Assembly (NCBI GenBank): GCA_017935575.1
Contig: JAGBHI010000079.1
Location: 1 to 62,812 of the forward strand
DNA length: 62,812 nt
Direction: 5' to 3'
Source: Bacteroidales bacterium
Lineage (GTDB): Bacteria > Bacteroidota > Bacteroidia > Bacteroidales > G3-4614
Made by a program: the position numbers and the translations under genes. The notes under the pieces are model-generated. The model was not told the origin of the DNA. It did no database searches and was given only the letters and a program-made list of their open reading frames with translations. Within the stretch, counting starts at the first letter, position 1. Every line of letters starts with the position of its first letter. This document shows, piece by piece, positions 1 through 62,812 of the stretch.

Positions 1-2666
1 ACTTTATCGTTAACTGAGTAACCGATAACTGTCAATATCGCAGCAATGAAAGCTTGGTCAATCTCCATTGAGAATGGAAGTAATCCGCTAAACAAAGAGT
101 AGAATGCCAAAATAAATACTGCATCAAATGTCAATGCTATCAATGTTCCAACACTAAATGCTACATCACGGAAACGTACTAAGATATACAAAGCAATAGC
201 TATTAGAGAGAAGATAACTGCCCAAATTGCGCCACGAGTAATATCCTCTGCAATACTTGGTCCTACTTTTTGAACACTTTGAATACTTTCTGTCTCAAAT
301 TGCTCTAAAGTTTTATCTCCAAGTTTGGGTTGTAATCCTGTATAAAGTTTCTCTATTATCTCGTTATCAATTGACTCGTCGTTTTCTGTAATACGGTAGT
401 TAGTTGATACGCGAACTTGATTTTCTCCACCAATAGTAATTACTGATACAGCTGTTCCCTCTTCAAATTGAGGACGGAGCATAGCTCCTAACTCTTGAGT
501 ATTTACTTTCTCTTCAAAACGGATAACATAGTTACGACCTCCTGAGAACTCAATACCTTTATCTAAACCTTGTGTTGCAAGAGATACTCCACCAATTAGT
601 ATTATTACTCCGAAAATGATATAAGCCAATTTACGGTTCTTCAAGAAGTTGATATTTGTATTAGTAAGGAAGTTCTTTGTTAAAGGAGTAGAGAATGTAA
701 GTTTTGTAATCCAATTCTTAGCAAGCGCTTTCTCATAGAACAAACGAGTCAAGAAGACTGCGGTAAAGAACGACATTACGATACCTATTATCAATGTTGT
801 CGCAAATCCTTTGATAGGACCTGTACCAAACACGAACAATATTATACCTGTAATTACCGAAGTTATGTTTGAGTCAAAGATTGCAGAGAATGCATTTTTG
901 TATCCATCAGAGATAGCTGCTGCAAGAGATTTTCCAGCTCGCAACTCCTCTTTTGCTCGCTCATAAATAAGTACGTTTGCGTCAACGGCAATTGCCAATG
1001 ACAACACAAGACCGGCAATACCTGATAGTGTCAATACAGCTTGGAACGAAGCAAGAACGCCCATTGTAAAGAACAAGTTTACAATAAGAGCTATATTTGC
1101 AACAAGACCGGGAACAACACCATATACAGCCATCATATATATCATCAACAATATAAGAGCCAATATGAATGAAACGATACCGCTCTCAATAGCCTCTTGA
1201 CCAAGAGAAGGACCAATAACATCTTCTTGAACAATCTTAACTGATGCTGACATCTTACCTGATTTCAATACGTTAGCAAGGTCTTTTGCCTCCTCAGGAG
1301 TAAAATCTCCAGAAATTTGAGAGCTACCACCTGTAATTTCAGTATTTACAACAGGGAATGAATATACTTGATCATCAAGCACGATAGCAACACAACGACC
1401 AATATTCTCACGTGTTAGTTGTGCCCATATTTTTGCACCCTCAGTATTCATATTCATACTTACAACCGCATTGTTTGTAGTACGGTCAAAGTCATCACGA
1501 GCATCTGTTATAACATCTCCTTCAAGTGTGGGATTACCGCCATTTGTTGCTTTTAATGCAACCAATTGATAAAATTTATCTTTCTCATCAACAGCCTTAA
1601 CACCCCACTTGAACACTACATTTGAAGGAAGCATCTCTTTAACTTGAGGCATTGCCAACATTTTGTTAACCTCTGCAGTATCAGCAGTTGCTGCAATACC
1701 AACTGCAGGACCGCTACCAACTTGTCCGTTTTGTGAAACGTTAGGCATCAAACGAGAGAATAGAGGATTTTGCTTGCGCATTTGAGCCTCTTGCTCTGCC
1801 AAACTTGCACCCTCAACTGCTGCACTGTCTTTAAGAGCTTCAATACCCTCAGCAACGGGAGCTTTCTCTTCAGCTACCTCTTCAACTTCTTCAGCCTCAT
1901 CAGAAGCAGACATACGTCCTAACATCTCATTTGCTGCAGAAAGTTGAGAGAATATCTCGTTCAAATTATAAGTTTCCCAAAACTCAAGGTTTGCACTTCC
2001 TTGTAGAAGTTTACGAACACGTTCTGGTTCTTTAACACCAGGAAGTTCAACCAAAATACGACCTGTTTTTTCAAGACGTTGAATATTTGGAGCTACAACA
2101 CCAAAACGGTCAATACGTGTACGCAATACATTAAATGTATTATCTACCGCACTACTCATCTCCTCATTCAAGACTTTAACAACATCAGAGTTTGATGCTG
2201 TAGGAGGTATTTTGTCTTTTAACTTATAAGTACTGAAAATTGAAGCCAATTGAATGTTAGGATCAATTTTTTTATACTCGTCAAGGAATATAGCAAGGAA
2301 GTCATCGTTATCTGCTTGATTAGCCGATGCGTTTGCCAATGCTTGATTGAAGTTTACATCTGGGTTGTTATCGGCCAATGAACGAAGAACATCTTCTACT
2401 GAGATTTGAAGGGTAACGTTCATACCACCTTTAAGGTCCAAACCAAGACCTACTTCCATCTCTTGACATTGTTTAAATGTGTACCAAAGATATACTTTTT
2501 CAGTAGAGATTGAATCGATGTATTGTTTATACTTCATCGCATCATCTCCGGCAAAATCTTTGGCTTTCTCGCTGTAGCGGTTTGTTACTATTGAAAATGA
2601 TAGGTAGAATAGACATACCAAAGTCAATAACACCGCAAAAACTCTAATAAATCCTTTGTTTTGCAT
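1..2666 (-). CDS. secDF: Protein translocase SecDF fusion, C-terminus cut by window edge
   Basis: Translating the minus strand from the ATG at 2666 gives an open frame to the window edge (about 888 codons). It starts MQNKGFIRVF with one transmembrane segment. The SecD signature LGLDLKGGMN lies near residue 75. A SecF half follows, with GGRNYVIRF and membrane segments ending in ILTVIGYSVND at the edge. Bacteroidota usually carry SecD and SecF as one polypeptide of roughly 1000 residues, so about 100 residues of SecF are missing here. Known role: an inner-membrane accessory of SecYEG that uses the proton gradient to pull proteins out on the periplasmic side. It is transcribed away from the lipoprotein gene at 2927, with its own -7 box at 2772-2779. 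Confidence 0.95.
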   Translation of the reverse strand, partial: MQNKGFIRVFAVLLTLVCLFYLSFSIVTNRYSEKAKDFAGDDAMKYKQYIDSISTEKVYLWYTFKQCQEMEVGLGLDLKGGMNVTLQISVEDVLRSLADNNPDVNFNQALANASANQADNDDFLAIFLDEYKKIDPNIQLASIFSTYKLKDKIPPTASNSDVVKVLNEEMSSAVDNTFNVLRTRIDRFGVVAPNIQRLEKTGRILVELPGVKEPERVRKLLQGSANLEFWETYNLNEIFSQLSAANEMLGRMSASDEAEEVEEVAEEKAPVAEGIEALKDSAAVEGASLAEQEAQMRKQNPLFSRLMPNVSQNGQVGSGPAVGIAATADTAEVNKMLAMPQVKEMLPSNVVFKWGVKAVDEKDKFYQLVALKATNGGNPTLEGDVITDARDDFDRTTNNAVVSMNMNTEGAKIWAQLTRENIGRCVAIVLDDQVYSFPVVNTEITGGSSQISGDFTPEEAKDLANVLKSGKMSASVKIVQEDVIGPSLGQEAIESGIVSFILALILLMIYMMAVYGVVPGLVANIALIVNLFFTMGVLASFQAVLTLSGIAGLVLSLAIAVDANVLIYERAKEELRAGKSLAAAISDGYKNAFSAIFDSNITSVITGIILFVFGTGPIKGFATTLIIGIVMSFFTAVFLTRLFYEKALAKNWITKLTFSTPLTKNFLTNTNINFLKNRKLAYIIFGVIILIGGVSLATQGLDKGIEFSGGRNYVIRFEEKVNTQELGAMLRPQFEEGTAVSVITIGGENQVRVSTNYRITENDESIDNEIIEKLYTGLQPKLGDKTLEQFETESIQSVQKVGPSIAEDITRGAIWAVIFSLIAIALYILVRFRDVAFSVGTLIALTFDAVFILAFYSLFSGLLPFSMEIDQAFIAAILTVIGYSVNDK

Positions 2667-2771
2667 AATTATTTATAATGTTTCAGTTATATTCTTTTAA
2701 GCATCGTTCTTAATAAGTATTTTCTTTACCAATCAAGAAGTATTTTCAAGGGACACTTTTTCAATATCGTG

Positions 2772-2801
2772 CAAAGATAGTTTTTTTTTCTCTTATAACA
2801 A
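2772..2801 (-). promoter_or_regulatory. Promoter of secDF (Bacteroidota type)
   Basis: On the minus strand, TATCTTTG (2779-2772) matches the Bacteroidota -7 box TAnnTTTG. A TTG at 2801-2799 lies 19 bp upstream, as expected for the -33 element. The spacing to the ATG at 2666 gives a leader of about 100 nt. Confidence 0.7.
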
Positions 2802-2893
2802 TAATATTCTCTTTGATTTTTAACAAAAGCAGTATTGAAATATAACCTTTATCCTTTTTAAGCATAAAATAAGTGATAAATGAGTCTTTATGA

Positions 2894-2901
2894 TTAACTT
2901 T
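2894..2901 (+). promoter_or_regulatory. -7 box for the Ig-like lipoprotein gene
   Basis: TAACTTTG fits TAnnTTTG. An in-frame TTG codon at 2900 overlaps this box, so it cannot be the translation start. That points to the ATG at 2927. No clear -33 TTTG is visible. Confidence 0.65.
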
Positions 2902-2926
2902 GCACCCTCAAACAGATATAACGAAG

Positions 2927-4855
2927 ATGAAACATAAAAATATAGGTCGCATATTAAACCTTGTAGTAGCAACTTCCTTGATAGTATCCATAATATCTTG
3001 TGCAAGTATGGGAACTCCAAGCGGAGGACCTCGAGACTACACTCCTCCCAAATATAAAAACAGCAATCCAAAAAATAATCAAACCGGAGTAAAGAATAAA
3101 AATATCAAAATCTCATTTGACGAAAATATTCAACTTACAAATCCGGGCGAGAATATAATAATATCTCCTCCTCAAAAAGAGATGCCCCAAATAAAGAGCA
3201 ATCTAAAAGAGATAGAGATTAGATTAGTTGACTCTTTACTACCCAACACCTCTTATACCATTGATTTTGGAAGTTCAATAAAAGATAACAATGAAGGCAA
3301 TGTATTAGACGGTTTTAGTTTAGCTTTTTCAACAGGAGAGGTTATTGATTCTCTTCAAATATCAGGCACCGTTTTAAATGCATCAGACCTTGAACCTGTT
3401 ACAGGTATTACCATCGGTTTACATCAAGCTGACGATGATACTGCTTTTACCACCAAGCCTTTTATCAGGGTCTCAAAAACAGATACCTATGGACATTTCT
3501 CAATCAAAAATCTGGCAGAAGGAGAATATAAAATATACGCAGTTGCCGATGCCGACAGGAACTATATGTTTAATGCCCCGACAGAGAATATAGCATTTTT
3601 ACAAGACATAATAGTCCCATCTGCTTACTCATCACCACAGATTGATACTATTTATACAGACACTACCAATACAGAAATAGATACCATAATAAGTCGTAAT
3701 ATAACCAAATTTTTACCCGACTCTCTTATGTTATTCTCTTTTAACGAAGGTTTTAAACCTCAATATCTTGCAAAACACGAACGCAAACAACGTGAAAAGC
3801 TATACATTACTCTTTCTGATGCCTCTAAAAAAATAATGGAACTATCGCCCATTAATTTTGCAACAGAAAACAATGATTGGTTTATACTTGAGCGAAATAT
3901 TACCAACGACACACTCTCTTTTTGGATTAAAGATTCGGTTATCTATAACCTTGACACAATTCAGGTTACAGCATCGTACCTTAAAACAGACTCTCTATTA
4001 AACCTTGTTCCTGCATTAGACACCTTGAGTTTTATATATCGCGAAACTGCAAAAAGTGAAAAAGCTCAAAAAAGAGGTAAAAGAGGGAATAAAATAGACA
4101 CTATTAAAGTTGAGCTATTAGAATTAACTAATGGCATTAACGGAGTAATTGATATATACGCTTCTCCTAATTTGACATTTAAATCGCCCATAAAAGAGAT
4201 TAACAAAGAGGGAGTAAAGCTATACACTAAAGTTGACACGCTTTGGGAAGAAGTAAAGAATTTTTCATTTGTCCCCGATTCGCTCTCACCACGAAAATAC
4301 ATTCTAAAAAACAGATGGGAATTTGAAGGACAATATAAATTTGAGATTGACTCTACTGCAATTTCAGATATATACGGATTAAAAAACGGGAAGATAAATC
4401 CTACGTTTAAAGTTCGCAAAAGTTCAGAATATTCAAACCTCTACGTTGAAACTCAAGGAGTAAGCAGTGGCGCTTTTGCCGAGCTTTTAGATACCAAAGA
4501 CAAAGTTGTAAGATATGCAACCATTAAAAACGGAGGAGCTGAATTTTCATTCGTCAAACCCGGCACATACTATGTCAGACTTATAATTGACAGCGATAAC
4601 AATAAAAAATTCACAACAGGAAATTATAAAAACGGCAAACAGCCCGAAAAGGTCTACTACTATCCCAAGCCAATTGAGCTAAAGCCTAATTGGGACGTTG
4701 AACAGACATGGGACGTATATGCTCTGCCCTTTGATAAACAAAAACCTTACGAATTGATTAAAAACAAACCAAAGGATAGTAAAAACAGGAAGGATATGAA
4801 AGAAGACGATGACCCCATATATTCAAACAGACCTACTACTAACCTTGAATTTTAA
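2927..4855 (+). CDS. Ig-like domain (SbsA-Ig/Big_5 type) surface lipoprotein
   Basis: A 642-residue protein. It opens MKHKNIGRILNL with a hydrophobic stretch ending in SIISC, a lipoprotein signal peptide whose Cys would be lipidated. After a Gly/Pro-rich linker (GTPSGGPRDYTPP) comes a bacterial Ig-like module (about residues 45-135: NPKNNQTGVKNKNIKISFDE ... TSYTIDFGSSIKDNNEG). This is the pattern of SbsA-type Ig domains. Carboxypeptidase-regulatory-like beta modules follow (LEPVTGITIGL ... GHFSIKNLAEGEYKIYAVAD), and a similar one lies near the C-terminus. The frame stays open upstream to a TTG at 2900, but that codon lies inside the promoter box, so ATG 2927 is preferred. Bacteroidales carry this lipoprotein family widely; its function is not established. 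The leuS promoter follows directly. Confidence 0.8.
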   Translation: MKHKNIGRILNLVVATSLIVSIISCASMGTPSGGPRDYTPPKYKNSNPKNNQTGVKNKNIKISFDENIQLTNPGENIIISPPQKEMPQIKSNLKEIEIRLVDSLLPNTSYTIDFGSSIKDNNEGNVLDGFSLAFSTGEVIDSLQISGTVLNASDLEPVTGITIGLHQADDDTAFTTKPFIRVSKTDTYGHFSIKNLAEGEYKIYAVADADRNYMFNAPTENIAFLQDIIVPSAYSSPQIDTIYTDTTNTEIDTIISRNITKFLPDSLMLFSFNEGFKPQYLAKHERKQREKLYITLSDASKKIMELSPINFATENNDWFILERNITNDTLSFWIKDSVIYNLDTIQVTASYLKTDSLLNLVPALDTLSFIYRETAKSEKAQKRGKRGNKIDTIKVELLELTNGINGVIDIYASPNLTFKSPIKEINKEGVKLYTKVDTLWEEVKNFSFVPDSLSPRKYILKNRWEFEGQYKFEIDSTAISDIYGLKNGKINPTFKVRKSSEYSNLYVETQGVSSGAFAELLDTKDKVVRYATIKNGGAEFSFVKPGTYYVRLIIDSDNNKKFTTGNYKNGKQPEKVYYYPKPIELKPNWDVEQTWDVYALPFDKQKPYELIKNKPKDSKNRKDMKEDDDPIYSNRPTTNLEF

Positions 4856-4925
4856 AGATGCTGTGTAACATATTGAGTTAAGGAAAAAGGAGCACTTAAA
4901 ATTACAATGTTAGCTATAAATTGAC

Positions 4926-4933
4926 TACCTTTG
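4926..4933 (+). promoter_or_regulatory. -7 box for leuS
   Basis: TACCTTTG fits TAnnTTTG and lies 45 bp before the leuS ATG. No good -33 TTTG is seen at the normal spacing. Confidence 0.55.
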
Positions 4934-4977
4934 CATAAATTTTTTCAAAGCAATTATAATTAAAAACAAAATAGAAA

Positions 4978-7746
4978 ATGGAATACAATTTCAGGGAAAT
5001 AGAACAACGTTGGCAAGAGTTTTGGAGAGATAATGATACATATCGTATTAAGGAAGATGCTTCAAAACCCAAATTCTACGTTCTTGACATGTTCCCCTAC
5101 CCTTCCGGAGCAGGTCTTCATGTGGGACATCCGCTCGGATACATCGCATCAGATATTTATGCACGTTACAAACGTCTTAAAGGATTTAACGTATTACACC
5201 CTATGGGTTACGACGCATACGGACTACCTGCCGAGCAATATGCAATTCAAACAGGACAACACCCGGCTATCACCACACAAAAAAATATAGAACGTTATCG
5301 CAGTCAATTAGACAAAATAGGTTTCTGTTTTGATTGGAACAGAGAGGTTCGCACTTGCGATCCGGGATACTATCGCTGGACACAATGGGCATTTGAACAG
5401 ATGTTCAACAGCTACTACGATAACGACCTCAACAAAGCAATGCCTATAACTGCATTAATTGATAAATTTGAGGCAAACGGCTCTGAAGGGATAAACGTTG
5501 CTTGTGGCGAGGAGATGACATTCACTGCCGAAGAGTGGAAGAAGATGGCGAAAGTTGAGCAAGAGAAGATACTACTCAACTATCGCATAGCATACCTTGG
5601 CGATACAATGGTAAACTGGTGCCCCAAACTCGGGACTGTTCTTGCTAACGACGAAGTAAGCGAAGGAGTTTCAATCCGCGGAGGATACCCTGTTGAGCAA
5701 AAAGTAATGCGTCAATGGTGTCTAAGAGTATCAGCATACGCACAACGTCTGTTAGACGGACTTGACAATATTGATTGGAGCGACTCTCTTAAAGAGACAC
5801 AACGCAATTGGATTGGCAGAAGCGAAGGAGCCGAGATGCAATTTAAAGTTGCAGACTCTGATGTGGTATTTACAATATTCACTACACGCGCCGACACTAT
5901 ATTTGGAGTAACATTTATGGTATTAGCACCTGAAAGCGAATATGTAAATCAAGTTGTAACTCCTGAGCAAGCCGAAGCAGTAAAACAATACTTAGATAGC
6001 ATAAAACACCGTACAGAGCGCGAGCGCATTGCCGACCGCAAAGTTACAGGAGTATTTACAGGAGCATATGCAATAAACCCATTAAACAACAAACAAATTC
6101 CTATATACATAAGCGATTATGTATTGGCAGGCTACGGAACAGGAGCAATTATGGCAGTACCTGCACACGATAGTCGCGACTATGCATTTGCTAAGACATT
6201 TGACCTCCCAATTATTCCTCTAATTGAGGGGTGTGATGTATCAGAGGAGAGTTTTGATGCTAAAGAGGGCAAAATGATGAATTCAGAGGGCAACGGACTA
6301 AACCTTAACGGACTTGAGGTAAAAGAAGCCATTGCTAAAACCAAAGAGTTTATAAAGGCAAACAATCTTGGAAAGGTAAAAGTAAACTATCGTCTACGTG
6401 ATGCGATATTCAGCCGTCAAAGATATTGGGGAGAGCCATTCCCTGTATATTACAAAGATGGAATGCCACATATCTTACCAGACGAGAAATTACCCTTGCA
6501 ACTTCCCGAAATTGACAAATATCTACCCACAGAGAGTGGCGAACCACCACTTGGACGTGCTAAAAATTGGGAAACTGCCGAGCACTATCCATTAGAGTTG
6601 TGTACAATGCCCGGATTTGCAGGTTCATCAGCATACTATCTAAGATATATGGACCCCCATAACCCCAATGCACTTGTATCAAAAGAGGCTAACGAGTATT
6701 GGCGTAATGTTGACCTATATGTTGGAGGAACAGAGCATGCAACAGGACACCTTATCTACAGCCGTTTCTGGAACAAATTCTTGTTTGACTTAGGCTATGT
6801 ATGTGAGGACGAACCATTCAAGAAACTTGTAAATCAAGGAATGATACAAGGACGTTCAAACTTTGTATATCGTATAAAAGATACCAACACATTTGTATCG
6901 CTAAATCTCAAAGGCGAGTATGACACAACAGAGATTCACGTTGATGTAAACATCGTAAGCAACGACCGTTTGGATATTGAGGCATTCCGCAATTGGAGCC
7001 CTGAGTATAAAGATGCAGAATTTATTTTGGAGAATGGCGAGTACGTATGCGGTTGGGCAGTTGAGAAGATGTCAAAATCGATGTACAACGTAGTAAACCC
7101 CGACGATATAGTTGAGCGTTACGGAGCCGATACACTTCGTCTATATGAGATGTTCCTCGGACCTCTTGAACAAAGCAAACCATGGGATACCAACGGAATT
7201 GACGGAGTACACCGTTTCATAAAGAAACTCTGGAACCTATTCTACGATAAAGAGAGTTTGGCAGTAACAGACGAAGAGCCAACAGCTGAAGAGTTGAAAG
7301 CACTTCATAAACTGATAAACAAAGTAGGTTCAGACATTGAGCACTTCTCATTCAATACATCAGTAAGTGCATTTATGATATGTGTAAACGAACTGACATC
7401 GTTGAAATGCCGTAAAAAAGCGATACTTAAAGAGCTTGCCATATTGCTTGCACCCTTCACACCCCACTTAAGCGAAGAGTTATGGAGCCTTCTTGGATTT
7501 GAGCCTTCGGTATGCGATGCGCCATGGCCCGTATATAACGAAGAGTTCACTAAAGAGAGTACCATTAACTATGCAATATCTTTCAATGGTAAGATGCGTT
7601 TTAATATGGAGTTTGCCGCAGATGCAGCACGCGAAGATATTGAGAAAGCTGTACTTGCAGATGAGAGGTCGGCAAAATGGATTGATGGCAAAACACCTAA
7701 AAAGGTTATTGTCGTTCCCAACAAACTTGTAAACGTTGTAGTTTAA
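4978..7746 (+). CDS. leuS: Leucine--tRNA ligase
   Basis: A 922-residue class I aminoacyl-tRNA synthetase that charges tRNA-Leu in the cytoplasm. The HIGH motif appears as HVGH at residues 48-51 (after FPYPSGAGL). The CP1 editing domain shows [17 protein letters not shown] near residue 300 and [12 protein letters not shown] near 390. The KMSKS loop is exact at about residues 697-701 ([11 protein letters not shown]). The C-terminal anticodon-binding helices end [14 protein letters not shown]. Length and domain order match Bacteroidota LeuS, which carries insertions relative to the E. coli enzyme (860 residues). The gene appears monocistronic: its own -7 box lies upstream and a strong hairpin terminator starts 16 bp after the stop. 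Confidence 0.98.
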
Positions 7747-7762
7747 ACTACACCTAATATCA

Positions 7763-7803
7763 AAAAAGGGAGTGTCTAACAAGTTTTTAGACACTCCCTT
7801 TTT
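7763..7803 (+). terminator. Intrinsic terminator of leuS
   Basis: Perfect 17-bp inverted repeat (arms 7763-7779 and 7787-7803) with a 7-nt loop. The A-tract on the left and T-tract on the right are part of the stem, so it could work in both directions. Confidence 0.85.
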
Positions 7804-7930
7804 GTTAGAAGTTGTATAACAAGAGGGGTTTCAAGGCTTGCGTAGCCCGAAAAAGCGGAGTTTACTCGGCATAAATGAGCATTTTGAGGGCAAGCATAAC
7901 GCAGAAATCACCTTGTTAGACAGCTTCTTA
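7804..7930. repeat. MITE-like element with imperfect terminal inverted repeats
   Basis: The 19-nt ends TTAGAAGTTGTATAACAAG (7805-7823) and the complement of 7912-7930 agree at 16 of 19 positions and enclose about 88 bp without a plausible gene. The core holds CTCGGCATA and, further on, GCAAGCATAAC (around 7866-7900). Both words recur in the same order, on the other strand, near 62700-62735. TGTCTAACAAG from one end also occurs in the adjacent leuS terminator. No transposase is present. It may be a decayed non-autonomous element or a genome-specific intergenic repeat. Confidence 0.45.
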
Positions 7931-7949
7931 AATTATATACTTCAATATA

Positions 7950-8330
7950 CTAACCTATTGCTGCAACGCAAGCATCAATATCGGCAGTCTTAATAACAAT
8001 ATTTGCCACACCGCCTTGAGCAAAAGCATACATATACTCAATAGAGATGTTCTTTGAAGAGATATTCTCAACAATAGAAGCTAAAGCCCCGGGTTTATTA
8101 GAAACCTCAACACAAACAACATCACTCTCCTTTACTGCAAAGTGAGCCTCTTTAAGAATCTTTGACGCAAGAGCATTGTCCGATACTAAAAGGCGTAAAA
8201 TACCAAAGTCGCTACTTTCTGCAAGACTGAAAGCCAACATATCCACACCATTTGCAGCCAACACTTTTGCTACCTCATTAATTCTTCCTGCACGGTTTTC
8301 AAGAAATACCGATAACTGTTTTACTATCAT
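7950..8330 (-). CDS. Tandem ACT-domain amino-acid-binding protein
   Basis: A 126-residue protein made of two ACT modules: residues 1-65 (MIVKQLSVFLENRAGRINEV ... DFGILRLLVSD) and 70-126 (VVCVEVSNKPGALASIVENI ... IEYMYAFAQ). There is no catalytic domain. ACT domains bind small ligands, usually amino acids, and act as allosteric sensors. Proteins of this size are often encoded beside PaaK-type ligases. Here the start lies 29 bp after the paaK stop, so the two are almost certainly co-transcribed. A plausible inference is that it senses an aromatic amino acid and adjusts the pathway. The ligand cannot be read from the sequence. Confidence 0.85.
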   Translation of the reverse strand: MIVKQLSVFLENRAGRINEVAKVLAANGVDMLAFSLAESSDFGILRLLVSDNALASKILKEAHFAVKESDVVCVEVSNKPGALASIVENISSKNISIEYMYAFAQGGVANIVIKTADIDACVAAIG

Positions 8331-8359
8331 AACTCTATAATTTTAGATGTGGTTTAACA

Positions 8360-9661
8360 TTATTCAAGAACACGTTTATCAATTACTCTCTTTGATTTAC
8401 CAACACTACGCTCAAGTGTATTTGGCGAAACAATCTTAACATCAGCCGATATGCTCAAAACGCTTTGTAGGCGACGTGCAAGTTTATCACGCATCTCAAT
8501 TGTTTTGTTAATCTCGTCAGAGTAGTACTCCTCTTTAAGTTCAACTTGTACCTCAAGGTTATCGCGGTTGTTCTCACGAGTAACAACAAGTAAGTATTGA
8601 GGTTCAAACTCGGGCAATTGAAGAATAACGCTCTCAATTTGCGATGGGAATACATTAATACCACGAATAATCAACATATCGTCGCTACGTCCCATAATAC
8701 GGGTCATTCTAACGCTTGTACGACCACATTCGCATGGCTCATATATTAGAGAACATAGGTCTTTTGTCCTATAACGCAACAGAGGCATACCCTCTTTAGT
8801 AAGAGTTGTAAATACCAACTCGCCTTGCTCGCCTTCCGGTAACACTTCACAAGTTTCGGGATTTATGATTTCAGGGAAGAAGTGATCTTCAATAATATGC
8901 GAACCATTCTTACACTCACACTCATGCGACACTCCGGGACCCATAATCTCGCTCAAGCCATAAATATTATAGGCATTAATTTGCAACTTCTCTTCAAGAC
9001 TCTTACGCATATTCTCAGTCCAAGGCTCACCACCAAAAATACCGATGCGAAGTTTAAGGTCTTCGGGAGTTATACCCTTTTTACGCATAACCTCTGCCAT
9101 ATGCAGAGCATACGAAGGAGTACAAGCCACGCCTGTAATTCCCAAATCTTTTATTAAAAGAATATGTTTATCGGTATTACCGCTTGAAGTAGGAACAACC
9201 GATGCACCCAAATGTTCAACCCCATAGTGCAAACCCAAACCGCCGGTAAACAATCCGTAGCCATAAGCAACCGAGATAGTATCTTCGCGCGATGCACCAA
9301 AAGCGCCCAAACAACGAGCAATAGACTCTGACCAAACGGCAAGGTCGCGACGAGTATAGCCTACAACCGTTGGATTACCTGTTGTACCCGACGAAGCGTG
9401 AACTCTGACAATAGCCGATTGAGGAACAGCATTCAATCCAAACGGATAGTTATCGCGAAGGTCTTGTTTTGTGGTAAAGGGCAATTTTTTAATATCATCA
9501 ATAGTTTTAATATCGTCAGGCATGATATTCATAGCCTGCATCTTTTCGCGATAGAAAGGCACATTATGATAAACATTATCAACCAATTTTCTTAATCGCG
9601 CTCCTTGGAGTTGTCGCATCTCCTCTCGCGACATACACTCTTTGTTTTTATTCCAAATCAT
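8360..9661 (-). CDS. paaK: Phenylacetate--CoA ligase (aryl-acyl-CoA synthetase)
   Basis: A 433-residue adenylate-forming enzyme of the PaaK family: arylacetate + ATP + CoA <-> aryl-acetyl-CoA + AMP + PPi. Visible motifs in order: SSGTTGNPTVVGYT (phosphate loop), YGYGLFTGGLGLHYG, YNIYGLSEIMGPGVSHEC (adenylate binding), LLRYRTKDL, and the C-terminal lid ending VGKSKRVIDKR. The start at 9661 (MIWNKNKECMSREEM) is preferred. The frame is open another 18 codons, but those lie in the TTAGTTGTTAGTT-type repeat and have no family resemblance. It is the fifth gene of the 14119-7950 cluster. In that context it either makes aryl-acetyl-CoA for reductive carboxylation or runs backwards to release arylacetate. 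Substrate choice between phenyl-, hydroxyphenyl- and indole-acetate is not visible. Confidence 0.92.
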   Translation of the reverse strand: MIWNKNKECMSREEMRQLQGARLRKLVDNVYHNVPFYREKMQAMNIMPDDIKTIDDIKKLPFTTKQDLRDNYPFGLNAVPQSAIVRVHASSGTTGNPTVVGYTRRDLAVWSESIARCLGAFGASREDTISVAYGYGLFTGGLGLHYGVEHLGASVVPTSSGNTDKHILLIKDLGITGVACTPSYALHMAEVMRKKGITPEDLKLRIGIFGGEPWTENMRKSLEEKLQINAYNIYGLSEIMGPGVSHECECKNGSHIIEDHFFPEIINPETCEVLPEGEQGELVFTTLTKEGMPLLRYRTKDLCSLIYEPCECGRTSVRMTRIMGRSDDMLIIRGINVFPSQIESVILQLPEFEPQYLLVVTRENNRDNLEVQVELKEEYYSDEINKTIEMRDKLARRLQSVLSISADVKIVSPNTLERSVGKSKRVIDKRVLE

Positions 9662-9668
9662 AATTTTA

Positions 9669-9797
9669 GTTTTTAGTTGTTGGTTTTTAGTTGTTAGACA
9701 AATCAAAAACCACAACTCTTTTTATTCTCTTTATCATATTTATTTCTAACAAACTAACAACTACCCCGAAGGGGTAACGCAGTTGAGAACTAACAAC
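9669..9797. repeat. Intergenic TTAGTTGTTAGTT-type repeat inside the operon
   Basis: At 9669-9695 TTTTAGTTGTT occurs twice in tandem. At 9752-9797 AACTAACAACTA, the palindrome CCCCGAAGGGG, and GAACTAACAACTC follow. The second part ends at the aminotransferase stop codon (9798-9800). It belongs to the dispersed family described in the findings. Confidence 0.7.
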
Positions 9798-11120
9798 TCA
9801 AACAATAGGGTGATCCTTTTTAAAATTACGCATACGCTCCTCCAATATAGGATAGAGTTCTTCTCTCATTCGTGAGGTGCAGGCTCTCACTCCCTCCTCC
9901 TCGCTACCTGTAGTGGATAGTGAAATTGAACTCACTCCATAATAGAGCAACTCTTTTAAAAGTTCACCGCTCTTTATGCCGGGATAACCTATTGTAAAGA
10001 AAAAACCATCTCCCACCTCGCGAGTAACATCGCGGTCGTAAACAATGGTAAACCCGTTATCGGTAAAAATCTTTTTCATTCGTGCAGCCCTACGAGCATA
10101 CTCTTCGGTTTCGGTAACAAAATCCAACTCGCCGTCGGTAGCCGCTTTAAGCATCGCGGCATAACCATATTGAGTTGAATGTGTAACACCCGAAGTTATC
10201 ATATACATTATAGAGGCTGTAAATGTAGAGCCAAAGTGCCCTTTACCACCATATCTTGTTGCCAAACCATCAAAGCACGTATTCCAAAGGTTTGGCGATA
10301 TACATGCCACCGCCATACGTTGTCCTGCGTAAGAGAATATCTTTGATGACGATAGCATTATTATATAGTTCTTGCAATAGCGCCCAACAGTAGGCACATA
10401 AGGCGGAGCAAAAGGTTTTCCAAGATATTGGCGGAAGTCCATACAGAAGTAAGCCAAATCTTCCAAAACAATTACCCCGTATTTATCGGCAAGCTCACCA
10501 ATTATTTTAAGCTCGCTCTCCTCTAAACATATCCATGCGGGATTATTAGGGTTTGAGTAAATTATGGCGGCAACATCACCACGCTCAAAAAAGCTCTCAA
10601 TCTTTGCTCTCAAAGCCTCTCCCCTATATGAATATATATCAAATTGCAGATAGTCAGCACCAATAATTTTAAGTTGCGAACGCTGTATTGGGAAGCCGGG
10701 ATCAATAAACAAAACTTTATTCTTTTTAGGGTCTGCCTGAGTAACAGCAATAAACGAGCCATACGAAGCAGCAACCGAACCCACAGTTGGGATACAGCAC
10801 TCAGCCGGAATATCTATATCAATAAATGCCTTAACAAAACGCGATGCCTCCTTTTTGAGCTCGGGGACCCCTGCAGCAGCAGGATATTGCGAAGCTACAT
10901 CGCGGTCAAGAGCCACCTTCTCTGCCTCCCTGCCTATAACACACGAAGGCAAACCCGGAGAACCTTGATCCATACGGATAAAGGGAATACCTGTACGTCG
11001 CTCCAACTCACTTGACAAGAGCAACACCTCCCCAATCGTAGCACGTTGAAGGTCGGCAATAAGCAACTCATCGGCAACCTCGTTTACGAGCTCTTCTGAA
11101 AATATTCTATTGTTGTTCAT
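9798..11120 (-). CDS. PLP-dependent aminotransferase, class I/II (probable aromatic aminotransferase)
   Basis: A 440-residue fold-type I aminotransferase. The PLP Schiff-base lysine is in SSSKIFSYAGQR near residue 261. The pattern IIYSNPNNPAWICLEESEL (near 190) is the substrate/cofactor Asn-Pro region, and VLEDLAYFCMDF near 220 supplies the Asp that pairs with the pyridine nitrogen. The N-terminal stretch MDQGSPGLPS is the usual substrate loop. Bacteroidales encode this family beside indolepyruvate oxidoreductase genes. From context it should interconvert aromatic amino acids and aryl-2-oxo acids. The omega-amidase at the head of the cluster suggests glutamine could be an amino donor. Specificity is inferred only. 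Confidence 0.85.
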   Translation of the reverse strand: MNNNRIFSEELVNEVADELLIADLQRATIGEVLLLSSELERRTGIPFIRMDQGSPGLPSCVIGREAEKVALDRDVASQYPAAAGVPELKKEASRFVKAFIDIDIPAECCIPTVGSVAASYGSFIAVTQADPKKNKVLFIDPGFPIQRSQLKIIGADYLQFDIYSYRGEALRAKIESFFERGDVAAIIYSNPNNPAWICLEESELKIIGELADKYGVIVLEDLAYFCMDFRQYLGKPFAPPYVPTVGRYCKNYIIMLSSSKIFSYAGQRMAVACISPNLWNTCFDGLATRYGGKGHFGSTFTASIMYMITSGVTHSTQYGYAAMLKAATDGELDFVTETEEYARRAARMKKIFTDNGFTIVYDRDVTREVGDGFFFTIGYPGIKSGELLKELLYYGVSSISLSTTGSEEEGVRACTSRMREELYPILEERMRNFKKDHPIV

Positions 11121-11134
11121 TGTTTACATTATTT

Positions 11135-11170
11135 ACTAATTAGACTAATTAGGCTAATTGGACTAATTAC
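11135..11170. repeat. Short tandem repeat of a CTAATTNG unit
   Basis: Between iorB and the aminotransferase, ACTAATTAGA, CTAATTAGG, CTAATTGGA and CTAATTA follow one another and touch the iorB stop. Related CTAATT runs occur near 14320, 20600 and 62395-62425, always in intergenic DNA. Confidence 0.55.
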
Positions 11171-11745
11171 TAACAACTCTTCTTCTCGTACCCCAACATA
11201 ACCGCTTTAAGGTTCTGCTCAACAACAACGTCACCTTTTGAAGCGAATATGCGTCGCACACTATCCAATATCTTATCAAGAGGCAAACCTATTGCATCAA
11301 CAGCGCCGCCCAACAACACCATATTCTCTGAGCGAGCAATACCATTATCCGCAGCAATTTGAGCGGTATCAAACAACACAATATTCTTAACCTTTGCCAA
11401 CTCCCTATCCAATAGCTCCTGCTCGGGATAGTTAGGTATATTTATAAAGGGTTTTGATGAAGTTATCACCCAACCATCAGGTGCAAGATATGGCATATAG
11501 CGCAAAGCCTCCATAGGTTCAAGCGATATTATGACATCAGCCTTACCCAAAGGAATTAGGTCAGAGTGTATAGGTTCTGACGATATTCTCAAATTTGATT
11601 GCACATCACCTCCGCGCTGACTCATACCATGAACTTCGGCCTGTTTCAAATGCAGACCTTCGTTAAGAGCAGCATCACCAATAATTGTGGCTATCGACAA
11701 AATTCCTTGTCCGCCAACACCCGAAAGAATTATATCTGTTTTCAT
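11170..11745 (-). CDS. iorB: Indolepyruvate oxidoreductase subunit beta
   Basis: A 191-residue gamma-type pyruvate:ferredoxin oxidoreductase domain. The N-terminal glycine-rich motif GVGGQGILSIA (residues 10-20) and the conserved QAEVHGMSQRGGDVQSNLRI (about 36-55) are typical of IorB. It pairs with IorA to decarboxylate aryl-2-oxo acids to aryl-acyl-CoA, or the reverse. The start ATG lies inside the end of iorA (4-bp overlap, 11742-11745), which indicates translational coupling and 1:1 assembly. No iron-sulfur cysteines are present, as expected for this subunit. Confidence 0.95.
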   Translation of the reverse strand: MKTDIILSGVGGQGILSIATIIGDAALNEGLHLKQAEVHGMSQRGGDVQSNLRISSEPIHSDLIPLGKADVIISLEPMEALRYMPYLAPDGWVITSSKPFINIPNYPEQELLDRELAKVKNIVLFDTAQIAADNGIARSENMVLLGGAVDAIGLPLDKILDSVRRIFASKGDVVVEQNLKAVMLGYEKKSC

Positions 11746-13361
11746 TTTTTCTCTGCCTTTTGTTTTTTAAGTCTGCGATTTAGGGTTTGAATACACTCTC
11801 TGCAAGGGATTATCACCGACACACCCCTATACTCAATCTCCTCTCTTATAATATTTGCTATCTCGTCATGATTCTTAGGGATAGGCACTACACAGCGAAC
11901 ATGCTCCGGAGCAACGCCAATACCTTGACAAATAGCCTGCAATCGGTTAGTTCCTGCCGAATCTTGTCCTCCTGTCATGGCTGTAGTAAGATTATCAGAA
12001 ATTATAACCGTAATAGAGGCATTAGCATTAACAGCATCTAACAATCCTGTCATACCAGAATGAGTAAACGTAGAGTCACCAATAACAGCAACTGCAGGGA
12101 AGAGACCTGCATCGGCAGCGCCCTTAGCCATTGTAATTGAAGCGCCCATATCAACACAGCTATCAATAGCCCTGAATGGAGGCAACGCTCCTAAAGTGTA
12201 GCAACCTATATCGCTAAACACCTTGCCTTGCGGATACTCGGCAATAACACTCTTAAGAATGGTATAAACATCGCGGTGTCCGCAACCTTGGCACAATGCA
12301 GGAGGACGGGCAACAACCGCCTCAGATTTATTGAATGTATCGTGAGGGACCAATCCCATTGCCACGCGAACATTATCGGGAGTAAGTTCACCTGTTCGTG
12401 GCAACTCTCCTGTAAGACGTCCTTTAATAATCAGTTGTTCGTTTGGCAACACACCACGAACTTGCTCCTCAACAAAAGGTTGCCCGTCTTCAGCAATTAA
12501 AATCTCTGAAGAGTTATCTGCCAACTCCTTCAAAAGAGCCGAAGGAATAGGGTATTGTGAAACCTTAAGGATATTCATCTCCTCAGCCTCAGCAATATTC
12601 TCCATAACATAGTTATAAGCTATACCACAAGCAACAATACCCTTAGCACCTTTTTTATTTATAATTAATCTATTGAATTTACTCTCATCAGAAGCAACAT
12701 TATACTCCTCTTGTTGAGCTACCACTTGCGCATATCTGCGACGAGCATTAACAGGCAATAACACCCAATCAATGGGATTCTTGGGCATTGAAAGCGAGTT
12801 TTGCTCTGCAACTGCACCAACCTCAACCACAGCACGAGAGTGAGCCATACGGGTAACAACTCGCATCAAAACAGGAGTTGACATCTTCTCCGAATAGTCA
12901 AAAGCGTACGACATCATATCGTAAGCCTCTTGTTGCGATGATGGTTCAAAAATAGGGACCAAGGCAAACTTACCATAAAAACGGCTATCCTGTTCGTTTT
13001 GCGAAGAGTGCATTGAGGGGTCATCGGCAACCAAAACCACCACACCACCATTAACACCTGTTACCGCCGAATTCACAAAAGCATCAGCTGCAACATTTAA
13101 GCCAACGTGTTTCATGCACACCATTGCTCGCTTACCCGCATACGACATACCCAAGGCAGCCTCCATAGCTGTTTTTTCGTTAGTACACCATTTTGAATGT
13201 ATGCCACGCTCCTTAGCAAGCGGATATGCTTGAATAAATTCTGTTATCTCAGTAGAGGGAGTGCCGGGATAGGCATATACACCGGACAATCCTGCATTAA
13301 TGGCACCAAGAGCAACAGCCTGGTCGCCAAGTAACATCATTTTTTTTGTATCTAAACTCAT
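11742..13361 (-). CDS. iorA: Indolepyruvate oxidoreductase subunit alpha, without ferredoxin domain
   Basis: A 539-residue thiamine-diphosphate enzyme subunit. The N-terminal domain carries AYPGTPSTEITEFI (residues 30-43). The TPP-binding half contains LCQGCGHRDVYTIL (near 355) and GDSTFTHSGMTG followed by ISDN (near 427-450), the metal/TPP-binding pattern. Archaeal and many bacterial IorA proteins end in two CxxCxxCxxxC clusters. This one stops at VIIPCRECIQTLNRRLKKQK and keeps only a CxxC. The 2-oxo-acid reaction should be intact, but the electron route must differ or use an outside protein. It overlaps iorB by 4 bp and the omega-amidase gene by 4 bp, so all three are tightly coupled. Confidence 0.95.
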   Translation of the reverse strand: MSLDTKKMMLLGDQAVALGAINAGLSGVYAYPGTPSTEITEFIQAYPLAKERGIHSKWCTNEKTAMEAALGMSYAGKRAMVCMKHVGLNVAADAFVNSAVTGVNGGVVVLVADDPSMHSSQNEQDSRFYGKFALVPIFEPSSQQEAYDMMSYAFDYSEKMSTPVLMRVVTRMAHSRAVVEVGAVAEQNSLSMPKNPIDWVLLPVNARRRYAQVVAQQEEYNVASDESKFNRLIINKKGAKGIVACGIAYNYVMENIAEAEEMNILKVSQYPIPSALLKELADNSSEILIAEDGQPFVEEQVRGVLPNEQLIIKGRLTGELPRTGELTPDNVRVAMGLVPHDTFNKSEAVVARPPALCQGCGHRDVYTILKSVIAEYPQGKVFSDIGCYTLGALPPFRAIDSCVDMGASITMAKGAADAGLFPAVAVIGDSTFTHSGMTGLLDAVNANASITVIISDNLTTAMTGGQDSAGTNRLQAICQGIGVAPEHVRCVVPIPKNHDEIANIIREEIEYRGVSVIIPCRECIQTLNRRLKKQKAEKK

Positions 13362-14119
13362 CTCAATATAAAATCATCGGCATCGTTAAGAGCCGGGAAC
13401 TTATTTCTAAAACTATTAATCAATTCAATATCAATTGTTGCCGAAACAACATCTTCAACACCCTCTTTACACTCGACAACGGGCTGTCCGTAAGGATCAA
13501 TAAGCATAGTATCGCCAGAGTAGTCGCCCCACTCATCACTGCCACCCCTATTTACAGCAGCAACATAGCACAAGTTTTCAATGGCACGAGCCTTTGCCAA
13601 AGTACACCAAGGATAACGGCGAACTCGTGGCCAATTGGCTACACAAATAATCATATCGTAATCACCGCGATTACGACTGAATGTAGGGAAACGCAAATCG
13701 TAGCAGATAAGGAGTAGTATTTTCACTCCCCTAAACTCCACTACTTTGCGTTCAGAACCGGGAGTATAAACCTTATCCTCGCCACTGAACGAAAAGAGAT
13801 GATGCTTATCATAGACCTCAAACACTCCATCAGGTTTGCAGAAGTACATGCGATTATAATATTTCCCACCATCTTCAACTGCCACACTACCTACAATAGC
13901 CGCATCAGTACGTTTAGCCATCTGCATCATCCATTCAAAGGCAACGCCACCAACAGGCTCGGTTATCTCGGTAGGTTTCATACAGAAACCTGTTGTAAAC
14001 ATCTCTGGTAGAATATATATGTCGCTCTTCTCAGCACCAAGAATAAGTTGTTCGGCACGAGCCAAGTTCTCTTTTGGGTTGCACCACTTAATATCGGTTT
14101 GTAATAGCGTTACTTTCAT
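13358..14119 (-). CDS. Carbon-nitrogen hydrolase, omega-amidase (YafV-like)
   Basis: A 253-residue nitrilase-superfamily amidase. The catalytic triad is visible: Glu39 in YILPEMFTTGF, Lys105 in YDKHHLFSF, and Cys139 in LLICYDLRFP. The closest characterised type is the omega-amidase/YafV group, which hydrolyses the amide of 2-oxoglutaramate or 2-oxosuccinamate, the products of glutamine or asparagine transamination. That fits the aromatic aminotransferase downstream: removing the 2-oxoglutaramate would drive transamination. It is the first gene of the cluster. The only promoter-like element seen is a weak TATCTTAG at 14153-14146 (minus strand). The stop overlaps the iorA start by 4 bp. Confidence 0.88.
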   Translation of the reverse strand: MKVTLLQTDIKWCNPKENLARAEQLILGAEKSDIYILPEMFTTGFCMKPTEITEPVGGVAFEWMMQMAKRTDAAIVGSVAVEDGGKYYNRMYFCKPDGVFEVYDKHHLFSFSGEDKVYTPGSERKVVEFRGVKILLLICYDLRFPTFSRNRGDYDMIICVANWPRVRRYPWCTLAKARAIENLCYVAAVNRGGSDEWGDYSGDTMLIDPYGQPVVECKEGVEDVVSATIDIELINSFRNKFPALNDADDFILR

Positions 14120-14456
14120 AAATTAAACTAAAAAACTATATTTTGCTAAGATAATATATTTTTCCGAGTTATTAATTATCATTTTTTAGTTTTGATAATA
14201 TTTTAGTTGTCAGTTTTCGGCTAACGCCGTCCTACGGATAGTTAACAAAGAGATAATGGTTAGCCTAACAAATTCTTCTCCCTAATTATCATAGTTATCC
14301 TTTTAGAGTTATTGGGCTAATTTGTCTAATAAGTTTTTAATACAAAAAAAGGAGAGAACCAAAGTCCTCTCCTTTATCAGGGATTTTTAGTTTTAATTAA
14401 TTGCTAACAACTACCCCAAAGGGGCAACGAAGTTGACAACTAACAACTAAAAACTT
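14120..14456. other. Intergenic region with repeats and a terminator
   Basis: No gene is seen in these 337 bp. It holds a weak -7 box (TATCTTAG, minus, 14153-14146) for the omega-amidase cluster. A degenerate TTAGTTGTCAGTT repeat with core CCGTCCTACGG lies at about 14195-14245. A CTAATT-type run lies near 14318-14335, then the hairpin terminator at 14348-14375. A full class-1 repeat occupies 14404-14456: AACAACTACCCC, AAA, GGGG and two further AACTAACAACT-like words. Confidence 0.6.
14348..14375 (-). terminator. Intrinsic terminator of the 1972-aa protein gene
   Basis: Inverted repeat AAAGGAGAG (14348-14356) / CTCTCCTTT (14367-14375). On the minus strand the stem runs into seven T residues. 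It lies about 80 bp after the stop at 14457. Confidence 0.8.
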
Positions 14457-17400
14457 TTATTTAACCAAAACTTTAGTTACTTGGTTGCCTGTTACTACCA
14501 TGTAAAGACCTGCATTTACGTTAAGTTGCTCAGCACCGTTTGCATAAACTTCTTTAACAACTTGACCTGCTGTATTTACAACTTTAACATCACCTTCGTA
14601 ACCGTTTATGTAGATTACACCGTTAGAAGCATAAATTTGAACTGCGTCAGCATCATTATCAGCAATTCCTAATTCAGGATCTTCCATGAACCAAGCAACA
14701 AGTGTTATGTCCTCTGTTAGAGTGAATGTGTAAGAAAGCTCTGTGCCATATATTATTCTGCCTGACTCATCAAACCAGCCTTCTAATATATAACCCTCAG
14801 CAGGAGTTGCAACTACTGTTACTGAAGCGTTCTCTTCAATTGTTGCTGTTGTTCCCTCTGCACCTTCGATTGCAACTGTACCCCAATCTGATGTAGGAGC
14901 AGCATTTACTGTTACTGAGTATGTAGTAGGAGCAACTGGAGCATCTTCGAACCAAGCCTCAAGATAAACAGCACCTGTTACAGTGAATGTATAAGAAGTT
15001 TCAAATGACACATCTGTACCAAGAGCATTTGCCCAGCTCATGAATTGGTAACCCTCAGCAGGAGTTGCAACGATTGTTATCTCTGTTCCTTCCTCAATTT
15101 GAGCAGTTGTTCCTTCGTAACCTACTATCTCAACTGTTCCCATTGCATCTTGACCAGAAGCTGTTGCTACTGTTACTGAGTATGTAGTAGGAGCGATAAC
15201 TATCTCTCTGAAGTTAGCTTGGATAAGAGCAGCCTCAGCACCTGAATAAGTATATGTTGTCTCTGTTCCTACCTCAACACCGTCAATAGTCCAGTTTACA
15301 AACTCGTAAGCTGTTCCTTTAACCAATGCTTGAGCAGTTACATCACCTTCACAAATTACCCATGGTTTTTGTCCACCACCAGAAGTACCTGTACCAGTGC
15401 CTGTGCCTGTTCCTGTGCCTGTTCCTGTGCCTGTTCCTGTGCCTGTTCCTGTGCCACCTTCCGAAGGTGATGTAATAATTACATAACCCATTGAAATATC
15501 GTTAGATTGGAATTGAACTTTACGATCTTGAGGAACATTCTTAACTACGATGCTTGTTGTTGCAAGTGCATTTGCTCCAGAGAATTTGGGGAACGCAGCT
15601 GATGTCATTGTACAGTATAATGTAGTGTCTTTATCTACAGTGAATACAAATTTACCATCTGACTCAGTGTAACCCAAGAACTCTTCGCCGTTAGCATTGT
15701 ACCAAGTGTAGTTAGTTACTTGTGCCTCTTCTGCAACACCTACTATGTTGTTTTGAGAAGATAGGTCAAGTTCCTCTCCCTCGTTAATCTCAGTTGCAAT
15801 TATCATTGCTTTTTGAGGAGCATAGTTAAATGCTTTTGCAGTTGAAATTGCAGGCATTGTTGCAAATGTAAATGCATTGTTCAATACATTGACACGGCTA
15901 TTTGTCAACATTGCATCTGCTGTAACAAGTTCTGTTAATTGGTTATTGTTAGCAAAGATGTATGATCCTGAAAGCATCTTAGATACATCTAATGTTGTCA
16001 ATTGGTTATCGTTTACATACAAGTTTTTAAGTTTTGCGTTAGCACTTATATCTAATGTTGTTAAACCAGTTGCATTTGCACGTAATGTATTAAGCTCTGT
16101 ATTTGCTGTAACATCAATGCTACCCAATCCTGTATTGTTATTTACATTAACTGATGTCAATGCTGTACATGTTGAAAGGTCTAATGATGTTAATGCACAA
16201 TCATTTAATGTTAATGATGTAATTACATTTGTTGTTGGCATTGTAATTGTAGCAAGAGCAGGGTTACTATATGCTGTCAATTTTTGCAATGCTGAATTAT
16301 TGCTCAAATCAAGAGTTGTTAGCTCGTTTGTACAAGCCTCAAGAGTAACAAGAGCTGTTGCATTTGTTAGATCTAATGCTGTTACTTTTGAACCATAGCT
16401 TACACTATAGCTACAATCAAAGTATGTGATACCTTCACCGTAAATCTTAACAATACCCTCACCCACAGGTGTTCCATTGATTGTTGTTGATTGCCAAGGA
16501 ATCCATGATGGATCAGGATCTGACACTGCGATAGACTCTGTCTCAACAAGTTCTCCATTACCCCAATCGATGAATAGTGTTGTTGCCTCTGCTACCTCAA
16601 ATGTAAATTGACGTTCTACATCAGGTGTTGTTGTTACTACAATTGCAGGTTTAAGATCTTTAATTACAATGTTTGTAGTTGCAAATGCATTTGCTCCAGA
16701 GAATTTGGGGAACGCTGCTGACGTCATTGAACAATATAATGTAGTATCTTTATCTACAGTGAATACAAATTTACCATCTGTCTCTGTGTAACCCAAGAAC
16801 TCTTCGCCTTTAGCATTGTACCAAGTATAATTAGTTACTTGAGCCTCTTCTGCGATACCAACTATGTTGTTTTGAGAAGATAGGTCTATCTCTTGTCCCT
16901 CAAATACTTTTGTTGCAATTGTCATTGCTGTTTGAGGAGCATAGTTGTATGCATTAATTCCTGAAATTGCAGGAAGAGTAGCCAATGTAAAGGCGTTACG
17001 TAAGATGTTTACACGTGTTTTGCTTGACAACATCTCAGAAGCTGTTATAAGTTCTGTTAGTTTGTTATCATTAGCAAAGATATATGAACCTGCAACCATC
17101 TTAGATACATCTAATGTTGTCAATTGGTTCTCATTTACATATAGGTTTTTAAGAGCTGTATTAGCACTTATATCCAATGTAGTTAATCCTGTATTGTTAG
17201 CACGCAATGTTGTAAGAGCTGTATTTGCTGTAACATCAATGCTACCCAATCCTGTATTGTTGTTTACATTAATTGATGTCAATGCTGTACATGCCGACAA
17301 ATCAATTGATGTCAATGCACAATCATTCAATGTTAATGATGTGATTACATTTGTAGTTGGCAATGTAAGAGTTGCAAACTCAGGATTGCTTGTTACAGTA

Positions 17401-20375
17401 AGAGATTTAAGAGTTGAGTTATTGCTCAAATCTAATGCAGTAATACTATTTGTTGCACAAATGAATGACTCGATATTTGCTTTTGAGATATCAACTGATG
17501 TTACTTTTGCTCCGTAGTTTTGGTTGTACGAACAATCAAATTTATATAGATTAGCTACATAAATCTTAACTGTTCCTTCTCCAACAGGAGTTCCTGTAAT
17601 TGTTGTTTCCCATGGTGATGTAGTTCCCCAATAGCTTAATATCTCATAACCTACAAGTTCGCCATTACCCCAGTCAACTTTGATATATTTTGAATCCTCA
17701 TCGTTAGCAGCTACTACAAATTGCCACTCTTGATCAACTTTGTCTAATGTCAAAGATATCTCTGAAAGCTCAATCTCTACAAAGTTCGCAGTTAATGCAG
17801 TTTCTGCTGTAATTGCAGTTGTATATGGGTTCTCTGTTGAGATAGTATCAGTACCTACTGTCCAGCAAGTGAATTTATATCCGGGAGTTGCTGTTGCTGT
17901 GAATGTTACCTCTGTTCCCTCTTCAACCTCTTCAGTAGCACTAACTGTTGCTGTTCCCATTGTTGCATCTGCAGATACTGCAGATACTGCGTATGTTGGA
18001 AGCGGAGCAGTGTACTCAACCTCAGTTATGCGAATTGCAGAAGTGAATGTTCCATTACAGAATGGTTGATCTGCCGCATCCCAAGTTCCTCCTGTTTTTG
18101 CTACTATTGCAACGTATGAATCTCCTTTTGAATTATCATAACCACGATAACCCCACAAATATGTCATACCAAAGAATTGTTCGTTTGTTCCTTGAGACAC
18201 ATTAGAGTTCATGTTTGCATATATCTTGCGAACTTCAAACTCGCTTGTTTGTCCTGCTGTAGCTTCAAGACCTGTCATTGACTCTCCTGTTAACCAATCT
18301 TTACCACCAATTACAGGGTATGCCATATATTTACTATCTACTACGCTTTGGAATACATATTTTCCGTTTTGCTCAGATGCTGTAAAATATGCCGACTCAG
18401 GTATTTCTTGTCCTGTGTATGCTGCTAATGACAATTGTCCTGAAGTTGCATCGTTGTAAATGTAGTACATATCAGATGTTGAAACTGCAGCTACCATTAC
18501 ATATGTTTTACCTGCCTCAGGCATTTTAATATCTTCTGTTGCCAAGTATGTATCAATTGCTGCTTGTAGTGGTGCAAGTGATGCAATTGTAGTATTTGCC
18601 TCTGCAGCATCTAAAGCCTCTTTGAATGTTGCTTTTGCAGTTGCAGAAGGATAACCTACACCATCTTCTACAATAAGAGCTTTTGCACTCTCAATCAACG
18701 CCATTGTTGCAGGCCAGCTTGTAATAGCTTGGAAGTTTGCTACAACCTCAACGTCTGCATCTGCTGTAAATACATAGGGATTTTCTACAGAAACCTCTAC
18801 ATCTGCCACTGTCCAATTAACAAATTCGTAACCCTCTTTTGCAGTTGCAGTAAGAGTAATCTCATCATTCTCTCCTACTTGTTTTGTAGCGCTACCCATT
18901 TCTGCATCATTAACAGAAACTGTAACATTAAATGAAGGAGCAACTACTGCTTGAACAACTATTGCAAAATCGTAAGTTTTTCCGTTACGAGTTACACAAT
19001 TACCTTTTTGGAATAGTGAGTTTTGCCATTGTGTCTCATTATTTCCATCGGGTTCAGAATAACATACACGCATACGGTATGTTCCGGGTTGTATTCCCTC
19101 AGGAACTGCAAATGTACGAGTATAACCTGCTTCAGAAATAAATGATTGAGAAACTCCACCATCGTTTCCTATTGTATTGCTACTCTTTCCGTAGTTCTCT
19201 CCTTCTTCATAGAAGTAGTAGTTATTATTCCAGTCAATAAATGCTGCTTGTTGTGTCCATTGTAACTCAGAACCTTTTGCAGTACCATCTAACGACATTG
19301 TAGCAGTCCATGCTTTAAATGTTACATCAAATGATGTTGTTCCCTCATTGATTACGATAGGAGTTGCTGTTTTATCAATTAGAGCGCCTGCTGTTATGGG
19401 AGTTCCTATTGATGTGGGATCAATACGGGGTAACTCTTCCTCTGTTGTTGCAGAGAATACTGTTGTTGTAACATCTCCTGCTACAGCAGTAACCTCTTTC
19501 AAATATCTGTTTGATTGATTAACTCCGTTTGTGTAGAAATATGACATTTCAGGATAAGATGTAAGAGCTGCAAAATTTGCTGTATATGTTTTGCTTCCTT
19601 CTGTTGCATCTGTATATGTCAAATCTGTACCCACTACTGTTCCCTCAAGAGACCAGTTTACAAAGTCGTATCCTGGATTTGGAGTTGCAGTAAGAGTTAT
19701 ATTACCTGACGCTGTTCCTGCACCTGTAATTGTACCACCATCTGCAGGTACGATATCTACTGAAATTGTACGCTCAGGAATTGCTTGAGTTACTTCCAAA
19801 GTCATATCAACGATTGCTCCTCCGTTTGTTGCGATACCTGAATCACCACAAGGGTCAATGCTGTTCCAATCGACTTTGAAGCGAAGGCGATATGTTCCTG
19901 CTTCCAAATCTGAAGGCAATGTCCATGAAGGCATATTTGCTTGTGTTACACCACAGTTGTTTGTAACAGCCTCGCCTTTACTGTTAACTCCACTTGAAGC
20001 ACCTGTAGATGAATAGAAGTTGTAACTTGCCAACTCGTTGGTGGTGTTGTCAAATGTTTGGTCGTTGTTGTAGTCAACGAAAACATAAGCATGCATCCAT
20101 GAACCTTTCCAATCAAGGGCTTTGAATGAAATTGTTGCTCCGGGTGATGTGGTAAGAGTTACCGAAGTTTTGTCTTGGTAAATCGCACGTCCCGTACTTG
20201 GCTGAATACTTGCAACTTCTGCATCATTTACGCCATCAGTAAGAGTAAACGATTGTAATCGTCTCTCTCCATGTGAACTGTAAGAAGACACAGTACAGTA
20301 ATCAGCAAAAGCATTTTGTGCTGGGATTAATGCCATTATAGCAAATAATAACCCCAAAAAGTAACTTTTCTTCAT
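14457..20375 (-). CDS. Giant secreted surface protein: GEVED, InlB-like and leucine-rich repeats with type IX sorting domain
   Basis: A 1972-residue protein. Residues 1-24 are a signal peptide (MKKSYFLGLLFAIMALIPAQ, then NAFA). GEVED-type modules follow near residues 70-200 (FVDYNNDQTFDN) and 320-480 (FIDWNNNYYFYEEGENYG). Divergent InlB/Listeria-type B-repeats (TATPxxGYxFxxW) recur near 230, 520, 830, 1690, 1780 and 1860. A helical segment plus a beta-rich domain spans about 555-780. Residues about 870-1615 are two copies of a 373-residue block, each starting with a WGNGELV domain and continuing with internalin-like LRRs (LTTLDISANTALKNLYVNEN). An 11-fold Gly-Thr linker lies near 1640-1665. 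The C-terminus (about 1905-1972: VKVVNTAGQVVKEVYANG ... GLYMVVTGNQVTKVLVK) is a type A type IX sorting domain, so export by the type IX system and surface anchoring are expected. The target is unknown; adhesion or glycan binding is inference. Confidence 0.9.
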   Translation of the reverse strand: MKKSYFLGLLFAIMALIPAQNAFADYCTVSSYSSHGERRLQSFTLTDGVNDAEVASIQPSTGRAIYQDKTSVTLTTSPGATISFKALDWKGSWMHAYVFVDYNNDQTFDNTTNELASYNFYSSTGASSGVNSKGEAVTNNCGVTQANMPSWTLPSDLEAGTYRLRFKVDWNSIDPCGDSGIATNGGAIVDMTLEVTQAIPERTISVDIVPADGGTITGAGTASGNITLTATPNPGYDFVNWSLEGTVVGTDLTYTDATEGSKTYTANFAALTSYPEMSYFYTNGVNQSNRYLKEVTAVAGDVTTTVFSATTEEELPRIDPTSIGTPITAGALIDKTATPIVINEGTTSFDVTFKAWTATMSLDGTAKGSELQWTQQAAFIDWNNNYYFYEEGENYGKSSNTIGNDGGVSQSFISEAGYTRTFAVPEGIQPGTYRMRVCYSEPDGNNETQWQNSLFQKGNCVTRNGKTYDFAIVVQAVVAPSFNVTVSVNDAEMGSATKQVGENDEITLTATAKEGYEFVNWTVADVEVSVENPYVFTADADVEVVANFQAITSWPATMALIESAKALIVEDGVGYPSATAKATFKEALDAAEANTTIASLAPLQAAIDTYLATEDIKMPEAGKTYVMVAAVSTSDMYYIYNDATSGQLSLAAYTGQEIPESAYFTASEQNGKYVFQSVVDSKYMAYPVIGGKDWLTGESMTGLEATAGQTSEFEVRKIYANMNSNVSQGTNEQFFGMTYLWGYRGYDNSKGDSYVAIVAKTGGTWDAADQPFCNGTFTSAIRITEVEYTAPLPTYAVSAVSADATMGTATVSATEEVEEGTEVTFTATATPGYKFTCWTVGTDTISTENPYTTAITAETALTANFVEIELSEISLTLDKVDQEWQFVVAANDEDSKYIKVDWGNGELVGYEILSYWGTTSPWETTITGTPVGEGTVKIYVANLYKFDCSYNQNYGAKVTSVDISKANIESFICATNSITALDLSNNSTLKSLTVTSNPEFATLTLPTTNVITSLTLNDCALTSIDLSACTALTSINVNNNTGLGSIDVTANTALTTLRANNTGLTTLDISANTALKNLYVNENQLTTLDVSKMVAGSYIFANDNKLTELITASEMLSSKTRVNILRNAFTLATLPAISGINAYNYAPQTAMTIATKVFEGQEIDLSSQNNIVGIAEEAQVTNYTWYNAKGEEFLGYTETDGKFVFTVDKDTTLYCSMTSAAFPKFSGANAFATTNIVIKDLKPAIVVTTTPDVERQFTFEVAEATTLFIDWGNGELVETESIAVSDPDPSWIPWQSTTINGTPVGEGIVKIYGEGITYFDCSYSVSYGSKVTALDLTNATALVTLEACTNELTTLDLSNNSALQKLTAYSNPALATITMPTTNVITSLTLNDCALTSLDLSTCTALTSVNVNNNTGLGSIDVTANTELNTLRANATGLTTLDISANAKLKNLYVNDNQLTTLDVSKMLSGSYIFANNNQLTELVTADAMLTNSRVNVLNNAFTFATMPAISTAKAFNYAPQKAMIIATEINEGEELDLSSQNNIVGVAEEAQVTNYTWYNANGEEFLGYTESDGKFVFTVDKDTTLYCTMTSAAFPKFSGANALATTSIVVKNVPQDRKVQFQSNDISMGYVIITSPSEGGTGTGTGTGTGTGTGTGTGTGTGTSGGGQKPWVICEGDVTAQALVKGTAYEFVNWTIDGVEVGTETTYTYSGAEAALIQANFREIVIAPTTYSVTVATASGQDAMGTVEIVGYEGTTAQIEEGTEITIVATPAEGYQFMSWANALGTDVSFETSYTFTVTGAVYLEAWFEDAPVAPTTYSVTVNAAPTSDWGTVAIEGAEGTTATIEENASVTVVATPAEGYILEGWFDESGRIIYGTELSYTFTLTEDITLVAWFMEDPELGIADNDADAVQIYASNGVIYINGYEGDVKVVNTAGQVVKEVYANGAEQLNVNAGLYMVVTGNQVTKVLVK
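15400..15455 (-). repeat. 12-bp minisatellite encoding a (Gly-Thr)n linker
   Basis: The unit CCTGTGCCTGTT (plus strand) repeats 4.7 times with no mismatch. Degenerate copies lie just before it. The unit is a multiple of three, so copy-number change would alter linker length without breaking the frame. Confidence 0.9.
15535..17772 (-). repeat. Tandem duplication of a 1119-bp LRR-coding block
   Basis: Matching landmarks lie exactly 1119 bp (373 codons) apart, for example TTTGCTCCAG at 15571 and 16690. Copies span about 15535-16653 and 16654-17772. Both encode WGNGELV, SLTLNDCALTS, VNNNTGLGSIDV and TNYTWYNA blocks. The 3' third of each copy (plus-strand 15570-15780 and 16690-16900) is the most similar. 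Confidence 0.85.
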
Positions 20376-20494
20376 ACTTTTTTTGAATTTAGTTAATAAA
20401 AATGTTAATTAATATAATTATAATATACTATCTATCAATATCTTACAATAAGACAACTATCGTTTAGAGTGTATAAACGACAATTTACCAACTG

Positions 20495-20502
20495 CAAACT
20501 TA
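20495..20502 (-). promoter_or_regulatory. -7 box for the giant surface protein gene
   Basis: On the minus strand TAAGTTTG (20502-20495) fits TAnnTTTG. It would give a leader of about 115 nt before the ATG at 20375. No -33 box at standard spacing. Confidence 0.5.
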
Positions 20503-20641
20503 ATTTATTATTTTCAAATTTTATGTTTTTTACCCAAGAAAATTAGCTTTTTATATGATTTTTAACAGTATTGGCTTTAGCTATCAGTTGTTAGTTTTCG
20601 GCTATTAGGCTAATTGATAAATTAATTTTTTTTCGCAAAAA

Positions 20642-20671
20642 AAATAGCGGAAGATTGCTCTTCCGCTATTT
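20642..20671 (-). terminator. Intrinsic terminator of the rpoBC operon
   Basis: Perfect 13-bp stem (20642-20654 / 20659-20671) with a 4-nt loop. It is followed on the minus strand by a run of T, 22 bp after the rpoC stop. Confidence 0.9.
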
Positions 20672-20692
20672 CAAATATTAGGTTTAGTATTT

Positions 20693-23600
20693 TTATTCTT
20701 CTTCTGTCTCTGCGACAATCTTTTCAAAGTCTTCACGTGAACCTACTATCAATTTGTTGAATTGACGTTGTCCTGTTCCGGCAGGTATCAAGTGACCGCA
20801 AATTACGTTCTCTTTCATACCCTCCAACTTGTCAACTTTACCATTGATTGCTGCCTCGTTCAATACTTTTGTTGTCTCTTGGAACGATGCTGCCGACATA
20901 AAGCTGCTTGTTTGTAGTGCTGCACGTGTAATTCCTTGCAAGTTTTGTTCTGATGTTGCAGGTACTGCATCACGTACTTCAACAGGTTTAAGGTCGCGAC
21001 GTATCAACAATGAGTTCTCCTCGCGAAGTTTACGTGCGGTTACTATCTGACCGGGACGTAAGTTTTGTGAGTCGCCTGCATCTGTAACAACTTTTTTACC
21101 CCAGATACGATCATTCTCCTCCATAAACTCAAGTTTGTCAACTATTTGTTGCTCAAGGAAGCGAGTATCACCCGGATCAACAATTGTTACTTTACGCATC
21201 ATCTGACGAACGATTACCTCAAAGTGTTTATCGTTAATTTTCACACCTTGTAAGCGATATACGTCCTGTACCTCGTTTACGATATACTCTTGTACTGCTG
21301 TGGGTCCTTTAATTGCCAAGATGTCGGCTGGTGTTATTGAACCGTCTGACAATGGAGTTCCCGCACGTACATAGTCATTCTCTTGTACAAGGATTTGTTT
21401 TGACAATGATACAAGATATTTCTTCTCTTCACCTGTTTTTGAGGTGATGATAATCTCGCGGTTACCACGTTTGATTTTGCCCAATTTAACCTCTCCGTCA
21501 ATCTCCGCTACTACTGCAGGATTAGATGGGTTACGAGCCTCAAACAACTCGGTTACTCGAGGAAGACCTCCGGTGATATCACCTGCTTTACCTACGGCAC
21601 GTGGTATCTTAACCAAAATGTCTCCAGCTTTAATATCTTGTCCCTCTTCAACCATTATGTGTGCACCTAATGGCAATGAGTAGCTACGCTCAGTTGTTCC
21701 GTCGGCACCTACAATTAATGCTGATGGTATGCGAGTGTGGTCTTTTGACTCAGTGATTATCTTCTCACTAAATCCTGTTTGCTCATCGCTCTCAAGTTTG
21801 TAGTTAACTCCCTCTATTACATTCTCAAATTTGAGTTTACCTGTCGCCTCACTTATGATTACTGCATTGAAGGGGTCCCACTCACAGATTACATCGCCTT
21901 TCTTAACGGTTGCTCCATCGTTAAAATACAATTTTGAACCGTAAGGTATGTTGGTTGAAGTCAAGACTATCTTAGTGTGAGGATCTACTATACGCATCTC
22001 TGCCAAACGTCCTACTACCACCATTATGTCTTTTCCTGCTTCATCTTTTGCATTAACTGTACGCAACTCATCTATTTCAAGGATACCATCATAACGAGAC
22101 ATTACGTTTGATACAGTCTCAATGTTTGACGCAATACCTCCGACGTGGAATGTACGAAGTGTCAACTGTGTACCCGGCTCACCAATTGATTGTGCTGCAA
22201 TGATACCAACTGCCTCTCCTTTTTGTACCAACTTACCTGTTGCGAGGTTACGTCCGTAACATTTTGCACAAACTCCTTTTTTAGATTCACATGTTAATAC
22301 TGAACGTATCTCAACGCGCTCAATTGGTGAATCCTCAATGCGTTGTGCTATCTCTTCGGTTATCTCTTGTCCTGCTTCTACTATTATCTCGCCTGTTATT
22401 GGGTGTTGTACATCGTGTACCGATACACGACCCAAAATGCGCTCATATAGTGTTGCTACAGTCTCTTTGTTATTTTTCAATTCGGTGCATACCAATCCGC
22501 GAAGTGTTCCACAGTCGTCTTCGTGAATTATCACATCGTGTGCAACGTCAACAAGACGACGAGTCAAGTATCCTGCATCGGCTGTCTTCAACGCAGTATC
22601 CGCCAAACCTTTACGAGCTCCGTGTGTTGAGATAAAATACTCCAACACTGACAATCCCTCTTTAAAGTTCGCAAGAATTGGGTTTTCAATAATTTGTCCA
22701 CCCTCTGCTCCTGATTTTTGGGGTTTCGCCATCAAACCACGCATACCTGACAACTGACAAATCTGCTCTTTAGAACCACGGGCTCCTGAGTCAAGCATCA
22801 TAAATACTGAGTTAAATCCTTGCTTGTCGTTTGTTAATTGTTTCAACAAGATTGCTGACAACTCGGTATTTACCCTTGTCCAAGCGTCAATGATACGGTT
22901 GTAACGCTCGTTATATGTGGTGAATCCCATATTGTAGTCGGCTACGATTTGCTCTACTTTTTCGTAACCCTCTTGAATCATCTTCTCTTTCTCCTCAGGT
23001 ATTATCACATCGGCAAGGTTGAATGACAATCCTCCCTTGAACGCCATGCGATAACCAAGGTTCTTGATATCATCAAGGAATTGTGCTGCGCGAACCATTC
23101 CGCACACTTTAATTACACGGCTGATTATATCGCGAAGTGATTTCTTCTTGAAAATCTCATTTATGTATCCTACTTCTTCGGGAACATATTGGTTTACAAG
23201 TACACGTCCAACTGATGTCTCGCGCATTACCTCTACAATATTTCCGTTCTCATCAAGGTCTTTTACCAATACCTTAACGTGTGCGTGAAGTGTTACTTTG
23301 CCTTCGTTGTATGCAATTTCTGCCTCCTCCGGTCCGTAGAATGTCAAGCCCTCTCCTTTGTCGCCTTTACGCATTTTGGTAATGTAGTACAATCCCAATA
23401 CCATATCTTGTGATGGCACTGTAATAGGCGCTCCGTTTGCAGGGTTCAAAATGTTGTGTGAACCTAACATAAGGATTTGTGCCTCCAAAATTGCTTCGTT
23501 ACCCAATGGTAGGTGAACCGCCATTTGGTCACCGTCAAAGTCGGCGTTGAACGCTGTACATGCCAATGGGTGCAACTGTATTGCTTTACCCTCAATCATG

Positions 23601-24952
23601 CGAGGTTGGAATGCCTGGATACCCAAACGGTGAAGTGTTGGGGCACGGTTTAGGAGCACGGGGTGTCCTTTCATCACGTGCTCAAGGATGTCCCATACAA
23701 CGGGCTCTTTGCGGTCGATAATCTTTTTGGCAGATTTAACCGTTTTTACAATTCCGCGCTCAATAAGTTTGCGGATTACAAATGGTTTGTACAACTCTGC
23801 CGCCATATCTTTTGGAAGACCGCATTCGTGCATCTTCAACTCAGGACCTACAACAATTACTGAACGTGCTGAGTAATCGACACGTTTTCCGAGTAGGTTC
23901 TGACGGAAACGTCCTTGTTTTCCTTTCAAACTGTCTGACAAAGATTTCAAAGGACGGTTTGCCTCTGTTTTGAATGCACTTGCTTTGCGAGAGTTATCAA
24001 GCAATGAATCGACTGCCTCTTGCAACATACGTTTTTCGTTACGCAAGATTACATCGGGTGCTTTTATCTCTATTAATCGTTTCAAACGATTGTTACGTAT
24101 AATTACGCGACGATATAGGTCGTTAAGGTCTGATGTTGCAAAGCGACCTCCATCTAATGGTACCAATGGACGCAATTCTGGTGGTATTACAGGAATTACG
24201 TTCAATATCATCCACTCGGGTTTGTTTATCTCGCGAGATGAACGGAACGACTCAACTACTTGCAAACGTTTTAATGCTTCTGTTTTACGTTGTTGTGAGC
24301 CATCAGTGCTTGCACGGTGACGCAACTCGTATGATAGAGAGTCCAAGTCTAAACGTACCAATAAATCATATACGGCCTCTGCTCCCATCTTAGCTATGAA
24401 CTTGTCAGGGTCAGTGTCGTCAAGATATTGGTTATCTTGTGGTAATGTCTCCAATACTGCAAGATACTCCTCTTCTGATAGTAAATCGTATGTTGCCAAT
24501 ACATCAGATTTCACACCAGGTTGTATAACCACATATTTTTCATAGTAAATAATGGCGTCCAACTTTTTAGTGGGTAAACCTAATAGGTAACCTATTTTAT
24601 TGGGCAACGAACGGAAATACCAAATGTGTGCTACAGGCACTACCAATTGTATGTGTCCTGTACGCTCACGACGTACTTTTTTCTCGGTAACCTCTACACC
24701 ACAATGGTCGCAGACTATACCGCGATAGCGAATACGTTTGTACTTTCCGCAAAAACATTCGTAATCCTTTACGGGACCGAATATTCTTTCACAGAACAAT
24801 CCGTCGCGCTCAGGCTTGTATGTGCGGTAGTTAATTGTTTCGGGCTTTAAAACCTCACCACGAGAGTTTATTCTTATCTCCTCGGGTGATGCTAATCCGA
24901 TTGTAATTTTCGAGAAATTACTTTTTACCTTGCTATCTTTTTTATATGCCAT
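20693..24952 (-). CDS. rpoC: DNA-directed RNA polymerase subunit beta'
   Basis: 1419 residues, the usual length for Bacteroidota. The N-terminal zinc ribbon reads [20 protein letters not shown] (about residues 67-86). The catalytic magnesium-binding motif [12 protein letters not shown] lies near residue 468. A second zinc site is at [13 protein letters not shown] (about 897-909), followed by the bridge helix/trigger loop region ([17 protein letters not shown]). It forms the catalytic core of RNA polymerase with RpoB. It lies 87 bp after rpoB and ends at a strong terminator, so it closes the operon. Confidence 0.99.
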
Positions 24953-24985
24953 ATTTTTGTTTATATACAGATTTGGTAATTAATT

Positions 24986-25020
24986 GGCGAGAGTGCGGCG
25001 TGCTTCGCAACACTCCTGCC
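24986..25020 (-). other. Hairpin in the rpoB-rpoC spacer
   Basis: GGC..GAGTG..GCG pairs with CGC..CACTC..GCC around the loop TGCTT, with small internal mismatches. No T-run follows, so it is unlikely to be a full terminator. It may be an RNA processing or pausing structure. Confidence 0.45.
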
Positions 25021-25039
25021 AGATAAATTATTCGGGCGG

Positions 25040-28000
25040 TTAGTCTAATTTTATGCTTAGTCCTAATCCTCTCAACTCGTGAAGCAATACGTTAAGCGAT
25101 TCTGGTATGCCCGGTGTAGGCATCTTCTCGCCTTTTACAATTGCCTCGTAAGCTTTTGAACGTCCAACTACATCGTCACTCTTTATTGTAAGTATCTCTT
25201 GTAGTATGTGTGACGCTCCAAATGCTTCAAGTGCCCAAACCTCCATCTCTCCGAAACGTTGACCTCCGAATTGAGCTTTACCTCCAAGAGGTTGTTGTGT
25301 AATTAAAGAGTAGGGGCCTATTGAACGTGCGTGCATCTTATCTTCAACCATGTGTCCAAGTTTCAACATGTAGATTACTCCTACGGTTGCTGGTTGGTCA
25401 AAACGCTCGCCTGTATGTCCGTCGTATAGGTAAGTCTTTCCGTAACGGGGTACTCCTGCTTTATCAGTCCACTCGTTAAGATCATCAAGACTTGCTCCAT
25501 CAAAGATAGGTGTTGCAAACTTCTCACCCAACTCACGGCCTGCCCAACCTAATACGGTTTCAAATATCTGACCCAAGTTCATACGTGAAGGCACACCAAG
25601 GGGATTTAACACTATATCAACAGGTGTTCCGTCTTCCAAGAAAGGCATATCTTCTTGACGTACTACGCGTGATACAATACCTTTGTTACCGTGGCGTCCT
25701 GCCATCTTATCACCGACACCGATTTTACGTTTCTTAGCGATATATACTTTTGCCATCTTCATTATTCCTGATGGTAACTCATCGCCAATTGACATATCTG
25801 CTTTCTTACGACGCAACTCTGCATCTATCTCTTTTGATTTCTTTAGATAGTTGATGATTGTTGCACGTATCATATCGTTCTTCTCGTTGTCAGTAGTCCA
25901 CTTACTTACTTGAACTAATGAGTAATCTAACTCTGCCAAGGCTTTTTGTGAGAATTTTGCACCTTTTGGTATTATCTCTATTCCCAAGAAATCTTTTACT
26001 CCTTGTGATGTTTTGCCTTTAGTCAAAGTATTCAACTTGTCAATTAGAATTGTTTTCAACTCTGCTTGACGTGCTGCATACTCCTCCTCTAATGGAGCCA
26101 ACTCATTCTCAAGTTTTTTACCTTTTTTCTTCTCTGCTTTAGAGAATAGGTTTGTTCCTATTACCACACCTTTCAAAGATGGTGATGCTTTCAACGATGC
26201 ATCTTTAACATCGCCTGCTTTATCTCCGAAAATGGCACGCAACAATTTTTCTTCTGGCGAAGGATCTGACTCTCCCTTAGGAGTAATCTTACCAATCATG
26301 ATATCGCCTGGTGCAACATGTGCTCCAATACGGATTATACCGCGCTCATCAAGATCTTTTGTTGCCTCTTCGCTTACGTTAGGAATATCTGAAGTCAACT
26401 CCTCCATTCCACGTTTTGTTTCGCGAACTTCAAGTGTATATTCGTCAACGTGTACCGAAGTTAATATATCTTCACGTACGATACGCTCGTTAAGCACGAT
26501 AGCGTCCTCGTAGTTGTAACCTTTCCAAGGCATGAATGCCACTTTCAAGTTACGTCCTAATGCCAACTCGCCATTTTCAGTTGAGTATCCCTCTGTAAGG
26601 ATATCTCCTTCTGAAACTCTTTGTCCTTTTTTACAGATAGGACGAAGGTCAATTGTTGTGCTTTGGTTGGTTTTACGGAATTTAGGTATGTTGTACTCCT
26701 TAACTGAGGGTTCAAAACTTACGAACTCCTCTTCAGGTGTACGATCGTAATTGATGCGGATTGTTGTTGCATCAACATACTCTATAACACCACTACCCTC
26801 TGCTGTAATTTGTGTACGAGAGTCGCGTATTAGTTGTCCCTCCAATCCTGTTCCCACGATAGGAGCTTCGCTACGAAGCAATGGTACTGCCTGGCGCATC
26901 ATGTTAGATCCCATCAACGCACGGTTAGCGTCATCGTGCTCAAGGAAAGGAATCAATGATGCAGCAATAGAAGCGATTTGTGTGGGCGATACGTCCATCA
27001 AAGCAACTTCTCCGGGAGCAACCACAGGGAAATCTGCATTCAAACGTGATTTAACACGTGTACGAATAAATGTTCCATCATCGTTCAAAGGAGCATTTCC
27101 TTGTGCTATTATTTGGTTCTCCTCTACCTCAGCTGTAAGGTATGTAATTCCATTGGGCGATAAATCAACTTTTCCGTTTGAAACCTTACGATATGGAGTC
27201 TCAATGAATCCTAAATCGTTAATCTTTGCATATACACAAAGTGATGATATCAAACCGATGTTAGGACCCTCAGGTGTCTCAATAGGACATAGACGTCCAT
27301 AGTGAGTATAGTGTACGTCACGCACCTCAAATCCTGCACGTTCACGAGAAAGTCCACCGGGACCTAACGCCGACATACGACGTTTGTGAGTTATCTCTGC
27401 CAATGGGTTTGTTTGATCCATGAACTGAGACAATGCATTGGTTCCGAAGAATGTATTTATCACCGATGATATTGTTTTGGCATTTATCAACTCAACGGGT
27501 GTAAATACCTCGTTATCACGAACATTCATACGGTCGCGAATTGTGCGAGCCATACGAGCCAATCCAATACCGAATTGATTATATAATTGTTCACCTACTG
27601 TACGTACACGACGATTGCTCAAGTGGTCAATATCGTCAACATCAGCATGTGAATTAATTAGTTCAATAAGATATTTTATAATCTCAACTATATCCTCTTT
27701 TGTCAAGACTTTAATATCAGGAGATGTTGATAAATTCAACTTCTTGTTTAGACGGTAACGTCCAACCTCTCCCAAATCGTAACGTTTGTCAGAGAAGAAC
27801 AAGTTATTTATTACCTCACGTGCACTTGCATCGTCAACAGGATCAGCACTGCGCAATAGACGGTATATGTGTGTAACTGCCTCTTTCTCCGAGTTACTTG
27901 AGTCTTTTTTAAGAGTGTTATAGATTATTGCATAATCTGAAGTTGTTTGATCGTCTTTATGCAATAGGATTGAGGGTGTTCCTGATTCTAAAATCATGTC

Positions 28001-28843
28001 AATGTGAGACTCCTCAAGGATTGTCTCACGCTCAACCACAAATTGATAACGCTCAATTGAAACAACTTCACCGGTATCCTCATCAACATAGTCCTCATAA
28101 CTTGTTTTAAGGATCGCCGCTGCTAAACGACGTCCGACTGCTTTCTTAAGATTAGTTTTTGTAACTTTAATCTCTTCAGCTAATCCGAAGATGTCCAAAA
28201 TATCTTTGTCGCTGTCAAAACCGATAGCACGAAGAAGTGTTGTTACGGGTAACTTCTTCTTACGATCGATATAAGCGTACATTACATTGTTAATGTCTGT
28301 TGCGAACTCAATCCAAGAACCTTTGAACGGAATGATTCTCGCAGAGTATAATTTTTTTCCGTTGGTGTGTAAACTTTGTCCAAAGAATACACCGGGAGAA
28401 CGGTGCAATTGTGATACTACTACACGCTCTGCACCATTTATGATGAAGGTTCCCTTCTCCGTCATATAGGGGATAGGACCTAAATATACGTCTTGTATCT
28501 TTGTTTCAAACTCTTCGTGTTCCGGATCGGTACAATAAAGTTTGAGCTTTGCCTTTAAAGGTACACTATAAGTTAAACCTCTTTCGAGACATTCGTCAAT
28601 TGTATATCGGGGTGGATCAATGTAATAATCTAAAAACTCCAATATAAAGTTGTTGCGAGTATCTGTAATAGGGAAATTCTCTGCAAACACTTTGTACAAT
28701 CCCTCGTTTTTACGTTTTTCTGGGGGAGTGTCTAATTGGAGAAAATCTTGGAAAGATTTTAATTGTACTTCCAAAAAATCGGGATAAGATAGAGGATTTT
28801 TAATGGAAGCAAAATTTATTCGCTGTTTTTCGTTAGAAGCCAT
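25040..28843 (-). CDS. rpoB: DNA-directed RNA polymerase subunit beta
   Basis: 1267 residues from the ATG at 28843 ([13 protein letters not shown]). A TTG three codons upstream is in frame but has no support. Recognisable core segments are [10 protein letters not shown], the rifampicin-region sequence [20 protein letters not shown] followed by [32 protein letters not shown], and [14 protein letters not shown]. The C-terminal [20 protein letters not shown] contacts beta'. The cluster-I residues (Q, D, H, R, S as in QFMDQTN, HKRR and SALG) look like the ordinary rifampicin-sensitive pattern. It lies after rplL, separated by a hairpin attenuator, and before rpoC. Confidence 0.99.
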
Positions 28844-28980
28844 TGTACGCAATTAATTAATTGAATTTGCGAAGTGTCTAAACTTTTTTTTTGAAAATTC
28901 CTCATTCAGAGGGCATTTCACATCTCTTATGTGCTGAAAATCAGAGACTTTAAATCACTTCTTAATTTAATGCACAAAAA

Positions 28981-29015
28981 GGTAAAGAGTCCTCTCCTGA
29001 GGAGGTCTCTTTACC
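28981..29015 (-). terminator. Hairpin attenuator between rplL and rpoB
   Basis: GGTAAAGAG (28981-28989) pairs with CTCTTTACC (29007-29015). An inner CCTC/GAGG stem forms across one T-T mismatch. On the minus strand the stem is followed by TTTTT. It lies 22 bp after the rplL stop, the place where E. coli has a partial terminator that lowers rpoBC relative to ribosomal protein expression. Confidence 0.75.
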
Positions 29016-29037
29016 ATAAGCCTGAAAACAGGAAGTA

Positions 29038-29412
29038 TTATTTAAGTTCAACTTCTGCTCCTGCCTCTTCAAGTTGTTTTTTCAAACCTTCTGCGTCTGC
29101 TTTAGCAAGACCTTCTTTGATTACGCTGGGAGCGCCATCAACCATCTCTTTAGCCTCTTTCAAGCCAAGACCTGTAAGTTCTTTAACTGCTTTAACAACT
29201 GCAAGTTTGTTTGCTCCAGCTGCTTTAAGTACTACGTCGAATGAAGATTTCTCTTCAGCTGCCTCAGCTGCTGCTGCAGGTCCGGCTGCTACTGCTACTG
29301 CTGCTGCAGCAGGCTCAATTCCGTACTCGTCTTTCAAAATTTGTTTAAGCTCACTTACCTCTTTAACGGTCAAGTTTACTAATTGTTCTGCAAAAGCTTT
29401 AATGTCTGCCAT
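29038..29412 (-). CDS. rplL: 50S ribosomal protein bL12 (L7/L12)
   Basis: 124 residues. An N-terminal dimerisation helix ([20 protein letters not shown]), an Ala-rich hinge (about 35-55) and the C-terminal factor-binding domain ([30 protein letters not shown]) are in standard order. It forms the flexible stalk that recruits translation factors. It lies 41 bp after rplJ in the L10-L12 pair. Confidence 0.98.
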
Positions 29413-29453
29413 TTTAGTTATAATTTAATAATGTTTTACAATTTAATTTTTGA

Positions 29454-29966
29454 TTATTTTTTCTCAAGAGTATCCAATACTCCGTGTATGGTGTTTGCAC
29501 CTGATTCAAGCGCTGAAATAACTCCTTGTACAGGACCTTCCAACATTGCGATAACGTCTGCGATAAGTTCGTTTTTGCTCTTAACTGCAATAAGTGCCTC
29601 AAGTTGTGTCTCATCGTAGAATGATTCCTCTACGTATGCTGCTTTATAACGTACTTTATCGTTTTTCTTTGTAAACTCTTTAATAAGTTTAGCAGGAGCG
29701 TTACCTGTGTTTGAAAGCATCAAAGCGGTTGAACCTTTCAATGCTGAATAAAGGGGTGAGTAATCTCCCTCAAGAGTCTCAAGAGCCTTTTTCAACAAAG
29801 TATTCTTAACAACCATTAATTTGATCTCCTTACCAAAGCACGCACGACGCAATTCGCTTGTAGCCTCTGCATCGAGAGATGTGGTATCGGCAAGGTAGAA
29901 GTGGCTGTACTCTTTAAGAGTAGCACCAATCTTTTCAATTATAATGCCTTTATCTTCCTTTTTCAT
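29454..29966 (-). CDS. rplJ: 50S ribosomal protein uL10
   Basis: 170 residues, starting MKKEDKGIIIEKIGATLKEY. The typical FGKEIKLMVVKNTLLKKAL and Ala/Ile-rich C-terminal helix (SKNELIADVIAMLEGPVQGV) that docks bL12 dimers are present. It is the stalk base and a likely autoregulator of the operon. It lies 15 bp after rplA. Confidence 0.97.
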   Translation of the reverse strand: MKKEDKGIIIEKIGATLKEYSHFYLADTTSLDAEATSELRRACFGKEIKLMVVKNTLLKKALETLEGDYSPLYSALKGSTALMLSNTGNAPAKLIKEFTKKNDKVRYKAAYVEESFYDETQLEALIAVKSKNELIADVIAMLEGPVQGVISALESGANTIHGVLDTLEKK

Positions 29967-29981
29967 AGTGCTTCAGTTTTA

Positions 29982-30680
29982 TTAAATCTCATCAACAGTT
30001 TTAGGATCAATCTTGATACCGGGGCTCATTGTTGTTGAAAGGAATACGCTCTTAACATATGTTCCTTTTGCTGCAGAAGGTTTAAGTTTGATGATTGTTG
30101 CCATAAACTCTTTTACGTTCTCTGCTATTTTTGAAGGCTCGAACGAAATTTTACCTACTGAAGTGTGTACGATACCACCTTTATCAACCTTGAAGTCGAT
30201 TTTACCTTGTTTAACCTCTTTAACTGCTTTACCAATCTCGTTGGTTACTGTTCCACTCTTTGGGTTAGGCATAAGTCCACGAGGACCTAATACACGACCA
30301 AGAGCTCCAAGTTTACCCATTATAGCGGGCATTGTTATAATAACGTCAATATCGGTCCAACCACCTTTGATTTTCTCAATATATTCGTCTAATCCTACAT
30401 AATCTGCTCCGGCAGCCTTTGCGTCTGCTTCTTGATCAGGGGTGCATAGTGCCAACACTCGTACTTGTTTACCTGTACCGTTAGGTAGAGATACAACACC
30501 TCTTACCATTTGGTTAGCTTTACGAGGGTCAACTCCTAAACGCACGTCAATATCAACTGATGCATCGAATTTTGTGAAAGTTATCTCTTTCAACAACTCT
30601 GCAGCTTCTTTGAGTGAGTACATCTTCCCTGCTTCAATTTTCTCAGAGGCAATTTTTTGATTTTTTGTCAATTTACTCAT
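29982..30680 (-). CDS. rplA: 50S ribosomal protein uL1
   Basis: 232 residues. Diagnostic segments are [40 protein letters not shown] and [11 protein letters not shown]. It builds the L1 stalk near the E site. It lies 15 bp downstream of rplK, the classic rplKA pair. Confidence 0.98.
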
Positions 30681-30695
30681 TTCAATTGAAGTTTA

Positions 30696-31139
30696 TTAGT
30701 TATTAACCGGGAATTCTCCTGTTACGGTGATACCCATACTTCTAGCTGTGCCTGCAACCATAGTCATAGCTGATTCAAGTGAAAAACAGTTTAAGTCAAC
30801 CATCTTATCTTGAGCAATAACTTTGACTTGTTCCCAAGTGATTGAAGCAATTTTTTTACGGTTAGGCTCTGCAGATCCTGATTTAGCTTTTGCAGCCTCA
30901 AGCAATTGAATTGCTACAGGAGGAGTCTTAACAATAAAATCAAAAGTTTTGTCCGCATAGTATGTAATAACTACGGGAAGTACTTTTCCTGCTCTGTCTT
31001 GAGTGCGGGCATTGAATTGCTTGCAAAACTCCATAATGTTGATACCCTTAGAACCCAAAGCGGGACCTACTGGGGGAGAGGGGTTTGCTGCACCACCTTT
31101 AATTTGCAATTTAATTTGTCCAGCAATTTCTTTAGCCAT
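30696..31139 (-). CDS. rplK: 50S ribosomal protein uL11
   Basis: 147 residues. The N-terminal signature [20 protein letters not shown] (residues 15-34) and the C-terminal rRNA-binding domain ([27 protein letters not shown]) are present. It binds the GTPase-associated centre of 23S rRNA. It follows nusG by 60 bp. Confidence 0.98.
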
Positions 31140-31199
31140 TTTTCTCTTATTAAATTAGATTGTTAAATCATCGGAGATCTACGTTCGTAACCACGCAGC

Positions 31200-31754
31200 C
31201 TACTCCTTTTCTACTTGCATAAAGTTAAGTTCCAACGGTGTTTTACGTCCGAATATCTTAACCATTACTTTGAGTTTTCTCTTCTCGTTGTTTACATCTT
31301 CAATAATTCCGCTGAAACCGCTGAAAGGTCCAAATGTTACTTTTACATTTTCACCTACAGTGTAAGGAATCATTGGCTCTTCAGCCTCTTGATGTTCATC
31401 AACTGATCCTAACATACGATTTACCTCGGCAGGGCGAAGAGGGTCGGGATTTATACCACCACCCAAAAAGCCAATTACGTTTGTTGTATTGCGAAGTATG
31501 TGTGGTACTTCACCTACCAAACGAGCCTCAACAAATACATAACCTGGATAGAGATTACGCTCTTTGGTAACTCTTTTACCATTTCTCACTGAATATACCT
31601 TTTCGGTAGGGATTAAGACTTGGAATACATTTTTGCCGAGATCGGTTTTGGCAATCTCAGCATCAAGGTACTCTTTGACTTTAAGCTCCTTACCGCTGAT
31701 GGCACGCAAAACGAACCACCCTCTTTTGGGCGCTTTTTTTTCTGTCTCAGACAT
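31200..31754 (-). CDS. nusG: Transcription termination/antitermination factor NusG
   Basis: 184 residues. The N-terminal NGN domain begins near residue 12 (WFVLRAISGKELKVKEYLDA) and contains NLYPGYVFVEA. The C-terminal KOW domain starts FTPFSG-like as FGPFSGFSGIIEDVNNEKRK. It binds RNA polymerase and couples it with Rho or the ribosome. It lies 12 bp after secE. Confidence 0.97.
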   Translation of the reverse strand: MSETEKKAPKRGWFVLRAISGKELKVKEYLDAEIAKTDLGKNVFQVLIPTEKVYSVRNGKRVTKERNLYPGYVFVEARLVGEVPHILRNTTNVIGFLGGGINPDPLRPAEVNRMLGSVDEHQEAEEPMIPYTVGENVKVTFGPFSGFSGIIEDVNNEKRKLKVMVKIFGRKTPLELNFMQVEKE

Positions 31755-31766
31755 AGTCTCTACCTT

Positions 31767-31961
31767 TTAGTAAATTAATTGGTAAACGAATTTTAGAACG
31801 TTTTCAAAGCACTGATCCATCGCAAATACGACTAACGCAATTATGAGGGAAGCAGTCATAACTACTACAGCGCTATTGCTCAACTCAGACTTAGTTGGCC
31901 AAGATACCTTATGAATCAATTCGTCATAAGAATCCTTTATATTAGCAAATATCTTTTTCAT
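31767..31961 (-). CDS. secE: Preprotein translocase subunit SecE
   Basis: 64 residues from the ATG at 31961: MKKIFANIKDSYDELIHKVS then WPTKSEL, the conserved amphipathic helix before the single transmembrane helix (AVVVMTASLIIALVVFAMDQ). The frame stays open upstream into the tRNA-Trp gene, but those codons are tRNA sequence, so the internal ATG is the real start. It is an essential inner-membrane partner of SecY, here lying between tRNA-Trp and nusG. Confidence 0.95.
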   Translation of the reverse strand: MKKIFANIKDSYDELIHKVSWPTKSELSNSAVVVMTASLIIALVVFAMDQCFENVLKFVYQLIY

Positions 31962-31976
31962 TTTCGTAGAATTTAG

Positions 31977-32049
31977 CACGGGACGAGAGGCTCGAACTCC
32001 CGACACCTGGTTTTGGAGACCAGTGCTCTACCAACTGAGCTAGACCCGT
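31977..32049 (-). tRNA. tRNA-Trp (CCA)
   Basis: 73-nt cloverleaf with D arm GCTC/GAGC, anticodon arm CTGGT-CTCCAAA-ACCAG (anticodon CCA) and T arm GGGAG-TTCGAGC-CTCTC. The acceptor stem has one U6-U67 mismatch. No CCA is encoded. It lies between tuf and secE in the same transcription direction. Confidence 0.95.
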
Positions 32050-32053
32050 AAAT

Positions 32054-32081
32054 TCAGCCGACCTATTTCTAAGTCGGCTGA
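32054..32081 (-). other. Hairpin between tuf and tRNA-Trp
   Basis: TCAGCCGAC (32054-32062) pairs with GTCGGCTGA (32073-32081). On the minus strand no T-run follows, because the tRNA begins within a few bases. An RNase processing site or a leaky terminator are both possible. Confidence 0.5.
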
Positions 32082-32101
32082 GGTTTTATTTTTAGTTCTT
32101 A

Positions 32102-33289
32102 TTAGTCAATGATCTCAGTGATTTGACCTGAACCTACTGTACGACCACCCTCGCGGATTGCGAAACGAAGACCCTCGCTACATGCAACAGGAGCGATAAG
32201 TTTTACTTGGATTGATACGTGGTCACCAGGCATTACCATCTCAGTTCCCTCAGGAAGAGTAATCTCTCCTGTTACGTCCAATGTACGGATGTAGAATTGA
32301 GGACGGTAGTTGTTGTGGAATGGAGTGTGACGTCCACCCTCTTTCTCAGTAAGAACGTAGATTTGAGCTTTGAACTCAGAGTGAGGTTTAACTTGTCCTG
32401 GGTGACAAATAACCATACCACGTTTGATTTCGTTTTTGTCAATACCACGAAGCAATAGACCCACGTTATCACCAGCCTCACCTTGGCTAAGAAGTTTACG
32501 GAACATCTCAACACCAGTTACAACTGATTTTTTACCCTCTGCTCCAAGACCGATGATTTGAACCTCATCACCAACTTTGATGATACCAGTCTCAACACGA
32601 CCTGTAGCAACTGTTCCACGACCTGTAATTGAGAATACGTCCTCAACAGGCATCAAGAATGGTTTGTCGATATCGCGTGGAGGAAGTGGAATCCACTCGT
32701 CAGCTGCAGCCATAAGCTCCATAACTTTTTGCTCCCACTCGGGCTCTCCGTTCAATGCTCCAAGAGCTGAACCGCGAATGATAGGAGTGTTATCTCCGTC
32801 GTACTCGTAAGAAGAAAGAAGATCTCTCATCTCCATCTCAACAAGTTCCAAAATCTCCTCATCGTCAACCATATCACATTTGTTCAAGAAAACAACGATA
32901 CGGGGAACGTTTACTTGACGAGCCAATAGAATGTGCTCGCGAGTTTGAGGCATAGGACCATCTGTTGCAGCACAAACGATGATAGCACCGTCCATTTGAG
33001 CAGCACCAGTTACCATGTTCTTAACGTAGTCAGCGTGTCCAGGACAGTCAACGTGTGCATAGTGACGGTTCTCTGTTTCATACTCTACGTGAGAAGTATT
33101 AATTGTAATACCACGCTCTTTTTCCTCTGGAGCGTTGTCAATTTGGTCGAATGATTTCAACTCAGAAAGACCTGCTTTTGCCAATACTGTAGTAATAGCA
33201 GCAGTCAAAGTGGTTTTACCGTGGTCAACGTGACCGATAGTACCAATATTTACGTGCGGCTTCGTACGTTTAAATTCTTCTTTAGCCAT
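32102..33289 (-). CDS. tuf: Elongation factor Tu
   Basis: 395 residues. G1 is GHVDHGKT (19-26), G3 [12 protein letters not shown] and G4 [10 protein letters not shown], followed by the domain 2 ([15 protein letters not shown]) and domain 3 ([16 protein letters not shown]) beta-barrels. It delivers aminoacyl-tRNA to the ribosome with GTP. It lies downstream of three tRNA genes and upstream of tRNA-Trp. No -7 box is visible between tRNA-Thr and tuf, so it is probably read from the promoter at 33727. Confidence 0.99.
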
Positions 33290-33360
33290 AATAGTTTATT
33301 TTTATTTTTTTAAAATGATTAGCTTATCTAATTTCGTGCGCCAGCTGTATTCTCAGAGAG

Positions 33361-33432
<72 letters not shown>

Positions 33433-33439
33433 GGTTTTG

Positions 33440-33512
33440 AGCGGGAAACGGGGCTCAAACCCGCGACCCTCAGCTTGGAAGGCTGATGCTCTATCAACTG
33501 AGCTATTCCCGC
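33440..33512 (-). tRNA. tRNA-Gly (TCC)
   Basis: 73-nt cloverleaf with acceptor GCGGGAA/TTCCCGC fully paired. Anticodon arm TCAGC-CTTCCAA-GCTGA gives anticodon TCC. It is separated from tRNA-Thr by 7 bp. Confidence 0.97.
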
Positions 33513-33520
33513 AAATGTTG

Positions 33521-33603
33521 TGGGCGAAGATGGATTCGAACCACCGAAGTCGTAAGACAGCAGATTTACAGTCTGCCCCATTTGGCCACTCTGGTATTCG
33601 CCC
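33521..33603 (-). tRNA. tRNA-Tyr (GTA)
   Basis: 83-nt class II tRNA with a long variable arm. The acceptor GGGCGAA/TTCGCCC is fully paired, and anticodon arm CAGAC-TGTAAAT-CTG carries GTA. It is the first tRNA of the three-gene cluster. Confidence 0.97.
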
Positions 33604-33719
33604 TTTATTGAGGCGGCATAATTTTTTAGTGTTTCACACCGCCCTAATTATCAGTTTCAGTTTTGTCCCTTGATTTGAAGAGTTACTTCGCTAGCGCACC
33701 AAGGTTTCAAAACCGAGTG

Positions 33720-33727
33720 CAAATTTA
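33720..33727 (-). promoter_or_regulatory. -7 box for the tRNA-tuf operon
   Basis: On the minus strand TAAATTTG (33727-33720) fits TAnnTTTG. It lies between hpf and tRNA-Tyr. No clear -33 TTTG. It would drive tRNA-Tyr-Gly-Thr-tuf-Trp-secE and beyond. Confidence 0.5.
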
Positions 33728-33767
33728 AATCGTTTTTTTTAAATAGAAAAATTTTTCAAGCATTTTT

Positions 33768-34070
33768 TTACTTACCTGATGTTTTTTCTTTTCTTCTTTG
33801 AAGTTGCTTAATCAACGCATCTATCACATTATCAATAGCTTCCTCAAATGTATCGGCTATTTTTTGAGAATAAATATCATCTGATTTAGGCACTAAAATT
33901 TTTATAGAGGCTTCTTTATTTAATGCTGTTTCAGGTTTTACAACTCTCAAAATCACCTCCGCCGAAGTTATTTCGTCACAATATTTCTCAAGTTTGTTTA
34001 CTTTTTTCTCAATGAACGATTGTAATTGCGATGTTGCATCGAAATGTACTGATTGAATTTTAATCTCCAT
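33768..34070 (-). CDS. hpf: Ribosome hibernation-promoting factor, short form
   Basis: 100 residues, HPF/RaiA (sigma-54 modulation) family. It starts MEIKIQSVHFDATSQLQSFI and has the acidic/basic pattern EEAIDNVIDALIKQLQRRKE. Only the N-terminal ribosome-binding domain is present, as in short HPF. Known role: it binds the 30S subunit in slow growth and inactivates ribosomes. It overlaps the xerC end by 11 bp, so it is translated from the same mRNA. The basic C-terminus (RRKEKTSGK) ends at the stop. Confidence 0.93.
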   Translation of the reverse strand: MEIKIQSVHFDATSQLQSFIEKKVNKLEKYCDEITSAEVILRVVKPETALNKEASIKILVPKSDDIYSQKIADTFEEAIDNVIDALIKQLQRRKEKTSGK

Positions 34071-34968
34071 ATAAACCTCCTTTTTTTAATGCCCGTGGGT
34101 GGGCTTGGTTATAATTATGTTTAAGTTCTTCAAACGTTACATGTGTATATACCTGAGTAGAGTTTAGAGAAGCATGCCCCAACAACTCTTTTACACTATC
34201 CAAATCGGCTCCATTATTGAGCATAACCGAAGCAAATGTGTGGCGCAACACATGAGGGCTAAGTTTTTGACGAGTTGAAACTTTACTCAACTCTCTCTTT
34301 ACTATTCTGTAAACCAATACAGGATATAAAGGTTCGCCATCTTTTTTCACAAACAATCTTTCAGTTGCAGTTCCAACCTCTTTTTCTCTATATTTAAGGT
34401 ATCGTTCTATCTCTTCTCGCAACTCACTTCCGAAAGGAATTACCCTTTGTTTGTTTCGTTTGCCTGTAACCTTTAGTGTGTTTGCAAAAAAATCCACATC
34501 TTTATCGCGTAGTGTTATCAACTCATCTCTCCGCATTCCTGTTTGATACAGGATAGATATTATTAATTTGTCGCGAACCCCCTCAAAAGTAGTGCTCTCT
34601 TCAACCCCTTCATCAAGTAGGGCGTCCATCTCAACCTCTCTTACAAAACCGGGAAGAGTTTTCCCATCTTTAGGTTTAGCAACCATCTCTGCAGGTGAAG
34701 TCGCAACAACCTTTTCTTTTATCAAAAAACGAAAGAGAGTTCTCAAAGCAGACAACTTCCGCCCTACCGAACGAGCAGACACTCCTTGCTCCATTAATAC
34801 CACCACATAATTACGAATTATATCCGTATCAACAGTAGCATAATCAACGCTCCCCACCTCCGCTTGGAGATAAGACTCAAAATGTGACAAATCGTTTTTA
34901 TACGACAATACGGTATGAGAAGAGTAATTCTTCTCATACCGTATGTATTTTAAAAACTTCTGTAGCAT
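34060..34968 (-). CDS. xerC: Tyrosine recombinase XerC/XerD
   Basis: 302 residues. The SAM-like N-terminal core-binding domain (residues 1-85: LKYIRYEKNYSSHTVLSYKN) is followed by the catalytic domain. The active-site residues are visible: Arg in GMRRDELITL, Lys in VTGKRNKQRV, His-Arg in LSPHVLRHTFAS, His in LLGHASL and Tyr in STQVYTHVT. It resolves chromosome dimers at dif. Its place between rpsU and hpf is a conserved housekeeping position, so it is not a phage or transposon integrase. XerC versus XerD cannot be decided from one copy. Confidence 0.93.
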   Translation of the reverse strand: MLQKFLKYIRYEKNYSSHTVLSYKNDLSHFESYLQAEVGSVDYATVDTDIIRNYVVVLMEQGVSARSVGRKLSALRTLFRFLIKEKVVATSPAEMVAKPKDGKTLPGFVREVEMDALLDEGVEESTTFEGVRDKLIISILYQTGMRRDELITLRDKDVDFFANTLKVTGKRNKQRVIPFGSELREEIERYLKYREKEVGTATERLFVKKDGEPLYPVLVYRIVKRELSKVSTRQKLSPHVLRHTFASVMLNNGADLDSVKELLGHASLNSTQVYTHVTFEELKHNYNQAHPRALKKGGLYGD

Positions 34969-35040
34969 TGCAGCCTCCTTAATGTGGTATGGCTACAAAT
35001 TTAATACAAAAAAGTAATTCTACAAGAAAAAAAGTAAAAT

Positions 35041-35232
35041 TTACTCCTCTACTTGTTGTAATTTTTGAACATAAACCGCACGCATCATTTTTTTGCGGTT
35101 TGCCACAGATGGTTTCTCAAAAGCTTGACGAGCACGGAGTTCTTTTACGATTCCTGTTTTCTCGTATTTTCTTTTGAATTTTTTTAGCGCTCTTTCAATG
35201 TTGTCGCCTTCTTTAACAGGTACTATTATCAT
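35041..35232 (-). CDS. rpsU: 30S ribosomal protein bS21
   Basis: 63 residues: MIIVPVKEGDNIERALKKFK, then RKYEKTGIVKELR and AFEKPSVANRKKMMRA. It starts with a perfect -7 box 42 bp upstream of the ATG. It is the first gene of the rpsU-xerC-hpf run. In Bacteroidota bS21 has been linked to the sequestered anti-Shine-Dalgarno, which fits the lack of SD sequences in this window. Confidence 0.97.
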   Translation of the reverse strand: MIIVPVKEGDNIERALKKFKRKYEKTGIVKELRARQAFEKPSVANRKKMMRAVYVQKLQQVEE

Positions 35233-35273
35233 AATTATTTTATTTATTTAGATTTTTCGCGAAAATTGCGGTG

Positions 35274-35281
35274 CAAAGTTA
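35274..35281 (-). promoter_or_regulatory. -7 box for rpsU-xerC-hpf
   Basis: On the minus strand TAACTTTG (35281-35274) fits TAnnTTTG exactly. It is back-to-back with the promoter-like element of the aminopeptidase gene about 150 bp away. Confidence 0.7.
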
Positions 35282-35429
35282 CATAACTTTTGCGACTTAC
35301 AAAATCTTTTCAATGTTTTTTTCACACTTTATTTAAATAATATCTCATTTTTAGGCATTATTTACCCTAAAAACAGTTAAGCAGAGTATTGTTTTTACCT
35401 TTTTTATAGAGTCTCAAATATATTTTTTG

Positions 35430-35437
35430 TATCTTCG
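35430..35437 (+). promoter_or_regulatory. -7-like box for the aminopeptidase P operon
   Basis: TATCTTCG differs from TAnnTTTG at one base. It lies 33 bp before the ATG at 35470. The same variant, TATCTTCG, is found before greA. Confidence 0.45.
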
Positions 35438-35469
35438 CAAAGCATATACTTTCAGGTATATTATTAATA

Positions 35470-37293
35470 ATGTGTAATAAAAACAGATTTGATATGTCTA
35501 AAAATGCAGTTAATTCTCGTTTAGAGTCGATACGTTCTCTTATGAAAAGAGAGGGTATTAATGTATATATGGTTCCTAACTTTGACCCACACTTAAGCGA
35601 ATATCCACCGGAAAGGTGGAATACCCGCAAATGGGTTACAGGTTTTACAGGTTCAGCAGGTTGTGCCGTAATATCTCTTAACGATGCTGCATTATGGAGC
35701 GACTCAAGATATTTTATTCAGGCAGAAAAAGAGCTTGAAGGAACAGACTATAAATTCTTCAAAGATGGTCTTCCAGACTCTATCTCCGTTATGGAGTGGA
35801 TATGCGAACAGGCAGGTAATAATGGAGTGGTTGCTGCCGACGATACTGCCTTCTCTTTCAACGAAGGGGTAAAAATGAGAGAGATATTTAGCAAAAAAGG
35901 CATTAAATCAAAATTTAATTTTAACCCCATAGACGAATTATGGGAAAATAGGCCTTCAATTCCCGAAAGCAAAGTTATGGTTTACCAAACCAAGTATGCA
36001 GGAGAGGATTTCAATAGTAAATATCAGAAGATTATAGAAAAAGCTCAACAAAGAGGAGCCAATGCCGTTTTATTAAGTGCATTGGACGATATTGCATGGG
36101 CATTCAACTTAAGGGGTGACGATGTAAAATTTAACCCGATGGTTGTAGCTTATGGATTTTTAAGCAAAGATAAAAAAGTTATTTTCATAGAGTCTGCCAA
36201 ATTATCTCCCGATGCGTTAAAATATTTCAACTCTAATGGCATTGAGGTTATGAAGTACGACGATATTGAACAATATTTATCAAACCTTACCACCGACACA
36301 AAAGTTATTGCAGACCCGACAAGAGTAAACTATCGTTTATGTAATATACTAAATGATAAAAACGCATTAATAGCCGAAACATCTCCTATCACCATGATGA
36401 AGAGCGTTAAAAACAGCACTGAAATTGAAGGGACCCGCAATGCTCTTACTCGCGATGGTGTTGCCATGGTAAATTTCTTATATTGGTTAGACAACAATAT
36501 TGGCAAAATAGAGATGAGTGAAATCTCCATAGCCGAAAAATTACGCTCGTTCCGTGCCGAGCAACCCCTATTTATGGGCGAAAGTTTTGGCACTATTGCA
36601 GGTTATGGCGGGCATGGAGCTATAGTTCACTATCGTGCAACAGAAGAGAGCGATGCAAAACTTCAGCCAAAAGGTTTTATATTGGTTGATAGTGGCGGAC
36701 AATATCTTGATGGTACTACAGATATTACTCGCACAATTCCTCTCGGCGAACTTACAGACGAAGAGAAAAAATGTTTTACTCTTGTTCTAAAAGGGCACAT
36801 AGCCATTGCACAAGCGCAATTCCCCCATGGAACTCGTGGAGCTCAAATTGATGCATTTGCACGAATTGCTCTTTGGAGAGAAGGATATACATACAATCAC
36901 GGAACAGGACATGGAATAGGACACTTCCTGAATGTTCACGAAGGACCACAAAACATACGTCTTGAAGAGAACCCAACCCCACTACTACCCGGAATGATAA
37001 CATCAAACGAGCCCGGAGTATATCTTAGCGACCGTTTTGGTATCAGAATTGAAAACATGATACTAACAGTTGAAAATCGCACTTCGGAATTTGGCAAATT
37101 CTATGCATTTGAGACTCTCACACTATGCCCCATTGATACACGCGCAATAGATACAACATTTATGACAAATAACGAAATTGAGTGGCTTAACAACTATCAT
37201 AAAAATGTTTATGACAAACTATCAGCGATGCTTGATACACCACAAAGCGAATGGTTAAAAGAGAGATGCGCCCCAATAAGTAAAAAGAACTAA
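35470..37293 (+). CDS. pepP: Xaa-Pro aminopeptidase (peptidase M24, aminopeptidase P)
   Basis: 607 residues: two creatinase-like N-terminal domains (about 10-150 and 165-320), an M24 metallopeptidase domain (325-535) and a C-terminal extension, the long AMPP architecture shared with eukaryotes. Metal ligands are visible: Asp in VDSGGQYLDGTTDITRT (two Asp), His in GTGHGIGHFLNVHEGP, Glu in TSNEPGVYL and Glu in FGIRIENM. It removes an N-terminal residue preceding proline. Start 35470 is used; a second ATG at 35494 (MSKNAVNSRLES) is equally possible. The next gene starts 5 bp after the stop. Confidence 0.93.
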   Translation: MCNKNRFDMSKNAVNSRLESIRSLMKREGINVYMVPNFDPHLSEYPPERWNTRKWVTGFTGSAGCAVISLNDAALWSDSRYFIQAEKELEGTDYKFFKDGLPDSISVMEWICEQAGNNGVVAADDTAFSFNEGVKMREIFSKKGIKSKFNFNPIDELWENRPSIPESKVMVYQTKYAGEDFNSKYQKIIEKAQQRGANAVLLSALDDIAWAFNLRGDDVKFNPMVVAYGFLSKDKKVIFIESAKLSPDALKYFNSNGIEVMKYDDIEQYLSNLTTDTKVIADPTRVNYRLCNILNDKNALIAETSPITMMKSVKNSTEIEGTRNALTRDGVAMVNFLYWLDNNIGKIEMSEISIAEKLRSFRAEQPLFMGESFGTIAGYGGHGAIVHYRATEESDAKLQPKGFILVDSGGQYLDGTTDITRTIPLGELTDEEKKCFTLVLKGHIAIAQAQFPHGTRGAQIDAFARIALWREGYTYNHGTGHGIGHFLNVHEGPQNIRLEENPTPLLPGMITSNEPGVYLSDRFGIRIENMILTVENRTSEFGKFYAFETLTLCPIDTRAIDTTFMTNNEIEWLNNYHKNVYDKLSAMLDTPQSEWLKERCAPISKKN

Positions 37294-37298
37294 ACAAT

Positions 37299-37814
37299 AT
37301 GGCATTAATAAAAGAAGTTAGAGGTTTTACTCCCAAGATAGGCAAAGATTGTTACCTATCAGAGAACGCCACCATAATTGGCGATGTTGTAATAGGCGAT
37401 GAGTGCAGTATCTGGTTTAATACCGTACTTAGAGGAGATGTAAACTCAATACGTATAGGTAATCGCGTAAACATACAAGATGGTTCAGTATTACATACCC
37501 TATATGAAAAATCGACCATAAACATAGGTAACGATGTATCAATAGGACACAACGTAACCATACACGGAGCTGACGTTTGCGATGGTGCGCTAATAGGCAT
37601 GGGAGCAGTAGTTCTTGACCACGCAGTTGTTGGAGAAGGAGCCATTGTAGCCGCAGGGTCGGTAGTATTAAGCAAAACCATAATAAAACCTGGAGAACTT
37701 TGGGGCGGAGCACCTGCAAAGTTTATCAAGATGGTTGATGTTGAGCAATCAAAAGAGATTAATCAAAAGATAGCAAAAAACTATCTAATGTACTCAAAGT
37801 GGTACCAAGAGTAG
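37299..37814 (+). CDS. Gamma carbonic anhydrase-like hexapeptide-repeat protein
   Basis: 171 residues of left-handed beta-helix hexapeptide repeats (IIGDVVIGDECSIWFNTVLR, IGNRVNIQDGSVLH). Three His in zinc-ligand positions are visible: LHTLY, and the two in IGHNVTIHGA. The C-terminal helix ends NYLMYSKWYQE. This is the YrdA/CaiE-type gamma-CA family. Carbonic anhydrase activity is possible but many family members are untested. It lies between pepP and radC with spacings of 5 and 7 bp, so it is probably one transcript. Confidence 0.88.
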   Translation: MALIKEVRGFTPKIGKDCYLSENATIIGDVVIGDECSIWFNTVLRGDVNSIRIGNRVNIQDGSVLHTLYEKSTINIGNDVSIGHNVTIHGADVCDGALIGMGAVVLDHAVVGEGAIVAAGSVVLSKTIIKPGELWGGAPAKFIKMVDVEQSKEINQKIAKNYLMYSKWYQE

Positions 37815-37821
37815 AAAATAT

Positions 37822-38514
37822 ATGAAAGAGAGATTAGCCATTACCGATTGGGCATTAGAAGACCGCCCTCGCGAGAAAATGATGATACACGGCATCAGAA
37901 CATTGTCTGACGCCGAGTTAATGGCTATTCTTATAGGCTCAGGTAACAAAAAAGAGAGTGCCGTAGAACTATCGCAAAGAATACTAAACTATGTTGACGG
38001 CAAATTTTCGCAACTTGGCAAAATGAGTGTTGAGGAGCTTAAAAACAATTTTGACGGCATTGGCGATGCCAAAGCAATAACAATTCTTGCAGCAATAGAA
38101 CTTGGGCGCAGAAGAAAAAGCGAAGAGATTGACACCCCTGACACCATACGGTCAAGCAACGATGCATATAAATATATATACTCACGACTTGTTGATTTAT
38201 CGCAAGAGGAGTTTTGGATTATACTCCTTAACAACAGCAATAGAGTAATTGACTCAATTCGCATAAGTCAAGGAGCAACCAATGCAACTTTAGTTGACAT
38301 AAAACTGATAATGAAAAATGCTCTTAACCGTCTTGCTCGCTCAATAGTTGCCTGCCACAACCACCCGTCAGGCAACCCAACTCCGAGCGAGGCAGACAAA
38401 GCCCTCACAAATAAGATAAAAGCTGCTGCAGAGTTGTTGGATATAAAACTCCTCGACCACATAATTGTTGCAGGCGAGGAGTACTATAGTTTTACTGACG
38501 AGGGTAAGATTTAA
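37822..38514 (+). CDS. radC: RadC family JAB-domain DNA repair protein
   Basis: 230 residues. An N-terminal helix-hairpin-helix region (EELKNNFDGIGDAKAITILA) is followed by the JAMM/MPN metalloprotease-like domain with VACHNHPSGNPTPSEAD (His-x-His...Asp zinc site) near residue 175. The family is widespread; its original role in recombination repair is disputed. It is the last gene of the plus-strand run and faces the helicase gene, whose stop lies only 9 bp away. Confidence 0.95.
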   Translation: MKERLAITDWALEDRPREKMMIHGIRTLSDAELMAILIGSGNKKESAVELSQRILNYVDGKFSQLGKMSVEELKNNFDGIGDAKAITILAAIELGRRRKSEEIDTPDTIRSSNDAYKYIYSRLVDLSQEEFWIILLNNSNRVIDSIRISQGATNATLVDIKLIMKNALNRLARSIVACHNHPSGNPTPSEADKALTNKIKAAAELLDIKLLDHIIVAGEEYYSFTDEGKI

Positions 38515-38523
38515 ATAAGAATC

Positions 38524-41500
38524 TTAAACCACTATACCTTTATTTACATACCAAATAAATCCCTCTACATTTATGTAGCCCATGCCTTTCAACAACCCGA
38601 TATAATCTTTTATTTGCGATTTATACTTATTACTCTCTTCGCCAAACTTATAATCAACCACAACAACCTTATCGCCTGAAATAATCACTCTATCAGGACG
38701 TTTTAGCATATCGCTTGATTTATCTGAATTCAAAACAATGGTTTCGTTCAACACTTGAGTGCCCGAAGCAAACCACGATGCTATCTGAGGATTATTCTCT
38801 ACTTGCTGTAGAATTAAATTCTTAAATTCCTCAGCCTCTTTTGATGAAATAATTCCCATCTTCTCATATTTCTTTGAAATTCTTTCAACATCAGAGATAA
38901 CAATAATTTCGCTCATCATCTCATGTTTTATCTCTCCAAGCGAACGATTTGAACGGGCATCAAAATAAGAAGCCCCTTTCAATTTTAATTTTAACTTTCT
39001 GTTACCCGAAGCGACTTCATATTCAGGAATCTCAACTATATTTGAATTCACGGAATCTTTGCTCTCATTTACACATAGCGACCCAACTTCAAAACTACCA
39101 TTTGAGAAAGAGAATCCGTCAAACGACAAGAGACTAACAGTACTAAACAATAGAGCATTAAAATTTGACATAGAAGATAACGAACTGGCTGAAGGCTCAG
39201 GAGAATATATAATCAAATTATCCTTTGCCCTTGTAAATGCGACATAAGCCAAATTAAAGTTATCAATAACAGCCAAAGTTTTCTCATCTTTAAAATCATC
39301 GGCATAATCAGTATTAAGCATCGATTTTGATACTGTCAACGGAATTATCCAACTATCCTTACCATCAATTAAAGGTTTTCTCCAAAGAACTTCAGCACCA
39401 TTCTCCATCTCCCAATTACAGAATGGAATAAACAATGTATGGTATTCCAATCCCTTAGCTTTATGTATTGTCATAATTCTAATGGCATCTGACGATTCGG
39501 GAGTAGAGATAGCAAGTTTATCACTCTTGGTATCCCACCACTCTAAGAACGTTGACAACAGACTTCCATGCTGAGCAACATAAGATAATAACAAATCTTG
39601 AAAGGCTTGAATATATGGCAATTGAGATAAATCTCCACCCACATTAAGAAGCCTAATAATATCTTCGCTCATCTCATAAAGAGGTTTTGAAGCCAACAAT
39701 TTGACATACGACTCTAATTTGGCATCATCACTACCATTCGTTGACAAGGTCTCCATAATAGAGCCCGACTCATTCCCTTCAATTAGCGAGCACTCGTAAT
39801 TTACCATCAACCTATTTACCGCATCTTCAGGAGCATTAATATAGCGCATTATAGCTATAATTGCCCTGACAACAGGCGAACTCTTAACAAGCATTGCCTC
39901 ATCGGACAATACATAATATTTACGCTTTGATGTTACTTGATTACGCATTAGATAACGAGCAATTTCAGCAGCCTCATTATTTGTTCTTACAAGGATTGCC
40001 ATATCTTCCACTCGTCCCCCTGACTCAATAATATGTTCAATATCATTATAAAGTTGTTCCAAGGCACACTCTACAAACGTTGCACCGTTAGACGGCTTAA
40101 TAAAATCTACCTTAACATATCCTGTATTTGCCTGCTTTTTAGGGCTTATAATCTGCTTATGTTCGCTATATGCCAAAGATAACTTTTCTGAGAAACTACT
40201 ACCTCGCTCATCAACTTTACTCTCTGCTAAAACAGAAACTGCCTTTTCAAAAAAAAGATTATTAAACGTTACCACATTAGGAGCACTTCTCCAATTTACT
40301 TCCAAAGGCTTTGAAACAGCCCCATTATCAGCAAAATATGAGGGGTTAGAAGGGAGTTCGTTAAGAGTTCTCCAATCAGAATTTCTCCATCGGTATATAC
40401 TCTGTTTTACATCACCGACTATCAAGTTATTTTCACGGTTTGATATACTCTCTTTTAAGAGAGGCATAAAATTTTTCCACTGCGAAAGAGATGTATCCTG
40501 AAACTCATCAATCATAAAGTGATGAATATTAACACCTGTCTTCTCATATACAAATGGAGTATCCGTATCTTTAATTATTTTTGAGAGCAAATCAGTTGTA
40601 TCAGAGAGCAGCATCAAATTTCTCTCCTTCACAATATCCCTGACATGATTATCTATATCTCTCAATATACCAAACGAATAGAGATGTGTACGCAATATCA
40701 TATTCATGCAATATTGCGAATGTCTTAGTTCAAACAGGTTATTAATTGATTGAATATAACCTCCACGGGCAAAAGCCTCTATCTTTTCCTTAGTATCAGC
40801 CGATACACCCTTCTTTTGCAACAAATTATCAGGAAAGATATCATCATTAACACTCTGTGCTAATTTAGCTGCCGGAGGAGCTATCTTTAAAGATGGCGAG
40901 ATAAAATAGTTAAGAGGAGTTTTTGACTTACCAACCAACTCATCAACGGCTATACCTTTCAAAACCTCATTACCCTCTTTTATAATCTTAAAAAAGTCCT
41001 CTCTGAATTTTTTTATCTCAATAGTAAGAGTATTATAAAAATCGGCAATCTCTTTTTTTGTAGGCAAATCCTCTTCCTTAATATTATCAAGAGAGCGTTT
41101 ATAATCATCTCTGAAAAGTTGCTTAGACAACTCACGTATAGCCCTTTCGGCAGAGTTCCAGTTTTTGCCATCTTCTATTTGACGCTTATCATACTCCAAA
41201 AGCCAATCTTTAAGCAACGAATTATCCTCCCCTTCATCAGAGAGAGATGCATACATTCTATCAATAGCCTCATCGGCTATCATTTCAGAATCAAGTTCAA
41301 CATTATACCCCCCCTGCATGCCCATATCGCGAACAAAAGCACGCATAGTCCGTTGAAAGAAGGTATCAATGGTTGAAACATTAAAGTTGGCATAATCGTG
41401 CAGCAGAGTATATAAAATCTCCTTGGCTTTCGTTTGCAGGTCGTCTATATCCTTTACGCACCCTATAGATATCAATTCATCAATATAATTTGCATCACCA

Positions 41501-41751
41501 ACACCCACAGAAAGTTCAAAAAGCGACTTTACTATACGAGCTTTCATCTCGCCGGTTGCCTTATTGGTAAATGTTACAGCAAGAATACGACGATACGAAC
41601 GATTTCTCTCTGACAATGCTGTAGTATCGTAACTTTTAAACAACAGCCATAAATAGTAAAGAGTAAGAGTATACGTCTTACCTGAGCCTGCCGAAGCTTT
41701 ATATATAACTAACGGACTATCAATTATCAATCTCTTTTTCTCTTTTGTCAT
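38524..41751 (-). CDS. UvrD/RecB-like helicase with C-terminal PD-(D/E)XK nuclease
   Basis: 1075 residues of AddA/RecB architecture. Walker A is ASAGSGKTYTLT (residues 19-30); motif Ia follows (LAVTFTNKATGEMKARIV). Motif II is MIDEFQDTSLSQW (near 412), motif III IVGDVKQSIYRWRNSDW, motif V IMTIHKAKGLEYHTLF and motif VI NLAYVAFTRAKDNLII (near 840). The RecB-type nuclease has PDRVIISGDKVVVVDYKFGE near 1016-1035, with the Asp and DYK catalytic residues. It probably unwinds and resects double-strand ends. Usually a partner (AddB-like) lies next to it, but none is in this window. It follows the SUI1 gene by 6 bp and converges with radC. Confidence 0.9.
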   Translation of the reverse strand: MTKEKKRLIIDSPLVIYKASAGSGKTYTLTLYYLWLLFKSYDTTALSERNRSYRRILAVTFTNKATGEMKARIVKSLFELSVGVGDANYIDELISIGCVKDIDDLQTKAKEILYTLLHDYANFNVSTIDTFFQRTMRAFVRDMGMQGGYNVELDSEMIADEAIDRMYASLSDEGEDNSLLKDWLLEYDKRQIEDGKNWNSAERAIRELSKQLFRDDYKRSLDNIKEEDLPTKKEIADFYNTLTIEIKKFREDFFKIIKEGNEVLKGIAVDELVGKSKTPLNYFISPSLKIAPPAAKLAQSVNDDIFPDNLLQKKGVSADTKEKIEAFARGGYIQSINNLFELRHSQYCMNMILRTHLYSFGILRDIDNHVRDIVKERNLMLLSDTTDLLSKIIKDTDTPFVYEKTGVNIHHFMIDEFQDTSLSQWKNFMPLLKESISNRENNLIVGDVKQSIYRWRNSDWRTLNELPSNPSYFADNGAVSKPLEVNWRSAPNVVTFNNLFFEKAVSVLAESKVDERGSSFSEKLSLAYSEHKQIISPKKQANTGYVKVDFIKPSNGATFVECALEQLYNDIEHIIESGGRVEDMAILVRTNNEAAEIARYLMRNQVTSKRKYYVLSDEAMLVKSSPVVRAIIAIMRYINAPEDAVNRLMVNYECSLIEGNESGSIMETLSTNGSDDAKLESYVKLLASKPLYEMSEDIIRLLNVGGDLSQLPYIQAFQDLLLSYVAQHGSLLSTFLEWWDTKSDKLAISTPESSDAIRIMTIHKAKGLEYHTLFIPFCNWEMENGAEVLWRKPLIDGKDSWIIPLTVSKSMLNTDYADDFKDEKTLAVIDNFNLAYVAFTRAKDNLIIYSPEPSASSLSSMSNFNALLFSTVSLLSFDGFSFSNGSFEVGSLCVNESKDSVNSNIVEIPEYEVASGNRKLKLKLKGASYFDARSNRSLGEIKHEMMSEIIVISDVERISKKYEKMGIISSKEAEEFKNLILQQVENNPQIASWFASGTQVLNETIVLNSDKSSDMLKRPDRVIISGDKVVVVDYKFGEESNKYKSQIKDYIGLLKGMGYINVEGFIWYVNKGIVV

Positions 41752-41757
41752 TTACAA

Positions 41758-42102
41758 TTACACCTTTTTAGCCGAAGAGTATCCCTCATTAAGTAAAATA
41801 GACAAAACCTTATCACGCAAATCGCCTTGAAGGATAATCTCATAATCCTTTACAGAACCACCTGTACCAAGTTTAGTCTTTATGATTTTAGCAAGAGAAT
41901 TTACACTCTCCTCATCACCATCAAAACCTGTAACAACAGTAACTGATTTTCCAGAGCGATTTTTCTTGTCAATTGCCACACGCAACTTCATCTTTGCTTT
42001 GTTTGCAACCTCTTTTTCTTGCTTAACTTCGTTTTCAATATCTTCAGTTGAAATTGAGTATGCTTTACCAAGCAACTCTTTCCAATCGTTAGGAGCACTC
42101 AT
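41758..42102 (-). CDS. SUI1/eIF1-like translation factor (YciH family)
   Basis: 114 residues. The N-terminal half (residues 1-45) is charged and helical. The C-terminal SUI1 domain includes KSVTVVTGFDGDEESVNSLA, KIIKTKLGTGGSVKDYEIIL and QGDLRDKVLSILLNEGY. TGGSVKD is the family signature. It may influence start-codon or initiator-tRNA fidelity. Its own -7 box lies about 40 bp upstream. It overlaps nothing but is only 6 bp from the helicase gene, so they share a transcript. Confidence 0.9.
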   Translation of the reverse strand: MSAPNDWKELLGKAYSISTEDIENEVKQEKEVANKAKMKLRVAIDKKNRSGKSVTVVTGFDGDEESVNSLAKIIKTKLGTGGSVKDYEIILQGDLRDKVLSILLNEGYSSAKKV

Positions 42103-42139
42103 TGTGTGATATAATTATTTTGTTTCTTATTATCTAACG

Positions 42140-42147
42140 CAAAGATA
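42140..42147 (-). promoter_or_regulatory. -7 box for the SUI1-helicase operon
   Basis: On the minus strand TATCTTTG (42147-42140) is an exact match to TAnnTTTG, 38 bp before the ATG at 42102. Confidence 0.7.
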
Positions 42148-42278
42148 ACAAATGTACGGAAATATCATTGATATAATTTATGCAAAAATCACAACTATTA
42201 CAAAAGATTTAATAAGCTATCATTCAAATCATTAATGTTTTTTGACTATCATTATAAATTCTGTTCTCTATTTTTTTG

Positions 42279-42297
42279 TTATCTTTGCCAAAGATAA
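42279..42297 (+). promoter_or_regulatory. rex -7 box embedded in a palindrome
   Basis: TTATCTTTG and CAAAGATAA are perfect inverted halves around one C. The plus-strand TATCTTTG (42280-42287) is a -7 box; the complementary half is also one on the minus strand. It could serve two promoters or be an operator over the promoter. Confidence 0.6.
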
Positions 42298-42303
42298 ACT
42301 ACC

Positions 42304-42318
42304 GCAGAAATATTCTGC
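42304..42318 (+). promoter_or_regulatory. Inverted repeat just after the rex start site
   Basis: GCAGAA-ATA-TTCTGC, a perfect 6-bp inverted repeat around the expected transcription start or early leader of rex. Either an operator or a small RNA hairpin. Confidence 0.4.
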
Positions 42319-42408
42319 ACTCGCAGTAAAATACATTAGAACAAGATATATGTATTTCGCTCGTTTGTTACTATTTTTGGAGCAATTTAATAACGGATTT
42401 TAATAAAA

Positions 42409-43026
42409 ATGATACTACCCGAACCCTCACTTCGCCGACTACCTTGGTATTTGGCCCACGTTAAACTACTAATGAATAGTGGTGTAGAGTTTGTATCATC
42501 TACACAAATAGCTACAGCTACAAATGTTGATGCTTCGCAAGTTGCAAAAGACCTATCTCTTTTAGAAATATCCGGGAAAACCCGTGTAGGTTACGAAGTA
42601 AAATCGTTAGTTGAGGTATTAGAAGATTTTTTAGGATTTAAAAAATCTCATAAAGCCTGCATATTCGGAGTTGGAAGCCTTGGTGGAGCTTTGTTACAAG
42701 ATAGCGGATTGGAACAATACGGGCTTAAAGTTGTAGCAGGTTTTGACATAAGAGAAGATATTATCGGCAAAGAGATAAACGGCATCTCAATTTACCATAT
42801 CAACGACTTTTACAAGATACAAGAAGAGGAGCAGATGGTTATTGGCATTATAACCGTACCTGTTGACAAAGCTCAAGAGTGTGCCGATTTAATGGTAAAA
42901 GGAGGGGTTGGAGCCATTTGGAACTTTACTCCATACAAAATAAAAGTTGATGAAAACGTTGTTGTTCAAGAGACTTCGCTATATGCCCATTTGGCAGTAA
43001 TGTTTAATCGTTTAAACGAGAAATAG
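42409..43026 (+). CDS. rex: Redox-sensing transcriptional repressor Rex
   Basis: 205 residues. The N-terminal winged helix (residues 1-75: SSTQIATATNVDASQVAKDL, SLLEISGKTRVGYEV) is followed by the NAD(H)-binding Rossmann domain with IFGVGSLGGALLQDSG (GxGxxG) near 85 and the dimer-swap C-terminal helix. Rex releases DNA when the NADH/NAD+ ratio rises and controls fermentation genes. A long leader and palindromic promoter lie upstream. Downstream, the FAH-family gene begins 5 bp after its stop. No site matching the classical Rex operator (TTGTGAA-N-TTCACAA) was found by eye near its start. Confidence 0.95.
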   Translation: MILPEPSLRRLPWYLAHVKLLMNSGVEFVSSTQIATATNVDASQVAKDLSLLEISGKTRVGYEVKSLVEVLEDFLGFKKSHKACIFGVGSLGGALLQDSGLEQYGLKVVAGFDIREDIIGKEINGISIYHINDFYKIQEEEQMVIGIITVPVDKAQECADLMVKGGVGAIWNFTPYKIKVDENVVVQETSLYAHLAVMFNRLNEK

Positions 43027-43031
43027 ATAAA

Positions 43032-43643
43032 ATGAAGATATTTGCTGTTGGTTGGAATTACAACTCTCACAATAAAGAGATGGATAATACGTTAGTATTA
43101 AACGAACCTGTGATCTTTCTCAAACCTGAATCGGCTATTTTAAAAGATGGTAAGCCCTTTTTCTACCCCGATTGGTCGTCGCAGATTGAATACGAGGCAG
43201 AGATTGTAGTGCGTATTGACAGACTTGGCAAAAACATTCAATCAAAGTTTGCATACCGCTATTATAACTCATATACCATAGGCATTGACTTTACAGCTCG
43301 AGACTTTCAGGCTAAGGCTCGTGCAAACGGTAATCCTTGGGATATAAGCAAAGGATTTGATGGCTCGGCTGTTGTTGGAGAGTTTATCCCCACGAACGGA
43401 GAAAAACTTGGAGAAAAAGAGTTTTATTTGACAATAAACGGCAACGAAGTGCAACGAGGCAATAGTAAAGATATGATTTTCTCTATTGACGATATAGTTG
43501 CATATGTGAGTAAATTTTATACTCTCAAAAAAGGCGATTTAATATACACAGGAACTCCTGCCGGAGTAGGAGGTGTCAAGATAGGCGATAGGTTGGAAGG
43601 CTTCATAGGTGATGAAAAATTACTCGATTTTCATGTTAGATAA
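43032..43643 (+). CDS. Fumarylacetoacetate hydrolase family protein
   Basis: 203 residues, the short form of the family. Metal-binding acidic residues lie in IEYEAEIVVRIDRLGK (Glu-x-Glu) and GIDFTARDFQAKAR (Asp). The C-terminal core has KKGDLIYTGTPAGVGGVKIG, the family signature. Short members often act as oxaloacetate decarboxylases or acylpyruvases, but substrates differ widely and none is proved here. It lies 5 bp after rex and 29 bp before porU, so it may share a transcript. Confidence 0.88.
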   Translation: MKIFAVGWNYNSHNKEMDNTLVLNEPVIFLKPESAILKDGKPFFYPDWSSQIEYEAEIVVRIDRLGKNIQSKFAYRYYNSYTIGIDFTARDFQAKARANGNPWDISKGFDGSAVVGEFIPTNGEKLGEKEFYLTINGNEVQRGNSKDMIFSIDDIVAYVSKFYTLKKGDLIYTGTPAGVGGVKIGDRLEGFIGDEKLLDFHVR

Positions 43644-43672
43644 TCGGAGTAATATAACAGACACCAAATATA

Positions 43673-46600
43673 ATGAGATTAGGACTTCTTAAACATATTG
43701 TAGCGGTTGTAGCGTTAATTATAACGTTGCCACTGTATGCTACATCATCGTTAAGCAACCGATATACAACTAAATCAAAACTCGCATCAGGAAGATGGGT
43801 TAAAATTGAGGTTGGCGGTAGCGGAATGTATCAAATTTCATACTCTACCTTACAAAATTTAGGGTTTAATCCTTCAAAGGTTAAAATATATGGGTACGGA
43901 GGCAATATCTTGCCCGAAGACTTTACAAAACCATATATTGATGATCTACCCGAAATTCCTGTTTTAAGGCACAATAGTAGAATCATATTTTACGGCGAAG
44001 GCACTGTAAGTTGGACTGCTGAAAACGGCACGTTCACCCACAAACAAAACCCATACTCATCAAAATCATATTATTTCATCTCACAAACAGAAGAAGATGA
44101 TATTGAGATGGAGAGTATTGAGGACAATCTCTCAGGCAATTCATCAATTGTTACAACATTTGATGATTATGCTCTATATGAGAACGAACTCTGTAATGTT
44201 GGCAATATGGGTCGTAACCTATATGGCGAGGATTTCATCTTTAAGACAATCCAAAATTTCAACTTTAACATTTCTGGTATTATCGGCGATGTTAATATGA
44301 GGATTGATTTTATAGCCAAGTTACAAGAGAGTGGAGCACTTAGTATAAAACACAACGGTAAAAATCTAACAAATGGAGAGCGAAATATAAAGGCTTTTAA
44401 CAATTCAGACGATTGGTACTACACCGCCGCTAAACTTACGACTATAAACAAGACATTTACCCCCTCTCCAAATAGCGCAGATGTTATAACTCTACAATTT
44501 AGCGCATCAGATCCCAAACTTGCCCGACTTGATTTTATCAAGTTACAAATGGAACGCACTCTTAAACTATACGGAAGCGCTGTAAAGTTTCGCAAGTTTG
44601 ATGCTAAAAGCACACTCGTAAGATACAAAATATCTACAACAGGATATTCTGCTGTAAATATATGGGATATTACAGAGAGCCACAATCCTAAAAAGATAAA
44701 TGCAACAAAAGAGAATAATGCTCTACTATTTACACCAAATAATACAGGCATAAGAGAATATATTGCTTTTGATGCTAACGCAACTTTCAGTGAGCCTACA
44801 ATTGTAGGAGATGTCGCAAATCAGAATTTACACGGTTTAGAAAGAGCCGATTTAGTTATTATTGCTCCACAAGAGTTTTATCAACAAGCAAAGAGATTGG
44901 CTGAATTTCACCGCGATAACGACCAACTATCGTCCTTAATAGTAAGACCTGAGTTAATATACAACGAGTTTGCGTCAGGAAAAGCTGATGCTACTGCTTA
45001 TCGCAGATTTATGAAGATGTTCTATGACCGAGCCGAGAGTTTGGGAGATAAAGCTCTTTACCCCCGATACTTGTTACTATTTGGTGACGGATCGTGCGAC
45101 AACAGACATATAACATCAGAATGGCAAGGATATAACTACCCCTTCTTGCTTACATTCCAATCTGAAAGTAGTATTGACGAACGAAATTCATACGTTACCG
45201 ATGACTACTTTGCTTTTCTAAAAGACAGTGATGGTCGCAATCTGCTTGCTGACAAACCTGCTATTGGAGTAGGGCGCTTCCCTGTTCGTACTGTAAGCGA
45301 AGCCACAACTGCCGTTGATAAGGTCATAAACTATAGCAAGAATAGCAATTACGGTATATGGAAAAACGAGCTATGTTTTATTGCCGATGACGGAAACCAC
45401 TCAGGGCATATGGAGTTGGCAGAAGATTTAATTAAGATAGTAAAGAAGAACAATCCTGAATTTCTTTCAAACAAACTTTACATTGATGCCTATAACAAAG
45501 TAGGAGGTTCAAGCGGAGGAACTTATCCCGATGCAAAAAGAGAGATGATGAACTATTTTGAAAATGGGCAACTCATTGTTAATTATGCCGGACACGGAAG
45601 TGCCACAAGCTGGACTAAAGAGAAACTTCTAACCATACAGGATATTAAAAAACTATATCTCGAAAAGTTACCGTTTTTCATAACTGCCACTTGCGATTTC
45701 AGTAGATTTGATGCACCAACAACATCAGCAGGAGAGGAGATGTTCCTTAACAGTAAAGGAGGAGGAATAGGACTTATAAGTACTACTCGCGTAGTATATA
45801 TGGATAAGAATGAAACTTTCAATAAGGAATTTATTTCACATCTTTTCAATAGAGACGAAAATGGCAACAGATACCGCATCGGAGATGTTGTCAAATTATC
45901 AAAAAGTGCAGTTACCGAGCATTACGGGCAAGACCTCAACAAACTCAACTTTATTCTACTTGCCGACCCTGCTCTTAAACTTGCATTCCCTGAATATAAA
46001 ATAAAGATTACCGAGATAAACGGAGAAAAGATAACAGGCAATCCATACGATATTGTATTAAAAGCAAGATCTCAAGTTACATTCAAAGGAGAAATTTTAA
46101 ATCCATTAGGAGAAAAAGACGAAACCTTTAACGGATATATACAACAGCGTCTATACGACTCTGAGAGAGAAATTGTAACACACGGTAACGACGAAGGAGG
46201 AGAACCCTATACTTTTAAAGTAAGAGACAGCAAACTATACGAAGGTAAAGATATTGTAAAAAACGGAGAGTTTGAGTTTACATTTAAATTACCCAAAGAG
46301 TTGAATTACTCAAGCGATCCAGCATTAATGAACCTATATGCCTACGACGAAGTTCAAAAAGTTGAAGCACAAGGAACCTCAGAAGAGTTTATAATCAATG
46401 GTTACGATGCTGAGGCAGAAGCAGACACAGAAGGTCCCATAATTGAGAAATTTTATTTAAACGATTCAGGATTTATATATGGAGCCACAATTAACGAAAC
46501 ACCCGTTATATTTGTTGATGTATATGATAAATCAGGTATAAACGTATCAGGTATAGGTTTAGGACACGACTTTACAATCAAAATTGATAACAACAGCGAT

Positions 46601-47092
46601 CTTGAATATGTTGTAAACAACTACTTTACACCCACAGCAGGTGAATTCGGAAGAGGAACCCTAATGTATCAAATCCCCGAACTAACAGAAGGAGAACATA
46701 CCCTCACAATTAAAGTATGGGATACCGAGGGTAACTCTTCAGAAAAGAGTACAATGTTTATAGTAGAGAAGGGACTTGAACCTGAAATATTCCAACTATA
46801 CACAACCCAAAATCCTGTAAGAGAGAGTGCCAAATTCTATTTAAAACACGACAGACCAAATATGATTATGCAAGTAACCATTGCCATATATGACCTTTGG
46901 GGCAATTTACTTTGGAGCAGAACCAATGAAGGCAAATCAGATATGTGGACTGCTGAACCTGTCGTATGGGATTTGAACGACGCTGCAGGCAAAAGAGTAC
47001 AACCCGGAATATATATCTACAAGGCATATATCTCAACTGAGACAGGCAGAAGTGCCACTGATGCTAAAAAAATTGCAGTACTTGCACAATAA
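43673..47092 (+). CDS. porU: Type IX secretion system C-terminal-signal peptidase PorU
   Basis: 1139 residues. It starts with a signal peptide (MRLGLLKHIVAVVALIITLP). The caspase-like gingipain C25 domain spans about 370-760. The catalytic His is H641 in NYAGHGSATSW and the catalytic Cys is C674 in ITATCDFSRFD. Beta-sandwich domains follow, then a C-terminal type IX signal-like region (IYDLWGNLLWSR ... PGIYIYKAYISTETGR). PorU is the sortase that removes the sorting domain from cargo and attaches anionic lipopolysaccharide. Its place directly before porV is the arrangement known from Porphyromonas. Here it follows rex and a hydrolase gene instead of standing alone. Confidence 0.95.
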   Translation: MRLGLLKHIVAVVALIITLPLYATSSLSNRYTTKSKLASGRWVKIEVGGSGMYQISYSTLQNLGFNPSKVKIYGYGGNILPEDFTKPYIDDLPEIPVLRHNSRIIFYGEGTVSWTAENGTFTHKQNPYSSKSYYFISQTEEDDIEMESIEDNLSGNSSIVTTFDDYALYENELCNVGNMGRNLYGEDFIFKTIQNFNFNISGIIGDVNMRIDFIAKLQESGALSIKHNGKNLTNGERNIKAFNNSDDWYYTAAKLTTINKTFTPSPNSADVITLQFSASDPKLARLDFIKLQMERTLKLYGSAVKFRKFDAKSTLVRYKISTTGYSAVNIWDITESHNPKKINATKENNALLFTPNNTGIREYIAFDANATFSEPTIVGDVANQNLHGLERADLVIIAPQEFYQQAKRLAEFHRDNDQLSSLIVRPELIYNEFASGKADATAYRRFMKMFYDRAESLGDKALYPRYLLLFGDGSCDNRHITSEWQGYNYPFLLTFQSESSIDERNSYVTDDYFAFLKDSDGRNLLADKPAIGVGRFPVRTVSEATTAVDKVINYSKNSNYGIWKNELCFIADDGNHSGHMELAEDLIKIVKKNNPEFLSNKLYIDAYNKVGGSSGGTYPDAKREMMNYFENGQLIVNYAGHGSATSWTKEKLLTIQDIKKLYLEKLPFFITATCDFSRFDAPTTSAGEEMFLNSKGGGIGLISTTRVVYMDKNETFNKEFISHLFNRDENGNRYRIGDVVKLSKSAVTEHYGQDLNKLNFILLADPALKLAFPEYKIKITEINGEKITGNPYDIVLKARSQVTFKGEILNPLGEKDETFNGYIQQRLYDSEREIVTHGNDEGGEPYTFKVRDSKLYEGKDIVKNGEFEFTFKLPKELNYSSDPALMNLYAYDEVQKVEAQGTSEEFIINGYDAEAEADTEGPIIEKFYLNDSGFIYGATINETPVIFVDVYDKSGINVSGIGLGHDFTIKIDNNSDLEYVVNNYFTPTAGEFGRGTLMYQIPELTEGEHTLTIKVWDTEGNSSEKSTMFIVEKGLEPEIFQLYTTQNPVRESAKFYLKHDRPNMIMQVTIAIYDLWGNLLWSRTNEGKSDMWTAEPVVWDLNDAAGKRVQPGIYIYKAYISTETGRSATDAKKIAVLAQ

Positions 47093-47138
47093 ATTATATA
47101 TAAATCAGTTTTTATATTGTTGACTATTAGATATTGAT

Positions 47139-48353
47139 ATGAAATACAGAGTTATAATATTTACATTGGTTTTATCGGCATTTTGCCAACAGTTATATGC
47201 CCAAAAGAACGAATTTAACCCTATTACTACAGGTGTAGCATCACTCAACATAGCCCCCGATGCACGAGGAGGAGCTTTAGGAGACCTTGGAGTTGCAACC
47301 GATCCCGACGTAAACTCTCAATATTGGAACCCCGCAAAATATGCATTTACTGAGAGTAAAGGAGGATTAGCAATTTCATACACTCCATGGTTGAGAAAAT
47401 TGGTAAACGATATCAACCTTGCATACGTTGCAGGTTATTGGAAATTTGGACGCAACGGAAATGATCCACAAGCATTAAGTGCAACCTTACGCTACTTCTC
47501 ATTGGGTTCAATTCAACAAACTGACGACGGAGGAAATGTACAAAATTCAGTAAACCCATACGAAATGGCCATAGACCTTGCATACTCTCGCAAACTTACC
47601 AGAAGTTTCTCTATGGCTGTTGCATTGCGTTTCATATATTCCGATTTAGGATTTGACGGAAGTAACGATGTTAAAGGAGCCGCAGCTTTTGCTGCCGATA
47701 TAGCAGCTTACCAAACACTATATCCCATTGTAGGACGTAGTGAATGCCAATGGTCGTGGGGATTCAATATCTCAAACATAGGAACCAAATTATCGTATGA
47801 TGGTGGAGCAAAAAGTGTATTTCTACCTGCAAACCTAAGATTGGGTACATCTTTTAAGTTCCCTGTTGCCGATTATCATACATTGTCTATAAATTTGGAT
47901 TTGAATAAACTATTAGTTCCTACAGCTCCCAGAGCAGAAGATTACAAAGACGCAGAGGGTAATAACGACCCTGAAGCATTTAATGCAGCTAAAGAGGAAT
48001 ACAATAATATGTCGGCATTCAAAGGAATATTCAAATCGTTCAGCGATGCTCCCGGAGGATTTAAAGAGGAGATGAGAGAAATTCAAGTATCAACAGGTTT
48101 GGAATACTCTTACAACCAACAATTCTTTGCTCGCGTAGGCTACTACTATGAGAATAAATATAAAGGTAACCGTCAATATGTTACTTTCGGAGCAGGATTC
48201 TCTCTAAGCGTATTTACTCTTGATGCAGCATACGTTTTGGCAACTGCGCAAAGCAGTCCTCTTGACCAAACATTGCGTTTTACCCTTGGCTTTGACATGG
48301 CAGGATTAAAAGACCTAATTGGAAGCAAAAGGGGTAATATGAGAAGAAGATAA
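47139..48353 (+). CDS. porV: Type IX secretion outer-membrane protein PorV
   Basis: 404 residues. A signal peptide (MKYRVIIFTLVLSAFCQQLY) precedes a 14-stranded FadL-like outer-membrane barrel. The conserved N-terminal region NEFNPITTGVASLNIAPDAR and GGALGDLGVATDPDVNSQYW, NPAKYAF are hallmarks of PorV. The last strand ends LRFTLGFDM, before a basic tail. PorV shuttles cargo from the translocon to the PorU attachment complex. A 46-bp gap separates it from porU, and ispF starts 1 bp after its stop. Confidence 0.95.
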   Translation: MKYRVIIFTLVLSAFCQQLYAQKNEFNPITTGVASLNIAPDARGGALGDLGVATDPDVNSQYWNPAKYAFTESKGGLAISYTPWLRKLVNDINLAYVAGYWKFGRNGNDPQALSATLRYFSLGSIQQTDDGGNVQNSVNPYEMAIDLAYSRKLTRSFSMAVALRFIYSDLGFDGSNDVKGAAAFAADIAAYQTLYPIVGRSECQWSWGFNISNIGTKLSYDGGAKSVFLPANLRLGTSFKFPVADYHTLSINLDLNKLLVPTAPRAEDYKDAEGNNDPEAFNAAKEEYNNMSAFKGIFKSFSDAPGGFKEEMREIQVSTGLEYSYNQQFFARVGYYYENKYKGNRQYVTFGAGFSLSVFTLDAAYVLATAQSSPLDQTLRFTLGFDMAGLKDLIGSKRGNMRRR

Positions 48354-48354
48354 T

Positions 48355-48834
48355 ATGAAAATAAGAGTTGGATTGGGATATGATGTTCACCGTCTTGTTG
48401 AGGGACGAGAACTATGGCTCGGAGGAGTAAAAATTAAGCACACTCTCGGTTTGGACGGACACTCCGACGCAGATGTAGCAATTCATGCTCTATGCGATGC
48501 AATTTTAGGTGCTGCAGCCCTTCGCGATATAGGATATCACTTTCCACCAAGCGATAATAAATTTAAGAATATCGATAGCAAACTCTTGCTTAAAGATGTT
48601 GTTAAAATCGTAAAAGAGAAGGGTTACAAAATAGGGAACGCAGACATAACCATCTGTGCCGAACGTCCTAAAATAAACCCACATATACCCTCAATGGTTG
48701 AGACACTTGCCCCAATATTAGAGGTAGAGAAAGATTATGTTTCAATAAAAGCCACAACAACAGAGAAGTTAGGCTTTGTAGGCAAAGAAGAGGGTATTGC
48801 AGCACATGCAGTTGTTCTTATTGAGAAGATATAA
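48355..48834 (+). CDS. ispF: 2-C-methyl-D-erythritol 2,4-cyclodiphosphate synthase
   Basis: 159 residues, normal length. Zinc ligands Asp10 and His12 are in GYDVHRLV, and the third His in GHSDADVAIHALCDAIL. The hydrophobic-cavity motif DIGYHFPPSD and the C-terminal ATTTEKLGFVGKEEGIAAHA match the family. It acts in the non-mevalonate isoprenoid pathway. The ATG follows the porV stop in TAATATG, so the two are translationally linked. The same join links it to the alkaline phosphatase gene. Confidence 0.97.
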   Translation: MKIRVGLGYDVHRLVEGRELWLGGVKIKHTLGLDGHSDADVAIHALCDAILGAAALRDIGYHFPPSDNKFKNIDSKLLLKDVVKIVKEKGYKIGNADITICAERPKINPHIPSMVETLAPILEVEKDYVSIKATTTEKLGFVGKEEGIAAHAVVLIEKI

Positions 48835-48835
48835 T

Positions 48836-49957
48836 ATGAAAAAACTAAGATTAACATACTCGCTATTGCCATTGGCAGTGGCGTTTTTTGCTTTTTTTAT
48901 CAGCAGTTGCAAAGAGAAAAACTGTGAGCCACAAGTTAAAAACATAATAATGCTTATTGGCGATGGCATGGGACCCACCCATATCCCGGCACTTATGCTT
49001 GAGGAGCAATATGCGCCAACCAACTTTGAGCGCGCACAACGAGCAGGTTTTGTTAAAACATTCTCAAACAACAACAGAGTGACCGACTCCGCAGCTGCAG
49101 GAACAGCTTTGGCATGTGGCGAGAAAACTGACAATAGCGTTATAGGATTAACCTCTGAAGGAGATACCCTTATATCAAACCTTACATTTGCAGAGGCACT
49201 TGGAATGGAGAGTGCATTGGTTGTCAGTTGCGATATAACCCATGCAACACCGGCAGCATTCTACGCACACGCAAAACATCGCAACGAGAGAGAGAACATT
49301 GCCACATGGTTACCAAATGCAGGAATTGATGTAATATTTGGCGGTGGGCTCACAGCATTCACAAACAGAAGCGATAACATAAACCTAATTGAAAAATTTA
49401 AAGAGAACGGCTATATAGTAATTGACTCTTTACTACAAACCAAAGGCATTACTGAGGGCAAAGTTATCGGGCTATTAGCCGATGAACATCTACCAAGCAT
49501 GGTTAACGGCAGAGGAGATATACTTCCTCAAGCAACCCAAAAGGCATTAGAAATATTAACAGCCAACACGCAAAAGAGAGGTAAAGGATTCTTTATGATG
49601 GTTGAGGGTTCGCAAATTGATTTTGAATCGCATGCCAATAATCCCAAAGGTATATATGCCGAGATGAAAGATTTTGACAAAGTTGTTGGTATTGCATTTG
49701 ACTATGCCGACTCTCACCCCGGAACACTTGTTATTGTTTGTGCCGACCACGATACAGGAGGAATGTCAATCCCTTCGTGCAAGACCGATTTCACGCTTGG
49801 CGAAAGCGGAGTTGAATATAACTTCGGAAGCACAAGCCACACTGCAACAATGACTCCTGCCCTATTCTACGGCACAGGTGCCGACAAGTTTGAAGCTATT
49901 ATGGATAATACCGATATAGCTAAAAAGGTTAGGGAGTTTATACAAAATAGTTTTTAG
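48836..49957 (+). CDS. Alkaline phosphatase, lipoprotein type
   Basis: 373 residues from the ATG at 48836. The frame extends 13 codons upstream, inside ispF, but the signal peptide begins MKKLRLTYSLLPLAVAFFAF and its lipobox ISSC identifies the real start. Active-site features are LIGDGMGPTHIPALM (first metal Asp), VTDSAAAGTALACG (nucleophile Ser), VEGSQIDFESHANN and ADHDTGGMS, and a final metal His in FGSTSHTATMTP. It is a periplasmic or surface phosphomonoesterase. Its start joins ispF through TAATATG. A class-1 repeat follows the stop, with no terminator T-run. Confidence 0.93.
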   Translation: MKKLRLTYSLLPLAVAFFAFFISSCKEKNCEPQVKNIIMLIGDGMGPTHIPALMLEEQYAPTNFERAQRAGFVKTFSNNNRVTDSAAAGTALACGEKTDNSVIGLTSEGDTLISNLTFAEALGMESALVVSCDITHATPAAFYAHAKHRNERENIATWLPNAGIDVIFGGGLTAFTNRSDNINLIEKFKENGYIVIDSLLQTKGITEGKVIGLLADEHLPSMVNGRGDILPQATQKALEILTANTQKRGKGFFMMVEGSQIDFESHANNPKGIYAEMKDFDKVVGIAFDYADSHPGTLVIVCADHDTGGMSIPSCKTDFTLGESGVEYNFGSTSHTATMTPALFYGTGADKFEAIMDNTDIAKKVREFIQNSF

Positions 49958-50002
49958 TTGTTAGTTATCAACTACGTTGCCCTTGCAGGGTAGTTGTTAA
50001 AG
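49951..50002. repeat. Class-1 intergenic repeat after the phosphatase gene
   Basis: TTTTTAGTTGTTAGTT at 49951-49966 is followed by CAACTACGTTG, the core CCCTTGCAGGG and TAGTTGTT. The core base sequence differs from other copies but is still self-complementary. It overlaps the phosphatase stop (TAG at 49955-49957) and lies between two convergent genes. Confidence 0.65.
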
Positions 50003-50020
50003 ATATTTCTCATATACAAC

Positions 50021-51448
50021 TTATCTATCACTTAGCTTAAAAGGTAGAATTATGCTTCGTATATAACACATCTTTTTATCAATCATTTTTTTTCTTATAG
50101 GGATAACAATCTCCTTTGTTATAGATTGAGCAAAAGATTTTATCTCGTCTTTCAATGGCAAATCGTATGCATCACCATCAAACCATATATAATCTAAATA
50201 TATTTTCCCTGAACATGGATATAGATCAACCGATATATATTTAACAATTGACTCTCCTTCTCTATTATACAATTTATGTTTTGGGAAATGACGTTGAACA
50301 AACACTCTTAATGAATCCCTAATCATATATAATAGAGAGTCATTATTTTTATAGATCTCAGGGAATAAAACAGCTTTTGATGAATTCCTATGAGCAATGA
50401 GAGACTCTTCTTTATAACGTGCAAATATATTATCTATTTCATTATTGGTAGAGTCGGCAAAAAAGATATTATAGGTTATATCTCCTCTCTTCTCCTTTAT
50501 TGTTCTATCATCAATAGATTTCACTTTGTGATTTTCCCTATCTCTCCATTTGAATTTATTACTAATAATCTCGATATCCGAGCAACCAAGAAAAGGATAA
50601 AATCCTATTGATTTAACACTCCGAGGAATATCAACTTTTGTTAATGACACACAATTATTAAAGGCATAACTTCCTATATATTTTAAAGAGGAAGAGATTT
50701 TAATATCCGATAATGACACACAATTTGAAAACGCATGTCTCTTAATCTCTTTTAGCGAGGGAGGAAAAGTTATTGTACAAATAGACGAGCCACTAAAAGC
50801 ATTAACTCCAATACTTGAAACCGAATCTGGAATAATAGTGTTTTTGCAACCCAATATTATCATATTACTCTCAGTCTCAACTATTGCATTACAATTATTG
50901 CGAGAATCATATATAGGATTAGCCTCTGAAACAATTATAGTATCAATGTTTGTACACCCTACATAAGCCGACGGACTTATATACCTTACACTCTCGGGTA
51001 TATAGATTTTTTGAATATTATCATATTCTTTAAAAGCACCTTCCCCTATTGTTGTTATACTATTTGGGATTACCGTACCATTTGCACCTAATATTATAGT
51101 GTTACTTTTTGTCTCAATTATTGCATTACAATTATTGCGAGAATCATATATAGAATTAGCCTCTGAAACAATTATAGTATCAATATTTGTACACCCCACA
51201 AAAGCCGACGGACTTATAAACCTCACACTCTCCGAAATATAAATTTTCCTTAGATTTTTACAATATGCAAATGCGCTATTATCTATTTTAGTAACCGATG
51301 GAGGTATATTAAGGACAGAAATATCTTTATCATACGCATATTCTCCCCGTCGGATCTCGGTTACTACATCATCTATATCAAAACATATAGAGACAGAATC
51401 AACACTATAACCAACAAATATCAGAAAGAATAGAAATAGTTTTTTCAT
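50021..51448 (-). CDS. BspA-like leucine-rich repeat (LRR_5) secreted protein with unknown C-terminal domain
   Basis: 475 residues from ATG 51448. Signal peptide MKKLFLFFLIFVGYSVDS. LRR_5 units occupy about residues 35-295 (SVTKIDNSAFAYCKNLRKIY, FSNCVSLSDIKISSSLKYIG). Within them a 79-residue block is duplicated (SPSAFVGCTNIDTIIVSEAN and SPSAYVGCTNIDTIIVSEAN). The remaining 180 residues (from about NKFKWRDRENHKVK) match no family I recognise, and there is no type IX sorting domain. BspA-type repeats often bind host or microbial surfaces; that is only family inference. Codon use is more AT-rich than in neighbouring housekeeping genes. It is divergent from greA-HIT and convergent with the phosphatase gene. 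Confidence 0.8.
   Translation of the reverse strand: MKKLFLFFLIFVGYSVDSVSICFDIDDVVTEIRRGEYAYDKDISVLNIPPSVTKIDNSAFAYCKNLRKIYISESVRFISPSAFVGCTNIDTIIVSEANSIYDSRNNCNAIIETKSNTIILGANGTVIPNSITTIGEGAFKEYDNIQKIYIPESVRYISPSAYVGCTNIDTIIVSEANPIYDSRNNCNAIVETESNMIILGCKNTIIPDSVSSIGVNAFSGSSICTITFPPSLKEIKRHAFSNCVSLSDIKISSSLKYIGSYAFNNCVSLTKVDIPRSVKSIGFYPFLGCSDIEIISNKFKWRDRENHKVKSIDDRTIKEKRGDITYNIFFADSTNNEIDNIFARYKEESLIAHRNSSKAVLFPEIYKNNDSLLYMIRDSLRVFVQRHFPKHKLYNREGESIVKYISVDLYPCSGKIYLDYIWFDGDAYDLPLKDEIKSFAQSITKEIVIPIRKKMIDKKMCYIRSIILPFKLSDR
50884..51247 (-). repeat. 237-bp in-frame duplication inside the BspA-like gene
   Basis: TTGCATTACAATTATTGCGA occurs at 50884 and 51121, exactly 237 bp (79 codons) apart. 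About 127 bp around each copy is nearly identical. Confidence 0.85.
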
Positions 51449-51470
51449 ATTGCAAATTTTCTGCAAGTTA

Positions 51471-51478
51471 CAAAAATA
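51471..51478 (-). promoter_or_regulatory. -7 box for the BspA-like gene
   Basis: On the minus strand TATTTTTG (51478-51471) fits TAnnTTTG, 22 bp before the ATG at 51448. The leader would be very short. Confidence 0.45.
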
Positions 51479-51610
51479 TTTCTATTCATCTTTTATCTCT
51501 ACTATTGATTTGAGCATTGAGAAAACGACGGCAAGATAGTCGCAAACGCGGAAAAAGAAAATGAAAGCACAGTTAAGAGCGAGGTAAAATATCAATTAAC
51601 GCAAGCAAAA

Positions 51611-51634
51611 AGACCGCTGGTTTTTCAGCGGTCT
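51611..51634. terminator. Intrinsic terminator after the greA-HIT operon
   Basis: AGACCGCTG (51611-51619) pairs with CAGCGGTCT (51626-51634). A/T runs flank both sides, so it can stop minus-strand transcription after HIT and also act from the other side. Confidence 0.85.
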
Positions 51635-51647
51635 CTTTTATCTTTAT

Positions 51648-51705
51648 TAGTTTTCAAACAACTAAAAACTACCCGAAGGGCGGTGTAATCGAAAACTAAC
51701 AACTA
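51648..51705. repeat. Class-1 intergenic repeat after the HIT gene
   Basis: Contains AACAACTAAAAACTA, core CCCGAAGGG, and AAAACTAACAACTA, which ends exactly on the stop codon (51703-51705) of the HIT gene. Confidence 0.65.
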
Positions 51706-52095
51706 CATATTAGCTGCAATTGTAGCTGCAACCTCCGCCATCTCTTCGGGAGAGAATCTCAATTTCTCTTTTGTAAACGACATATCACCCTCGCTGTTCA
51801 TAGGAACAAGGTGAACATGAGTGTGAGGAACTTCCATTCCTAACACAGCCACACCAACTCTTTTACAAGGAACAGCCTTTTTAAGAGCAAGAGCCACTTT
51901 TTTTACAAAAAGCATATACTCAGCATAGTCGGCATTCTCAATATCAAATATATAATCTCCCTCAGCTTTTGGTATTACCAATGTATGCCCCTTAGCCAAT
52001 GGATTAATATCAAGGAATGCAAAAAACTTCTCGCTCTCTGCAACTTTATAACAAGGTATTTCGCCCTGAACTATACGTGTGAATATTGTTGCCAT
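51703..52095 (-). CDS. HIT family nucleotide-binding hydrolase
   Basis: 130 residues of the HIT superfamily. The catalytic motif HTHVHLVPM (residues 91-99; His-x-His-x-His) and the N-terminal TIFTRIVQGEIPCYKVAESE are those of Hint/HinT-like purine nucleoside phosphoramidases. It lies 8 bp after greA and shares its transcript and terminator. The last codon is followed immediately by a class-1 repeat, whose sequence supplies the stop codon. Confidence 0.93.
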   Translation of the reverse strand: MATIFTRIVQGEIPCYKVAESEKFFAFLDINPLAKGHTLVIPKAEGDYIFDIENADYAEYMLFVKKVALALKKAVPCKRVGVAVLGMEVPHTHVHLVPMNSEGDMSFTKEKLRFSPEEMAEVAATIAANM

Positions 52096-52103
52096 AACGG
52101 GTA

Positions 52104-52574
52104 TTACATTAAAATCTCAACAATCTCAAATTTCATTATGCCCGCAGGTACTTTAACCTCAACTATATCACCAACGTGGTGTCCCAACAAACCTTGAGCA
52201 ATAGGAGTTGATACAGATATTTTACGCTCTGCCAAATTAGCCTCGCTATCAGCCACAAGCATATACTCCATAGTTGCACCGTTTTGGCAATTTTTGATTT
52301 TTACCTTGTTTAGCATTTGAACTGTATGAGTATTCAAGTTAGCATCGCTAATAATACGAGCATTGGCAACTTGGAGTTTCAATTGAGCAATTTTCATCTC
52401 CAATAAACCTTGAGCCTCTTTAGCCGCATCATACTCAGCATTCTCCGAAAGGTCTCCCTTATCGCGAGCCTCAGCAATTTGAGCTGAAATTCTGGGGCGT
52501 TCAACACCCTCTAAATAGTTGATTTCGTCCATCATTTTATGATAGCCTTCATCTGTCATATAAACTACTGCCAT
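52104..52574 (-). CDS. greA: Transcription elongation factor GreA
   Basis: 156 residues: an N-terminal coiled coil (about 10-75: ERPRISAQIAEARDKGDLSE, then NAEYDAAKEAQGLLEMKIAQ) with the acidic tip (DKGDLSENAEYD) and a C-terminal FKBP-like domain (SVSTPIAQGLLGHHVGDIVE). It rescues backtracked RNA polymerase by stimulating RNA cleavage. A -7-like TATCTTCG lies about 105 bp upstream. It is first in the greA-HIT pair. Confidence 0.96.
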   Translation of the reverse strand: MAVVYMTDEGYHKMMDEINYLEGVERPRISAQIAEARDKGDLSENAEYDAAKEAQGLLEMKIAQLKLQVANARIISDANLNTHTVQMLNKVKIKNCQNGATMEYMLVADSEANLAERKISVSTPIAQGLLGHHVGDIVEVKVPAGIMKFEIVEILM

Positions 52575-52623
52575 ATCCTTTTATATTTTTATTATTAATT
52601 TTAAAAAACATATAAAAAAGAAT

Positions 52624-52645
52624 CCCCGTATCTTAGCGATACCGG
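52624..52645 (-). terminator. Probable terminator of the glycosyltransferase gene
   Basis: CC-GTATC (52626-52632) pairs with GATAC-c-GG (52638-52645, one bulged base). A T-run follows on the minus strand. It lies about 110 bp after the stop at 52757. Confidence 0.5.
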
Positions 52646-52677
52646 AACCCTCCTATAATCTTATCTCATTTCTTTTG

Positions 52678-52685
52678 CGAAGATA
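52678..52685 (-). promoter_or_regulatory. -7-like box for greA-HIT
   Basis: On the minus strand TATCTTCG (52685-52678) differs at one position from TAnnTTTG. It is the same variant as before the aminopeptidase P gene. Confidence 0.4.
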
Positions 52686-52756
52686 AGCAATAAAATCTTG
52701 CAAACCAAATTTTTTGACTTTTATTCGCTTTTTTAATTTAACAACACACCTCTTAA

Positions 52757-53749
52757 CTACTTAAATTTAAGGCGTTTCATCTCCTTCTCCTTATCCGGTT
52801 GCATTTTAAACAACACTTCTGTTATATAGGCACGTAAAAAACCTATTGCATAGCCCCACAACTGAATTGTTGCAGTAACCAATGCCAATAACGAAACCTT
52901 TACGGAGCGAGTCTTTGCAAGAGCCTCAACAAACAAAGCCATATAGTATATTGCCAACGGAACTATTGCCCATTTACAAAGCAGGGTTGAAACAATCAAG
53001 AAAATTGAGCCTAACATAAACAAGGTTGGCAACAGATGCACCAACTTCATTGAACCGGGGTGAAGCAGATGCAACTCAACCCTTGAGCGACCGAACACCA
53101 ACATCTGACGGCAAAAACTCTTGATTGTATTACGGCGTTTATGATAAACAATGGCGTCGGGCAACAGAACGGTTGTAAAGCCAGCTTTGCGTATGCGAAG
53201 GCTTAAATCAATATCCTCACCAAAGACATCTCTGAAATCGCCAACTTTTTTATACACCTCTTGGGTAAATCCCATATTAAAGGTACGAGGCAAGAACTTC
53301 TCCATTCCCTTTTTGCGACCTCTTATACCACCTGTTGTCAGGAACGAAGTCATAGAGTAACTGATTGCCTTTTGTAGGGTTGTAAAGTTATCGGCAGCCG
53401 CATCGGGACCCCCAAAGCAATCAAAGCCACCCTTCTCTATCTCACGTTTTACTATCTCAAAATATGTAGGTGGAATAACGCAATCAGAGTCAAAGAATAT
53501 AAGCCACTCCCCCTCTGCTCGCTCCATACCATAGTTACGAGCGGCACTACGCCCCTCGTTCTTTTTCATAAAGTATCGCACGTTGGCACTCTCGGCATAA
53601 CGCTCAGCAATATCATCACTTGCGTCAACCGAACCATCTTCAACAATTATGGTTTCAAAATCCTTATCGGTTTGCTTTGAAAGGCTCTCCAATAACTCCT
53701 CAACCTCTGACCTGCGGTTATATACCGGCACTATAATTGAAAACTTCAT
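52757..53749 (-). CDS. Membrane glycosyltransferase family 2
   Basis: 330 residues. GT-A fold: VPVYNRRSEVEELLESLSKQ near residue 8, EDGSVDASDD near 37 (UDP-binding Asp) and the metal-binding FFDSDC at 86-90. The acceptor region GEDIDLSLRIRKAG near 190 contains the catalytic-base type ED. Two or three hydrophobic helices (about 235-300) place it at the inner membrane. Donor and acceptor are unknown. It stands alone between a class-1 repeat and greA; both neighbours are housekeeping genes. Confidence 0.9.
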   Translation of the reverse strand: MKFSIIVPVYNRRSEVEELLESLSKQTDKDFETIIVEDGSVDASDDIAERYAESANVRYFMKKNEGRSAARNYGMERAEGEWLIFFDSDCVIPPTYFEIVKREIEKGGFDCFGGPDAAADNFTTLQKAISYSMTSFLTTGGIRGRKKGMEKFLPRTFNMGFTQEVYKKVGDFRDVFGEDIDLSLRIRKAGFTTVLLPDAIVYHKRRNTIKSFCRQMLVFGRSRVELHLLHPGSMKLVHLLPTLFMLGSIFLIVSTLLCKWAIVPLAIYYMALFVEALAKTRSVKVSLLALVTATIQLWGYAIGFLRAYITEVLFKMQPDKEKEMKRLKFK

Positions 53750-53871
53750 TTTTAGTTGTTAGTTGTTTGTTTTTAGTTGTTAGTTGAGAAACTTTCGTTT
53801 CTTTATTGTCTATGATATTCTAAAAACTACCCCGAAGGGGCAGCTTTAGCTGACAACTAACGACTAACAAC
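53750..53871. repeat. Double class-1 repeat between exonuclease and glycosyltransferase genes
   Basis: Four TTAGTTGTTAGTT-like words, two at each end, flank a middle stretch and the core CCCCGAAGGGG. The last part (53852-53871) reads GACAACTAACGACTAACAAC and overlaps the end of the exonuclease gene. Confidence 0.7.
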
Positions 53872-54423
53872 TCTCTTATACACTTCCATTGTAAGGCGAA
53901 TATCGTAAAGAGCATCGTGCAACGACTCTTCACACACCTCAATACCACATTGGCGAGCAACAGATGACAATTTAAAGTTTGTCATATTTTTTCGCTCCTC
54001 AGCAAAATATTGCGATGCGAGTACCATTACGTCAAGACTGTTACCCCAGAACCAGCTACCAAAATACTCATCACCATTTTGGCGGAACCAAGCTCTGAAA
54101 AAATTATCGTCGAACGACGCATTATTATATCCAGCCAAGAAAAACTTATCGGTACGGTCATACTTATCAACGTATTTACCCAACATCTCAACCACTCGTT
54201 TATATACCTCTTCCATTGGCGGATATGCCATAACCTGCTCGCGAGTAACACCTGCCACCTGCAAAGCAGCATCTTCTATTATAGCTTTTGGATTTGGAGC
54301 TACACGTAAATCAAATGTCTCCTTTACTTCGCCATCAATTACAATAGCGCCACTTATCTGATGTATTCCGTTTTTCCAAAACAGAGTCCCTGTTGTTTCA
54401 AGGTCGTAAAAAAATATTTTCAT
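53857..54423 (-). CDS. DEDDh 3'-5' exonuclease (PolIII epsilon-like)
   Basis: 188 residues. Exo I is FYDLETTG (Asp7, Glu9), Exo II YNNASFDDNFFRAW (Asp), and Exo III LHDALYDIRLTME (His and Asp). This is the DnaQ-like exonuclease fold without a polymerase. It may proofread, repair or trim RNA. The last residues RVVSR and the stop codon come from the class-1 repeat that follows, so its natural C-terminus may have been replaced. Its own -7 box lies at 54451-54458. Confidence 0.88.
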   Translation of the reverse strand: MKIFFYDLETTGTLFWKNGIHQISGAIVIDGEVKETFDLRVAPNPKAIIEDAALQVAGVTREQVMAYPPMEEVYKRVVEMLGKYVDKYDRTDKFFLAGYNNASFDDNFFRAWFRQNGDEYFGSWFWGNSLDVMVLASQYFAEERKNMTNFKLSSVARQCGIEVCEESLHDALYDIRLTMEVYKRVVSR

Positions 54424-54450
54424 CGCACTATATCACAATAACCTATTTTG

Positions 54451-54458
54451 CAAAGATA
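54451..54458 (-). promoter_or_regulatory. -7 box for the exonuclease gene
   Basis: On the minus strand TATCTTTG (54458-54451) is an exact TAnnTTTG, 28 bp before the ATG at 54423. Confidence 0.6.
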
Positions 54459-54481
54459 ATAATTATCCACTATATAAAAAC

Positions 54482-54515
54482 ATAAAAGGATATGCCGTTT
54501 GACATATCCTTTTAT
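54482..54515 (-). terminator. Intrinsic terminator of rpmH
   Basis: 13-bp perfect stem (54482-54494 / 54503-54515) with an 8-nt loop and AT-rich flanks. It lies about 20 bp after the rpmH stop. Confidence 0.8.
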
Positions 54516-54534
54516 ATTTGTTAAACTAACTTTA

Positions 54535-54687
54535 TTATCCGTTATACTCGTCAGATACTGTAAGTTTAGCTCTACCTTTTGCACGACGTGCAGCTAAAAC
54601 TCTACGTCCGTTGGCAGTTGCCATACGTGAACGGAAACCGTGTTTGTTTTTTCTTTTTCTGTTTGAAGGTTGGAATGTTCTTTTCAT
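54535..54687 (-). CDS. rpmH: 50S ribosomal protein bL34
   Basis: 50 residues, read directly on the minus strand: [20 protein letters not shown], then [20 protein letters not shown] and a C-terminus [10 protein letters not shown]. This is the complete bL34 family pattern. It is divergent from efp across a 172-bp intergenic region with a -7 box on each strand. Usually bL34 stands near dnaA or rnpA; neither is in view here. Confidence 0.97.
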
Positions 54688-54733
54688 TGCCTTTATATTT
54701 TAATTGTTTACATTATATTCCAAAATCAGGGTG

Positions 54734-54741
54734 CAAAGATA
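54734..54741 (-). promoter_or_regulatory. -7 box for rpmH
   Basis: On the minus strand TATCTTTG (54741-54734) is an exact TAnnTTTG, 47 bp before the ATG at 54687. Confidence 0.7.
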
Positions 54742-54791
54742 GATATGTTTTCTCAAATTTCCAAAAGATATTTCATTTTTACGCTAATCTT

Positions 54792-54823
54792 TTTGCTTTT
54801 TTCTTTAAATTCAATTACTTTTG
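54792..54823 (+). promoter_or_regulatory. Promoter of efp, complete -33 and -7
   Basis: TTTG at 54792-54795, a 20-bp spacer, then TACTTTTG at 54816-54823. This is the best-formed Bacteroidota promoter in the window along with the one before tetR. Confidence 0.75.
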
Positions 54824-54859
54824 CACTCCGAAATACAATAACAAATAACCATACATTTT

Positions 54860-55423
54860 ATGATTAACGCTCAAGACATTAAAAACGGAACTTGTATCCG
54901 TATGGACGGAAAGCTCTATTTCTGTATTGAATTTTTACATGTAAAACCAGGAAAAGGAAACACTTTTATGCGTACAAAACTTAAAGATGTTGTAAACGGC
55001 TACGTTTTGGAACGTCGTTTTAACATTGGCGAGAAACTTGAAGATGTTCGCGTAGAGCGTCGTCCTTACCAATTCCTATACAAAGAGGGTGAGGAGTATA
55101 TCTTTATGAACCAAGAGACATACGAGCAACTACCCATCGCAAAAGACCTTATCACAGGTGTTGACTTTATGAAAGAGGAGATGATTGTTGAGGTTGTATC
55201 TGACGCATCAACTGAGACTATCCTTTACGCTGAGATGCCTGTAAAAGTTGAGTTGGAGATTACATATACTGAGCCAGGTATCAAAGGCGATACAGCAACA
55301 AATACTCTTAAACCTGCAACAGTTGAGACAGGAGCTGAGGTTCGTGTACCTTTGTTCATTAATACCGGTGACAAAATCCGCGTTGATACTCGCACAGGTG
55401 AATATGTTGAGCGTGTAAGATAA
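54860..55423 (+). CDS. efp: Elongation factor P
   Basis: 187 residues in three beta-barrel (KOW/OB) domains. The loop that enters the ribosome reads HVKPGKGNTFMRTKL, with Lys32 as the modifiable tip residue of the PGKGN type. The C-terminal signature GDTATNTLKPATVETGAEVR, then VPLFINTGDKIRVDTRTGEY is intact. It relieves stalling at polyproline. It is bordered by its own promoter and a strong terminator, so it is a single-gene unit. No EpmA/EpmB-type modification gene is nearby. Confidence 0.97.
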   Translation: MINAQDIKNGTCIRMDGKLYFCIEFLHVKPGKGNTFMRTKLKDVVNGYVLERRFNIGEKLEDVRVERRPYQFLYKEGEEYIFMNQETYEQLPIAKDLITGVDFMKEEMIVEVVSDASTETILYAEMPVKVELEITYTEPGIKGDTATNTLKPATVETGAEVRVPLFINTGDKIRVDTRTGEYVERVR

Positions 55424-55446
55424 TAAAAGTTCAATATATATAATAG

Positions 55447-55478
55447 AAAAACGAAGCAGACTAATCTGCTTCGTTTTT
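55447..55478 (+). terminator. Intrinsic terminator of efp
   Basis: 14-bp perfect stem (55447-55460 / 55465-55478) with the loop CTAA, ending in a T-run. Confidence 0.92.
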
Positions 55479-55583
55479 TTGTATAAACACACTACATAAA
55501 AACTTACTCCTTAGGTTCCAACCATTAAAATCAAACAGATCTTTTAAAGTAATTAAGAACAAATGCATTTTTTGAAAAAAAGT

Positions 55584-55614
55584 TTTGCATTTTAAAATCC
55601 CTGCCATATCTTTG
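55584..55614 (+). promoter_or_regulatory. Promoter of the tetR-efflux operon
   Basis: TTTG at 55584-55587, a 19-bp spacer, then TATCTTTG at 55607-55614. Both boxes match the Bacteroidota consensus exactly. Confidence 0.8.
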
Positions 55615-55616
55615 CA

Positions 55617-55632
55617 TTAACAATTTTGTTAA
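55617..55632 (+). promoter_or_regulatory. Candidate operator of the TetR-family regulator
   Basis: TTAACAA-TT-TTGTTAA, a perfect palindrome with 7-bp arms right after the -7 box, covering the expected start site. A second overlapping palindrome, AACAT-TT-ATGTT (55632-55643), follows. TetR proteins commonly bind such sites in their own promoter. Confidence 0.65.
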
Positions 55633-55654
55633 ACATTTATGTTAATATAAAATT

Positions 55655-56275
55655 ATGTCCGATAAACAGAACAAAGAGCAACTAATTCTTGTTGCTGCCG
55701 AACAGGAGTTCTTATGCAAAGGTTACGACGGAGCAAGAACCACATCAATTGCAAAAGCGGCAGGCGTAACACACGCAATGCTCCACTACTATTTCAGAAC
55801 CAAAGAGCAACTGTTTGAGCGTATAGTTGATGAGAAATTCAAAATAATGTCAAAGTCAATGTTGGCTGCGCTCGGAGAGCCTTCTCTTCCTATTGTTGAG
55901 CGAATAAAAGAGGGAATATCTTCTCACTTTGATTTTATTGTTCAAAACCCTGATCTTCCACGTTTTATTATAAATGAGATAATATCTCGTCCCGAGCGAT
56001 ACAAAATACTTCACGAGCGCGTAGGGAAAATAGTTGATACAATATATAAAAATCTTCAAAAGGAGATTGACGAAGCCGCTAAACGAGGAGAGATGGAACA
56101 GATAAATGTAAAGATGCTATTCATAAGCATTATGTCGTTGAATATTTTCACCTTTGTTGCATACCCATTTATGCAACCCCTAATGGGCGAATTAATGAGA
56201 AACCGAGAAGAATTCCTTACCAACCGCAAAGCGGAAAATATTGAAACCATTATGCGCCGAATAAAAAAACAATAA
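55655..56275 (+). CDS. TetR/AcrR family transcriptional regulator
   Basis: 206 residues. The HTH lies at about residues 27-50 (TTSIAKAAGVTHAMLHYYFR, TKEQLFE). The C-terminal helical ligand domain is about 75-200 (FDFIVQNPDLPRFIINEIIS). It heads the efflux operon; tolC begins 4 bp after its stop. It probably represses the operon from the palindrome at 55617-55632 and is released by an efflux substrate. The position matches E. coli CecR (YbiH) upstream of ybhGFSR. Confidence 0.9.
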   Translation: MSDKQNKEQLILVAAEQEFLCKGYDGARTTSIAKAAGVTHAMLHYYFRTKEQLFERIVDEKFKIMSKSMLAALGEPSLPIVERIKEGISSHFDFIVQNPDLPRFIINEIISRPERYKILHERVGKIVDTIYKNLQKEIDEAAKRGEMEQINVKMLFISIMSLNIFTFVAYPFMQPLMGELMRNREEFLTNRKAENIETIMRRIKKQ

Positions 56276-56279
56276 AGAT

Positions 56280-57557
56280 ATGAGACGAATAATTCAAATA
56301 TTTATTGGGCTGTTATACACTGCAACAATTAGCGCTCAAACACTTGAGGAGTGTCAGATATTGGCTCGTGAACATTACCCCGAGATAAGGCAATACGACC
56401 TTGTTTCACAAACGGAGCAATATAATCTATCAAATGCCTCACGTGCATGGATACCTCAAATTGCACTATCGGGACAAGCTACATGGCAATCGGCAACACC
56501 AACATACCCCGATGTTCTCAGTGGCATACTAAAAGCAAACGGAGTTGATATGGCAGGTATCAGGAAAGACCAATACAAAGTTGCAATTGATTTAACACAA
56601 AACATTTGGGACGGAGGCAAGTCAAAAGCCGATAAAGCCATTGCAAAAGCCGATGCCAACGAGGAGCAGAGCCGATTGAATGTATCGTTATATGAACTGC
56701 AATCAAGAATTGAGAATATATATTTTGGTATTCTATTGCTTGACGAGCGAACTGCACAAACTGAGGCTCTGATTAAAGTTTTGGAGAGCAATCTTGCACG
56801 TATGCGCTCTTATTGCAATAACGGAACAGCAACACAAGCCGATGTTGATGCAATAGAAGCAGAGATGTTAAGTGCAAAACAGACTTTGGGACAAATTGAG
56901 GCTTCACGTTCAAGCTATCGCAAAATGTTAGAGATATTTATAGGCACTTCGCTTAAAGATGAGAAACTTTCACGCCCTGCACTTCCAATTATTGGTAGCA
57001 GAACATCGGCACGCCCCGAATTGGAGCTCTTTAACGCCCAAGAGAAAAAGATTGATGCACAACGCAAAGCCATAAACAGTTCGGTAATGCCAAAATTTTA
57101 TGCATTTGCACAAGGCTTTTATGGCTACCCCGGCATGGATATGTTTAAAAGTATGGTTGATGGCGATTGGAGCCTAAACGCAATGGTAGGCATTAAGATG
57201 GCATGGAACATCAACGGTTTTTATACAAAGAAGAACAATTTGCATAAACTCAATATTGCACAACAACAAGTAGGAGTTCAGCGCGATATATTCCTCTTCA
57301 ATTCTGAAATTCAGACAACAAAAGACGACGGAGAGATTACCCGTCTGATAAAAGCTATAAACGACGATAGTCGCATTGTTGAACTACGTAGGAATGTAAG
57401 AATAGCTGCCGAGTCAAAATTCAAAAACGGAGTTATTGATGTTACCGACCTACTACAAAAGATAACCGACGAAACAAACTCACAACAAAACAAAAGCACT
57501 CATGAGATTGAGTTATTACAAGCATCATACCGACTTAAACACACATTAAACCAATAA
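56280..57557 (+). CDS. TolC family outer-membrane efflux channel
   Basis: 425 residues: a signal peptide (MRRIIQIFIGLLYTATISAQ), then two OEP repeats of long alpha-helices (about 20-220 and 240-420), rich in Ala, Gln and Glu heptads (SRLNVSLYELQSRIENIYFG; SRSSYRKMLEIFIGTSLKDE). It forms the trans-periplasmic duct for the HlyD-type adaptor encoded 8 bp downstream. The last helix ends in LQASYRLKHTLNQ. Confidence 0.9.
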   Translation: MRRIIQIFIGLLYTATISAQTLEECQILAREHYPEIRQYDLVSQTEQYNLSNASRAWIPQIALSGQATWQSATPTYPDVLSGILKANGVDMAGIRKDQYKVAIDLTQNIWDGGKSKADKAIAKADANEEQSRLNVSLYELQSRIENIYFGILLLDERTAQTEALIKVLESNLARMRSYCNNGTATQADVDAIEAEMLSAKQTLGQIEASRSSYRKMLEIFIGTSLKDEKLSRPALPIIGSRTSARPELELFNAQEKKIDAQRKAINSSVMPKFYAFAQGFYGYPGMDMFKSMVDGDWSLNAMVGIKMAWNINGFYTKKNNLHKLNIAQQQVGVQRDIFLFNSEIQTTKDDGEITRLIKAINDDSRIVELRRNVRIAAESKFKNGVIDVTDLLQKITDETNSQQNKSTHEIELLQASYRLKHTLNQ

Positions 57558-57565
57558 CACAACAT

Positions 57566-58453
57566 ATGAAAAAGTTTATATATACCGTAGCAATAGCACT
57601 ACTTGCCACAGCATGCAACAATAGTAACGAATTTGATGCACAAGGCTCATTTGAAGCAACCGAGATAGTTGTATCGGCAGAGGCAACAGGCAAAATTCTA
57701 AAATTTGATATTGAAGAAGGTGCTTTCGTTAATAAAGATTGTACAGTAGGAATAATTGACACCACACAACTATATCTGCAACGCAAACAACTTATAGCGC
57801 AACAAACCGCTCTACTAAGTTCGCGACCCGACATAAAAGCTCAAGTAGCATCATTAAAAGAGCAGATAACCAAACAGAAGAGCGAATTAAAACGCTTTGA
57901 GAATATGTTGCGCGACGGAGCTGCAACACAAAAGCAGTACGACGATATTGACGCCCAAGTACGAATATTGGAGAGACAACTTGAAGCAACACTCTCAACA
58001 CTAAACAAAAATACCGCAACCATAAACGAAAATGCAACGGCATTAGAGGCACAAATAGCACTTCTTTCAGACCAAATAGAGAAATGCTACATACACTCCC
58101 CTATCAATGGTACGGTTTTAGTAAAATATGCCGAACCGGGAGAACTTGTAACAATGGGCAAACCTCTAATAAAAGTTGCTGACCTTGAGAATATCTATAT
58201 TAGAGCATATTTCACATCAGAGCAACTTGCCGATATTAAATTAGGAGACAGTGTTACCGTAGTTGCCGATTTTGGAAATGACAAGAGATACGACTACGAA
58301 GGTAAAATAGTTTGGATTGCATCGGAGTGCGAATTTACACCTAAGAACATACAAACCAAAGAGTCTCGCGCCAACCTCGTATATGCAGTAAAGATAGCTG
58401 TGAAAAACGACGGCAGATTAAAGATAGGTCTTGCAGGAGAAGTTATACTATAA
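57566..58453 (+). CDS. HlyD/YbhG-type membrane fusion lipoprotein
   Basis: 295 residues. The signal peptide MKKFIYTVAIALLATAC has a lipobox ending ATAC, so it is probably anchored by lipid. A biotinyl-lipoyl-like domain (SFEATEIVVSAEATGKILKF) surrounds a long coiled coil (about 85-175: LKEQITKQKSELKRFENMLR; LERQLEATLSTLNKN). A beta-barrel (YIRAYFTSEQLADIKLGDSV) follows. It bridges the ABC transporter to TolC. It lies 8 bp after tolC; the ATPase gene begins 1 bp after its stop in TAATATG. Confidence 0.9.
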   Translation: MKKFIYTVAIALLATACNNSNEFDAQGSFEATEIVVSAEATGKILKFDIEEGAFVNKDCTVGIIDTTQLYLQRKQLIAQQTALLSSRPDIKAQVASLKEQITKQKSELKRFENMLRDGAATQKQYDDIDAQVRILERQLEATLSTLNKNTATINENATALEAQIALLSDQIEKCYIHSPINGTVLVKYAEPGELVTMGKPLIKVADLENIYIRAYFTSEQLADIKLGDSVTVVADFGNDKRYDYEGKIVWIASECEFTPKNIQTKESRANLVYAVKIAVKNDGRLKIGLAGEVIL

Positions 58454-58454
58454 T

Positions 58455-59354
58455 ATGAATATTATTGAAACATATAATCTCTCAAAGAGCTACAATGGAG
58501 TATCGGCATTAAACGATATTTCGTTTGGCGTTGAACAGGGCGAACTATTTGGGTTGATAGGCCCTGACGGGGCAGGGAAAACAACCCTGTTCCGACTACT
58601 TGCCACACTATTAAACCCCGATTCGGGAAGTGCCGTAGTCAATGGGTATGACATTGCCAAAGATTATCAGAAAATACGCTCCTGCATAGGATATATGCCC
58701 GGACGTTTCTCGCTATACCCCGACCTTAGCGTTGAGGAGAACCTAAACTTCTTTGCAGCACTGTTTGGAGTAGATATTAAAGAGTCGTACAGTTTGATAG
58801 CTCCCATATACAAGCAGATAGAGCCTTTCAAAAGCAGAAGAGCAGGCAAACTGTCAGGTGGAATGAAACAGAAACTTGCCCTATCGTGTGCATTAATACA
58901 CAAACCCGCCGTTCTACTTTTAGACGAACCAACCACCGGAGTTGATGCCGTATCGCGTAGCGAGTTTTGGGATATGCTTTCGCAACTAAAAGAGAGTGGC
59001 ATTACAACATTAGTATCCACTCCATATATGGACGAAGCATTAAGATGCGACAGAATTGCCCTATGTAACGAGGGGCGCATATTGGGAATAGATACCCCTG
59101 CACGAATAACAGCCGAATTCAACTCAAAGCTATACAGTATAAGTGCAAACAATATGTATGCCCTACTCAATGCAGCTCGCAAGATAGAGGGAGTTATTGA
59201 ATGCTACCCATTTGGAGAGAAGCACCATCTTGTAGCAGACAATAATTTCAATCCCGAAATATTCATATCAAAACTCAGCTACATAGAGGGAGTTACAATA
59301 GAACCTGCCGAGCCTACAATTGAGGATATGTTTATAAAACTTATGAAACAATGA
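58455..59354 (+). CDS. ABC transporter ATP-binding protein (YbhF N-half-like)
   Basis: 299 residues. Walker A is GPDGAGKTT (residues 37-45), with the Asp after GP as in the first half of YbhF. Signature is LSGGMKQKLALS, Walker B VLLLDEPTTGVDAVSR and the switch His position is replaced: STPYMDEALRCD (Thr-Pro where Thr-His is usual). The His absence may mean that this site hydrolyses ATP poorly. The C-terminal region (NAARKIEGVIECYPFGEKHH) is a regulatory extension. Overlaps the next gene by 4 bp. Confidence 0.9.
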   Translation: MNIIETYNLSKSYNGVSALNDISFGVEQGELFGLIGPDGAGKTTLFRLLATLLNPDSGSAVVNGYDIAKDYQKIRSCIGYMPGRFSLYPDLSVEENLNFFAALFGVDIKESYSLIAPIYKQIEPFKSRRAGKLSGGMKQKLALSCALIHKPAVLLLDEPTTGVDAVSRSEFWDMLSQLKESGITTLVSTPYMDEALRCDRIALCNEGRILGIDTPARITAEFNSKLYSISANNMYALLNAARKIEGVIECYPFGEKHHLVADNNFNPEIFISKLSYIEGVTIEPAEPTIEDMFIKLMKQ

Positions 59355-60091
59355 GAGATATAGTTATTTCAGTACACGACCTTACAAAATGTTTTGGCTC
59401 TTTCACTGCAGTTGACAATATCTCGTTTGATGTTGCCAAAGGAGAGATATTTGGCTTTTTAGGAGCAAACGGAGCAGGCAAAACAACCGCCATGCGTATG
59501 TTATGCGGATTAAGTTATCCCACATCGGGCAGAGGTACGGTTGCAGGCTACGATATTATGCGAGAGGGAGAAGAGATAAAACGCCATATAGGCTATATGA
59601 GTCAGAAGTTCTCGCTATATAACGATCTCACCGTATGGGAGAATATGAACCTATTTGCAGGAATATACGGATTATCAAAAGAGGAGACAAAAAAACGCTC
59701 TGAGGAGTTACTGAGCCAACTTAACTTCCTATCGGAGCGCAACACCCTTGTAGGTTCATTACCTCTTGGCTGGAAGCAAAAACTTGCATTTGTTGTTGCA
59801 ACCATTCACAACCCCGATGTCGTATTTTTAGATGAGCCTACAGGAGGAGTCGATCCCATTACCCGCCGTCAATTTTGGGAACTCATATACAAAGCCTCCG
59901 AGCGAGGCACAACAATATTTGTAACCACCCACTATATGGACGAAGCAGAGTATTGTTCGCGCGTCTCAATTATGGTTGACGGTAAAATATGCGCTCTTGA
60001 CACACCCACGAGATTAAAAGAAAAGTATTCAGCCAAATCGATGGACGAAGTTTTCCGCACATTGGCACGCAAAGCAGAGAGAGGAGAGTAA
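59351..60091 (+). CDS. ABC transporter ATP-binding protein (YbhF C-half-like)
   Basis: 246 residues. Walker A is GANGAGKTT (residues 34-42), Walker B VVFLDEPTGGVDPITR and switch His in TTHYMDEAEYC. The signature reads LPLGWKQKLAFV, replacing LSGGQ. That is the form known in the second half of YbhF-type proteins. With the preceding ATPase it would give one heterodimer with two different ATP sites. Overlaps the upstream gene by 4 bp and is 4 bp from the permease gene. Confidence 0.9.
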   Translation: MRDIVISVHDLTKCFGSFTAVDNISFDVAKGEIFGFLGANGAGKTTAMRMLCGLSYPTSGRGTVAGYDIMREGEEIKRHIGYMSQKFSLYNDLTVWENMNLFAGIYGLSKEETKKRSEELLSQLNFLSERNTLVGSLPLGWKQKLAFVVATIHNPDVVFLDEPTGGVDPITRRQFWELIYKASERGTTIFVTTHYMDEAEYCSRVSIMVDGKICALDTPTRLKEKYSAKSMDEVFRTLARKAERGE

Positions 60092-60095
60092 TGCG

Positions 60096-61190
60096 ATGAA
60101 AAACAACTTTTGGCAATTTGTAAAAAAAGAATCGCTTCACATTATACGCGACAAGCGTACAATGCTTGTTGTAATGCTCATTCCCGTAATGCTGATGGTG
60201 TTATTCGGCTTTGCAATATCAACTGAAGTAAATAACATAAACGTAGCCGTTGTAGCTCCCGATAGGAGCAATAGCATAGATGATGCAGTTGAAACCTTAT
60301 CAAACAACAACTACTTCACCTTTTGTGGATATATAACACAAGAGCAGATTGACGAGAAACTACGTTCGGGAGAGGTATCTGCCGTAATAGTCTTTACCCC
60401 GGACTACGACCGAAAACTATCGCAAGTAGCAGCAGGCATAACATCAGCCCCATTAATACAGGTTATAGTTGATGCCTCAAACGTAAATACTGCAAACTCA
60501 GCTACAGCCTATCTGCAAAACATATTACTTGGCAAAGAGTCAAAACAGAGTATGTTTGAGACAAGAATGCTCTTTAACCCACAGATGAAGAGTGCATACA
60601 ACTTTGTACCCGGCATAATGGGATTTATCTTTATACTTGTATGCGCAATGATGACATCAGTCTCTATTGTGCGAGAAAAAGAGACAGGCACAATGGAAGT
60701 CCTGCTGGCATCACCGGCACGCCCAATCAAGATTATCTTTGCAAAGATGATTCCCTACTTCGCAATATCGTGCATTGTCCTTATCATGATTTTACTTTTG
60801 GCTCGCTACCTACTTGAAGTACCAATGTCGGGAGGAGTATTTGGGATATTTACATTATCGTTACTCTATTTGGTGTTATCGCTTTCGTTAGGACTCTTTG
60901 TCTCAACAATAGCACAAACCCAGATTGCCGCACTACTAATTTCGGCAATGGTAATGATGATGCCTATAATGATGTTATCGGGGCTACTATTTCCCATTGA
61001 GAACTTACCTCTGTTTTTTCAAGTGGTATCAAATATAATTCCTGCACGTTGGTATATCGATGCCATGAGAAAAATGATGATTCAAGGCGCGCCACTTATA
61101 GCAGTATGGAAAGACTCTGTAATTCTTATAGGAATGACAATAATCATACTTGCCATCTCTCTTAAAAAATTCAATAACAAACTCGAATAA
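60096..61190 (+). CDS. ABC-2 type permease (YbhS/YbhR-like), first of two
   Basis: 364 residues. One N-terminal transmembrane segment (TMLVVMLIPVMLMVLFGFAI) is followed by a large periplasmic domain (residues about 50-175), then five C-terminal segments (FVPGIMGFIFILVCAMMTSV; YFAISCIVLIMILLLARYLL; ISAMVMMMPIMMLSGLLFPI). The coupling-helix region is REKETGTMEVLLASPARP. This is the ABC-2 membrane fold typical of drug exporters. It would pair with the next permease. Confidence 0.9.
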   Translation: MKNNFWQFVKKESLHIIRDKRTMLVVMLIPVMLMVLFGFAISTEVNNINVAVVAPDRSNSIDDAVETLSNNNYFTFCGYITQEQIDEKLRSGEVSAVIVFTPDYDRKLSQVAAGITSAPLIQVIVDASNVNTANSATAYLQNILLGKESKQSMFETRMLFNPQMKSAYNFVPGIMGFIFILVCAMMTSVSIVREKETGTMEVLLASPARPIKIIFAKMIPYFAISCIVLIMILLLARYLLEVPMSGGVFGIFTLSLLYLVLSLSLGLFVSTIAQTQIAALLISAMVMMMPIMMLSGLLFPIENLPLFFQVVSNIIPARWYIDAMRKMMIQGAPLIAVWKDSVILIGMTIIILAISLKKFNNKLE

Positions 61191-61194
61191 TAAG

Positions 61195-62298
61195 ATGCGA
61201 ACATTTATAGTATTATTACAAAAGGAGTTCCTGCAAATAAAGCGACACTCATTTCTGCCGAAGCTGATTATAGCATTCCCCATTCTGATAATGCTTATCA
61301 TGCCTCTTATTATGACTATGGACGTTAAAAATGTAAACGTGGCATTGGTCGATTTTGACCACTCCACAACCTCTCGTCGCATAGCAACAAACATTGAAGC
61401 ATCAGAATACCTTACCCTAAAATACAATCTCAACGATTACCAATATGTTTTAAGCCAATTAGAAGAGGGCAAAGTTGATGTAATAATAGAGGTCCCCGAT
61501 AATTTTGAGCGCGATATGCTCATCGCTACACCCGACAAGATAAGTATTACAGCAAATGCCGTAAACGCCACAAAAGGGGGAATAGGTATGCAATATGTAA
61601 TACAAAGCATAAGCAAAACACTTATTGAGCTACAAAAAGAGCAAAACCCAGATCAAATATCGGAGTTGATTACAGTAGAGAACCGCTTTAACCCCACACT
61701 CAACTACCGCCACTATATGATTCCTGCCCTTATGATAATGCTCTTTATACTTATATGCGGATTTCTTCCTGCACTCAGCATTGTAGGAGAAAAAGAGAAC
61801 GGCACCATTGAACAGATAAATGTAACACCCGTTTCACGTCTTACGTTTACGCTATCAAAACTCGTACCATATTGGATAATAGGACTCTTTGTCCTATCAA
61901 TAGCAATGGTTGTAGCCCTATTAGTATATGGGCTTGCTCCGGGAGGCTCAATAGCCACAATATATTTTGGAGCAATTCTCTTTATATTCACCATATCAGG
62001 ATTTAGCGTTACCATTGCAAACTTTTCGGAGACCCTACAACAAACAATGTTTGTGATGTTCTTCTTTGTAATGCTATTTATACTGATGAGCGGACTATTT
62101 ACCCCCATTGACTCAATGCCCGAATGGGCGCAACACTTTACATTAATACTGCCACCACGATATTTTATAGAGATATTACGCTCTGTATATCTAAAAGGCA
62201 CCTCAATATTAGAGATGTGGCACAACTTTGTCGCATTAGGCATATCGGCAATAATATTTAATATATTGGCAGCAATAACATATAAAAAACAGGCGTAG
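61195..62298 (+). CDS. ABC-2 type permease (YbhS/YbhR-like), second of two
   Basis: 367 residues from the ATG at 61195. The frame is open 15 codons upstream, inside the previous gene, but the signature permease start is MRTFIVLLQKEFLQIKRH. Same topology: transmembrane segment about 22-42, a periplasmic domain, and five C-terminal segments (MIPALMIMLFILICGFLPAL; WIIGLFVLSIAMVVALLVYG; FFFVMLFILMSGLFTPIDSM). Coupling helix GEKENGTIEQINVTPVSR. It is the last gene of the operon; terminator-like hairpins follow. Confidence 0.9.
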   Translation: MRTFIVLLQKEFLQIKRHSFLPKLIIAFPILIMLIMPLIMTMDVKNVNVALVDFDHSTTSRRIATNIEASEYLTLKYNLNDYQYVLSQLEEGKVDVIIEVPDNFERDMLIATPDKISITANAVNATKGGIGMQYVIQSISKTLIELQKEQNPDQISELITVENRFNPTLNYRHYMIPALMIMLFILICGFLPALSIVGEKENGTIEQINVTPVSRLTFTLSKLVPYWIIGLFVLSIAMVVALLVYGLAPGGSIATIYFGAILFIFTISGFSVTIANFSETLQQTMFVMFFFVMLFILMSGLFTPIDSMPEWAQHFTLILPPRYFIEILRSVYLKGTSILEMWHNFVALGISAIIFNILAAITYKKQA

Positions 62299-62430
62299 CT
62301 TTTTAGTTGTTAGTTTGTCAGATATCAGTTGTTAGTTGTCGGGCAAAGCGCCGCCCCTTTGGGGTAGTTGTTAGTTGTCAGAGATATTAGAGTCCTATTG
62401 GTCTAATTGGAGCAATTAGTCATATAAGAG

Positions 62431-62467
62431 AAACGGAGTTGCATTTCACTGAGATGCAACTTCGTTT
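62431..62467 (+). terminator. Terminator-like hairpin after the efflux operon
   Basis: AAACGGAGTTGCAT (62431-62444) pairs with ATGCAACTTCGTTT (62454-62467) with one G-T pair. The right arm ends in TTT. It lies about 130 bp after the last permease stop. Confidence 0.6.
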
Positions 62468-62595
62468 AAACTAACAACTACGGACAGAGCGTGCTCTGTC
62501 CCTACTTGGCTGGTAATAAACTCTGTGAGTCAATAATGTAGGGACACAGCACTATGTCCGAAAAAAACAACACAAATCGGGGAAATACAAACAAA

Positions 62596-62627
62596 AGGTT
62601 GTAACGCGTACTATTACGTTACAACCT
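62596..62627. terminator. Second hairpin in the terminal intergenic region
   Basis: AGGTTGTAACG (62596-62606) pairs perfectly with CGTTACAACCT (62617-62627), with a 10-nt loop. T-richness on the plus side is modest, so terminator function is uncertain. Confidence 0.45.
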
Positions 62628-62812
62628 CTTGCTTATTATTGAGTTTTTATTGTTTTCTAAAAGCTGATAGCTAACAAATCTGCGACTAAGCAAGTGCAGA
62701 GTTATGCTTGCATAAACTATGCCGAGCGTGAGCAGATTCAACAAACGAATGTTTGTTAACTACCCGTAGGGCGGTTGAGTTTACGAAACCGAAAACTAAC
62801 AACTAAAAACTA

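What the first reader, a model, noticed from the sequence alone, without database searches (positions are those of the whole stretch)
50021..51448. BspA-like protein with a 180-residue C-terminal domain of unknown type
LRR_5 repeats are followed by a domain starting near NKFKWRDRENHKVK and ending SIILPFKLSDR that matches no family I recognise. No type IX sorting domain is present, in contrast to the 1972-aa protein. The domain contains regular beta/alpha patterns (VQRHFPKHKLY, VKYISVDLYPCSGKIYLDYI), so it is likely folded. It may be a new sensor or anchor domain.
Basis: partly seen in the sequence, partly recalled or inferred. Interest (0 to 1): 0.5.

Follow-up and report, generated by a model that had tools for sequence, protein, structure and literature searches.

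The report
LRR protein carrying orphan immunity-like domain
A secreted leucine-rich-repeat protein of a Bacteroidales bacterium ends in a domain that its relatives make as small separate secreted proteins, often next to a predicted protease-like toxin gene, so it is probably a borrowed toxin-immunity domain on an adhesin-like scaffold.

Summary
In detail: minus-strand ORF 50021-51448 (475 aa) is a signal peptide (by eye), BspA-type LRR_5 repeats (Pfam 3.7e-46) and a ~180-aa C-terminal domain that matches no Pfam or NCBIfam family. 'Sensor or anchor' is not supported. In six of eight genus genomes the domain occurs as standalone secreted proteins ('B'), often in tandem. All nine 'A' genes seen have a B directly downstream. 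A has no signal peptide and is modular: its core matches an Rhs-type toxin tip, its N-terminus that of GH108 muramidases followed by small lipoprotein-like ORFs (controls 79, 91). A's model resembles zincin metallopeptidases, weakly. B's model matches DUF5043 (4qe0, Z 8.7, next unrelated 4.1); three DUF5043 genes overlap the ends of zincin-motif ORFs. Sequence profiles do not link B to DUF5043.

Best reading: B is a periplasmic immunity family against A-type toxins; the window gene is an orphan copy fused to LRRs, in an AT-rich, lineage-specific insertion. The fusion was seen only here. Neutralisation is inferred, not shown.

The parts
50021..51448 (-). 475-aa secreted LRR_5 / B-domain fusion protein (ATG at 51448, stop at 50021)
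   Evidence: Pfam LRR_5 3.7e-46
51389..51448 (-). predicted signal peptide (about residues 1-20, by eye)
   Evidence: translation; no signal-peptide program was available
50564..51337 (-). BspA-type LRR_5 region (about residues 38-295), including two very similar ~70-residue units
   Evidence: Pfam LRR_5/LRR_8; repeated units visible by eye
50024..50566 (-). C-terminal B domain as searched (residues 295-475); folded core from about residue 307 (nt 50530)
   Evidence: paralogues, alignment A1, AlphaFold2 pLDDT 81 / pTM 0.79, DUF5043-like fold
51611..51634 (+). 10-bp-stem terminator-like hairpin in the gap between this gene and the HIT-like gene; T tail on the + strand
   Evidence: consensus scan; 2 found, 0.7 expected
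49958..51702 (.). lineage-specific interval between the alkaline-phosphatase-like and HIT-like genes
   Evidence: synteny: 0 of 6 assessable relatives have the LRR-B gene here; gene GC 30.7%, lowest of 39 window ORFs of 150 aa or more

Best explanation
The C-terminal domain belongs to a genus-restricted family of secreted, periplasmic immunity-like proteins (B, probably a far branch of the DUF5043 fold) that protect against a modular effector (A) whose core is a zincin-metallopeptidase-like polymorphic-toxin domain. The window gene is an orphan B whose export signal and scaffold come from a BspA-type LRR protein. The likely mechanism: the protein is exported by Sec, the LRR part holds it in the periplasm or at the surface or binds a partner, and the B domain caps the incoming A-type toxin of neighbouring strains. 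Shown: homology of the domain to B, the A-B gene pairing, A's modularity and link to an Rhs-type toxin tip, the fold match, and the accessory nature of the locus. Inferred: that A is toxic, that B neutralises it, and that the fused copy still does. The confidence below is for the origin and family role; retained protection by the fused copy is a sub-step at about 0.4-0.5.
For: Homology: own-genome paralogues 2.2e-13 and 4.1e-11; the window domain scores 168 bits, E 1.6e-49, against the B profile, which includes it; the tree groups it with the B that follows A in L030 and an orphan B in L032, 99/92. Pairing: 9 of 9 A genes have a same-strand B directly downstream, gaps -11 to +72 bp; these nine were noticed in loci fetched for B, but a separate A-profile search found 7 strong A genes in four genus genomes, all at these loci. 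A and B are found in the same six genus genomes, and neither in G003 and G007. A's core vs an Rhs C-terminal domain: hhalign E 5e-8, score 61; A's N-terminus vs GH108 muramidases: E 1.5e-8, scores 63-66, GH108 itself 1.5e-23. Controls: best unrelated of 192 ORFs scores 34 (8 of the 192 are A and 2 GH108); 100 shuffles of each reach at most 22 and 26. The GH108 gene of G263 is followed by five lipoprotein-like ORFs, that of G066 by one small secreted ORF. B fold = DUF5043 4qe0, Foldseek 2.8e-3, Z 8.7, 139 aligned, rmsd 4.0. Three of six DUF5043 genes in G080 overlap by 4 bp the end of an ORF with [HE]E..H and N.EIEA. Gene GC 30.7%, like four A/B genes measured at 27.6-32.6%.
Against: The window gene has no A gene beside it. 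B and DUF5043 are not linked by sequence: hhalign E 0.049, 0.0095 under other settings, single-sequence matches at noise, and 0 of 25 members hit PF16446. Z 8.7 is only a little over the best Z of 7-8 that the tool reports as usual for models without a clear match, and TM is about 0.5. A vs the DUF5043-linked ORFs: E 4.7e-4 but 0.98 with other settings; single scores 18-30 overlap the noise. A's zincin matches are weak (Foldseek E >= 0.3; Z <= 6.8), and Glu replaces the first HExxH histidine in 9 of 9 A rows. The genome-search E-values for A outside the genus are not reliable alone: a deacetylase-like ORF in G056 scored better (4.9e-6) than the Rhs tip (8.5e-5), though by hhalign it falls to 33 against 61. 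No delivery system was found: TssD over cut-off in 0 of 8, VipB 0 of 11, phage sheath 0 of 12. The fused domain is divergent (at most 30-32% identity) and keeps 10 of 17 well-conserved columns.
Confidence: 0.6

Rival explanations
1. The B domain is a former immunity domain reused as a structural cap or adhesive end of an LRR adhesin; toxin binding has been lost. (Shares the origin of the best explanation, differs in present function.)
For: Divergent (at most 30-32% identity, long end branch 0.74), 7 of 17 well-conserved columns changed, orphan location, fusion to an adhesin-type scaffold.
Against: 10 of 17 well-conserved columns are kept, Y32, Y51, F94, G104, F129, Y134, I142 and F145 among them (domain numbering), and the fold is predicted with fair confidence.
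Confidence: 0.25
2. A is a housekeeping or host-directed protease and B its secreted partner (inhibitor, chaperone or pro-domain); no inter-bacterial toxin is involved.
For: The zincin-like model would fit any protease; no T6SS or sheath was found to deliver A.
Against: A's core also forms the tip of an Rhs-type protein; A's N-terminus is found on muramidases with their own small secreted followers; B copies are tandem and divergent and also occur without A; by eye A lacks a signal peptide while B has one.
Confidence: 0.13
3. Polyimmunity protein: the LRR part is itself an immunity domain (Imm-LRR of Zhang et al. 2012) and the protein guards against two toxins.
For: Imm-LRR and fused polyimmunity proteins are described (PMC3482391, passages and section 39).
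Against: LRR_5-type sequence is common in the genus (7 to 33 places per genome match the whole window protein, B hits included), which suits a general scaffold; pairing of LRR genes with toxins was not tested.
Confidence: 0.1

Closest known systems
DUF5043 family (PF16446; PDB 4qe0, BACUNI_01052)
   Same: Fold over 139 residues (Z 8.7; next unrelated 4.1); small secreted Bacteroidales protein; tandem copies; three of six copies in G080 lie directly behind a zincin-motif ORF.
   Different: No sequence-level match; the window copy is fused to LRRs; 0 papers of the library hold 'DUF5043'.
Polymorphic-toxin immunity proteins and polyimmunity loci (Zhang et al. 2012, PMC3482391)
   Same: Gene order toxin then immunity, homogeneous tandem arrays, secreted Bacteroidetes immunity proteins such as Imm65 with signal peptide and lipobox.
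   Different: B matches no Pfam family; the text of section 39, which I read (figures not held), names no fusion of an immunity domain to a BspA-type LRR protein.
BspA-like LRR_5 surface proteins
   Same: N-terminal two-thirds of the protein.
   Different: C-terminal B domain; none of the 25 other B places in the genus lies in a frame longer than 240 aa, two of them being cut by contig ends; no T9SS tail.
PVC-type / zincin toxin metallopeptidases with HExxHxxQ-E signature (PMC3482391, passage)
   Same: A has EExxHxxQ plus a downstream N.E.EAK; zincin-like model.
   Different: First His is Glu in 9 of 9 A rows and in the Rhs tip; one DUF5043-linked ORF keeps HExxH, with a longer spacing to Q.

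Membership tests
BspA-like LRR_5 protein | Pfam LRR_5 above gathering score | tested here: met
   156.6 bits against a cut-off of 27.7, E 3.7e-46
T9SS cargo | C-terminal sorting domain | tested here: not met
   No sorting-tail family listed at E<=10 in Pfam or NCBIfam
DUF5043 (PF16446) | Match to the Pfam model | tested here: not met
   0 of 25 B members at E<=1; profile-profile E 0.049 / 0.0095, single sequences at noise
DUF5043 (PF16446) | Shared fold | tested here: met
   4qe0 Z 8.7, rmsd 4.0, 139 aligned; next unrelated Z 4.1; Foldseek E 2.8e-3, probability 1.00, TM 0.46-0.51. Z is only a little over the tool's usual best of 7-8.
Polymorphic-toxin immunity protein | Gene directly downstream of a toxin gene | tested here: inconclusive
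   Met for standalone relatives (9 of 9 A genes) if A is a toxin; not met for the window gene itself, an orphan
Polymorphic-toxin immunity protein | Partner carries an exchangeable toxin domain | tested here: met
   A core = Rhs C-terminal domain E 5e-8; A N-terminus = GH108 effector-like N-terminus E 1.5e-8; controls
Polymorphic-toxin immunity protein | Binds and neutralises the cognate toxin | not testable with these tools
   Needs experiment
TonB/TolA C-terminal domain | Fold match above background | tested here: inconclusive
   TolA and HasB: Foldseek E >= 0.05; TolA Z <= 3.6, in the background range
T6SS effector-immunity pair | T6SS genes in the genome | tested here: inconclusive
   TssD over cut-off in 0 of 8 genus genomes, one sub-threshold match; the same model rings in 5 of 198 order genomes; VipB 0 of 11, without a Bacteroidales positive control; draft genomes, so absence is not proven

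The most novel reading that the evidence does not exclude
The protein is a secreted LRR-immunity chimera: an adhesin-type LRR scaffold that presents an orphan immunity domain outside the cytoplasm to intercept a protease-like toxin before it acts, and the B family with DUF5043 forms a previously unrecognised superfamily of periplasmic immunity proteins against zincin-like toxins, delivered by a route other than the T6SS.
Probability: 0.25. Interest if true: 0.7.

Novelty: new variant of a known kind. Interest (0 to 1): 0.5.

Why it matters
It turns an unknown domain into a testable toxin-immunity prediction, gives DUF5043 (a solved structure for which I found no published function) a candidate role, and suggests that bacteria can mount toxin-immunity domains on adhesin-type LRR scaffolds.

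Tried and rejected
Anchor, sensor, TonB-like or chaperone-like domain: searched by profile and fold; TolA/HasB and type III chaperone matches stay at background. B hits outside the genus in the order (393 genomes) and class (395 genomes) searches were few and weak (G016, G033, G144, G160, G225, G454, G757; best 1.8e-6); six of seven begin within the first 14 profile positions, the signal-peptide end. I did not inspect them one by one and did not accept them. G096 (8.6e-4, interrupted frame) was looked at only as an ORF list and left as probable chance. Of the five weak A hits outside the genus, G263 and G066 (GH108) and G212 (Rhs) were accepted; G073 (EF-Ts-like ORF) and G056 (deacetylase-like ORF, names by eye) were taken as chance, although G056 had a better search E-value than G212; hhalign scores are 34, 33 and 61. 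Of the nine DUF5043 places, three follow a zincin-motif ORF (two of these ORFs are cut by contig ends), three form an array that starts 364 bp into its contig with no toxin in view, one is at a contig edge, L137 lies in an efflux-type ORF and was taken as chance although it passes the cut-off with its neighbours, and L138 is below cut-off. T6SS and contractile sheath as delivery route: not found. Viral contigs: none of 28 candidate stretches encodes an A relative. PDB sequence search with the B profile: nothing significant. Promoter scan: no more than chance.

Full report
What is there. ORF 50021-51448 on the minus strand codes for 475 residues. It begins with a signal-peptide-like stretch (by eye), continues with BspA-type LRR_5 repeats (3.7e-46, to about residue 295) and ends in a 180-residue domain with no Pfam or NCBIfam match. 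No type IX sorting tail is listed. The genome is a 2.03 Mb draft in 99 contigs, 88.75% complete. Six named loci with A genes (see below) come from four MAGs: four loci from three cecum MAGs (two water buffalo, one goat; labelled Muribaculaceae or Bacteroidales) and two from Bacteroidales bacterium SIG122. The source of the window itself is not known to me.

The domain without LRRs. In its own genome the domain has a standalone paralogue on C68 (191 aa, secreted by eye) followed by a truncated copy, and a fragment cut by the end of C93. A search of 99 genomes, the own one included, gave 7 with hits, six of the genus and one weak outside. In the genus there are 25 places besides the window; their open frames are 81-240 aa, so none is a fusion of this kind, although the C93 and G005 C40 copies are cut by contig ends. 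G003 and G007, both 99% complete, have none. By sequence the family is confined to the genus as far as searched: 393 order and 395 class genomes gave only weak extra matches.

The partner gene. Reading the fetched loci showed a second family, A (326-430 aa, no signal peptide by eye), with a B gene directly downstream on the same strand in 9 of 9 cases, gaps -11 to +72 bp. The loci had been fetched for B, so this count alone is biased. A separate search with the A profile over 393 order genomes found seven strong hits, in four genus genomes, all at these loci; G001 and G005, whose A genes were seen by reading loci, do not appear in that list. Some pairs look orthologous between species (L033/L039, L034/L040), so the nine are not all independent. 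B arrays without A also occur (L031, L032).

What A is. A matches no Pfam family (seven members) or NCBIfam family (nine members). Two outside matches show that it is modular. Its core aligns with the C-terminal domain of an Rhs-type protein in G212 (49 columns, 41% identity, E 5e-8), which is followed by a 195-aa lipoprotein-like ORF. Its N-terminus aligns with that of GH108 muramidases in G263 and G066 (60 columns, E 1.5e-8 for G263; GH108 1.5e-23 and 4.6e-20); behind it G263 has five lipoprotein-like ORFs and G066 one small secreted ORF. In a control of 192 ORFs (8 of them A, 2 GH108) these matches score 61-66, while the best unrelated ORF, EF-Ts-like and itself fetched as a hit, scores 34; 100 shuffles of the Rhs tip and of the G263 protein reach at most 22 and 26. 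Against this, the genome search gave a deacetylase-like ORF in G056 a better E-value (4.9e-6) than the Rhs tip (8.5e-5); by hhalign it scores 33. The Rhs identification rests on the Rhs end motif, recalled, not on a family search. A's invariants include E242 E243 H246 Q249 and N267, E269, E271, K273. The AlphaFold2 model (pLDDT 74, pTM 0.64) matches solved structures only weakly (Foldseek E >= 0.3, unrelated folds among the lower rows), but the 50 entries of the second-look list are nearly all zincin-type metallopeptidases (Z 5.1-6.8, 117-183 residues). In all nine A rows Glu stands where the first HExxH histidine would be, so catalysis is open.

The fold of B. With 13 sequences the window domain models at pLDDT 81, pTM 0.79. 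The best solved structure is 4qe0, a DUF5043 protein of Bacteroides uniformis: Foldseek 2.8e-3, VIA Z 8.7 over 139 residues (9% identity), with nothing else above 4.1. The tool warns that models without a clear match often reach a best Z of 7-8, so the gap to the next row carries the argument. Sequence does not confirm the link: hhalign 0.049, 0.0095 under other settings, noise in the control, 0 of 25 members hitting the Pfam model. DUF5043 itself was found in 4 of 295 order genomes; in G080, three of six copies start inside the last codons of an upstream ORF whose end carries [HE]E..H and N.EIEA; the other three form an array with no toxin in view. The match of A to those ORFs is suggestive only (E 4.7e-4; 0.98 with other settings; single scores 18-30). 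The common theme, a DUF5043-like secreted protein behind a zincin-motif ORF, thus rests on fold, motif and gene order together.

The window gene as an accessory. The block PorV-like, IspF-like, HIT and GreA, with the alkaline phosphatase in some, is conserved in the genus (names recalled), but the LRR-B gene is in none of six assessable relatives: G001 has a gap without an ORF of 60 aa, G002 and G005 a 216-aa gene, G006 that gene and two more, G003 and G007 lack both it and the phosphatase there; G004 is cut by the contig end. At 30.7% GC it is the lowest of 39 window ORFs of 150 aa or more (mean 40.2, sd 2.6), close to four A/B genes measured (27.6-32.6%). In the tree the window domain groups with the Bs of L030 and L032 (99/92), the former directly behind an A gene, but its branch is long. 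It keeps 10 of 17 well-conserved columns of the mature domain.

Conclusion. The homology of the domain to the B family is firm (about 0.95). That B is an immunity family is well supported by gene order and partner modularity (about 0.75) but untested. That the fused copy still protects is at about even odds or less. How A leaves the producing cell is unknown: TssD is absent over cut-off in 8 of 8 genus genomes while the same search rings in 5 of 198 order genomes, and VipB (no Bacteroidales positive control) and sheath were not found.

Literature. I saw passages and section 39 of Zhang et al. 2012 (PMC3482391): Imm-LRR, polyimmunity loci and proteins, Imm65 with signal peptide. PMC10470768 and PMC12247911 (Bacteroidales T6SS immunity, orphan immunity genes) were seen only as listings with abstract starts. 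No paper in the library holds 'DUF5043', and none holds all of 'immunity protein', 'leucine-rich repeat', 'polymorphic toxin' and 'BspA'. In two further listings no title or abstract start joins a BspA-type LRR protein to an immunity domain; full texts were not read.

Noticed in passing
L115:5295-9123, L116:6855-8334: GH108 muramidase-like proteins share A's N-terminal ~60 residues and are followed by five (L115) or one (L116) small lipoprotein-like or secreted ORFs: a candidate delivery domain in genomes where no VipB or sheath was found.
   Followed up: partly
L133:2167-3506, L134:3001-5273, L135:1-1556: DUF5043 genes overlap by 4 bp the ends of ORFs with zincin-like motifs; L134's partner looks like a lipoprotein and keeps HExxH.
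   Followed up: partly
L118:1322-7954: Several toxin-tip-like ORFs, two with the Rhs end motif, with small secreted or lipoprotein-like ORFs behind them: looks like an Rhs tip and immunity cassette array.
   Followed up: no
window 49958-51702 and L147-L153: The gap next to the HIT-like gene holds different genes in different species (216-aa ORF, 353- and 163-aa ORFs, LRR-B, or none): a variable insertion site.
   Followed up: partly
L029:6631-6852 and G005:C10:10804-11202: Broken B copies: a 73-aa truncated one and one with an internal stop.
   Followed up: no
L033:2423-3766, L039:12460-13803: LRR_5 proteins without an obvious signal peptide lie a few kilobases from A/B pairs in two species.
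   Followed up: no
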